Of a DNA stretch of 24,334 bases, positions 1 to 24,334 are shown piece by piece. The notes under the pieces were generated by a model. That model was not told where the DNA came from. It saw only the letters and a program-made list of their open reading frames with translations, and ran no database searches. The translations under genes and the position numbers were made by a program. This DNA is from a virus. Within the stretch, counting starts at the first letter, position 1. Each line of letters starts with the position of its first letter. The DNA is taken from positions 1 to 24,334 of IMG/VR virus record IMGVR_UViG_3300048834_001380, one strand, 5' to 3'.

Positions 1-525
1 GGATCGTTCAAGCCCGGCGGCAACCTCGCCCCCGAGCACCCCCAGCCGATCGTGGTCGAGGCCACGCCGGAGGCGGGCGCGGTGTTCGATGCGCTCGCCG
101 CGATGGTGGACGCCGAGCTTGGCAAGCCGGACGAGACGGGGCGGTCGCTGTGGGCGCGGGCCGAGGAGAAGGCCTGCCGACTCGCCCTCATCTACGCCTG
201 CTCCGCGAACGCTCCGAAGCCGGTGATCGATGAGGACGCCGCCCGTTGGGCATGCGAGCTGTCGTCGTACCTGACGCGGCGGATGCTCTACATCGCCCAC
301 GAATGGGTCGCCGACGGCGTCTTCGATGCGAGGCAGAAGCGAGTGGTCCGGGTAGTGCGCAAGGCGGGTGGAAAGATCTCCCGCAGTGAACTCTGCCGCA
401 AGACGCAGTGGCTGACCCAGCGGGAGCGGCAGGAAGTGATCGACAACCTCTTGGAAACCCAGCAGTTGCGGCAGGAGGAGGAATCCTCCGCGACGCGGCC
501 GAAGGTGGTGTATGCGCTGCCCTGA
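1..525 (+). CDS. DUF3987-type phage replication helicase/primase-like protein, C-terminal part
   Basis: The frame is open from base 1, so the gene begins before the window and only about 174 C-terminal residues are visible. A GTG at 52 lies in frame but is unlikely to be the true start. The segment LWARAEEKACRLALIYACS followed by a helical stretch is what I recognise from the C-terminal region of DUF3987 proteins, which combine with primase or helicase domains in phage and plasmid replication genes. The ATPase motifs would lie upstream, outside the window. Residues near the end (KISRSELCRKTQWLTQRERQEV) look like a small winged-helix DNA-binding tail. It is followed by a non-coding stretch with paired repeats, in keeping with a replication locus. 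Family placement is from memory of the motif; the precise activity is inferred. Confidence 0.65.
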   Translation, partial: GSFKPGGNLAPEHPQPIVVEATPEAGAVFDALAAMVDAELGKPDETGRSLWARAEEKACRLALIYACSANAPKPVIDEDAARWACELSSYLTRRMLYIAHEWVADGVFDARQKRVVRVVRKAGGKISRSELCRKTQWLTQRERQEVIDNLLETQQLRQEEESSATRPKVVYALP

Positions 526-1077
526 ACCGAATCTTTCAATCTTTCACCTGTTCACCGCGCGCGCAAGCGGTACGCGCGGGCACGGGCGTAAGGGAGGTAT
601 TGAAAGATTGAAAGATCTCTCTCTTTCATCATGTACTTCCCCCCTCCCGCCCCGCCGCCCCCATGCAGGTCGCGTGCCAGGGAGCGCCTACCGCGAGCCC
701 AACAGCCGCAAGCCTAACGGCGGGGGCAAGGGGGTCGGTAGGTACTTCCCCGCCTGCGTCGCGTTGCTACGCCCGCGGGAACAGCCGCGCTTGGCGACAG
801 AGTTTGTTTCGCGCGTCCGGGCGGGGGACGAGCGTCTGGCGGGGGTGGTACGCCGCGTCGCGAGGAACGCGACGTGGGCCAACGTGGGCGGACCCGTGGC
901 CAACGGGCGTGGCCCGTAGCGGCGGGGAATCGGGCGGATGAGCCGCCCCGGACGGGCCCGTAGCCTGAGCGATCCATCAAGCGAGCCAGCGATCCCCGGA
1001 CCCGTCGGCATGTGCCGCGGGCCATGACGACGCCCCCGCGCCGGCGCATGCCGCCGCGCGCTTCGACGGAGATCGCC
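526..1077. other. Non-coding stretch between replication gene and methyltransferase
   Basis: About 550 bases with no convincing gene. Frames are open here mainly because of base composition, and none shows a recognisable protein pattern. Besides the inverted repeat at 531-616, it holds a pyrimidine-rich tract (about 638-662) and the decamer GTACTTCCCC twice (633-642 and 742-751). It also holds a perfect hairpin (856-874, stem CGTCGCG, loop AGGAA) and an imperfect direct repeat of the form GTGG(G)CCAACG at about 875-910. A replication origin, promoter or packaging site could sit here, but nothing decides between them. Confidence 0.5.
531..616. repeat. Perfect 16-bp inverted repeat, each arm a doubled 8-bp unit
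   Basis: The left arm at 531-546 reads ATCTTTCAATCTTTCA and the right arm at 601-616 reads TGAAAGATTGAAAGAT, an exact reverse complement. Each arm is two direct copies of the octamer TGAAAGAT (or its complement), so four copies are present. A partial copy, CTCTTTCATC, follows at about 621-630. The arms are 54 bp apart, separated by very GC-rich sequence, and the AT-rich arms stand out strongly. It begins five bases after the replication gene stops. Candidate roles are iterons of a replication origin, a regulator binding site, or a long stem-loop at the 3' end of the transcript. Confidence 0.8.
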
Positions 1078-2454
1078 GTGAACATCGAGATGCTCCCCAT
1101 CGACGCGGTCAAGGAATACGACCGCAACCCCCGCACCATCAGCGACGCCGCGATCGACGCTGTCGCCAAGTCGATCCAGGCGTTCGGGTTCAAGATTCCG
1201 ATCCTGATCGACGCCGACGGCGTCATCATCGCCGGACACACCCGGCTCCGCGCCGCGCGGAAGCTCGGGTTGAAGGAGGTGCCGACGATCCGCGCCGACG
1301 ACCTCACGCCGGAGCAGGTCAAAGCGCTGCGCATCGCCGACAACAAGGTGGCGTCGCTGACGTCGTGGGACATGGAACTCTTGCCCATCGAGCTCGCCGA
1401 CCTCAAGGGCGTCGACTTCGATCTGGCGGTGCTCGGCTTCAGCGCTGAGGACCTCGCGGCGATCATGGCTCCCGCAGGCAACGAAGGGCTCGTCGACCCC
1501 GACGACGTGCCCGCGCCGCCCGACGCCGCGACGACAGTCCCCGGCGACATCTGGGTGCTCGGCAACCACCGCCTGATGTGTGGTGACTCGTCCAGGCCCG
1601 AGGATCTGGACCGGCTGCTAAATGGCCAGCCCATCCACCTCGTCAACACCGATCCGCCATACAACGTGAAGGTCGAGCCGCGGAGCAACAACGCGATCGC
1701 GGCGGGGCTGTCCTCGTTCACGGCGACGCAGCGCAAGGACGCGAGCGCCGGCGACCAGCAGTCGGCGGACCTGCACCGCTACCCCGAGAAGTCGAAGCCG
1801 ACGCACAGGAAGCTCCGGGCCAAGGACCGGCCGCTGGCGAACGACTTCGTGTCCGACCAGGAGTTCGACCGCCTGCTCGCGGCGTGGTTCGGGAACATCG
1901 CCCGCGTGCTGATTCCCGGCGGTGGGTTTTACATCTGGGGCGGTTACGCGAACTGCGCCAACTACCCGCCCGTGCTCAAGGCGATGGAGTTGTACTTCTC
2001 GCAGGCGGTGATCTGGGTCAAGGAGCACCCAGTCCTCACGCGCAAGGACTTCATGGGCAACCACGAGTGGTGCTTCTACGGCTGGAAGGAGGGCGCGGCG
2101 CACCGCTTCTTCGGGCCGAACAACGTGCCGGACACATGGAGCATCAAGAAGGTCAACCCGCAGAGCATGGTTCACTTGACGGAGAAGCCGGTGGAACTGG
2201 CCCGCCGCGCGATCGAGTACTCGTCGCGGCCTGGCGAGAACGTGCTCGACCTCTTCGGCGGAAGCGGCAGCACGCTCATCGGCGCGGAGATGACGGGGCG
2301 GCGGGCGTACCTGATGGAACTCGACCCGCTGTACTGCGATGTCATCGTGCAGCGCTGGGAGAAGTTCACGGGCCGCAAGGCGGAGCGGGTGGGCTCGAAC
2401 GCTGTGACCGAAGAGAAAGCCGCGACGAGCGTCGCGGCTGGGAGCGGGGCGTGA
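1078..2454 (+). CDS. ParB-like domain fused to N6-adenine DNA methyltransferase
   Basis: A 458-residue fusion. Residues 1 to about 95 form a ParB/Srx-type domain with the box GHTRL at 53-57 and the stretch LRIADNKV. The rest is a DNA methylase of the N4/N6 class, with catalytic DPPY at 192-195 and the SAM-binding motif FGGSG at 393-397. DPPY before FxGxG is the beta-type motif order, and DPPY favours adenine-N6 methylation. Such fusions are common phage orphan methyltransferases, used for restriction evasion or regulation; the target site cannot be read from sequence. I chose GTG 1078 because GGAGA lies five bases upstream and the conserved fold starts there. In-frame starts at 1012, 1024 and 1048 would add a basic Pro/Arg-rich tail. 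No partner restriction gene is seen. Confidence 0.9.
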   Translation: MNIEMLPIDAVKEYDRNPRTISDAAIDAVAKSIQAFGFKIPILIDADGVIIAGHTRLRAARKLGLKEVPTIRADDLTPEQVKALRIADNKVASLTSWDMELLPIELADLKGVDFDLAVLGFSAEDLAAIMAPAGNEGLVDPDDVPAPPDAATTVPGDIWVLGNHRLMCGDSSRPEDLDRLLNGQPIHLVNTDPPYNVKVEPRSNNAIAAGLSSFTATQRKDASAGDQQSADLHRYPEKSKPTHRKLRAKDRPLANDFVSDQEFDRLLAAWFGNIARVLIPGGGFYIWGGYANCANYPPVLKAMELYFSQAVIWVKEHPVLTRKDFMGNHEWCFYGWKEGAAHRFFGPNNVPDTWSIKKVNPQSMVHLTEKPVELARRAIEYSSRPGENVLDLFGGSGSTLIGAEMTGRRAYLMELDPLYCDVIVQRWEKFTGRKAERVGSNAVTEEKAATSVAAGSGA

Positions 2455-2462
2455 TGGCCGCC

Positions 2463-2720
2463 TCACTCGTCGATGGTCGGGAGCGGGCCGTCGGTCGCTT
2501 CGTCCCACTCAAGGGCGTAGCGCTCGGCGATGTCCTCGAGGTCGTGCTCGGTCAGGTAGTCGGCGGTCTTCCGCTCCTGGCAGGCGGCGACCGCCCGCGC
2601 AAGATCCGTCCACTCCTCGATTGTGAGCATCTGGTCCTGGCGTGCGCCGAGCAGGTAGAGCGCGGCCTGGAGCACGGCCTCGAGTTGCGCTTCGCGGTTG
2701 GGGGCGGGCGTCGCGGTCAT
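2463..2720 (-). CDS. Small acidic hypothetical protein
   Basis: An 85-residue protein on the minus strand, convergent with the methyltransferase, whose stop lies eight bases away. It is predicted mostly helical (QLEAVLQAALYLLGARQ, WTDLARAVAACQE) with an acidic C-terminus (WDEATDGPLPTIDE). I recognise no domain, no signal peptide and no membrane segment. It lies three bases after the HARE-HTH gene on the same strand, so the two are very likely co-transcribed. It is the last gene of the minus-strand cassette. A role cannot be assigned. Confidence 0.6.
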   Translation of the reverse strand: MTATPAPNREAQLEAVLQAALYLLGARQDQMLTIEEWTDLARAVAACQERKTADYLTEHDLEDIAERYALEWDEATDGPLPTIDE

Positions 2721-2723
2721 GGC

Positions 2724-3182
2724 TCAGGCTCCCTTCCCCGCCACAAACACGCCGCGCTCGTGCTTCTTGAAGCGGGCGGCCGTGCCCTTGGCGGCGATCT
2801 CGCGGATGATGGCGGCGTAGAGCGTGGCCTCGGGTGTCTTCCCGCCAGGGCTCTTCCAGAGGCCCTTGGCCTCCATCGCGGCGATCATCTCCTTGGCCCG
2901 CATCGGCACCTCGCTCGCGGCGAGCACCTGGGCCGCCGCGTCGAGAGCGCTGACCCGCTTGGGCTTGACGGGATTCGGAGTCTTCGGTGTCTTGGGCGTC
3001 TTCGCGGCCTTCTCGCCCTTGCCTTTGGCGGGCTCGGCAGGCTTCCCGTCCAGACGGTCCTTGATCTCGGCGAGCGCCGCCTTGCGGAGGCGTTCGGTCT
3101 TGGCCGCCCCATCGGCACGGGCGGCGCTCTTGGACTTCGCGGGCGTGCGGGTCTTCGGGCTCTTCTTGGTCTTTGTACTCAT
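2724..3182 (-). CDS. HARE-HTH domain protein with Lys/Ala/Pro-rich tail
   Basis: A protein of 152 residues. The N-terminal half is a low-complexity basic tail rich in Lys, Ala, Thr and Pro, with short TPKTP repeats, reminiscent of histone-H1-like or nucleic-acid-binding tails. The C-terminal ~70 residues ([17 protein letters not shown] through [19 protein letters not shown] to [10 protein letters not shown]) match the HARE-HTH winged-helix family, which is found in chromatin factors, RNA polymerase delta subunit and restriction enzymes and is thought to sense or bind modified DNA. ATG at 3182 is preferred over the in-frame ATG at 3188 because GGAG sits six bases before it. Its nearness to a DNA methyltransferase is suggestive. 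Likely a DNA-binding regulator or nucleoid-type protein. Confidence 0.8.
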
Positions 3183-3275
3183 GGTCATCTCCGGAACGGT
3201 GGTGCGGAACTCCGCCGCACGCTGCGGCGAGGAAGCGTGGCGGTCGCGGTTCCCCGCGACGCCGCGTGGGTTGGA

Positions 3276-3560
3276 TCAGCAGCCCGCGACGCGCTCGATC
3301 TCGTTGAGCACGTCGTGGACCATCGAGTTGGTGGCGGCGGCCCGGCCGTGGCGGTCCTTGCCGTACACGAACTTCGCGACCTCCAGGGCCTTCGCGTAGC
3401 GCTCCTCGCGCGGTTCATCGCGACCGACCTCGGCGATGATGTGGTCGTGCACTCCGTCGCGGCGGGTGAAGCGTTCGACGCTGACCTGCGCTCCCGCGTC
3501 GGTGCGGGAGATCTTCACGCTCTCGTCGGCCCCCTCGATCACAATGCGTTTGATGTTCAT
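3276..3560 (-). CDS. Hypothetical protein of minus-strand cassette (94 aa)
   Basis: A 94-residue soluble protein starting MNIKRIVIEGADESVKI, suggesting an N-terminal beta-hairpin, followed by a charged helical half with HDHIIAEVGRDEPREERY and LEVAKFVYGKDRHG. No family is recognised. The start is well supported by AAGGAG seven bases upstream on the minus strand. It lies 15 bases downstream of the next minus-strand gene and about 93 bases upstream of the HARE-HTH gene. Codon composition matches its neighbours, so it is probably real, but no function can be given. Confidence 0.6.
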   Translation of the reverse strand: MNIKRIVIEGADESVKISRTDAGAQVSVERFTRRDGVHDHIIAEVGRDEPREERYAKALEVAKFVYGKDRHGRAAATNSMVHDVLNEIERVAGC

Positions 3561-3575
3561 GGGTGTGCTCCTTGT

Positions 3576-3845
3576 TCACTCGGCGTCGTTCAGGAACTCG
3601 ATGACCTGCTCGGGGTCCATCCCGCTCATGAACCCGACCAGGTTGATCAGGTCTTCGCGGACCTTCCCGAGGTCACCGGTCAGCCCCCAGTTCCGCGCGT
3701 CGGCCTTGGCGCGGTCGGCGTGCTTGTCCAGTTCCATCTGGAGGACGTCCAGCAGGCGTGCGATGTTGCTGCGCCGGGAGGCGTACATCTCGGCGGCGGT
3801 GGGTTGCGGAGGGGCCAGCTTCGGGTTGTGCTTGCGTGCGTTCAT
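3576..3845 (-). CDS. Hypothetical helical protein of minus-strand cassette (89 aa)
   Basis: An 89-residue, mainly helical protein. The middle (SNIARLLDVLQMELDKHADRA) is amphipathic, and the C-terminal half has KVREDLINLVGFMSGMDPEQVIEFLNDAE. This could be a small coiled-coil dimer, but no named family is recognised. A ribosome-binding site (AGGAG) lies eight bases before its ATG. It is separated by 60 bases from the upstream minus-strand gene, and that gap contains a strong hairpin. Function unknown; probably an accessory phage protein expressed apart from the late operon. Confidence 0.6.
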   Translation of the reverse strand: MNARKHNPKLAPPQPTAAEMYASRRSNIARLLDVLQMELDKHADRAKADARNWGLTGDLGKVREDLINLVGFMSGMDPEQVIEFLNDAE

Positions 3846-3884
3846 CTATGTGCTCCTATGCGATGGGGTGCTCTGGTAAACAGC

Positions 3885-3907
3885 GAAGCCCGCGTTTCGC
3901 GGGCTTC
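3885..3907. terminator. Strong hairpin, possible terminator or attenuator
   Basis: A perfect 10-bp stem, GAAGCCCGCG paired with CGCGGGCTTC around a 3-base loop, overlaps the stop codon of the minus-strand gene that ends at 3906. There is no clear U-tract after the stem on either strand, so an intrinsic terminator is possible but not proven. It may instead set a 3' end by slowing decay, or partly terminate before the next minus-strand gene. Confidence 0.5.
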
Positions 3908-4226
3908 AGGGGGCGGGCAGTTCAGGATTTCGCGGGCTTGTCGGGGCCTCCTCGCGGGCGGCCTCTCGTGCCGCGTCGCTCCGGCCTTGGCGGTAGCCGG
4001 TGTGCAGGCCCTCGTGGTACCCGGCCTCGAAGGCGTGGCGGACCAGGTCGCGGATCGACCAGACCGGGATCTCGTGGAAGTCGAGGCTGTCGCTCTTGCG
4101 GGTGTCGAGCGTTTCGAGCAGCAACTCGACCTTGGCCCACTCCAACTCGGCATCAAGCGCCTTCTGCTTGCTGATCCCGTCGAGGCTCGGCTTGGCGCTC
4201 TTCTTGCTGTTCTTCGGGGCGTTCAT
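3906..4226 (-). CDS. Hypothetical charged protein, first gene of minus-strand cassette
   Basis: 106 residues from ATG 4226, preceded at nine bases by GGAG. An in-frame start farther upstream (4373) would add a Cys/Pro-rich leader that looks non-coding and runs through the regulatory gap. It has a Lys-rich N-terminus (NAPKNSKKSAKPSLDG), a helical core (ELEWAKVELLLETLDTRK), then IPVWSIRDLVRHAFEAGYHE and an Arg/Glu/Ala tail. No family is recognised. It is divergent to the packaging genes, so its promoter should lie between 4227 and 4393. Confidence 0.6.
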   Translation of the reverse strand: MNAPKNSKKSAKPSLDGISKQKALDAELEWAKVELLLETLDTRKSDSLDFHEIPVWSIRDLVRHAFEAGYHEGLHTGYRQGRSDAAREAAREEAPTSPRNPELPAP

Positions 4227-4393
4227 CGTCGTGGTCTCCGTCGCGGGTGTGGTTGGGGGGCGACCCGCGTTGTGACACACGAAGCCATGACATCCGCCAC
4301 GAGGCAAGGCAAACCGCAGCGGTTTCTCCGTCATTCGGCGAAAGGTGGGCAAGTTCGCGCAGCATGTGGGCAACTCCGCGCGGGAGGTCCGCG
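4227..4393. promoter_or_regulatory. Divergent intergenic region with 15-bp palindrome and repeat
   Basis: This is the only divergent gap in the window and must serve transcription in both directions, unless the late genes are read through from upstream. It contains a palindrome at 4311-4325 (AAACCGC-A-GCGGTTT) and a hairpin of CGCGGGT/ACCCGCG (4242-4248 with 4263-4269). It also has a direct repeat, GTGGGCAAGTTCGCGC (4345-4360) and GTGGGCAACTCCGCGC (4366-4381), 14 of 16 bases alike and 21 bp apart. No clear sigma70 boxes are seen. An operator, or a terminase recognition (cos/pac) site just before the terminase genes, are both reasonable inferences. Confidence 0.45.
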
Positions 4394-4651
4394 ATGACTC
4401 CCGAACACGCGCCTAGTCCCGCCCCCCATGCCACACATGCCGCCGGGCACGGGATGTCCCGGCTCAACCCCGGCGCGCTGACGGTGGCCGATGCCGCGCG
4501 GGTGCTCACGCGTCTGGGCGGGAAGGCCGTGACGGAGGAGATGCTCCGCGCGGACCTCGACGCCGGCGCGCCGACGAGCGCGGATGGAACGATCAACCTC
4601 GTGCACTACGCCGCGTGGATCGTGAAGGAGATGTCTGCTGGTGGCGATTGA
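4394..4651 (+). CDS. Small DNA-binding protein in terminase small subunit position
   Basis: 85 residues starting at ATG 4394 with GGAGG six bases upstream. After a disordered Ala/Pro/His-rich stretch, residues ~28-82 read ALTVADAARVLTRLGGK, then TEEMLRADLDAGAP and a DGTINLVHYAAWIVKEM motif, consistent with a small helix-turn-helix or wing fold. It sits immediately before the large terminase and overlaps it by 11 bases. The same pattern recurs at the N-terminus of that protein. By position it is the best candidate for a small terminase subunit or DNA-recognition partner, but it is shorter than typical TerS and has no oligomerisation domain I can recognise, so the role is inferred. Confidence 0.6.
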   Translation: MTPEHAPSPAPHATHAAGHGMSRLNPGALTVADAARVLTRLGGKAVTEEMLRADLDAGAPTSADGTINLVHYAAWIVKEMSAGGD

Positions 4652-6935
4652 CCCACGCCAACTCAAGCCGGGTGAGCTCGCACGGCTCCTTAACAGCACG
4701 CCGCAGGGCGAGGTGATCAGCGAGCGGCAGCTCCACCGTCACCGGACGCGCGCGGGCTTCCGTGTTGCCGCTGACGGCGACGCGGGCAGGGTCGATCTGT
4801 TCCGCTACGTCGCCTGGCTTGTGACGACGCGGCACGAGGCGCTCGCCGAGGCGGCCCGCCAGCCGGAGGGGCTCACCGGTTACGAAGCGATGAAGGAGCG
4901 GGCGCGGCTCCGCAACGCGATGCTCTCGCTCTCGGGGCGAGACATCGGCGATCTGCCTGCGATCGCCGACCCCGCTCGGAGGGCGCGGGCCGCGAAGGAC
5001 TTTCGGTACTTCTGCGAGACGTACTTCGGGCAAACGTTCCACCTGAAGTGGTCCGACGACCACCTGAAGGTCATCGCGAAGATTGAACAGGCGGTACTCG
5101 AGGGCGGGCTCTTCGCGATGGCGATGCCGCGCGGCAGCGGCAAGACCAGTCTGTGTGAGGTCGCGTGCCTCTGGGCGTTGCTCTTCGGGCACCGCGAGTT
5201 CGTTGCGCTCATCGGCTCCGATGAAGAGCACGCCGCGGGGATGCTCGACTCGATCAAGGCGGAGCTGGAGAACAGCGAGATCCTCGGGGCTGACTTCCCC
5301 GAGGTCTGCCACCCGATCCGGTCCCTGGAGGGCATCCACCAGCGGGCCTCGGGGCAGCTCTACCAGGGCCGGCAGACGCACATCGGGTGGACGGCAAGAG
5401 AGATCATCCTTCCGACCATTGCCGGTTCCGTGGCATCGGGCGCCATCATCCGTGTCGCCGGGATCACCGGCCGCATCCGCGGCATGAAGCACAAGCGGGT
5501 CGACGGCGTGAGCGTTCGGCCCTCGCTTGTGCTCATTGACGACCCGCAGACCGACGAGAGCGCCCGCTCCCCATCGCAGTGCGCCAACCGCGAGCGCATT
5601 CTCGCTGGCGCGATCCTGGGCCTAGCCGGCCCAGGCAGGAAGATCGCCGGGCTGATGACGCTGACCGTCGTGCGCCCCGACGACCTGGCCGATCGCATCC
5701 TCGACCGGGACAAGCACCCGCAGTGGCAGGGCGAACGGACGAAGATGGTGTACTCGTTCCCTTCCGCAGACCGACTGTGGGCTGAGTACGCCCGCCTGCG
5801 GGCCGAGGGGCTCAAGGCCGATCGGGGCGGAGCGGAAGCGACCGCGTTTTACAAGGCCAACCGGGCGGAGATGGATGCCGGCGCGGCGATCGCCTGGCCC
5901 GAGCGATTCAATCACGACGAGCTGTCGGCCGTGCAGCATGCGATGAACCTGCGGCTGCAGAACGAGGCCGCGTTCCTCGCCGAGTACCAGAACGAGCCGC
6001 TGCCCGAGATCGAAGTCGCGGACGACCTGCTCAGCGCCGATCAGATCGCCGCCCGGGTCAATGGGCATGCCCGAAGCCTGGTGCCCTTGGGGTGTTCTCA
6101 CCTGACGATGTTTGTGGATGTGCAGGGCAAGGCCCTGTTCTACGTCGTCGCGGCGTGGGAGGACGACTTCACCGGCTCCGTCATCGAGTACGGCACGGAG
6201 CCGGATCAGAAGACCCCTCCTGGGGCATACTTCACGCTTCGCGACCTCAAACGCACGCTCGGCTCCGCTGCCCCTCGCGCGGGTGTGGAGGGCGCGATCT
6301 ACGGCGGGCTGGAGCGGCTGATCGAGGGGACGGTCGGACGCGAGTGGCGGCGCGACGACGGCGCGATGGTCCGGATTGACCGTTGCCTGATCGACGCCAA
6401 CTGGGGCTCCTCCACCGATGTGGTGTACCAGTTCTGCCGCCAGAGCCCGCACGCCAGCGTGCTCACGCCGAGCCACGGTCGGTATGTCGGGGCGAGCAGC
6501 GTGCCATTCAGCGACTACAAGCGCAAGCGCGGCGAGCGCATCGGTCTGAACTGGCGCGTACCGGTCGTCACCGGCAAGCGGGCCGTGCGGCACGTGCTCT
6601 TCGACACGAACTTCTGGAAATCGTTCGTGCACGCCCGGCTGAGCGTGCCGATGGGCGATCCCGGCTGCTTGTCGCTCTTCGGGCAACGGCCCGAGCATCA
6701 CCGGCTGCTGGCGGAACACCTGACCAGCGAGTACCGCGTTCGCACCGAGGGACGCGGCCGCACGGTCGACGAGTGGAAGCTGCGCGTCGATGGGCTCGAC
6801 AACCACTGGCTGGACGGATTGGTGGGCTGTGCGATCGCGGCGTCCATGCAGGGTGCGGTGCTCTTCGGCACTGACCAGAAGGTCGCGGCTCGACCGCGTC
6901 TGAGACTCTCGGCGCTCAAGGAGCGGCCGCGATGA
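4641..6935 (+). CDS. terL: Phage terminase large subunit
   Basis: A 764-residue packaging motor. An N-terminal domain of about 70 residues (KPGELARLLN ... RVDLFRYVAWLV) resembles the preceding small protein. The ATPase domain has Walker A (MPRGSGKTS, K168, T169) and Walker B (LVLIDD, D300-D301). The RNase H-like nuclease half has candidate metal ligands at D493 (FVDVQGKA), D585 (DANWG) and D720/D725 (DNHWLDG). It is larger than the usual 450-650 residues because of the N-terminal domain and possible insertions. The start is GTG 4641 with AAGGAG ten bases upstream, overlapping the previous gene. It cuts and translocates DNA into the prohead through the portal encoded downstream. Function is confident; the exact TerL subfamily is not. 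Confidence 0.92.
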   Translation: MAIDPRQLKPGELARLLNSTPQGEVISERQLHRHRTRAGFRVAADGDAGRVDLFRYVAWLVTTRHEALAEAARQPEGLTGYEAMKERARLRNAMLSLSGRDIGDLPAIADPARRARAAKDFRYFCETYFGQTFHLKWSDDHLKVIAKIEQAVLEGGLFAMAMPRGSGKTSLCEVACLWALLFGHREFVALIGSDEEHAAGMLDSIKAELENSEILGADFPEVCHPIRSLEGIHQRASGQLYQGRQTHIGWTAREIILPTIAGSVASGAIIRVAGITGRIRGMKHKRVDGVSVRPSLVLIDDPQTDESARSPSQCANRERILAGAILGLAGPGRKIAGLMTLTVVRPDDLADRILDRDKHPQWQGERTKMVYSFPSADRLWAEYARLRAEGLKADRGGAEATAFYKANRAEMDAGAAIAWPERFNHDELSAVQHAMNLRLQNEAAFLAEYQNEPLPEIEVADDLLSADQIAARVNGHARSLVPLGCSHLTMFVDVQGKALFYVVAAWEDDFTGSVIEYGTEPDQKTPPGAYFTLRDLKRTLGSAAPRAGVEGAIYGGLERLIEGTVGREWRRDDGAMVRIDRCLIDANWGSSTDVVYQFCRQSPHASVLTPSHGRYVGASSVPFSDYKRKRGERIGLNWRVPVVTGKRAVRHVLFDTNFWKSFVHARLSVPMGDPGCLSLFGQRPEHHRLLAEHLTSEYRVRTEGRGRTVDEWKLRVDGLDNHWLDGLVGCAIAASMQGAVLFGTDQKVAARPRLRLSALKERPR

Positions 6936-7120
6936 AGCGCACACCGCCCGCAAAGCCAGCGGCTGATGGCAAGCCGAAGGGGCTTGCGTGTCCCACCTGC
7001 GGGTGCCAGCACTTCGAGGTGCTGTACACGCGAGCGACGTTCATGGGCACGATCCGCCGGCGCCGGCAATGTCGCCATTGCGGTCGCCGAGTCACGACCT
7101 CCGAGCGCCTGGGAGCCTGA
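6932..7120 (+). CDS. Small zinc-ribbon protein, NrdR-like
   Basis: 62 residues, ATGA overlap with the terminase stop. It has two CxxC knuckles, CPTCGC and CRHCG, the second within RRRRQCRHCGRRVTTSERL. This closely recalls the zinc ribbon that starts NrdR, the ribonucleotide reductase repressor (CPxC ... IRRRRECxxCGxRFTT). The ATP-cone that gives NrdR nucleotide sensing is absent, so this is an isolated ribbon with an Ala/Pro/Lys-rich N-terminus. It may be a DNA-binding phage regulator like the small zinc-finger activators of other phages, or a packaging accessory. Binding to zinc and DNA is inferred from the motif. Confidence 0.7.
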   Translation: MKRTPPAKPAADGKPKGLACPTCGCQHFEVLYTRATFMGTIRRRRQCRHCGRRVTTSERLGA

Positions 7121-7246
7121 CACGGTCGTCGAGGTTCTACCGGTGGAACAAACCGGTCCATTGGTGCCGCGAAGCGGGCAGATCACTTGGCCGCTGCATA
7201 GGGAGCCCGTGTGGGGCCGTTCGATGCGGCCCTCCGGAGTGCCCCA

Positions 7247-7447
7247 ATGCCCGACCCCGAACTTGAGCAGGCCATTCGCGACAACGCGTCGCAGCCCGCA
7301 AAGGCGGCGGTGGACGGCCAGTCCGTCGAGCAGCACCCGCTGAAGGACCAGATCGAGGCCGACCGCTACCTCGCGTCCAAGGACGCCGCGAGGAAGCCCG
7401 GCCTCGGCATCAAGTTCGCCAAGATCGTCCCCCCCGGCTCCGTCTGA
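7247..7447 (+). CDS. Small head protein between terminase and portal
   Basis: 66 residues from ATG 7247, with GGAG seven bases upstream. An upstream in-frame GTG at 7211 would add 12 residues. The protein is short, charged and helical (PELEQAIRDNASQPAKA, HPLKDQIEADRYLASKDAA) and ends in FAKIVPPGSV. Its position between terminase and portal is that of gpW-type head-tail joining proteins, but sequence similarity to gpW is not evident to me. It is likely a minor head or connector component. The gap of about 126 bases before it is unremarkable. Confidence 0.6.
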   Translation: MPDPELEQAIRDNASQPAKAAVDGQSVEQHPLKDQIEADRYLASKDAARKPGLGIKFAKIVPPGSV

Positions 7448-7459
7448 CCTGCACCACCG

Positions 7460-9022
7460 ATGCTCAAGACCATCGCCAACCTGCTGAATCGAAACGGCCG
7501 TCCCGCCGAGCGGAGCACGGACGCTCCGCGCGGCGGCCGGGGTCGACGGGTCGTGATGGCGAAGTTCGACTCGGCACAGACGACCTCCGACAACCGGAAG
7601 CACTGGGCCAACGCGGACGGCCTCTCGCCCAACGCGGCGGTGAATCCCGAAGTTCGGCGGATCCTCCGGAACCGCGCGCGGTACGAGGTTGCCAACAACT
7701 CCTACGCCAAAGGGATCGCCCTCACCCTCGCCAACGACACCATCGGCACCGGTCCTCGGCTGCAGATGCTCACGGATGACGCCGATGCCAATGCCCGCAT
7801 CGAGGACGCGTTCGAGACGTGGTCCCGGGCGGTGGACCTTGCCGGCAAGCTCCGAACCATGCGGCTGGCGCGGGCCGAAAGCGGCGAGGCGTTCGCCCTC
7901 CTGGTCAACAACCCCGCGATCGCGTCATGGGGATCGCCCGTCTCCCTTGACCTCAAGCTCATCGAGGCGGACCAGGTCTGCACCCCGCTGCTGCGGCGCG
8001 GGCGCACCGACGAAGTCGACGGGATCGTGCTCGATCAGTGGGGAAACCCCTCTGCCTACCGCGTGCTGAAGCGGCATCCCGGTGACAGCGGGCTTCTCCG
8101 TGCCCCCATCGACGACCTGACCGCCTACGACACGTTCGCAGCGTCAGCCGTCGTGCACTACTTCCGCTCCGATCGGCCCGGGCAGCTCCGCGGCATCCCG
8201 GACATCACGCCGGCTCTCCCGCTGTTCGCGCAGCTGCGCCGGTACACGCTCGCGACCATCGCCGCCGCCGAGACGGCCGCCAACTTCGCCGCCGTGATCT
8301 ACACCGACGCTCCTCCCAACGGCGAAGCCGACCCGCTGGAGCCGATGGATGAGGTCGAGCTCGAGCAGCGCCTGGCGACGGTGCTCCCCGGCGGCTGGAA
8401 GCTTGGGCAGGTCCACGCTGAGCAGCCGACGACCACCTTCGGCGAGTTCAAACGTGAGATCCTCAACGAGATCGCCCGCTGCCTGAACATGCCGTTCAAC
8501 GTCGCGGCGGGGAACTCCTCGGGTTACAACTACGCCAGTGGCCGCCTGGACCACCAGGTGTACTTCAAGAGCATCCGCGTCGAGCAGCACCACCTGCAGC
8601 TCGCGGTGCTCGACCGACTCCTCAAAGCGTGGCTCAACGAAGCCGTGCTCGTTGAGGGGCTGCTCCCGCAGTCGCTCCGTGAGCGCGGGGTAGCGCTGCC
8701 CGAGCACGCATGGTTCTGGGATGGCGTCGAGCACGTCGATCCCGCCAAGGAAGCGACCGCCCAGGCCACGCGACTGGCCAACCACACGACCACGCTCGCC
8801 GCTGAGTACGCCCGCCAGGGGCGTGACTGGGAGCAGGAGCTCCGCCAGCGTGCCAAAGAGCTCGTGCTCATGGATTCACTCGGACTGACCCCCGCCCCCC
8901 AGACCACCGCGGCTCCCGCGGGCAACGCGCCTGCACCCACAGAGGACGACACCGATGGCAACGACGACTCCGACCGCTCCCGCTCCGAAGACTCGGCTCG
9001 CGCCCAGGCGTCTGTGGCTTGA
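7460..9022 (+). CDS. Portal protein, lambda gpB-like family
   Basis: 520 residues, a normal length for the lambda-type portal family (Phage_portal_2). Recognisable segments are the N-terminal NPEVRRILRNRARYEVANNS followed by GIALTLANDTIGTGP, the central YNYASGRLDHQVYFKS, and a disordered acidic, Ala/Pro-rich C-terminus (PAPTEDDTDGNDDSD). It would form the dodecameric ring through which DNA enters and leaves the head, and which docks both TerL and the tail connector. The next gene starts 68 bases before its stop, so the last 22 codons are read in two frames. The order terminase, small protein, portal, protease, capsid is the classical head module order. Confidence 0.92.
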   Translation: MLKTIANLLNRNGRPAERSTDAPRGGRGRRVVMAKFDSAQTTSDNRKHWANADGLSPNAAVNPEVRRILRNRARYEVANNSYAKGIALTLANDTIGTGPRLQMLTDDADANARIEDAFETWSRAVDLAGKLRTMRLARAESGEAFALLVNNPAIASWGSPVSLDLKLIEADQVCTPLLRRGRTDEVDGIVLDQWGNPSAYRVLKRHPGDSGLLRAPIDDLTAYDTFAASAVVHYFRSDRPGQLRGIPDITPALPLFAQLRRYTLATIAAAETAANFAAVIYTDAPPNGEADPLEPMDEVELEQRLATVLPGGWKLGQVHAEQPTTTFGEFKREILNEIARCLNMPFNVAAGNSSGYNYASGRLDHQVYFKSIRVEQHHLQLAVLDRLLKAWLNEAVLVEGLLPQSLRERGVALPEHAWFWDGVEHVDPAKEATAQATRLANHTTTLAAEYARQGRDWEQELRQRAKELVLMDSLGLTPAPQTTAAPAGNAPAPTEDDTDGNDDSDRSRSEDSARAQASVA

Positions 9023-10928
9023 GGCCGCTGCTGCGCCCGCGGGCACCTCTCCGCTCACGCTCACTGGCACGGCGGAGATCACCGCCATCGCCGCTGGCGC
9101 TGATGCCGAGAAGGCCTTGCCGCGGTTCAAGATGCTGGCGTACACGGGTGGTGCCATGCGCGTCGCCGGGTGGCGCCACCCCGTGGTTCTTGATCTCGCC
9201 GGGCTGTCGGTCCCGTCGCAGAATCGCCCCATCCGCTTCGCGCACGATCCGGCCGCGGGCGTCGGTCACACCGACGCGATCAAGGTCGAGGGCGGCCAGC
9301 TCGTGGCGACCGGTGTCATCTCGCGCGACACCGCGACCGCCCGCGAGGTGGTCGCGTCCTCGCGGAACGGTTTCCCGTGGCAGGCGTCCGTCGGCGCCAG
9401 CGTCGAGGAGTTCGAGTTCATCCGCGAGTCACAGAAGGCGATCGTGAACGGCCAGGAGTTCGCCGGCCCCGTCAACGTAGTCCGCAAGGCCACGCTGGGC
9501 GAGATCAGCTTCGTCGACCTCGGCGCCGACGGGCGCACCTGCGCCTCCATCGCCGCCCAGCAGGGCGGTGGCACTCCGGCGGGCGGTGATGCCGACCCCG
9601 CGCCCGGCGCCGGCGCTGCCGCGCTCCGCGCCGAGGCCCTCGCGGAGACCAGCCGCATCGCGGCGATCCGGAAGGTCTGCGCGGGTAAGCACCTGGACAT
9701 CGAGGCTCAGGCCATCCGCGATGGCTGGGATGCGACCCGCACGGAGCTCGAGGTGCTCCGCGCCAGCCGCCCCAAGGCCCCGGCCATCCACGCGCCCGAC
9801 ACGAGCATCACGGGCGAGGTGCTCGAAGCCGCGTGCTTCCAGAGCGCCAAGCTCGAAGGCATCGAGAAGGTCTGCTCCGCGCAGGTGCTCGAGGTGGCGT
9901 CGAAGCGGTTCCAGAGCGGGCTGGGTCTGCAGGAGCTGCTCATCGAGGCCGCCATCGCCAACGGCTACACCGGCCGCACCTTCCGCGACAGCCGCCGCGT
10001 CCTCGAGGCCGCCTTCGGACGGGGCATCGAGGCGGGGATGACCATCATCGACGTGGGCGGCATCCTCTCCAACGTCGCCAACAAGTTCCTGCTCGAGGGC
10101 TTCTTCAGCGTCGAGCGCGTGTGGCGGAGCATCTGCGCCGTCCGCAACGTGAGCGACTTCAAGACGGTCACAAGCTACCGCCTGGTCGGCAAGGACCAGT
10201 ACGAGCAAGTCGCCCCGGGCGGCGAGCTCAAGCACGGCACCCTGGGCGAGGAGACCTACAGCAACAAGGCCGACACCTATGGTCTGATGCTGTCGATCGA
10301 CCGCCGCGACATCATCAATGACGACCTGGGCGCCATCACAACCGTGCCCCGCAAGCTCGGCCGCGGCTCGGGCCTCAAGATCAACGACGTGTTCTGGACG
10401 GCGTTCATGAACAACGCCGCGTTCTTCGCCGTCGGCAACAAGAACTTCATCTCGGGCGCGGACACCGCGCTGGGCATCGACGGCCTCACCAAGGGAGAGG
10501 TCACGTTCATGGACCTCGTGGACTCCGACGGCAAGCCCACGGGCGTCATGCCGTCGATCCTCCTGGTGCCGACGGCGCTCTCAGCAGTTGGCACGCAGCT
10601 CTACAAGAGCATCGAGATGCGAGACACCACGGCGAACACCAAGTTCCCCGTGGCCAACCCGCACCAGGGCAAGTTCCGCATCGAGGTCAGCCGGTACCTG
10701 TCTAACGCGCTCTACACCGGCAACTCGGCCAAGGCGTGGTACCTACTCGCCGACCCGAGCGACCTGCCGGTCATCGAGATGGCGTTCCTCAACGGACAGG
10801 AGGCCCCGACCATCGAGACCTCCGACGCGGACTTCAGCCAGCTCGGCGTGCGGATGCGCGGGTACCACGACTTCGGCGTCGCACTGCAGGACCCCCGCGG
10901 CGGCGTGAAGAGCAAGGGTGAAGTCTGA
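8955..10928 (+). CDS. Prohead protease fused to major capsid protein (gpT-like)
   Basis: One uninterrupted frame of 657 residues. Residues ~50-200 are an HK97-type prohead protease, with likely triad H97 (FAHDP), S145 (QASVGA) and E183 (GEISFVDLGADGRT). The His-Ser-Glu order and spacing fit the U35/assemblin family. After an Ala/Gly/Pro-rich linker and a helical delta/scaffold-like stretch (~205-350), the C-terminal part resembles Mu gpT-like major head subunits (MTIIDVGGILSNVANKFLLEGFF, LSIDRRDIINDDLGAI). The fused protease would cut itself and the scaffold region away during maturation. ATG 8955 has GAGG eight bases upstream. Reading both families in one frame is direct observation; the maturation route is inferred. 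Confidence 0.88.
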   Translation: MATTTPTAPAPKTRLAPRRLWLEAAAAPAGTSPLTLTGTAEITAIAAGADAEKALPRFKMLAYTGGAMRVAGWRHPVVLDLAGLSVPSQNRPIRFAHDPAAGVGHTDAIKVEGGQLVATGVISRDTATAREVVASSRNGFPWQASVGASVEEFEFIRESQKAIVNGQEFAGPVNVVRKATLGEISFVDLGADGRTCASIAAQQGGGTPAGGDADPAPGAGAAALRAEALAETSRIAAIRKVCAGKHLDIEAQAIRDGWDATRTELEVLRASRPKAPAIHAPDTSITGEVLEAACFQSAKLEGIEKVCSAQVLEVASKRFQSGLGLQELLIEAAIANGYTGRTFRDSRRVLEAAFGRGIEAGMTIIDVGGILSNVANKFLLEGFFSVERVWRSICAVRNVSDFKTVTSYRLVGKDQYEQVAPGGELKHGTLGEETYSNKADTYGLMLSIDRRDIINDDLGAITTVPRKLGRGSGLKINDVFWTAFMNNAAFFAVGNKNFISGADTALGIDGLTKGEVTFMDLVDSDGKPTGVMPSILLVPTALSAVGTQLYKSIEMRDTTANTKFPVANPHQGKFRIEVSRYLSNALYTGNSAKAWYLLADPSDLPVIEMAFLNGQEAPTIETSDADFSQLGVRMRGYHDFGVALQDPRGGVKSKGEV

Positions 10929-11353
10929 TGGCGGATGAAGTCCCGATTGGTGGTGGGAAAGAGGGCGACATTGAGCCCGGTGGACCAGGTGGCCCTGGAC
11001 CTGGCGCAGGAGGATCAACGATGGCGACGACGTTTGTTCACGAGGGCGACGCGATCGACTACACCCCGGGGGCCGACACCCCGGCGGGTACCGTGGTCGT
11101 GCAGAACGAGTTGGTTGGAGTCACGGGCGCGGCTATCAAGGCGGGCCAGCTCGGCTCGCTCGCGGTCGCGGGCGTGTTCGACTTCCCCAAGGCCGTGGGC
11201 GTCGGCACCGGCAATGTCGTCGGCGGCCTGGCCTACTGGGACAACACCAACAAAGTTGCCACCAAGACCGCCACCGGCAACAAGCTCATCGGCAAGCTCG
11301 TCAAGACCGCCGCGGACGCGGACACGGTCATGCGCATCCGCATGTCGCAGTAA
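10928..11353 (+). CDS. DUF2190 capsid decoration/cement-like protein
   Basis: 141 residues if started at ATG 10928, which overlaps the capsid stop (TGATG). The family domain itself begins at the internal ATG 11021 (ATTFVHEGDAIDYTPG), which has a very strong AGGAGG seven bases upstream, so a 110-residue form is likely the main product. The domain has the small beta-rich pattern AGTVVVQNELVGVTG and GNVVGGLAYWDNTNKVAT typical of DUF2190, often found right after the major capsid gene and thought to decorate or stabilise the head. The optional 31-residue leader is rich in Gly and Pro (GGPGGPGPGAGG). Two-start expression is possible. Confidence 0.78.
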   Translation: MADEVPIGGGKEGDIEPGGPGGPGPGAGGSTMATTFVHEGDAIDYTPGADTPAGTVVVQNELVGVTGAAIKAGQLGSLAVAGVFDFPKAVGVGTGNVVGGLAYWDNTNKVATKTATGNKLIGKLVKTAADADTVMRIRMSQ

Positions 11354-11365
11354 GGAGCGCTCCCT

Positions 11366-11749
11366 GTGGCGGACCTGCTCGAACAGGGCGCGGCGTTCCT
11401 GGACGACCAGCGGCACAAGCACATGAGCCGCACCGTGGTGTACCAGCGCGGGGCCGAAGCCAAAGAGGTCCTGGCGACCATCGGCAAGACCGAATTCGAG
11501 CAGGCCGACGACGCGGGGCTGATCCACCGCGTCGAGTCGCGGGACTTCCTTGTGCGGACGGCGGAACTGGACGTCGGGGCCGGTCCGATCATCCCGCGTG
11601 CCGGAGACCAGGTGCGAGAGGCGGTTGGGGCGCAGGTGTTCGTGTACGAGGTCAACGCGCCGGGCGGGCAGCCCGCGTTCCGGTACAGCGACCCGTTCCG
11701 CAGAGTTCTTCGGATTCACACCAAGCACATCGCCACGGAGACAACGTGA
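11366..11749 (+). CDS. Putative head-tail connector/head closure protein
   Basis: 127 residues from GTG 11366, with AAGGAG nine bases upstream. After a helical N-terminus (ADLLEQGAAFLDDQRHKHMS), the remainder is beta-rich (TVVYQRGAEAKEVLATIGKTEF, FLVRTAELDVGAGPIIPRAGDQV). This layout, helix then small beta-barrel, is that of head-closure or lambda FII-like proteins, and the position after capsid and decoration genes fits. Assignment rests on position and secondary-structure pattern, not a clear motif. It overlaps the next gene by four bases. Confidence 0.6.
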   Translation: MADLLEQGAAFLDDQRHKHMSRTVVYQRGAEAKEVLATIGKTEFEQADDAGLIHRVESRDFLVRTAELDVGAGPIIPRAGDQVREAVGAQVFVYEVNAPGGQPAFRYSDPFRRVLRIHTKHIATETT

Positions 11750-12003
11750 CCAACGGGAATGGACAGAACGGGACCAAGGCGAGGTGGGCGGGCGTGCTGG
11801 TCACGGTAGTGCTCGCCGCCGGCGCGATGACTGTGCAGTGGGGCGTGGTGACCACCAAACTCCAGCAGGTCGAGAAGCGCCTCGACGAGTTCATCGGTGA
11901 GGCGCGCTCGATCCGCACCGACTATCAGGCGATGGAGCGCCGCGTCTCTTACCTGGAAGGCAAGGTGGCGGGCCTGAACGCGGCGCTGGAGGCCCGTCCA
12001 TGA
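11746..12003 (+). CDS. Small membrane protein with coiled coil
   Basis: 85 residues, GTG start overlapping the upstream stop (GTGA). A short polar N-terminus precedes one membrane segment at about residues 14-33 (WAGVLVTVVLAAGAMTVQWG). A heptad-like helix follows (KLQQVEKRLDEFIGEARS, MERRVSYLEGKVAGLNAAL), so it is predicted to be a bitopic protein with a coiled-coil domain. This resembles XhlA-like or spanin/holin-accessory layouts, but placement inside the connector genes is unusual for lysis genes. It could instead be a membrane-associated tail or exclusion factor. Topology is well supported; function is not. Confidence 0.65.
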   Translation: MTNGNGQNGTKARWAGVLVTVVLAAGAMTVQWGVVTTKLQQVEKRLDEFIGEARSIRTDYQAMERRVSYLEGKVAGLNAALEARP

Positions 12004-12431
12004 GCACCATCGCCGGCATCGCCGACGCCATCACCGCGTACATCAACACGGGAACGTTCTCCCAACCGGTGAACGCCGTGCGGATGTACCAGCCCGCGTT
12101 CACGCTGGAGGAGTTGGCCGACCTGCGCGTCTCGGTCGTGCCCCGGACCACGGCGATCACGGCCGCCAGCCGCGACAGCAGCGTGTTCGAGTGCGTGATC
12201 GACGTGGGTGTGCAGAAGAAGCTCTCCGCCGAAGGTGCGGAGGGCGAGATTGACGCCCTGCTTGACCTGGTCGAAGAGATCACGGACCACCTGCGCCAGA
12301 AGCGACTGTCGGATGCGCCGGAGGCGGCATGGGCCGGCATCGCCCACGAGCCTGTGGTGTCGAGCGAGTCGCTGGAGCAACACCGGGTGTTCACGAGCGT
12401 CCTGAGCGTCACGTACCGGGTGCGGAGGTAG
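12000..12431 (+). CDS. Putative tail terminator/tail completion protein
   Basis: 143 residues, ATGA overlap with the previous gene. The pattern is an N-terminal helix (IAGIADAITAYINTG), beta strands (RVSVVPRTTAITAASRDSS, FECVIDVGVQKKL), a long helix (EIDALLDLVEEITDHLRQKR) and a final beta hairpin (VFTSVLSVTYRVRR). This alpha/beta pattern and the location between connector and tail tube genes fit tail terminator proteins such as lambda gpU-like folds. No diagnostic motif is visible, so the call is by position and secondary structure. Confidence 0.6.
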   Translation: MSTIAGIADAITAYINTGTFSQPVNAVRMYQPAFTLEELADLRVSVVPRTTAITAASRDSSVFECVIDVGVQKKLSAEGAEGEIDALLDLVEEITDHLRQKRLSDAPEAAWAGIAHEPVVSSESLEQHRVFTSVLSVTYRVRR

Positions 12432-12433
12432 CC

Positions 12434-12691
12434 GTGCGGAACATCGTGTTTATCAAGGTGGAGCTTGAGGAGAGCGACCGGCCCCTTTCCGATTCGCCGC
12501 TGGTGGCGACGTTCACGCTCATGGCGGCGCACACGAACACGCAGCCCATGACGCTATCCGACGGCAAGGGCGTCGAAATCCCGGTGCCGGCGGGCGTGCA
12601 GCTCCCGTTCGAGCGGGTCAACCTGGCGGACATCTACGTGCGGAGCAAGTCGGGCGATGTGGCATATGCGGTCGGCCACACGGCCGGATAG
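12434..12691 (+). CDS. Hypothetical small beta-rich tail-region protein
   Basis: 85 residues from GTG 12434, with GGAGG five bases upstream. It is almost wholly beta-type (NIVFIKVELEESDRP, ATFTLMAAHTNTQPMTLSDG) and contains ERVNLADIYVRSKSGDVAYAVG, suggesting a small beta-sandwich. No family is recognised. It lies between the tail terminator-like and tail tube genes and is likely a minor virion component such as a neck or tail decoration protein. It is well supported as coding because it fits the spacing and start signals of its neighbours. Confidence 0.6.
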   Translation: MRNIVFIKVELEESDRPLSDSPLVATFTLMAAHTNTQPMTLSDGKGVEIPVPAGVQLPFERVNLADIYVRSKSGDVAYAVGHTAG

Positions 12692-12706
12692 AGCAGGAGA
12701 AGGACG

Positions 12707-13135
12707 ATGGCGATCAAACTCGGCATGGAAGCCAAGCTCCTCTACAAGACCGGCGGTCAGGCCGGTGGCGGGGCGTGGACCGAACTCGGCAACACCCGTG
12801 ACGTCACGCTGAACCTAGAGGCGGGCGAGGCGGACGTGACGACACGTGCCAACAGCGGGTGGCGGGCCACCGTCGCCACGCTCAAGGAGGCCAGCGTCGA
12901 GTTCGAGATGGTGTGGGACACGGCGGATGCCGGGTTCACCGCCATCAAGAACGCGTTCTTCGGCAACGACCCGATCGGCTTCCAGATTCTCGATGAGACC
13001 AGCGGCCAGGGCCTGCAGGCGGACTTCTCCATCACGAACTTCTCGCGGAACGAGGCGCTGGAGGAGGCGATTACCGTGTCGGTCACCGCCAAGGTGACGT
13101 ACTCGGCGGCGGCGCCCTCATGGATCGGTGGTTAA
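12707..13135 (+). CDS. Major tail tube protein
   Basis: 142 residues, ATG 12707 preceded by AGGAGAAGG. The start MAIKLGMEAKLLYKTGG, then ELGNTRDVTLNLEAGEADVT and a repeated beta pattern ending FSRNEALEEAITVSVTAKV, are what I recognise from tail tube proteins of siphophage and related tails. These polymerise as hexameric rings around the tape measure. Its place directly before the chaperone pair and tape measure gene supports this. It is followed by a 64-base gap containing 11-bp tandem repeats. Confidence 0.85.
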   Translation: MAIKLGMEAKLLYKTGGQAGGGAWTELGNTRDVTLNLEAGEADVTTRANSGWRATVATLKEASVEFEMVWDTADAGFTAIKNAFFGNDPIGFQILDETSGQGLQADFSITNFSRNEALEEAITVSVTAKVTYSAAAPSWIGG

Positions 13136-13138
13136 GTC

Positions 13139-13182
13139 TGTCGGATCACTGTCGGGTTCGCGTCGGATTCCTGTCGGGTGCT
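13139..13182 (+). repeat. Four tandem 11-bp repeats in the late operon
   Basis: Between the tail tube stop and the ribosome-binding site of the chaperone gene lie four exact-period units: TGTCGGATCAC, TGTCGGGTTCG, CGTCGGATTCC and TGTCGGGTGCT. The core GTCGG(A/G)T is kept in all four. The 11-bp period is close to one helical turn, so all cores face the same side of the DNA. A regulatory or RNA-level role is possible. Confidence 0.75.
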
Positions 13183-13199
13183 GACTCACGGAGGCACGG

Positions 13200-13703
13200 A
13201 TGCAGTCATTCAAGGACAACCAAGGGCGGCAGTGGTCGGTCGAGATCAACGTCACCGCCATCAAGCGCGTGCGCGGCCTCACCGGCGAGGACCTCATGCA
13301 GGTCATCGAGGGGACGCTGATCGAGAAGCTGATCCGGGATCCCGTGTTGCTCTGCGATGTGGTCTACGCCATCTGCAAGCCCGAGGCGGACGCCCGCAGC
13401 GTTTCCGATGAGGAGTTCGGCAAGGCGATGGCGGGCGATGCCATCGAAGCCGCGACGACGGCGGTGCTGGAGGAACTCGTGGGTTTCTGCCCGAGCCCGA
13501 GGGACCGGGCCAACCTCGGGCGGGTGCTCCAGGCCACGCGGAAGGTGATGGACCGGGCGCGGGACCTGGTGGAGAAGAAGCTCGACAGCGGGGAACTGGA
13601 TCGGCTGGCGGACCGCCTGCTGGCAGAGGGATCACCGGAAGCGACTGCTGGAAGCTCGTCCATCAGTGCGCCGGAATCCTCGGCATCGACCCCGGCCCCC
13701 TGA
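13200..13703 (+). CDS. Tail assembly chaperone, G-like product
   Basis: 167 residues, ATG 13200 with GGAGG five bases upstream. It begins MQSFKDNQGRQWSVEINVTA and continues with a helical body (LIRDPVLLCDVVYAICKPEA, LGRVLQATRKVMDRARDLVEKKL). It ends in a low-complexity Ser/Ala/Pro tail (SSSISAPESSASTPAP) unlike the conserved part. The order tail tube, this gene, a short overlapping-frame gene, then tape measure is the hallmark of the G/GT chaperone pair that coats the tape measure during tail assembly. The odd tail suggests the stop frame is the non-shifted product. Confidence 0.8.
   Translation: MQSFKDNQGRQWSVEINVTAIKRVRGLTGEDLMQVIEGTLIEKLIRDPVLLCDVVYAICKPEADARSVSDEEFGKAMAGDAIEAATTAVLEELVGFCPSPRDRANLGRVLQATRKVMDRARDLVEKKLDSGELDRLADRLLAEGSPEATAGSSSISAPESSASTPAP
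13541..13703 (+). other. Probable -1 programmed frameshift zone
   Basis: In the -1 frame the sequence is open from at least 13541 to 13945. It encodes KLVHQCAGILGIDPGPLTLR leading without break into the second chaperone piece. No ATG, GTG or TTG exists in that frame between 13541 and 13717, so the conserved GIDPGPL part can only be made by shifting from the upstream frame. I see no canonical X XXY YYZ heptamer; the shift should occur before about 13650. Confidence 0.65.
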
Positions 13704-13717
13704 CCCTCCGTGATCTG

Positions 13718-13945
13718 GTGGCAATGCTCGACGGCAGGCAGCGCCACGACTGGTCGATCGCCTCCGCCGTCATGGCGCTCGTCGCCAACATCCACCGCGA
13801 CCCCAAGCGATCCCGCCGACTGAACCCCACCGACTTCGACCCCTTCGTCAAGCGCAACCGGCCCATCCCGGTCGGCGTGTCGGTCCTCAAGGACGTGTTC
13901 ATCGACGGCAAGATGCCCCCCATCCCCAAGGAGGCTCACGGATGA
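13718..13945 (+). CDS. Tail assembly chaperone, T-like frameshift extension
   Basis: 75 residues counted from GTG 13718, but the conserved family pattern starts upstream in the same frame (GILGIDPGPLTLRDLV, from about 13652). The usual product should therefore be a fusion with the preceding gene made by -1 frameshifting. The rest, MLDGRQRHDWSIASAVMAL then ANIHRDPKRSRRLNPTDFDP, is a pattern I associate with this class of tail chaperone. It ends overlapping the lipoprotein start by four bases. Independent initiation at 13718 is possible but would lose the conserved lead-in. In the GT form the T part would bind tail tube protein. Confidence 0.72.
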   Translation: MAMLDGRQRHDWSIASAVMALVANIHRDPKRSRRLNPTDFDPFVKRNRPIPVGVSVLKDVFIDGKMPPIPKEAHG

Positions 13946-14430
13946 AGTTCCTCAGCTCGCTTTCCACCCGCCATTACGTCTACATCGTCGGCCTGATGCT
14001 CATGGCGCTTGTGCTGGCGTCGTGCGCAGGCTTCGACCTGGGCGACCTCGTGAAGGTCAAGACGCCGAACACCATCCAGCAGACCACGGGGCTGCCATCC
14101 ACGCTCAGCCTGAACGAGGCCGAGGTCGAGTACCAGAACTGGTTCAACCAGACGCAGACGATCGGTGCGCAGTGGAAGGGCAACATCGAGAAGGCCGGCG
14201 AACTCCGTGGCCTGTTCAGCCAGCTCACGTTGTCGGCCCTCGACACCGTTGGGCCGACGGTCGCGGGCCTACCCGTGCTCGGCCCGGCGCTACCAGCGCT
14301 CACCGGGATCGTCGGCTTGTTCATCGGCTCGGGCCGGCTCCGCAAGGAGAAGGAGGCGTCGTTCAACAAGGGCCTGGAGAAGGGCAGCGGCCTCGCTGGA
14401 GTCCCCCCCAGCGGCGGGAGCGGCGTGTGA
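13942..14430 (+). CDS. Phage-encoded lipoprotein
   Basis: 162 residues with an N-terminal basic/hydrophobic signal and a clear lipobox L25-A-S-C28, so Cys28 should be lipidated after signal peptidase II cleavage. The middle is soluble (NEAEVEYQNWFNQTQTIGAQW). Near residues 100-130 a Gly/Pro/Leu-rich hydrophobic segment (GLPVLGPALPALTGIVGLFI) is followed by RLRKEKE, and the C-terminus is Gly/Ser/Pro-rich. A lipoprotein lying between tail chaperone and tape measure genes is unusual. Phage lipoproteins can block superinfection or act in lysis (outer-membrane spanins). The signal and lipobox are seen directly; the role is inferred. Confidence 0.75.
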   Translation: MKFLSSLSTRHYVYIVGLMLMALVLASCAGFDLGDLVKVKTPNTIQQTTGLPSTLSLNEAEVEYQNWFNQTQTIGAQWKGNIEKAGELRGLFSQLTLSALDTVGPTVAGLPVLGPALPALTGIVGLFIGSGRLRKEKEASFNKGLEKGSGLAGVPPSGGSGV

Positions 14431-14867
14431 TCACCATGCGGATCAAGGACATGTTCTTCGACCGCGCGGCGGTGGTCCGTGCGGTCGATGGGGCCAAGCG
14501 GAAGGTGCTCAGCAAGGCCGGCGCGTTCATCCGCACGGCGGCCCGCACGAGCATCCGCAAGCGCAAAGGGCCCGCACCCGCGGGCAAGCCGCCCCACTCG
14601 CACGAGGGGAGCCTGCGACGGCTCATCCTCTTCGGGTACGACAAGGCGGCGGACTCCGTGGTCGTCGGCCCCGTGGGCTTCAAGAAGAGCGTCGCGCCCA
14701 ATGTGCTGGAGTACGGCGGGGACACGGTCGTGCTGCGGCGCAGGGGCGGACGACTCACATCGCAGAAGGTCACGATCGCCGCGCGGCCGTACATGGCCCC
14801 GGCGCTGGAGCAGGAGCGGCCGAAGTTGCCGCTGCAGTGGCGGAACTCGATTCGGAAGGGGGCCTGA
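14427..14867 (+). CDS. HK97 gp10-like minor tail/neck protein
   Basis: 146 residues from GTG 14427, with GGGAG six bases before; an ATG at 14436 is a weaker choice. The helical, basic N-terminus (AAVVRAVDGAKRKVLSKAGA, FIRTAARTSIRKRKG) followed by PPHSHEGSLRRLILFGYD, SVVVGPVGF and ARPYMAPALEQE is typical of HK97 gp10/virion-morphogenesis type proteins that join head and tail. Normally these lie before the tail tube gene; here it follows the lipoprotein and precedes the tape measure. It overlaps the lipoprotein stop by four bases. Confidence 0.72.
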   Translation: MITMRIKDMFFDRAAVVRAVDGAKRKVLSKAGAFIRTAARTSIRKRKGPAPAGKPPHSHEGSLRRLILFGYDKAADSVVVGPVGFKKSVAPNVLEYGGDTVVLRRRGGRLTSQKVTIAARPYMAPALEQERPKLPLQWRNSIRKGA

Positions 14868-14870
14868 TCG

Positions 14871-16865
14871 GTGGCCGACACGCGGGGCATCCGGGCTGGT
14901 CGGGCGTTCGTCGAACTCGGCGTGAGCGACAAGCTCACGGCCGGGCTTCGTCGCGCCCAGAAGCAGCTCGAGGCCTTCGGCGCTGGCCTGCGGTCCGTCG
15001 GCACCCGGCTCGCGGGGATCGGCGCGACAGCGGTCGCGGCGCTGCTCGGCACGGCGAAGGCCTTCTCTGACACGGGCGACATGCTCGACAAGATGAGCCA
15101 GCGGACCGGCGTGAGCGTGGAGGCCCTGTCCGAGCTTGGGTTCGCGGCCGACCTCTCGGGCACCGACCTGGAAGCCCTGGAGGCCGGGCTCCGCAACATG
15201 CAGCGGACGCTCACGGGCGCGGCGCAAGGCTCGGCATCCGCGGGCGACGCCCTCGGGCGGCTTTGTCTGACCGCCGCCCAACTAGCGGGCCTCGCACCGG
15301 ATGAACAGTTCAAGGTCCTCGCGGAACGCATCTCGCAGGTGCGCGACCCCGCCCTCCGCGCTGCGCTGGCGATGGAGGTCTTCGGCAAGGCCGGAACGAA
15401 GCTTCTGCCGCTTATGGCGGATGGCGCGGCGGGCATCGAGGCGATGCAGCAAGAAGCCCGGCGCCTCGGCCTCACCGTCAGCACCGAGACCGCCCGCGAC
15501 GCCGCCGCGCTGAACGATGCCCTCGGCACCCTCTGGAAGGTGCTCAAGCAGGGCGTGTTCACGATCGGCGGCGCGCTCGCGCCCACGCTTAAGGACCTCG
15601 CCGAGCGGATCACCCGCATCGTCGTGAGCGTCACCACCTGGATCAAGGCCAACCGCGAGACGGTCGTGTGGGCGCTGAAGATCGCCGCCGCCGTCGCCGT
15701 GGCGGGCATCGCCATCATGGCGCTGGGGTACATCGTCACCGGCATCGGAGCGACCCTCGGCATCGTCGCGGGCGTGATCGGTGGCATCGGAACCGCCTTC
15801 AGCCTGATCGGAGCCGCCATCGCGGCGATCCTGCCGCCGGTCTGGCTGGCGATCGCCGCGATCGTGGCGCTCGGCGGCGTGCTCATCGTCACCACGGGCG
15901 TCGGCGGGGAGGCCCTCGCCTGGCTCGGCGAACAGTTCACGCGCCTGCGCGACTGGGTGACAAAGGTCGTCGGCGGTATCTCAGACGCCCTCGCGGCGGG
16001 CGACATCGCGCTGGCCGCCGAGATCCTGTGGCTATCCCTGAAGGTGGTCTGGCAGCAGGGCGTCGCCGCGCTGAACAAGGTTTGGCTGGAGGCCAAGGAG
16101 TTCTTCGTCTCCACCGCCTATGGCATGTGGTACGGGGCGCTGGCCGCCGCGGAGATCGTCTTCCACGCGCTCGAGATCGCCTGGATCGAGACCACGTCGT
16201 TCCTTTCCAAGACCTGGACCAACTTCACCACCGGCTTCCAGCAGGTGTGGGAGTCGGCATCGTCGTGGGTCGCCAAGCGGATGCTGGAGATCCAGGGGCT
16301 GTTCGACTCCGGGCTCGACGTGGACGCCGCGAAGAGGGCCGTCGATGATCAACTCGAATCCCGCCTTGCGGAACTGGAGAGCGCGGCCCAGCGGCAAGTG
16401 GCCGAGCGCGAGGGACAGCGCGAGGCCGAGCGCGAGCAAGCCGCCGCCCTGCACGAGGCAACCCTGGCCGGGATCGGTCGTGACTTTGAGGAGGCCCAGG
16501 CCGCGCTCAAGGCGAACACGGAGGCCGGGCTCGCGGAGTCGCAATCGGCGCTGGATGCCGCGAAGCAGAAGCTCGCCGACGCCATCGAGCAGGCCCGTCA
16601 GAAGCGCGAAGCGGCTGACGCTGAGCGCGGGCCCGGGCGCACGCCCCGCGACCTGATGGCCGAGTTCGAGGACCGCCTCGCCGGGCTCGGAGACGTCATT
16701 GGCAAGGGAATCAGCGTGCGCGGGACGTTCAACGTGCGCGCGGCGCAGGGCCTGGAGTCAGACGGAGGGGCCGCCGAGCGCACCGCCCGGGCCACCGAGC
16801 AGACCGCCAAGCACACCAAGCGCCTGGCCGACGCCGCGCATAGCGGCGGGCTGACGTTCGCCTAA
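14871..16865 (+). CDS. Tail tape measure protein
   Basis: 664 residues, GTG start three bases after the previous stop. The N-terminal part (SDKLTAGLRRAQKQLEAFGA then GDMLDKMSQRTGVSVEALSE) is characteristic of tape measure proteins. There is a long hydrophobic Ala/Gly/Ile-rich region at about 265-344 and a charged helical, probably coiled-coil region at about 490-590 (ERDGQ-type Glu/Arg/Ala repeats). The C-terminus is Ala/Thr/Lys-rich. Tape measure length scales with tail length at roughly 0.15 nm per residue, so this suggests a tail near 100 nm. It is short compared with many siphophage tape measures, which often exceed 1000 residues. Confidence 0.9.
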   Translation: MADTRGIRAGRAFVELGVSDKLTAGLRRAQKQLEAFGAGLRSVGTRLAGIGATAVAALLGTAKAFSDTGDMLDKMSQRTGVSVEALSELGFAADLSGTDLEALEAGLRNMQRTLTGAAQGSASAGDALGRLCLTAAQLAGLAPDEQFKVLAERISQVRDPALRAALAMEVFGKAGTKLLPLMADGAAGIEAMQQEARRLGLTVSTETARDAAALNDALGTLWKVLKQGVFTIGGALAPTLKDLAERITRIVVSVTTWIKANRETVVWALKIAAAVAVAGIAIMALGYIVTGIGATLGIVAGVIGGIGTAFSLIGAAIAAILPPVWLAIAAIVALGGVLIVTTGVGGEALAWLGEQFTRLRDWVTKVVGGISDALAAGDIALAAEILWLSLKVVWQQGVAALNKVWLEAKEFFVSTAYGMWYGALAAAEIVFHALEIAWIETTSFLSKTWTNFTTGFQQVWESASSWVAKRMLEIQGLFDSGLDVDAAKRAVDDQLESRLAELESAAQRQVAEREGQREAEREQAAALHEATLAGIGRDFEEAQAALKANTEAGLAESQSALDAAKQKLADAIEQARQKREAADAERGPGRTPRDLMAEFEDRLAGLGDVIGKGISVRGTFNVRAAQGLESDGGAAERTARATEQTAKHTKRLADAAHSGGLTFA

Positions 16866-16877
16866 GGAGACACGTTC

Positions 16878-17687
16878 GTGGCGATCACGGTGACGGAGAA
16901 GTTCGAGAGCCGCAAGTCCACCAAGGGCGACAATCCCTCGGCGGAGTTGGTCTACACCGTGCGCGGGACCAATGACGACCTCGCGGCCCGCAACGCGGCC
17001 GAGACGACAAGCCCCGCGACCTACGACGGCCAGCCCCGGCAATCCACCTCCGTCGAGCCCGTCGGCGATGAGCTGTGGGAGGCCGTGGTCCGGTACGGGA
17101 AGGCCCAAGGAGGCTCGCTCCCCGAGCCGGGCGAGAGCATCTTCTCCTTCGACACCGGCGGCGGCACGCAGCACATCACCCAGAGCAAGGAAACGGTGTC
17201 GTCGCACGCGCCCTCGGGCTCGTCGCCACCTGACTTCGGCGGCGCAATCGGTGTCACCGCCGACGGCGTCGAGGGCGTGGACATCACCGTCCCGGTCTTT
17301 CAGTTCTCCGAGACGCACTACTTCACCAACGACCAGGTCACGCCGTCGTACAAGGGCACGCTCTTTACGCTCACGGGCAAGGTGAACTCTGGCGCGTTCA
17401 AGGGGTTTCAGGCGGGCGAGGTCCTGTTCCTCGGCGCATCGGGCGCGCGGCGCGGCACCGATCCCGACGACGACTGGGAGATCACCTTCCGGTTCGCGGC
17501 CAGCCCCAACGCGAGCGGCATCTCGGTCGGCGACATCAGCGGCATCAGCAAGAAGGGGTGGGAGTACCTGTGGGTGCGGTACGCCGACCAGGAAGACACC
17601 GGATCGCACGCGATCGTGAAGCGCCCAGTCGCGGCGTATGTCGAGCGCGTGTACGACGAGGGCAGCTTCGCCGGACTGGGAATCTGA
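16878..17687 (+). CDS. Putative distal tail/baseplate protein
   Basis: 269 residues, GTG start with AAGGAG upstream. The protein is soluble and beta-rich. Its first half is repeated-strand sequence (AELVYTVRGTNDDLAARN, ATYDGQPRQSTSVEPVG) and its second half contains HYFTNDQVTPSYKGTLFTLTG and ISKKGWEYLWVRYADQEDTG. No named family is recognised with confidence. The position just after the tape measure is where distal tail (Dit-like) and baseplate proteins are encoded. There is no signal peptide or membrane segment, so a virion role is the best inference. Confidence 0.62.
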   Translation: MAITVTEKFESRKSTKGDNPSAELVYTVRGTNDDLAARNAAETTSPATYDGQPRQSTSVEPVGDELWEAVVRYGKAQGGSLPEPGESIFSFDTGGGTQHITQSKETVSSHAPSGSSPPDFGGAIGVTADGVEGVDITVPVFQFSETHYFTNDQVTPSYKGTLFTLTGKVNSGAFKGFQAGEVLFLGASGARRGTDPDDDWEITFRFAASPNASGISVGDISGISKKGWEYLWVRYADQEDTGSHAIVKRPVAAYVERVYDEGSFAGLGI

Positions 17688-17705
17688 CCCCCCACGAGGA
17701 GACGC

Positions 17706-18734
17706 ATGGGCGACCTGTTCCGCAAAGTCCGATCGGGCCAACCGCTCCGCATCCCCGCGGCGGCGTACAACGCCTTCGTTGACGCGGCGGTCGATCTGCG
17801 CCGACGGGAGCAGAATGCCAATGCGGGGCCCGCGCTGGAGCCGGCGCAGCGCGGCATCGTGTTGGTCCGCAACGACTCAGACGATGACATCGAGCCGTAC
17901 CACGCGCTCGCGATCACCGGCGTTCTGGTTCAGCCCGACAACGAGGACCAGGAGCGCACGTTCCACAGCCGCACGCCGCTGACGGGCGAGATCGCAACCG
18001 ACGAGTCGCCGTCGCTCTCGTTCGTGCTGGCCCTCCAGCCGATCAAGTCGGGCGAACTCGGCCGCTGCGTGCTCACGGGCGTCACGCCGGCGCGGGTCTA
18101 CATCACGAACGAGACGGATACGACCTGCGAGCTGGCTCCCGAGGAGACCATGCTGGCCAGCACGCCCATGGGCGGCATCCCGATCCTGTGGAAGGAGGAG
18201 GGCACCGGCGAGAAGTGGGCCGTCATCGAGATGGGTCAGCCGTCGCCCGGCCGCGTCACGGCGATCCTCGGGGCAGCGCAGCCTATTCCCACTGAGAACA
18301 ACCGCTGGCGCTACCCGTGGGTCGAGGCCCGGATCGACGGCGATCCCGGCAGCGACACCTACCTGCGCTATGTCCCCGTGCCCGAAGGGCTGTCCTCGCA
18401 GCTCCCCGGCGGCGGCGAGGACCCGACGCGGCTGGCGATCAACCGCTTCGAGGCCCATCACATGAACGACTTCGACCCCGGCTCGGGCTTCGGCGGCCTG
18501 CTGGGGTTGGGTCCGGTCTGTGAGTTGCCCGGCGTGCTGCCGAAGTGCCCGCCCGCGCGGTCGCTCAAGCCCAAGCTCGTGCCGATACCGGAGGGCGTCT
18601 GCGTGCAGCTCACCTGTGAGCGCAACAGCAAGGGCAGGCCGGTGTGGGTGTTCGAGGCGATGAGCCTGATTGAGATCGCCGACCCGGCCGACGAGAACCG
18701 CAAGTTCAACATCTACATCGAGGGAGGCGCATGA
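17706..18734 (+). CDS. Putative tail-tip structural protein of unknown family
   Basis: 342 residues, ATG 17706 with GAGGAG upstream. It starts GDLFRKVRSGQPLRIPAAAY and has a helical lead-in (NAFVDAAVDLRRREQNA). A beta-rich body follows (RGIVLVRNDSDDDIEPYHAL, GRCVLTGVTPARVYITNE), consistent with a trimeric or baseplate-type structural protein. The C-terminal part has a Gly/Leu-rich loop and several Cys (CELPGVLPKCPPARS, CVQLTCERNSKG) that might pair. No family is identified. It lies in the late operon and overlaps the methyltransferase start by four bases, linking virion and modification genes translationally. Confidence 0.62.
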   Translation: MGDLFRKVRSGQPLRIPAAAYNAFVDAAVDLRRREQNANAGPALEPAQRGIVLVRNDSDDDIEPYHALAITGVLVQPDNEDQERTFHSRTPLTGEIATDESPSLSFVLALQPIKSGELGRCVLTGVTPARVYITNETDTTCELAPEETMLASTPMGGIPILWKEEGTGEKWAVIEMGQPSPGRVTAILGAAQPIPTENNRWRYPWVEARIDGDPGSDTYLRYVPVPEGLSSQLPGGGEDPTRLAINRFEAHHMNDFDPGSGFGGLLGLGPVCELPGVLPKCPPARSLKPKLVPIPEGVCVQLTCERNSKGRPVWVFEAMSLIEIADPADENRKFNIYIEGGA

Positions 18735-19339
18735 GCACGACCTCCTTGACCAAGCCCACACTCGATATCCGGCGCGAGCACGAGCGGAAAAAGTACGTCG
18801 CGTTGGCCGCGCGGCCAGCCGCGCCCGGGACTGGGTATGGCGCAACCAACCACGGCGCGGCCGCGATCGCGCTCGTGCAGCGCCTGAAGCCCCGCTTCAT
18901 CGTGGACTTCGGGTGCGGGCGGAATGACTTCATCGGCGCGTTGCGGCGGGTCGGGATCGACGGGCTCGGCATCGACTTCGCCTTCCCCGAAGCGGACATC
19001 CCGCGGGCGATGCACAAGACCGGTCTGCTCGACGGCGTGGCCGACGTGGTGACAAGCTTCGATGCCCTGGAGCACCTTCTCCCGGAGGATGTGGACGCGG
19101 TGCTCGCCGAGATGCGGCGGCTGGCACGCCCGCGGGGTCACTTCGTGTTCTCGATCTGCACGCGTCCGAGCCGGACAACCGTCGCCGGCGAGGGACTGCA
19201 CCCCACCGTGCGGCCGCTGGCGTGGTGGCTGGATCGCATCGGCCAGGTCGGCACGGTGACGACGCCAAAGGCGGAGGGCCGCTACATCGTCGGGCGGTTC
19301 GCGGCCAAGGAGGGCCGGGGGGGGTGCGGCTGTGCGTGA
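18731..19339 (+). CDS. Class I SAM-dependent methyltransferase-like protein
   Basis: 202 residues, ATGA overlap with the structural gene before it. The Rossmann motif I is IVDFGCGRNDF. Later come GLGIDF (acidic ribose-binding position), VTSFDALEHLLPEDVDAVL and ARPRGHFVFS, the usual order of type-11 methyltransferases. The C-terminus ends in a GGCGCA stretch. It has no DNA-methylase DPPY motif, so a small molecule, sugar or protein is the likely substrate. Being coupled to a DUF115-like gene and a Ser-rich tail protein, it might finish a glycan, but that is inference. The last eight bases overlap the next gene. Confidence 0.8.
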   Translation: MSTTSLTKPTLDIRREHERKKYVALAARPAAPGTGYGATNHGAAAIALVQRLKPRFIVDFGCGRNDFIGALRRVGIDGLGIDFAFPEADIPRAMHKTGLLDGVADVVTSFDALEHLLPEDVDAVLAEMRRLARPRGHFVFSICTRPSRTTVAGEGLHPTVRPLAWWLDRIGQVGTVTTPKAEGRYIVGRFAAKEGRGGCGCA

Positions 19340-20234
19340 GAACCAGTCGGACATCGCGGCGCTTCAGGCGGGACTCAAGGCACGGAAGCCCGCGCGGGAT
19401 GGCCTGCGCCTCTACACAGCCGACTTCGACTCGGTCTCGCTCGCCGGGTTCTATCGCGGGCGTTCGGCGTTCCTGATCCTGTCGGGGCCGTCGCTCACGC
19501 AGGTGGACCTGATGCAGCTCAACAAGCGCGGCATCGTCACGATGGGGGTGAACAACTCCTGGTCCGTGCATCGCCCGACGCTGTGGACCTGCGTGGACGA
19601 TCCTGGCCGCTTCATCGACACCGGCTGGAAGGATCCCGGCATCCTGAAGTTCGTGCCGACGTGCGCGTGGGACAAGCGCCTCCGCATCCAGAATCCCGAC
19701 GGCACGATGCGTGCCAGCGCATTCAAGGTCCACCAGATGCCCAGCGTGCTGTTGTTCCGCCGCGCCGATCATTTCGATCATGCGCGGTTCCTCACGGGCG
19801 ACTCCGTGCCCTGGGGCAACGACGCCAAGCACGCGGATTCTCTCGGCATCACCGGCAAGCGGAGCGTCATGCTTGTCGCCCTGCGCCTCCTGCATCACCT
19901 CGGCTTCGGCACGGTGTACCTGCTCGGCTGCGACTTCAAGATGGCGACCGACCGCAAGTATGCCTTCGAGGAGCACCGCGCCCCCAACGCCATCCGGCAC
20001 AACAACGTCCTGTACGACTCCCTGGCCCGCCGCTTCGAGGCCCTGCGGCCGCACTTTGACAAGCACCGCTTCCGCGTCATCAACTGCTCGCCCGGCAGTG
20101 AGCTCCAGGCGTTCGAGCGCATGGACTTCGCCGCGGCGGTGAAGGCCGCATCCACTGAGTGCGGCAAGCCCGTGAGCACGCAGGGCTGGTACGAACCCAA
20201 TCCGAAGCCGACCCCGCAGGAGGCCGCCCGATGA
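19332..20234 (+). CDS. DUF115/MptE-like or sialyltransferase-like protein
   Basis: 300 residues, GTG start overlapping the methyltransferase. The pattern SAFLILSGPSLTQVDLMQLN then GIVTMGVNNSW, LWTCVDDPGRF and YLLGCDFKMATDRKY resembles proteins of the DUF115/MptE-like group and Cst-type sialyltransferases. This set includes Maf flagellin glycosyltransferases that modify Ser/Thr. The GPS and LLGCDF motifs are placed as in those folds. The C-terminal tail is polar with several Pro. Enzymatic activity is not provable from sequence, but an NDP- or CMP-sugar transferase is the leading idea. It lies immediately before a tail protein with dense serine repeats. Confidence 0.68.
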   Translation: MRENQSDIAALQAGLKARKPARDGLRLYTADFDSVSLAGFYRGRSAFLILSGPSLTQVDLMQLNKRGIVTMGVNNSWSVHRPTLWTCVDDPGRFIDTGWKDPGILKFVPTCAWDKRLRIQNPDGTMRASAFKVHQMPSVLLFRRADHFDHARFLTGDSVPWGNDAKHADSLGITGKRSVMLVALRLLHHLGFGTVYLLGCDFKMATDRKYAFEEHRAPNAIRHNNVLYDSLARRFEALRPHFDKHRFRVINCSPGSELQAFERMDFAAAVKAASTECGKPVSTQGWYEPNPKPTPQEAAR

Positions 20235-21586
20235 GCGACGGCCCGACCCGATACTATTTATACATCCCCGTCTGGGCGACGGGCCGTCCGCCCACGGGTG
20301 GCGGGTCGAGCAACTACTCCACGCCGTCGGGTTCGACGCCCGAGAGCACCTACTCGACGCCGACAAGCACGCCGAGCATGCCGTCGAGCTATTCGACGAC
20401 GGGCGATGTCATCTACACGACCGGCTCCGGCGGAACGCCCACGCTCACGTTCTACACCACCGGCGCCTTCACCAGCAACACTTCGGGGACGACGCACACG
20501 CCGTCGAGCAGCGGGTCGAGCGACTCCATGTCCTCAGGATCGACGGGTTCGAGCAGCGGCACGCCGACATCATCGTCAGGCTCGATGTCGTCCAGCGGGG
20601 GATCTTCGTCGGGATCATCGTCGAGCGGGTCCTCCAGCAGCGGGTCTGGCTCTTCGAGCGGATCGGGGTCATCGGGTTCGGGCAGTAGCGGACAAAGCAG
20701 CGGAATGTCCAGCGGCGCTTCATCCGGCGCCAGCAGCGGCATGAGTTCCGGAGCCTCGTCCGGCGCATCCTCCGGAGGATCATCCGGCGGCGGCTCGTCT
20801 GGTGGAGGATCGTCCGGCGGCGGTGGTTCGAGCGGCGGTGGTTCCGGCCCCGGTGGGTCCGGTCCAGGCGGCTCGGGTCCGGGCGGCAGCGGGCCGGGTT
20901 CCGGCCCCGGCAGCAACTGCCTCCTCTTTGGGACGCTCGTACGCCTCGAGGACGGCCGCCTTACGCCCATCGAGAACCTCAAGCCGGGCGACCGCGTGGC
21001 ATCCATCCAGGTGCCCGGCCTGGAGGTCGATGTCCCCTACCGCGCCCAGTACAACTGGCTCTCGCACCACGGCCTGCACGGCGCAACGCCCGTCGCTGCC
21101 CGCGTCGCCAGCATCCGCCTCGGCGAGCACCACGGCTTCATCGTCATCAACCGCCGCCTGAAGGCGACGCCCGAGCACCCGTTCATGATCCGCCGCGGCG
21201 ACGAGTGGGGCTTCGCGTCCGCGGAGTTCATCCAGGCAGGCGACTTCCTGATCGACGAGCACATGAACGAGGAAGAAGTCGATTCGGTCCTCCGTATCGA
21301 CGCCCCGACACGCACCGTGGCCATCCACATTCCCGGTACGAACACGCTTCTGGCCGAGGGAGTGTGGGTCCACAACGACATGCCCGCTACGGCCCACAGC
21401 GGCTCGAGCGGATCATCCTCCGGATCGGGCTCTGGTTCCGGTTCGGGATCGGGGTCAGGGTCAGGATCGATGTCTGGATCAACCAGCGGGTCGTCCAGCA
21501 GCGGATCGTCGTCCCGCAGCAAGTCTAGCGGGTCGTCCTCGTTCTCGACCTCTGGGTCCACGTCCGGCAGCGGTCTGGCAGCATGA
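20231..21586 (+). CDS. Ser/Gly-rich tail protein with internal Hint (intein-like) domain
   Basis: 451 residues from ATG 20231 (AGGAGG seven bases upstream, overlapping the previous stop). Residues 1 to ~95 are Thr/Ser/Pro-rich with short YSTP and TTG patterns. Residues ~96-228 are almost pure Ser/Gly with some Pro. Residues 230-382 form a Hint domain: Cys230 opens block A (CLLFGTLVRLEDG), block B has T313-P-E-H316, and it ends GVWVHN with H381-N382. At 153 residues it has no homing endonuclease. The residue after Asn382 is Asp, not Cys, Ser or Thr, so ordinary protein splicing is unlikely and cleavage is expected. A second Ser/Gly tract (390-451) follows. The position at the end of the tail genes suggests a fibre or adhesin; that and the self-processing are inferred. 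Confidence 0.8.
   Translation: MSDGPTRYYLYIPVWATGRPPTGGGSSNYSTPSGSTPESTYSTPTSTPSMPSSYSTTGDVIYTTGSGGTPTLTFYTTGAFTSNTSGTTHTPSSSGSSDSMSSGSTGSSSGTPTSSSGSMSSSGGSSSGSSSSGSSSSGSGSSSGSGSSGSGSSGQSSGMSSGASSGASSGMSSGASSGASSGGSSGGGSSGGGSSGGGGSSGGGSGPGGSGPGGSGPGGSGPGSGPGSNCLLFGTLVRLEDGRLTPIENLKPGDRVASIQVPGLEVDVPYRAQYNWLSHHGLHGATPVAARVASIRLGEHHGFIVINRRLKATPEHPFMIRRGDEWGFASAEFIQAGDFLIDEHMNEEEVDSVLRIDAPTRTVAIHIPGTNTLLAEGVWVHNDMPATAHSGSSGSSSGSGSGSGSGSGSGSGSMSGSTSGSSSSGSSSRSKSSGSSSFSTSGSTSGSGLAA
20510..20916 (+). repeat. Low-complexity Ser/Gly-coding repeat tract
   Basis: The DNA is made of short degenerate repeats of the type AGCGGGTCG and TCCGGCGG coding Ser-Ser-Gly and Gly-Gly-Ser units, ending in several GGTCCGGG-type (GPGGS) units. 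A similar tract lies at 21400-21580. Such tracts can change length by slippage. Antisense frames here stay open only because of the repetition. Confidence 0.7.
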
Positions 21587-21639
21587 GCGGATCGAGCAGC
21601 CCGTCCGGCGGTGGGTCAGGGTCGGTGATCGAGCAGTAG
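21583..21639 (+). other. Tiny 18-codon frame overlapping the fibre stop
   Basis: ATG 21583 overlaps the tail protein stop (ATGA) and reads MSGSSSPSGGGSGSVIEQ before a TAG. It keeps the Ser/Gly composition of the upstream gene in the -1 frame, so it may be the leftover of a slippage event or a reading frame reached by a shift. A functional peptide is not supported beyond the overlap. The rest of the gap to 21667 shows no clear terminator. Confidence 0.35.
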
Positions 21640-21667
21640 CTGACTCAGAGCGCGGTCTCACGAGAAG

Positions 21668-22519
21668 TCACATCGCGCGAGCCAGCCTGGCCTTGATGCG
21701 GAAGTAGGTGGCACGGGAGGCGCCGGTGATCTCGGAGAATCTCACGGCTCTGGCCTCCTCCGTTCGCATCGATGGGTCGTGCTGCATCGCGAGCACACAG
21801 GCAACGCGGCTGTCGGGCACCACCATCTGCAGCAGGCTCGCTCGCCAATCCGACAAGCCCGCCTTTCTCAGTTGCGAGCCCTTGCAGTAGTGCCGCATCG
21901 ACACCGCCGGGATCATCGGCAGGAGATGCTCGATGAACCCGTAGACATCCGGGTCGTTCAGCCACGCACCGACTCTGCGGTGCACTTCCGTGTTAGAGGG
22001 GTTGAAGTGCAGAATGATCGCGCGGTCCTCGAGCGCCCGGACGTTTGGATTCAGGCTCTTCCATTCGTTGGCGATTAGGATCACGCTGCTGGTCGTGGTG
22101 AACGACGAGGGGACCCTCCCCTCGTTCATCGTCAGATTGGTGAGCCAGTTCAGTCGCTTTTCGCGCACGGTGTTGCACAAGGCCTTCAGGAGCCGAACGC
22201 AGTCGCTGTCCGCGTACAACCGATCGAGGTCATCCAGCACGACCGCTTGGCCACGATGCTCCCAGAGCTGCCGATAGAGCCCGAATGGCTGCGTGTGGCC
22301 CTCCACATAGAGCACCCGCACGTCAGCGGCGCTCGACCGCTCGGGTACCCCGAGCGTGCGACGAACAATCTCGCTCTTGCCAGTGCCGTGCCTCCCCAGC
22401 AGAAGCACAAGCCCCAGTTCACCCCTCGCGAACTTGGAGATGTACAGCTCCAGCTGCGCGTACTCGGTCAGACGGATGACCTCGGGCGGCAGGGTCGGAG
22501 ATCGTGATCGAGTCGGCAT
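21668..22519 (-). CDS. AAA+ ATPase with C-terminal helix-turn-helix
   Basis: 283 residues from ATG 22519 (GAGG eight bases upstream). An alternative start nine codons earlier is less likely. It has Walker A at 42-49 (GRHGTGKS), Walker B VVLDDLD at 93-99, a sensor-1-like VILIAN ending at Asn151, and RALEDRAIIL with a possible arginine finger. The last ~40 residues (RFSEITGASRATYFRIKARL) look like a helix-turn-helix. The ATPase part is the size of helicase loaders or MuB/TniB-type transposition ATPases, but I cannot place it in one family. It is the last gene of a minus-strand operon after a repeat protein and a RepB/ParB-like gene. It converges on the late operon, so its transcript would oppose the fibre gene. 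Confidence 0.78.
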   Translation of the reverse strand: MPTRSRSPTLPPEVIRLTEYAQLELYISKFARGELGLVLLLGRHGTGKSEIVRRTLGVPERSSAADVRVLYVEGHTQPFGLYRQLWEHRGQAVVLDDLDRLYADSDCVRLLKALCNTVREKRLNWLTNLTMNEGRVPSSFTTTSSVILIANEWKSLNPNVRALEDRAIILHFNPSNTEVHRRVGAWLNDPDVYGFIEHLLPMIPAVSMRHYCKGSQLRKAGLSDWRASLLQMVVPDSRVACVLAMQHDPSMRTEEARAVRFSEITGASRATYFRIKARLARAM

Positions 22520-22549
22520 GGTGTGTGCCTCGGGACACAGGATCAAGAG

Positions 22550-22620
22550 CGATGAGACATTGAGACTTCTAGCGGTTTCGTCGCTGCTACACGCTCCCTT
22601 CTGGTCTCACGGGCTCATCG
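22550..22620. repeat. Imperfect inverted repeat upstream of the ATPase gene
   Basis: The left arm at 22550-22566 reads CGATGAGACATTGAGAC and the right arm at 22604-22620 reads GTCTCACGGGCTCATCG, 14 of 17 positions complementary and separated by 37 bases. The left arm also contains an 8-bp tandem unit, TGAGACAT-TGAGACTT (22553-22568). The right arm lies in the 3' end of the repeat-protein gene. The site may be an operator or an RNA stem controlling the ATPase gene. Confidence 0.55.
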
Positions 22621-23495
22621 CCCTGCGACTGACCATCGGGGGATTCAGCACTCTCCGCCCGCGAGTCTCGCGTGGCTTTCGAGCGCCGCCCTCTGTGCTC
22701 GGCGGGATCAAGGCCCGCCGCGCAGATCGCATCGTCCCAACTTCCCAAACATCGCTTTGCCGCACCGTACAAGCTCGAGTCGTCCCGAGAAACAGCCCAG
22801 GCGTTGATCCTCAACCCCTCGCGCAGCCGTTCTCGGATGGCCTCGACGATCCGTTCCTTGCCCCACGGTGCCCGCGCCTCGCCCGCAGACGCATCCCGCC
22901 GTGACGTCTGCCTGCTTCGGGAACGCTTCGATCGTCGAGGCGGCAGGTCGGCGGATCGGGGGTCTATGCCCGCAGCGGTCAGCGCAGCGTGCCAGCTGCC
23001 GAAGAACCGCTGGCCCGACTCAACGAGGGATCGGGGCTCGATTAGCCTCGCCACCAGTGGCTCTCCCCGGAGTGCACGCGTCAGAATCGCCTCGATGACC
23101 CGTTCCCGGGTCCACGGAACGACGCGCTGGAGCTTGGTCGGATCGACACCCGCCGCGAGCACGGCCTTGGACCAGGAGCCGAAGTGCCGGCGAGCCGCGG
23201 ATACGAGGTTGTGGTAGCGTTGGTCAATCTGGTCAGTTGTCAGCGGCCGGCGGCGGCGTGAGATCTGCCGGATTTTCGCCAGGATCTTCGCCGGTGACCA
23301 GCGCTCCCACGTCATGACTCGCTCGGGCGGGATGCCCGCCGCGACGATCGCGTTCCGCCATGATCCGAATATCCGGCGCGCCGCCGAGTACAGCAAGGGA
23401 TCGACGCCCTCTCCGCTGGCGTTCAATGCGAGTCCATCGGCCTCCCGCTCAAGGATGTAGCGGAGGATCCTTTCTCGTGTCCACCTGGTGCGCAT
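22587..23495 (-). CDS. Four-repeat DNA-binding protein (homing-endonuclease-associated repeats)
   Basis: 302 residues built from four diverged ~55-60 residue repeats at about 3-58, 62-123, 125-183 and 213-265. Each starts with a W-T/S-x-E/K-x-I helix and ends AARRxFGSWxxAxxAAG(I/V/L)DP, for example SAARRIFGSWRNAIVAAGI and GAAKRCLGSWDDAICAAGL. This is the pattern of homing-endonuclease-associated (HNR) repeats, three-helix DNA-binding units. An Arg/Ser-rich linker separates repeats three and four, and the C-terminus is polar and probably disordered. No HNH or GIY-YIG nuclease motif is present, so this looks like a sequence-specific binder. It starts two bases after the RepB/ParB-like gene and is co-transcribed with it. 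Confidence 0.8.
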   Translation of the reverse strand: MRTRWTRERILRYILEREADGLALNASGEGVDPLLYSAARRIFGSWRNAIVAAGIPPERVMTWERWSPAKILAKIRQISRRRRPLTTDQIDQRYHNLVSAARRHFGSWSKAVLAAGVDPTKLQRVVPWTRERVIEAILTRALRGEPLVARLIEPRSLVESGQRFFGSWHAALTAAGIDPRSADLPPRRSKRSRSRQTSRRDASAGEARAPWGKERIVEAIRERLREGLRINAWAVSRDDSSLYGAAKRCLGSWDDAICAAGLDPAEHRGRRSKATRDSRAESAESPDGQSQGDEPVRPEGSV

Positions 23496-23497
23496 GG

Positions 23498-24334
23498 CTA
23501 GCCCCGGGCATCCGCGATGATCGTCTCGAACCTGGACACGATCGCCGGATGATTCTGGTTCAGGTACTCGCGCAGGCGGGTATTGGTCACGAGCGACCGC
23601 GCGTAGATCGCCAGGCGCAGCAGGTCCGCGGTGTACTGCTTGTACAACTGGGAGTAGAAGTCGTGCTTCTGCTCGGCCTCGGCGAGCTTCTTCAGCAGGT
23701 CGTTCTTCCGCTGGGTCTTGCGGTCCCAGGGGTTGTGCTTCCGGCCTCTATTGTCGCGTTGCGCCGCGGGCGTCTTGACGACGAGGGTTCGCGCGAAGGT
23801 CGTGCTGAAGTCCTTGTACGTCTCCATCGTCCGCAGGATCTCCTTCTGACGCTGCGGCTTGACGTGGGTGAACTCTCGGGCGCACGCTCGTGTGATCTTC
23901 CCCGCGTCGTAGGCGCTGGCAACCTCGGCATGCAGCTGCTTGAGGAGCGACTTCTTCAGCCGGTGGTCGAGCGTCGCAACGCCCAGCGCGGCGGCGATCA
24001 CGCTCTCGTCAACCTCGTCGAGCGCTTTCTCGATCATGCGGTGCTCTTGCACGGGCGACACCCGGTTCACCATGCGATTGCCGGTGAACGCCTCGCGCTG
24101 CTTGCCCATGATGCACGGCGCAACCTCGACCCCGAGTTCCACGAGGGCCCGATAGCGCTGCACCCCGTCAAGGATCACATAGTCGCCGTTCTCCGGGAAG
24201 ACCACCAATGGCTCGACGAGGCCGACCGCTTTGATGCTGGCCACGATGCGGTCGTACTCACGTTTGGCGACCTTGCGATCCCGCAGCGGGCGCAGCTGGA
24301 TTACAGGCACATCGATAGCGGCGGACTCGGTCAT
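23498..24334 (-). CDS. RepB/ParB-like partition or regulatory protein
   Basis: 278 residues, with the ATG at the very edge of the window (24334), so an in-frame upstream start cannot be excluded. The N-terminal ParB-like part has PLRDRKVAKREYDRIVASIK, then GLVEPLVVF and ILDGVQRYRALVELG (GVQRYRA in place of the usual GxRRxxA). The middle and C-terminal region (RMIEKALDEVDESVIAAALG, ACAREFTHVKPQRQKEIL) resembles the RepB family of plasmid partition proteins. A basic linker (RGRKHNPWDRKTQRKN) precedes a helical C-terminus. No ParA partner is visible. It leads the operon with the repeat protein and ATPase; replication, partition or transcriptional control are all open. Confidence 0.82.
   Translation of the reverse strand: MTESAAIDVPVIQLRPLRDRKVAKREYDRIVASIKAVGLVEPLVVFPENGDYVILDGVQRYRALVELGVEVAPCIMGKQREAFTGNRMVNRVSPVQEHRMIEKALDEVDESVIAAALGVATLDHRLKKSLLKQLHAEVASAYDAGKITRACAREFTHVKPQRQKEILRTMETYKDFSTTFARTLVVKTPAAQRDNRGRKHNPWDRKTQRKNDLLKKLAEAEQKHDFYSQLYKQYTADLLRLAIYARSLVTNTRLREYLNQNHPAIVSRFETIIADARG

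Follow-up and report, generated by a model that had tools for sequence, protein, structure and literature searches.

Why should phage DNA carry a perfect inverted repeat directly behind a helicase gene? The question was raised by the window, that is, the whole stretch of 24,334 nt that was analysed here. The original prediction had described four exact octamers set head to head as a perfect 16-bp inverted repeat, AT-rich in a GC-rich background, unlikely by chance and within bases of the stop of a replication helicase gene, and each of these points held in our analysis. The octamer TGAAAGAT occurred exactly four times in the window (0.22 expected), at 531–538 and 539–546 on the minus strand and at 601–608 and 609–616 on the plus strand, and none of 100 dinucleotide shuffles of the window reached four copies. 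The two arms were 100% complementary over their 16 nt and were separated by 54 nt; GC content was 25% in either arm, against 70% for the spacer and 68% for the window. The stop codon of the upstream open reading frame (ORF) is at 523–525, and the left arm starts 5 nt later (Table 1). This ORF matched DUF3987 (PF13148), and 'replication helicase' is a fair name for it because its full-length relatives are Prim-Pol plus DUF3987 proteins. From sequence comparison, we consider it probable that the inverted repeat is the core of a replication origin, read by the winged helix of the phage's own DUF3987 protein and serving head-to-head helicase loading in the manner of SaPI and pRN1.

Table 1. Features at the start of the window, with the evidence for each.
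Feature	Position	Strand	Evidence
DUF3987 primase-helicase (initiator) gene, 3′ part	1–525	+	PF13148, E 1.7e-7; 5′ end cut by window edge
C-terminal winged-helix domain, putative origin reader	319–522	+	AlphaFold2 pLDDT 89; Foldseek winged-helix matches
Ser codon, column X in IS-R-X-E-L, tracks TTCA versus GTCA	385–387	+	best of 289 columns
Left iteron pair, two TGAAAGAT octamers	531–546	-	mean identity to window 0.99, 16 close relatives
GC-rich spacer between iteron pairs	547–600	.	mean identity 0.84, 16 close relatives; length variable among relatives
Right iteron pair, two TGAAAGAT octamers	601–616	+	mean identity 1.00, 16 close relatives
Conserved pyrimidine-rich flank CTCTCTCTTTCATC	617–640	+	mean identity 0.92, 16 relatives; several relatives TATA-rich there

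No clear AT-rich opening element was found in the window, the spacer itself being GC-rich; the flank at 617–640 is possibly part of an opening region. A GATC at 614–617 overlaps the end of the right arm. The stretch from the iterons to the next clear gene (640–1005) was conserved and contained the blocks GGTACTTCC, CCGCGGGAACAGC and GACAGAGTTTGTTT, which were also found behind DUF3987 genes with different iterons (for example L148, L170, L226 and L387); it may represent a site for packaging, an RNA with a regulatory role or an additional element of the origin. That next gene (1012–2454) encodes a ParB_N-methylase and is followed by genes for a large terminase, portal, capsid and tail tube, which identify the window as a tailed phage.

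The upstream protein was then characterized by structure prediction. Its C-terminal 126 residues were modelled as helices and a winged helix, and the top Foldseek matches of this model were winged-helix proteins, most of them DNA-binding (probability 1.00, with modest E values of 0.007–0.07); a PDB sequence search with the C-terminal profile gave no convincing match (best E 0.05). The full-length relative L007 was modelled as a Prim-Pol domain, an AAA+ motor and a winged helix. The best solved matches of its motor were MCM helicases (E 1.5e-5), and PriRep1 bound to double-stranded DNA was also among its structure matches (E 2e-3); as the alignments covered the chain only in part, TM-scores were low. 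The DUF3987-family profile matched the Prim-Pol domain of ORF904 in the PDB (E 8e-6). The order Prim-Pol, AAA+ helicase and C-terminal winged helix, as in the PrimPol-PV1 type, was thus seen in full-length relatives, while the window holds the C-terminal part only. Such proteins are common: 492 of 50,697 phage records matched a single DUF3987 protein.

An inverted repeat behind a stop codon could be nothing more than an RNA 3′ end, a hairpin that terminates or protects the helicase transcript, and this was a case that the original prediction had named against itself. The plus strand folded well (-43.1 kcal mol−1, z -3.9), but the minus strand folded nearly as well (z -3.6), since any inverted repeat must. 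An Rfam scan of the window returned no family at E≤1, and no T-run lies directly past the stem. Moreover, a hairpin needs neither tandem octamers nor boxes that follow a protein residue, and it leaves the tandem units, extra unpaired repeats and a distant repeat set in another record (see below) without explanation. On the two-strand folding, the Rfam result and the comparison of arms, an RNA hairpin was rejected as the main explanation, and we regard it as very improbable.

We found that the 16-mer recurs in at least 119 stretches of the viral collection. Among the matches listed, many AT-rich records had lone copies and GC-rich records mostly had paired or inverted octamers. DUF3987 was present in 27 of the 50 16-mer-bearing records tested, namely one AT-rich record, G011, and all GC-rich records that carried paired inverted repeats, the sole exception being L109, in which the contig stops inside the gene, 209 nt past the site. 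Four other AT-rich records (L006, L008, L010 and L077) had no DUF3987 match although they carried the 16-mer and, at a distance of 51 nt, a single inverted 7-mer; this counts against the origin reading. The G011 record is 85 kb long. Its DUF3987 gene runs to 12292, and the iterons shared with the window are found about 17 kb away, at 29259–29567, so linkage alone does not account there for the match between repeats and reader. Near the DUF3987 gene of this record (L122, 4677–6509), a protein consists mostly of ~23-residue repeats of the TSLPDNMSVGGYLDLRNTAI type.

Protein-guided scans provided 80 loci from genomes, mainly of Phycisphaerales and Rhodobacteraceae, and 80 from viruses; single-protein scans with the L174 and G011 proteins gave two loci and one locus, respectively. 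Paired inverted repeats stood at the same spot in relatives from Phycisphaerales, Rhodobacteraceae and other phages. They were present in relatives with the same gene order, from which the original prediction had said their absence would speak against it. GC skew, also proposed there as a check, showed no switch at the site and was uninformative. In 15 whole genomes picked for carrying DUF3987 genes, TTGAAAGATTGAAAG had 16 sites in 12 genomes, and all 16 lay 11–150 nt 3′ of a DUF3987 match (distances computed from contig ranges, with contigs assigned by coordinates). Its reversed control had no occurrence in the same 15 genomes, and the paired form was found nowhere else in them. A motif-free test gave the same picture: an excess of repeated 7-mers over shuffles (p≤0.05) was seen behind DUF3987 genes in 35 of 63 non-redundant regions. 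The corresponding counts were 3 of 57 for regions lying further downstream and 21 of 229 for those following other long ORFs (L219 and L263, read in the wrong frame, and L285 are left out). Among eight regions read from cultured phages, plain repeats were seen in L368 and L374, and the other six had none or were unclear. As a separate observation, the contigs of L161, L173, L174, L226, L232, L234 and L236 terminate 0–350 nt past the DUF3987 stop codon, which would fit a break of assemblies or of phage genomes near this region.

Could the repeat instead be an operator, as the original prediction had also allowed? The helicase or another regulator would then bind it and control the methylase gene that starts near 1012. 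The site does sit between the two genes, and a methylase gene follows DUF3987 in G011 and Roseobacter phage CRP-902 as well. However, the repeats of G011 are far from the DUF3987 gene, other families have other downstream genes, and the residue that tracks the box is in the helicase itself. We therefore judge this explanation quite improbable, although control of transcription may be a second role of the repeats. More generally, a DNA methylase gene adjoins DUF3987 in several distant lineages (1012–2454 in the window, 3293–4096 in L122 and 3778–4332 in L370).

A common plan was seen across families: tandem units in one orientation, a spacer and units in the other orientation, often with a third set. 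The units included TTCAAT boxes with a period of 8, GTCAAT boxes, TTCACTT boxes with a period of 9 and, in distant families, CTTCCGTCA, GGAATTC, GAATAGTGG, TTATTGC, AATAATCG and others. In L146, L156, L172 and L225, the third set consisted of one to three boxes in one orientation, ~150–200 nt past the stop and outside the inverted repeat. For these comparisons 65 representatives, with L219 and L263 still among them, were drawn after removal of open-ended ORFs and short flanks (143 of 160 kept). New loci comprised 41 with contigs new to the analysis plus L284 and L285, and later 41 of 80 more; the gene was missed by the ORF finder in 23 of 30 loci, four of which could be read with a looser finder, and loci left unread enter no count.

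These comparisons bear on a third alternative, that the origin acts as an extruded DNA stem-loop known by its shape, with box sequence mattering little. This has been proposed for pRN1, in which, according to PMC4234260, replication requires a ~100-bp stem-loop situated immediately 3′ of an AEP-helicase-winged-helix gene, and symmetry-restoring mutations are tolerated. A 16-bp stem with a 54-nt loop occupies the corresponding spot in the window. In 51 relatives the start-to-start distance of the arms, both readable, was 52–102 nt, and the free bases agreed between arms at 101 of 204 positions. Shuffled partners gave 82.1, and 1 of 2,000 shuffles reached the observed number. A weak tendency towards symmetry thus exists; relatedness may be its cause, and a hairpin would also give it. 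Nevertheless, perfect arms, identical at all four variable bases, were found in only 6 of the 51 relatives, a count for which the search pattern required the cores, so the perfect symmetry of the original prediction applies to the window but not as a general trait. What was kept across relatives was the TTCAAT core and its spacing rather than perfect arm symmetry. The core remains TTCAAT or GTCAAT, further repeats lie outside the stem, and the box follows one residue of the reader domain. Recognition by shape is consequently unlikely in our estimation.

Under the reading that we prefer, an origin bound by the winged helix, the boxes would be expected to vary with this domain. Arg stands at position X in six of the 65 representatives; these six together contain 20 copies of GTCAAT, and the remaining 59 contain none. 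In L148, L225 and L226, the motors are 91–94% identical over 450 residues and the C-terminal 65 residues 68–75% identical, and the boxes are GTCAAT, TTCAAT and TTCACTT, respectively. For motors at least 78% identical, the C-terminus lay 16–27 points below the motor if boxes differed and 1–9 points below if they were the same, in pairs that are mutually non-independent. On a tree of the motor alone (built without the C-terminus and excluding L219, L263, L183 and L257, the last two lacking the motif), residue and box each changed four times; in all three independent pairs on supported branches the two changes coincided, a number too small for significance (sign test, p=0.25). These comparisons indicate that the repeat unit changes with the C-terminal winged helix and not with the motor. 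As gene and repeats are neighbours, a cassette of both moved by recombination could mimic such joint change, and the Arg-type C-termini possibly descend from a single ancestor. Both G011 and the finding that the switch recurs on a single motor background speak against joint inheritance as the whole explanation.

We then scanned 289 alignment columns and found that X ranked first for the box (adjusted R2 0.87, with kinship unmodelled), followed by the residue two before X (0.54) and another residue of helix 2 (0.41), with columns outside the winged helix at 0.40 or below. X corresponds to Ser81 of the model and belongs to the first turn of helix 2; the wing contains an ATRP stretch. All 57 non-redundant loci, 16 of them new, followed one pattern: TTCA with Ser, Thr or Gly at X, and GTCA with Arg or Asn. 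Loci lacking the X..Q motif, including every TR type, enter neither this count nor the column scan. The measure, GTCA/(GTCA+TTCA) within 300 nt, was picked after the new loci had been viewed. In the first set it was 0.91 for Arg (n=5) and 0.14 for others (n=36), and among the 16 new loci the 12 with Arg/Asn gave 0.82 and the four with Ser/Thr 0.18 (p=0.002). Separation was complete because the lowest Arg/Asn value (0.62) exceeded the highest other value (0.43), and in the same loci there was no TTCA/GTCA difference at 600–900 nt after the stop. Arg alone had been named beforehand, and 6 of 6 new loci with Arg exceeded 0.7; Asn was joined to Arg afterwards.

Four predictions (P1–P4) were written before further loci were fetched. 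The strict hexamer form of P1 (at least two TTCAAT and no GTCAAT) held in none of the four new non-redundant loci (L299, L321, L331 and L483), and that of P2 in two of three new in-scope loci (L435 and L436, not L475). These strict rules fail because distant families keep TTCA or GTCA but have other bases after it. P3, that TR in the turn gives TTTG boxes, was rejected, with no TTTGCAT in L305, L317, L343, L323, L354, L386 or L387; L348-type loci carry GTTTGC. The wing rule of P4 held in L378, the sole new locus bearing clearly on it. What the sequences themselves show, then, is that the repeats exist, where they lie, that they recur and that they change jointly with the winged helix. The iteron reading of the original prediction is supported, since the repeats recur behind DUF3987 genes of related phages and prophages, are confined in their paired form to this site within the 15 genomes, and change along with the DNA-reading domain of the helicase.

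How such an origin might work is a proposal: binding of the boxes, assembly of rings, DNA opening, priming and use as an origin are all inferred, with the steps after box recognition taken from related systems. Each arm would represent a tandem pair of 8-bp iterons, a TTCAAT core with two free bases, and the winged helices of several DUF3987 protomers would bind the four boxes. The head-to-head pairs would position two sets of protomers and hence two opposed helicase rings, a picture modelled on MCM double hexamers and on a suggestion for SaPI Rep. Opening of the DNA would take place next to the right arm, a position that is TATA-rich in several relatives, and the Prim-Pol domain of the same protein would prime. 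A comparable system is satellite phage P4, whose alpha protein is an initiator-primase-helicase with a winged-helix origin domain and whose ori and crr carry octamer iterons in both orientations; its primase type differs from that of the DUF3987 protein.

Other parallels come from published work. PMC5862659 treats DUF3987 as a predicted helicase and suggests that the C-terminal winged helices of such primases might recognize origins. SaPI and PICI origins, as described in PMC7581432 and PMC6092414, lie directly 3′ of rep and have iterons, and the initiator helicase has a C-terminal origin-reading domain (PMC6092414), a role that we assign to the domain here by inference. The window shares two sets of short iterons and the place 3′ of the gene, which is also seen in relatives with the exception of G011. 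However, SaPI and PICI iteron sets flank an AT-rich stretch whereas the spacer of the window is GC-rich, those elements are satellites whereas we deal with tailed phages and prophages that, in the window, encode their own virion and packaging proteins, and the motor is DUF3987 with Prim-Pol, unlike SaPI/PICI Rep. ORF904 of pRN1 is similar in combining an AEP primase, a helicase and a C-terminal winged helix, with a stem of similar size 3′ of the gene. The authors of PMC4234260 saw no iterons and argued for a stem-loop, whereas here tandem boxes are kept and symmetry mostly is not; the same paper proposes pRN1-like stem-loop origins for some phages and compares P4 with pRN1. In PLE RepA replicons of Vibrio, reader domain and origin iterons likewise covary and are swapped as modules on a conserved remainder, although RepA belongs to another protein family with an N-terminal reader and iterons of ~30 bp, and covariation was tested there by swaps and here by sequence comparison (PMC8263062). 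DUF3987 serves only as a marker in the accessible part of PMC10803314, and a search of the open-access literature, with subscription papers outside its scope, found no report of DUF3987 iterons or of a residue–base rule.

Taken further, these data lead to a proposal to which we give about an even chance: that a single residue at the start of helix 2 sets one iteron base (G for Arg/Asn, T for Ser/Thr/Gly), that the wing sets the second half of the unit and the 8- or 9-bp period, and that exchange of C-terminal domain and origin on a near-unchanged motor creates many incompatible replicons, possibly as an escape from attack on the origin of the kind seen in PLE and ICP1. Although common in phages, DUF3987 still carries the name 'domain of unknown function', and the result proposes what its C-terminus reads and where replication would start. 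So simple a rule would allow origins to be predicted from protein sequence, and near-identical natural motors with different readers offer material for a clean test of specificity. It also becomes testable whether pRN1-like 'stem-loop origins' are head-to-head binding sites.

Follow-up and report, generated by a model that had tools for sequence, protein, structure and literature searches.

What would a phage gain by ending its tail module with a methyltransferase, a glycosyltransferase and an extremely serine-rich protein, all encoded in overlapping genes? This question is raised by an IMG/VR virus record of 24,334 bases, analysed here over its whole length and referred to below as the window. 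Upstream of the cassette lie genes for a terminase-like protein (4641–6935), a tail tube protein (12707–13135) and a tape measure protein (14871–16865; phrog_8462). A gene without an assigned family (16878–17687) directly precedes the first of four genes on the plus strand. These encode P0004, a putative tail-end structural-type protein of 342 aa (17706–18734); a predicted class I SAM-dependent methyltransferase (MT) of 202 aa (18731–19339; ATG start); a predicted glycosyltransferase (GT) of 300 aa with a Maf/MptE/CstII fold (19332–20234; GTG start); and a serine-rich virion-type protein of 451 aa with an embedded Hint domain (20231–21586; ATG start). An earlier note on this DNA had described overlaps of 4, 8 and 4 bases, and the sequence reads exactly so, the chain spanning four genes: P0004 and MT share 4 nt (ATGA), MT and GT 8 nt, and GT and the Ser-rich gene 4 nt (ATGA). 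A longer ORF beginning with GTG at 20159 is available for the last gene; the ATG at 20231 is sufficient for the 451-aa product. P0004 matches no family in Pfam or PHROGs, and its assignment relies on gene order after the tape measure gene and on a homologue found in a fusion protein described below.

The Ser-rich protein contains 27% Ser as a whole, unevenly distributed. Its N-terminal Ser/Gly-rich arm (residues 1–229; 20231–20917) is 37% Ser and lacks Lys, and its C-terminal Ser/Gly-rich arm (residues 383–451; 21377–21586), opening with an Asp at position +1, reaches 51%, compared with 0–10% in the remaining genes called in the window; the very high Ser density pointed out earlier is a property of both arms. 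Residues 230–382 in between (20918–21376) are not Ser-rich and correspond to the Hint domain. Ser codons are mixed (TCG 40, AGC 35, TCC 28, TCA 11, TCT 8, AGT 2), so the Ser tract is not a DNA microsatellite, and a repeat artefact of this kind was ruled out. The N-terminal sequence YYLYIPVWATG is kept in relatives. No virion-protein family matches the protein, and NCBIfam offers no informative name for it. The Hint domain, a conserved Lys motif and the GT32 genes of sister lineages, all treated below, are absent from the earlier note.

The MT matches the Pfam models Methyltransf_23 (E 2e-11; 44.2 bits against a cut-off of 27) and Methyltransf_11 (E 2e-9, also above its cut-off), together with phrog_24759; by these profile matches it is a predicted member of the class I SAM methyltransferases, as had been called. 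Sequence comparison of the GT is less direct: it matches phrog_4603 (E 1e-11), scores 16.6 bits against Pfam MptE-like (PF01973; curated cut-off 34.6) and 14.5 bits against CST-I (PF06002; curated cut-off 25), both below cut-off, and receives no informative name from NCBIfam. Its distant relatives also stay under the MptE-like cut-off (at most 29.5 bits). An AF2 model was built from 37 sequences (pLDDT 92). In a VIA comparison its best match is the Maf structure 5mu5 (Z 14.5; 199 residues, rmsd 3.5), followed by the MptE-type HPPK 8sd5 (Z 10.9) and CstII 1ro8 (Z 10.2); Foldseek by itself places CstII first. GT residues 29–278 align to the central residues 255–517 of the 632 in 5mu5, and the N- and C-terminal domains flanking this region in full-length Maf were not found in the GT. 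The predicted model therefore has a Maf_flag10/CstII-like catalytic fold, which bears out the DUF115/Maf-like call of the earlier note and, in the structural comparison proposed there, resembles both the Maf and the Cst enzymes.

Relatives of the GT were gathered from viral contigs and genomes, and most of the close ones stem from genome bins assigned to Phycisphaerales. In a set of 123 distinct GT loci sharing 60% or higher identity, MT immediately precedes GT in 114 of the 120 testable loci, and GT is immediately followed by a Ser-rich ORF in 105 of 110. The exceptions include one locus in which an ORF separates an existing MT from GT (L136), two with a GT that lacks its start (L186, L189) and two in which the Ser-rich gene is located slightly farther away (L172, L138). 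The coupling of the three genes is real. Shared ancestry could alone explain it inside one phage group, and distant GTs outside the clade consequently weigh more. A Ser-rich ORF, defined by at least 20 Ser/Thr in 40 residues, adjoins the GT in 9 of 25 distant clusters versus 9 of 174 background genes, i.e., other genes of the same loci (Fisher p 4e-5); the remaining 16 clusters have no immediately adjacent Ser-rich ORF by this ORF-based scoring. Adjacency was scored on ORFs for GT and background alike because a codon-model gene caller misses Ser-rich stretches in this GC-rich DNA, and some scored ORFs may be spurious, as the neighbour in L201 appears to be (score 18 against a threshold of 20).

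The distant GTs stand beside unrelated Ser-repeat genes in other phages and in Verrucomicrobia, with L123 and L056 as further cases. Their Ser tracts can differ in sequence type, as illustrated by SSSSESSPSSES repeats in L122 and L123, and most of these neighbours match no family in PHROGs or Pfam; one of them (L204) is an RHS-type protein and not an obvious phage part. GT and MT are fused in L058, L114 and L187, and in L122, L123, L191, L192, L194 and L207 the GT is fused to GT8/GT32/GT9-like and/or Methyltransf_24 domains. Additional modifying genes occur on the other side of the Ser-rich gene: two GT32-type genes directly follow it in sister lineages (those with the Hint type CVLAGT and one Hint-less clade), in L032 with 4-nt overlaps, and a Methyltransf_24 gene does so in L190. 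All 42 loci of the CVLAGT type have GT32-type genes, as against 0 of 62 of other types, the window included, with some contigs counted twice. The earlier note had proposed to test whether the three genes co-occur and named their separation in related phages as a refutation. This refutation did not come about: almost all relatives preserve the arrangement MT–GT–Ser, and both the GT–MT fusions and the distant Ser-repeat neighbours agree with co-occurrence.

A compact arrangement is found in L187, in which all four functions of the window are carried by two overlapping genes, one encoding a P0004–collagen-like–Ser-rich protein and the other a GT–MT fusion. The P0004 portion is a homologue of the window protein (BLASTP E 2e-27), and the middle section, a collagen-like repeat matching tail fibres, precedes the Ser-rich tail. 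The Ser-rich gene is the last of the tail module, and its product is probably exposed on the surface as part of the tail tip or of a fibre. The designation as a fibre in the earlier note is consistent with gene order and with the L187 fusion, from which we infer this identity; however, the protein families of known virion components give no match to it.

Taken with moderate confidence, our preferred reading is that the phage uses the cassette to O-glycosylate its own Ser-rich tail-end protein. It draws on gene coupling, the predicted folds of GT and Hint, residue conservation and a comparison of host donor genes, from which we infer sugar transfer, its acceptor, methylation, the location in the virion and Hint activity. 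The Maf-fold GT would take a sugar activated by CMP, probably a nonulosonic acid made by the host, and attach it to hydroxyl groups of Ser in the two Ser-rich arms of its acceptor, the protein encoded directly downstream. Maf enzymes transfer nonulosonic acids from CMP donors onto flagellin Ser/Thr (PMC11339370). NeuB is encoded in 11/11 host genomes; in 10 of them its gene adjoins one for a CMP-sugar synthetase, and 6 also have a host Maf no more than about 4 kb away, so that a CMP-nonulosonate donor is plausible. NeuB is also present in 9 of 14 control genomes, and the availability of a donor therefore permits this reading without singling it out. The MT probably methylates the resulting glycan and, less probably, the protein; glycan methylation is likely, albeit less certain than glycosylation.

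Residues 230–382 of the Ser-rich protein are, judging by homology and a predicted model, a Hint domain of the type-A BIL kind. The Pfam models PT-HINT, Hint_2 and Intein_splicing all match this region below threshold, and a family profile finds the solved Clostridium thermocellum BIL 2lwy by hmmsearch (E 1.6e-6). The AF2 model (pLDDT 93) has 2lwy as its best Foldseek match (E 7e-9, TMt 0.86), followed by Tetrahymena BUBL BIL2 and many inteins. In the window the domain combines the Hint fold with an N-terminal Cys (C230), the block-B TxxH (T313-P-E-H316) and a terminal His-Asn (H381-N382); the +1 residue is Asp, in place of the Cys/Ser/Thr nucleophile of a class 1 intein. Type-A BILs end in His-Asn without a +1 nucleophile; they mainly cleave and can splice (PMC4031507). 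The +1 Asp is shared by most relatives; five have Thr there, and one each has Ser or Tyr.

Alternatively, this domain could be a mini-intein relic, either inert or solely parasitic and with no function in virions, inside a protein that is glycosylated all the same, which would fit the Hint-less alleles found at the same position (L038–L044, L170, L171) and the apparent swapping of Hint types among close relatives, where GTs are 87–88% identical but Hint domains only 55–57%. We nevertheless consider such a relic unlikely, given the conservation of the catalytic residues: Cys1 is invariant in 95/95 distinct Hint homologues, block B is TPEHP or TFEHP in almost every one of them, and the terminal His-Asn is present in all with a sequenced end except L141 (HH). 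Moreover, the Hint-region Ka/Ks is 0.06–0.23 against six of seven relatives, which have the same Hint type (0.56 against L030, which carries a different Hint type), alongside 0.13–0.30 for MT and 0.10–0.20 for GT against eight relatives; these low values indicate purifying selection on all three. On grounds of conservation, Hint self-processing is likely. It would proceed, as in a type-A BIL, through a thioester at Cys230 and cyclisation of Asn382, and the glycosylated arm would thereby be released, spliced or ligated after synthesis.

A further argument against an inert Hint is a lone Lys downstream of it. In 91 homologues the N-terminal Ser-rich arms contain 0 Lys in 18,365 residues, and the C-terminal arm of 87 of the 91 carries the strict motif K-S-S-G-S-S-(S)-[F/M], the four exceptions being near variants. 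A relaxed pattern, written post hoc after these four had been viewed, occurs in 89/89 against a shuffled mean of 1.0. In the window the motif is KSSGSSSF (Lys431; 21521–21544), a candidate acceptor for the Hint thioester. It lies 17–54 residues past the Hint domain across ten Hint clusters of less than 70% identity and is missing from five Hint-less alleles, and this confinement to Hint-bearing alleles suggests Hint-catalysed cleavage or Lys ligation. Because the C-terminal arm is passed on along with the Hint domain, shared ancestry with some other function of the motif, e.g., in assembly, could account for it as well. BIL2 of BUBL1 makes a Lys isopeptide bond (PMC8616854). Since this chemistry is known and BUBL BIL2 is the second-best fold match, we tentatively propose, while judging it somewhat unlikely, that the Hint domain acts as an ATP-free ligase, in which the Cys230 thioester with the glycosylated N-terminal arm would be attacked by the lone Lys of the same or a neighbouring copy.

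Glycosylation of the phage's own tail protein has to be weighed against lysogenic conversion, in which a prophage GT and MT would alter the surface glycan of the host and block superinfection, the Ser-rich gene being an unrelated neighbour. Enzymes of the GT42/Maf fold act on cell-surface glycans too, and close relatives of the cassette sit in contigs of Phycisphaerales genomes, which makes prophage carriage likely. We find this distinctly unlikely as the function of the cassette, however, as it closes a late tail module and its genes overlap start to stop, GTs of separate lineages accompany non-homologous Ser-repeat genes, and the additional GT32 and MT genes cluster on the Ser-rich gene. It is highly improbable that GT and MT hypermodify phage DNA, as some phage GTs do (PMC12619734): a window gene at about 1012–2454 does match DNA methyltransferase and ParB-like families, but solved members of the Maf/CstII fold act on protein or glycan, the MT matches general class I models and not DNA methyltransferase families, and the genes are placed in the tail module.

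Phage-encoded O-glycosylation of the Ser-rich protein would add to what are, to our knowledge, few known systems of glycosylated phage virions, and the targets of most phage-encoded glycosyltransferases are, as far as we know, an open question. Here synteny, fusion and recurrence beside non-homologous Ser-repeat genes tie a probable enzyme to its putative acceptor and to accessory enzymes, and the linkage spans phages and genomes of Planctomycetota and Verrucomicrobia. A literature search, covering mostly open-access papers, revealed no report of a planctomycete prophage with a serine-rich tail or of an intein-like domain in connection with a phage tail fibre. In mycobacteriophage virions, Freeman et al. 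in 2023 (cited in PMC12619734) reportedly located glycans at the C-terminal ends of the subunits that form capsid and tail tube; the likeness lies in glycans on capsid or tail proteins, putative here, whereas a separate Ser-rich protein is not their described site. The parallel with Ser-rich-repeat adhesins drawn in the earlier note is reduced to an analogy: their glycosylation involves GtfA/GtfB with SecA2, no GtfA/GtfB-type domain was found in the cassette, and its GT has only MptE-like/CST-I similarity.

The closest structural counterparts of the GT, the Maf flagellin O-glycosyltransferases, modify protein Ser/Thr (PMC11339370), but the phage-encoded enzyme retains the catalytic fold only, and its putative acceptor is a Ser-rich virion-type protein instead of flagellin. 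With the GT42 enzymes CstI/CstII it shares the fold, a GPSL motif and the motifs LG...YL.G.DF and YAF, although the sequence match is weak (E 0.013).

For the Hint domain, gp112 of Erwinia phage Alexandra and the "large intein domain protein" of Phage NCTB offer a Hint with Cys1 and HN among tail-fibre genes; in contrast to the window, theirs is at the extreme C-terminus of a collagen-like or other body, and by tblastn the cassette GT has no relative in deposited phages. The C. thermocellum BIL is the top match in both sequence and fold, with the same Cys1, TxxH, His-Asn and missing +1 nucleophile, but the phage domain departs from type-A BILs in lying between two Ser/Gly arms, in the conserved Lys motif downstream and in being optional within its family. 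Hint and Lys together raise the question of whether intein-like chemistry ligates or releases parts of surface glycoproteins in phages. In Tetrahymena BUBL BIL2 (6y75/6tmm) the acceptor Lys belongs to a folded ubiquitin-like domain, whereas the putative one here is in a Ser-rich tail. If the ligase proposal were true, the glycoprotein on the phage tail would be polymerised or joined by isopeptide bonds, and a virus would have its own version of the BUBL BIL reaction alongside O-glycosylation by an enzyme that it encodes.

Between the lineages, the type of Hint domain, the type-A BIL-like domain inside the serine-rich protein, is perfectly associated with the presence of GT32 genes, the extra glycosyltransferase-type genes that follow the serine-rich gene in sister lineages (loci L020, L030, L032 and their relatives versus the window). 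In the same comparison, Hint identity is only 54–58%, while the Maf/CstII-fold glycosyltransferase (GT) retains 81–88%. The 3′ half of the serine-rich gene looks as if it had been swapped as a block between lineages. In another GT-bearing locus, L141, Hint ends in HH-D instead of HN-D, so cyclisation of the C-terminal Asn should be lost; Cys1 and the downstream lone-Lys motif are retained. The 3′ end of the serine-rich gene in the window (21560–21640) encodes a terminal GSGLAA, unlike its close relatives, and a short second frame (MSGSSSPSGGGSGSVIEQ) shares 4 nt with the stop of the gene. This divergent end may reflect a frameshift or natural variation.

After the cassette, on the minus strand of the window, lie two genes, one AAA ATPase-like (21668–22546), the other carrying HNH_repeat motifs of the kind associated with homing endonucleases (22587–23495); homologues of both likewise adjoin the cassette in locus L010. 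The protein encoded at 1012–2454 strongly matches phrog_498 (E = 9e-129), a family of phage DNA methyltransferases; its N-terminal part also strongly matches ParB-like partition proteins.

A single Phycisphaeraceae chromosome (CP054186.1) carries four GT loci (L136, L143, L166 and L168), which suggests several related prophages within one cell. In L136, a reverse-strand ORF (9208–9786) separates the methyltransferase gene from the GT gene, an apparent insertion into a cassette whose genes otherwise overlap.

In an Akkermansiaceae genome bin (L204, 11728–18969), the gene after that of a 656-aa GT relative encodes an RHS/laminin-G-type protein of 2413 aa bearing a Ser tract at its N-terminus; the pairing of GT with Ser-rich sequence may therefore reach past phage tail proteins.

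Follow-up and report, generated by a model that had tools for sequence, protein, structure and literature searches.

What reaction, if any, would a Hint domain carry out when it lies between two Ser/Gly tracts of a putative phage tail protein and is followed by Asp rather than by Cys, Ser, or Thr? This question is raised by a gene at positions 20231..21586 of a 24,334-nucleotide stretch of viral DNA (hereafter, the window). The gene is on the plus strand, as are its parts and the upstream genes of its operon described below. It encodes a Ser/Gly-rich protein of 451 aa (plus the stop codon) with an internal Hint domain; its ATG at 20231 overlaps the stop codon of the upstream glycosyltransferase gene (ATGA) and is preceded, 7 bases before the ATG, by AGGAGG (20218-20223). 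No Rfam match indicative of an RNA element was found.

The protein begins with a conserved N-terminal module, MSDGPTRYYLYIPVWATG (20231..20284), which is common to Hint-bearing and Hint-less alleles and is possibly a docking peptide. It is followed by a Ser/Gly/Thr/Pro tract ending in GPGG repeats (20285..20914), which leads to the N-terminal junction Asn229/Cys230 (20915..20920). The Hint domain itself spans the 153 residues from C230 to N382 (20918..21376) and includes the block B sequence T313-P-E-H316 (21167..21178), identified from the translation and the relatives. The C-terminal junction, H381-N382/D383 (21371..21379), opens a Ser/Gly tract of 69 aa (21377..21583) that hosts a conserved lysine motif, K431-SSGSSSFST (21521..21550), our candidate thioester acceptor. 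An initial annotation made from the DNA letters had named Cys230, T313-H316, and H381-N382 followed by Asp383, as well as Ser/Gly tracts on both flanks of the domain. Translation of 20231-21586 placed all of these residues at their expected positions and bore out the flanking tracts, with Ser and Gly together accounting for 48% of the protein. In addition, C230 is the sole Cys of the 451-aa protein, K431 is its sole Lys outside the Hint domain, and the Ser/Gly flanks gave no match in a Pfam scan. Compared with its relatives, the window copy is frame-shifted near the 3' end (window 21560-21640), such that the usual C-terminus of the relatives, GGGSGSV.EQ, is in the next frame and ends ~50 bases past 21586. 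This shift may be genuine or may stem from an assembly error; it lies past the lysine motif, which is unaffected.

The gene is the last of a tail operon whose genes are closely packed, with overlapping starts and stops, and it is translationally coupled to the preceding gene. Upstream of it lie a tail tape measure gene (14871..16865), two conserved genes encoding proteins of 269 and 342 aa (16878..18734), a small-molecule-type methyltransferase gene kept in the same cassette (18731..19339), and a glycosyltransferase-like gene (19332..20234; weak MptE-like/DUF115 match, and PHROG alpha-2,3-sialyltransferase with E 1e-11). With few exceptions, this order (i.e., tape measure, 269 aa, 342 aa, methyltransferase, glycosyltransferase, Hint gene) recurs wherever the contig extends across it, and the glycosyltransferase-like gene is the immediate upstream neighbour in almost all relatives with contig sequence at that site. 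Since the 269- and 342-aa genes have no Pfam, PHROG, or PDB-sequence match, and no family or fold match puts the Ser/Gly Hint protein itself in the tail, the tail assignment rests on its position behind the tape measure in a packed gene run. It is thus from gene order only that we infer a tail protein. Elsewhere in the window, a ParB-like domain is fused to a DNA methyltransferase (1012-2454), and an HNH_repeat protein with repeated HNH-associated units is encoded on the minus strand (22587-23495), flanked by genes for an AAA ATPase and a ParB-like protein.

A further glycosyltransferase gene of the DXD type (Gly_transf_sug, E 2.5e-5; L054:7889-8506) follows the Ser/Gly gene in the groups whose protein has the FIEGG C-terminus (~30 loci). 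Together with the upstream glycosyltransferase and the methyltransferase, it gives a hint that the Ser/Gly protein is glycosylated.

Relatives of the protein were found in IMG/VR contigs and at 62 places in bacterial genomes, nearly all of these genomes being labelled Phycisphaerales, Phycisphaeraceae, or other Planctomycetota; the copies in bacterial genomes look like prophages of these hosts. The chromosome CP054186.1 carries three copies (L098, L150, and L151) representing two Hint subtypes, and other Phycisphaeraceae assemblies also host several copies. A few loci are labelled otherwise (Dehalococcoidia, Cyanobacteria, Leptolyngbya, Rhizobiaceae, and Vicinamibacteraceae MAGs), and these labels may be binning errors.

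When the window sequence was searched alone against Pfam, its best matches were PT-HINT (PF07591; E 6e-4) and Hint_2 (PF13403; E 1e-3), both below the curated cut-offs. The Hint call is therefore weak from one sequence and becomes firm once relatives are added. Indeed, a profile of 24 relatives searched against PDB sequences retrieved as its best match the BIL domain of Clostridium thermocellum (2lwy, E 3e-5), and AlphaFold2, supplied with 73 family members, predicted a Hint fold with a pLDDT of 93-98 across most of the domain. Foldseek also ranked 2lwy at the top for the first model (E 1.6e-8), with BUBL BIL2 next. VIA-align of a better model against BUBL BIL2 (6y75) gave a Z value of 20.6 and 1.5 A over 137 residues, as compared with ~19 for DnaB mini-inteins, 19.1 for 2lwy, and 16.9-17.2 for Hedgehog. 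As these values lie close together, BUBL BIL2 is the nearest structure by a small margin only. A Z of at least 8 was reached by 84-85 of ~995 PDB chains, and those listed are inteins, BILs, and Hedgehog. Both the profile search and the structure prediction thus yielded what the initial annotation had expected, and its horseshoe-shaped beta fold places the domain in the Hint superfamily.

In the same prediction, which covered the Hint domain and the sequence behind it, the C-terminal tract is disordered (pLDDT 34-45), and the word "fibre" used for the protein in the initial annotation is a description only. This disorder also bears on a Hedgehog-like transfer, in which the thioester would join the N-terminal tract to an external partner, be it a second virion protein, a host-surface sugar or lipid, or a small nucleophile. 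Hint domains are known to act in this way in Hedgehog, and glycosyltransferase and methyltransferase genes adjoin the locus. No acceptor-recognition domain is present, however, and only the disordered tract follows the Hint domain, which makes such a transfer quite unlikely in our view.

To gauge conservation of the active site, we compared 96 distinct sequences of the domain, with identities as low as 53%, taken from IMG/VR contigs and Phycisphaerales genomes. The first Cys, the block B Thr and His, and the penultimate His are invariant (96/96), and the terminal Asn is found in 94 of the 96, the exceptions being one His and one Asp. Position -1 is Asn in 95/96, a residue that in inteins generally may make the thioester chemistry slower. 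Asp occupies +1 in 92 of the 95 relatives having a residue there; the other C-termini have Thr (L062 and L065) or Tyr (L145), and neither Cys nor Ser was found at +1 among the relatives' domain sequences. Around the domain, the flanks vary in both length and sequence, with heads of 131-245 aa and tails of 16-130 aa. The retention of the catalytic residues across 96 distinct sequences takes the pattern beyond chance. The bacterial-intein-like domain proposed at the outset is thus real and conserved, with all the residues for the acyl shift and Asn cyclisation present and the +1 nucleophile absent. On these sequence features (i.e., Cys1, block B Thr/His, C-terminal His-Asn, no +1 nucleophile, and hypervariable surroundings), we class it as A-type-BIL-like, and the conservation pattern is what an active domain of that type would look like.

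One could instead regard the domain as a selfish mini-intein that has degenerated, or as a structural remnant that is dead and performs no reaction. It has neither a homing endonuclease nor a +1 nucleophile, and Hint-less alleles do occur (see below). Against this, the catalytic residues are invariant or nearly so, the median pairwise dN/dS is 0.34 (3749 pairs with dS 0.1-1), the domain has been kept in twelve lineages, and a motif outside the domain is conserved along with it. We consider an inert element very improbable, and we infer that the Ser/Gly Hint protein cleaves or ligates.

Known A-type BILs, which have a His-Asn end and no +1 nucleophile, mostly cleave, and they are able to splice through attack of an amine on the thioester (PMC4031507, PMC7664689, PMC7765530). 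The domain could accordingly be confined to cleavage: thioester hydrolysis and Asn cyclisation would yield the N-terminal tract, the Hint domain, and the C-terminal tract as separate pieces. The domain would then be a switch for maturation that sets the C-terminal tract free, and the lysine motif would serve elsewhere. The near-constant Asp at +1 (92/95) is consistent with this possibility, as is the predominance of cleavage products in published BIL assays (PMC4031507, PMC7664689). Cleavage by itself does not account for a single Lys motif that persists while the rest of the tail scrambles and that is absent along with the Hint domain.

Because Ser/Gly tracts misalign, which masked the Lys conservation in a MAFFT alignment, we counted the lysine motif alignment-free in 93 distinct complete tails. 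Of these, 89 contain K-[SH]-S-G-S-S, mostly with Met or Phe as the next residue, whereas composition-preserving shuffles of the tails averaged 1.6 and never exceeded 6. The motif is situated 23-58 residues after the terminal Asn (49 for K431 of the window, counted from N382), and apart from it, the tail sequence scrambles. Its Lys is the only one of the tail in 55/93 tails. The segment before the Hint domain contains no Cys in any of 78 distinct relatives and no Lys in 73 of them. Among the four tails lacking the motif, two have it with one change. The tail of L065 is 16 residues long and includes EKSSGAG, and L115 is the only locus with a Lys-free tail; none of the five neighbouring phage genes was found around L115.

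The codons of the motif vary synonymously, including switches between AGC and TCN for serine, while the residues remain fixed, and all twelve Hint clusters (<75% identity) retain the tail Lys. Shared ancestry alone is therefore a poor explanation for the motif. AlphaFold2, run with the 73 sequences, left the lysine motif disordered and undocked at Cys230, with no contact predicted between them, and the motif could have another purpose, such as binding.

Five complete alleles at the same locus (L052, L053, L054, L057, and L058) have neither the Hint domain nor the lysine motif. They keep the N-terminal module, the GPGG repeats, and a C-terminal module, FIEGG.EGVPPA.WQ, that is shared with one Hint-bearing group, and a replacement segment with TLTIGTSSDSFTGT-type sequence is found instead of a clean excision. 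In the glycosyltransferase tree, they form one clade nested among the Hint-bearing alleles, which probably arose by loss; a further search for independent Hint-less alleles returned the same clade only. Given this single clade, the joint absence of the Hint domain and the motif counts as one event: the protein can manage without the Hint domain, and the domain and motif went together once.

These alleles also bear on what the Hint domain does. Since their N- and C-terminal modules are on one chain, separation of the two is not universally needed, which argues against cleavage only, a reading that we regard as rather unlikely overall while giving it real weight. A continuous chain that functions in relatives is what BIL splicing without a nucleophile would produce: after Asn cyclisation, the alpha-amine of D383 would attack the thioester, the N- and C-terminal tracts would be joined by a peptide bond, and the Hint domain would leave a chain like that of the Hint-less allele. 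This mechanism has been proposed for A-type BILs (PMC4031507). In the Hint-less alleles, however, the domain is replaced by another segment and not cleanly excised, the lysine motif would be unaccounted for, and the terminal Asn is absent at two complete loci, L139 and L141 (HHD and HDN). We therefore deem splicing through D383 unlikely. Cys1 and the lysine motif are retained at both of these loci, as though cleavage at the C-terminal junction could be dispensed with.

We tentatively favour, at somewhat less than even confidence, a reaction in which a thioester at Cys230 is resolved by an amine, with K431 as the first candidate, and cyclisation of Asn382 frees an active A-type-BIL-like Hint domain. 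More specifically, Cys230 would attack the N229-C230 bond with the help of T313 and H316, so that the N-terminal half would be held on the thioester. Because none of Cys, Ser, or Thr occupies +1, ordinary trans-esterification would not follow; an amine would instead resolve the thioester, and the side chain of K431, from the protein's own tail or a neighbouring copy, would be the first candidate, giving an isopeptide-linked product such as that reported for BUBL BIL2. Cyclisation of Asn382, assisted by H381, would cut the C-terminal junction and free the Hint domain. This would leave a Ser/Gly strand that is anchored through the N-terminal module and covalently branched or cross-linked to the C-terminal tract.

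Capture by the K431 amine is ranked first because the fold is nearest to BIL2, the flanks offer no thiol, and one downstream lysine is kept. The providers of the BUBL BIL2 structure describe its splicing as linking the C-terminus of the upstream segment to a lysine side chain through an isopeptide bond (PMC8616854). The initial annotation had raised coupling of the thioester to something else but did not mention the lysine motif, which now supplies a specific candidate for that idea. Weighing against the K431 reading are the absence of docking in AlphaFold2, the single-clade nature of the joint absence, the closeness of the BIL2 and DnaB Z values, a possible other purpose of the lysine motif, and the Asn at -1.

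We postulate, as a doubtful yet serious possibility, that the Hint domain is a built-in, ATP-free isopeptide ligase. It would move the N-terminal strand from Cys230 to the conserved lysine of the C-terminal tract, its own or a neighbour's, to build a virion-borne mesh of branched or cross-linked Ser/Gly strands, with Asn cyclisation releasing the Hint domain.

In the literature that we found, isopeptide formation by a BIL is reported for one ciliate protein only. If the proposed reaction holds, a large phage family would offer the same fold with an N-terminal flank nearly free of competing thiols and amines and with one conserved lysine, making the reaction directly testable in E. coli. It would also point to covalent self-assembly in a phage appendage, provide a compact ligation tag, and give a concrete job to BIL domains, whose biological role is mostly unclear. 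The carrier of such a Hint protein is, moreover, probably a phage of little-studied Planctomycetes bacteria.

Among known systems, class 1 and class 3 inteins share the Hint fold and most of the catalytic residues with this domain. Class 1 was rejected because +1 is D383 (Asp in 92/95 relatives), with no +1 Cys/Ser and no homing endonuclease, and class 3, which is defined by a block F Cys (WCT motif) and by the lack of Cys/Ser at position 1, because C230 is the only Cys of the protein. A pretoxin HINT, suggested by the PT-HINT match, was rejected as well, since no toxin or other folded domain follows the Hint domain, only a Ser/Gly tract without a Pfam match. The C. thermocellum BIL (2lwy) resembles the phage domain in its Hint fold, Cys1, block B TxxH, C-terminal His-Asn, lack of a +1 nucleophile, and hypervariable flanks. 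Unlike A-type BILs, the phage domain lies in a tail operon, is embedded in low-complexity Ser/Gly tracts, and has a conserved -1 Asn, a +1 Asp, and a conserved downstream Lys motif; its reaction is predicted from sequence. The closest structural match is BIL2 of BUBL1 from Tetrahymena thermophila (6y75, 6tmm), which is reported to make a lysine isopeptide with a downstream segment (PMC8616854). The ciliate BIL2 is flanked by ubiquitin-like domains, whereas the phage domain is flanked by Ser/Gly tracts, and for the latter the isopeptide is proposed by analogy.

Our literature search returned no paper describing Hint domains in phage tails or connecting Hint with isopeptides in phages. Hint domains do lie behind low-complexity or collagen-like tail-type sequence in other phages (Erwinia Alexandra gp112, Y3, and Yoloswag, Dickeya AD1, Yersinia fHe-Yen9-02, Alcaligenes Afa-NA1, and NCTB), those of Erwinia, Dickeya, and Yersinia being jumbo myophages. 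Two members scanned with Pfam gave Collagen at E 1.5e-13 or better plus a weak Hint match, and the records name these proteins tail or virion structural, one noting "contains intein domain". Proteins named Collagen and Fibronectin type III likewise yielded Hint domains in a viral fold search. The combination of Hint with phage tail-type proteins is thus recurrent and annotated, yet apparently unstudied. These proteins differ from the Ser/Gly family in that they are only ~26-30% identical to it, their flank is not Ser/Gly, and the Hint domain is at the very C-terminus, with ~10-12 residues after His-Asn (fewer in NCTB). Their +1 residue (L028, L026, L159-L166) is mostly Thr (Erwinia, Dickeya), and also Val (Yersinia), Met (Afa-NA1, Sen-NF), or Ala. 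Each end that was read after His-Asn has at least one Lys, in a small sample of related phages. Relative to these known phage Hint proteins, the new part is the conserved lysine together with its Ser/Gly setting.
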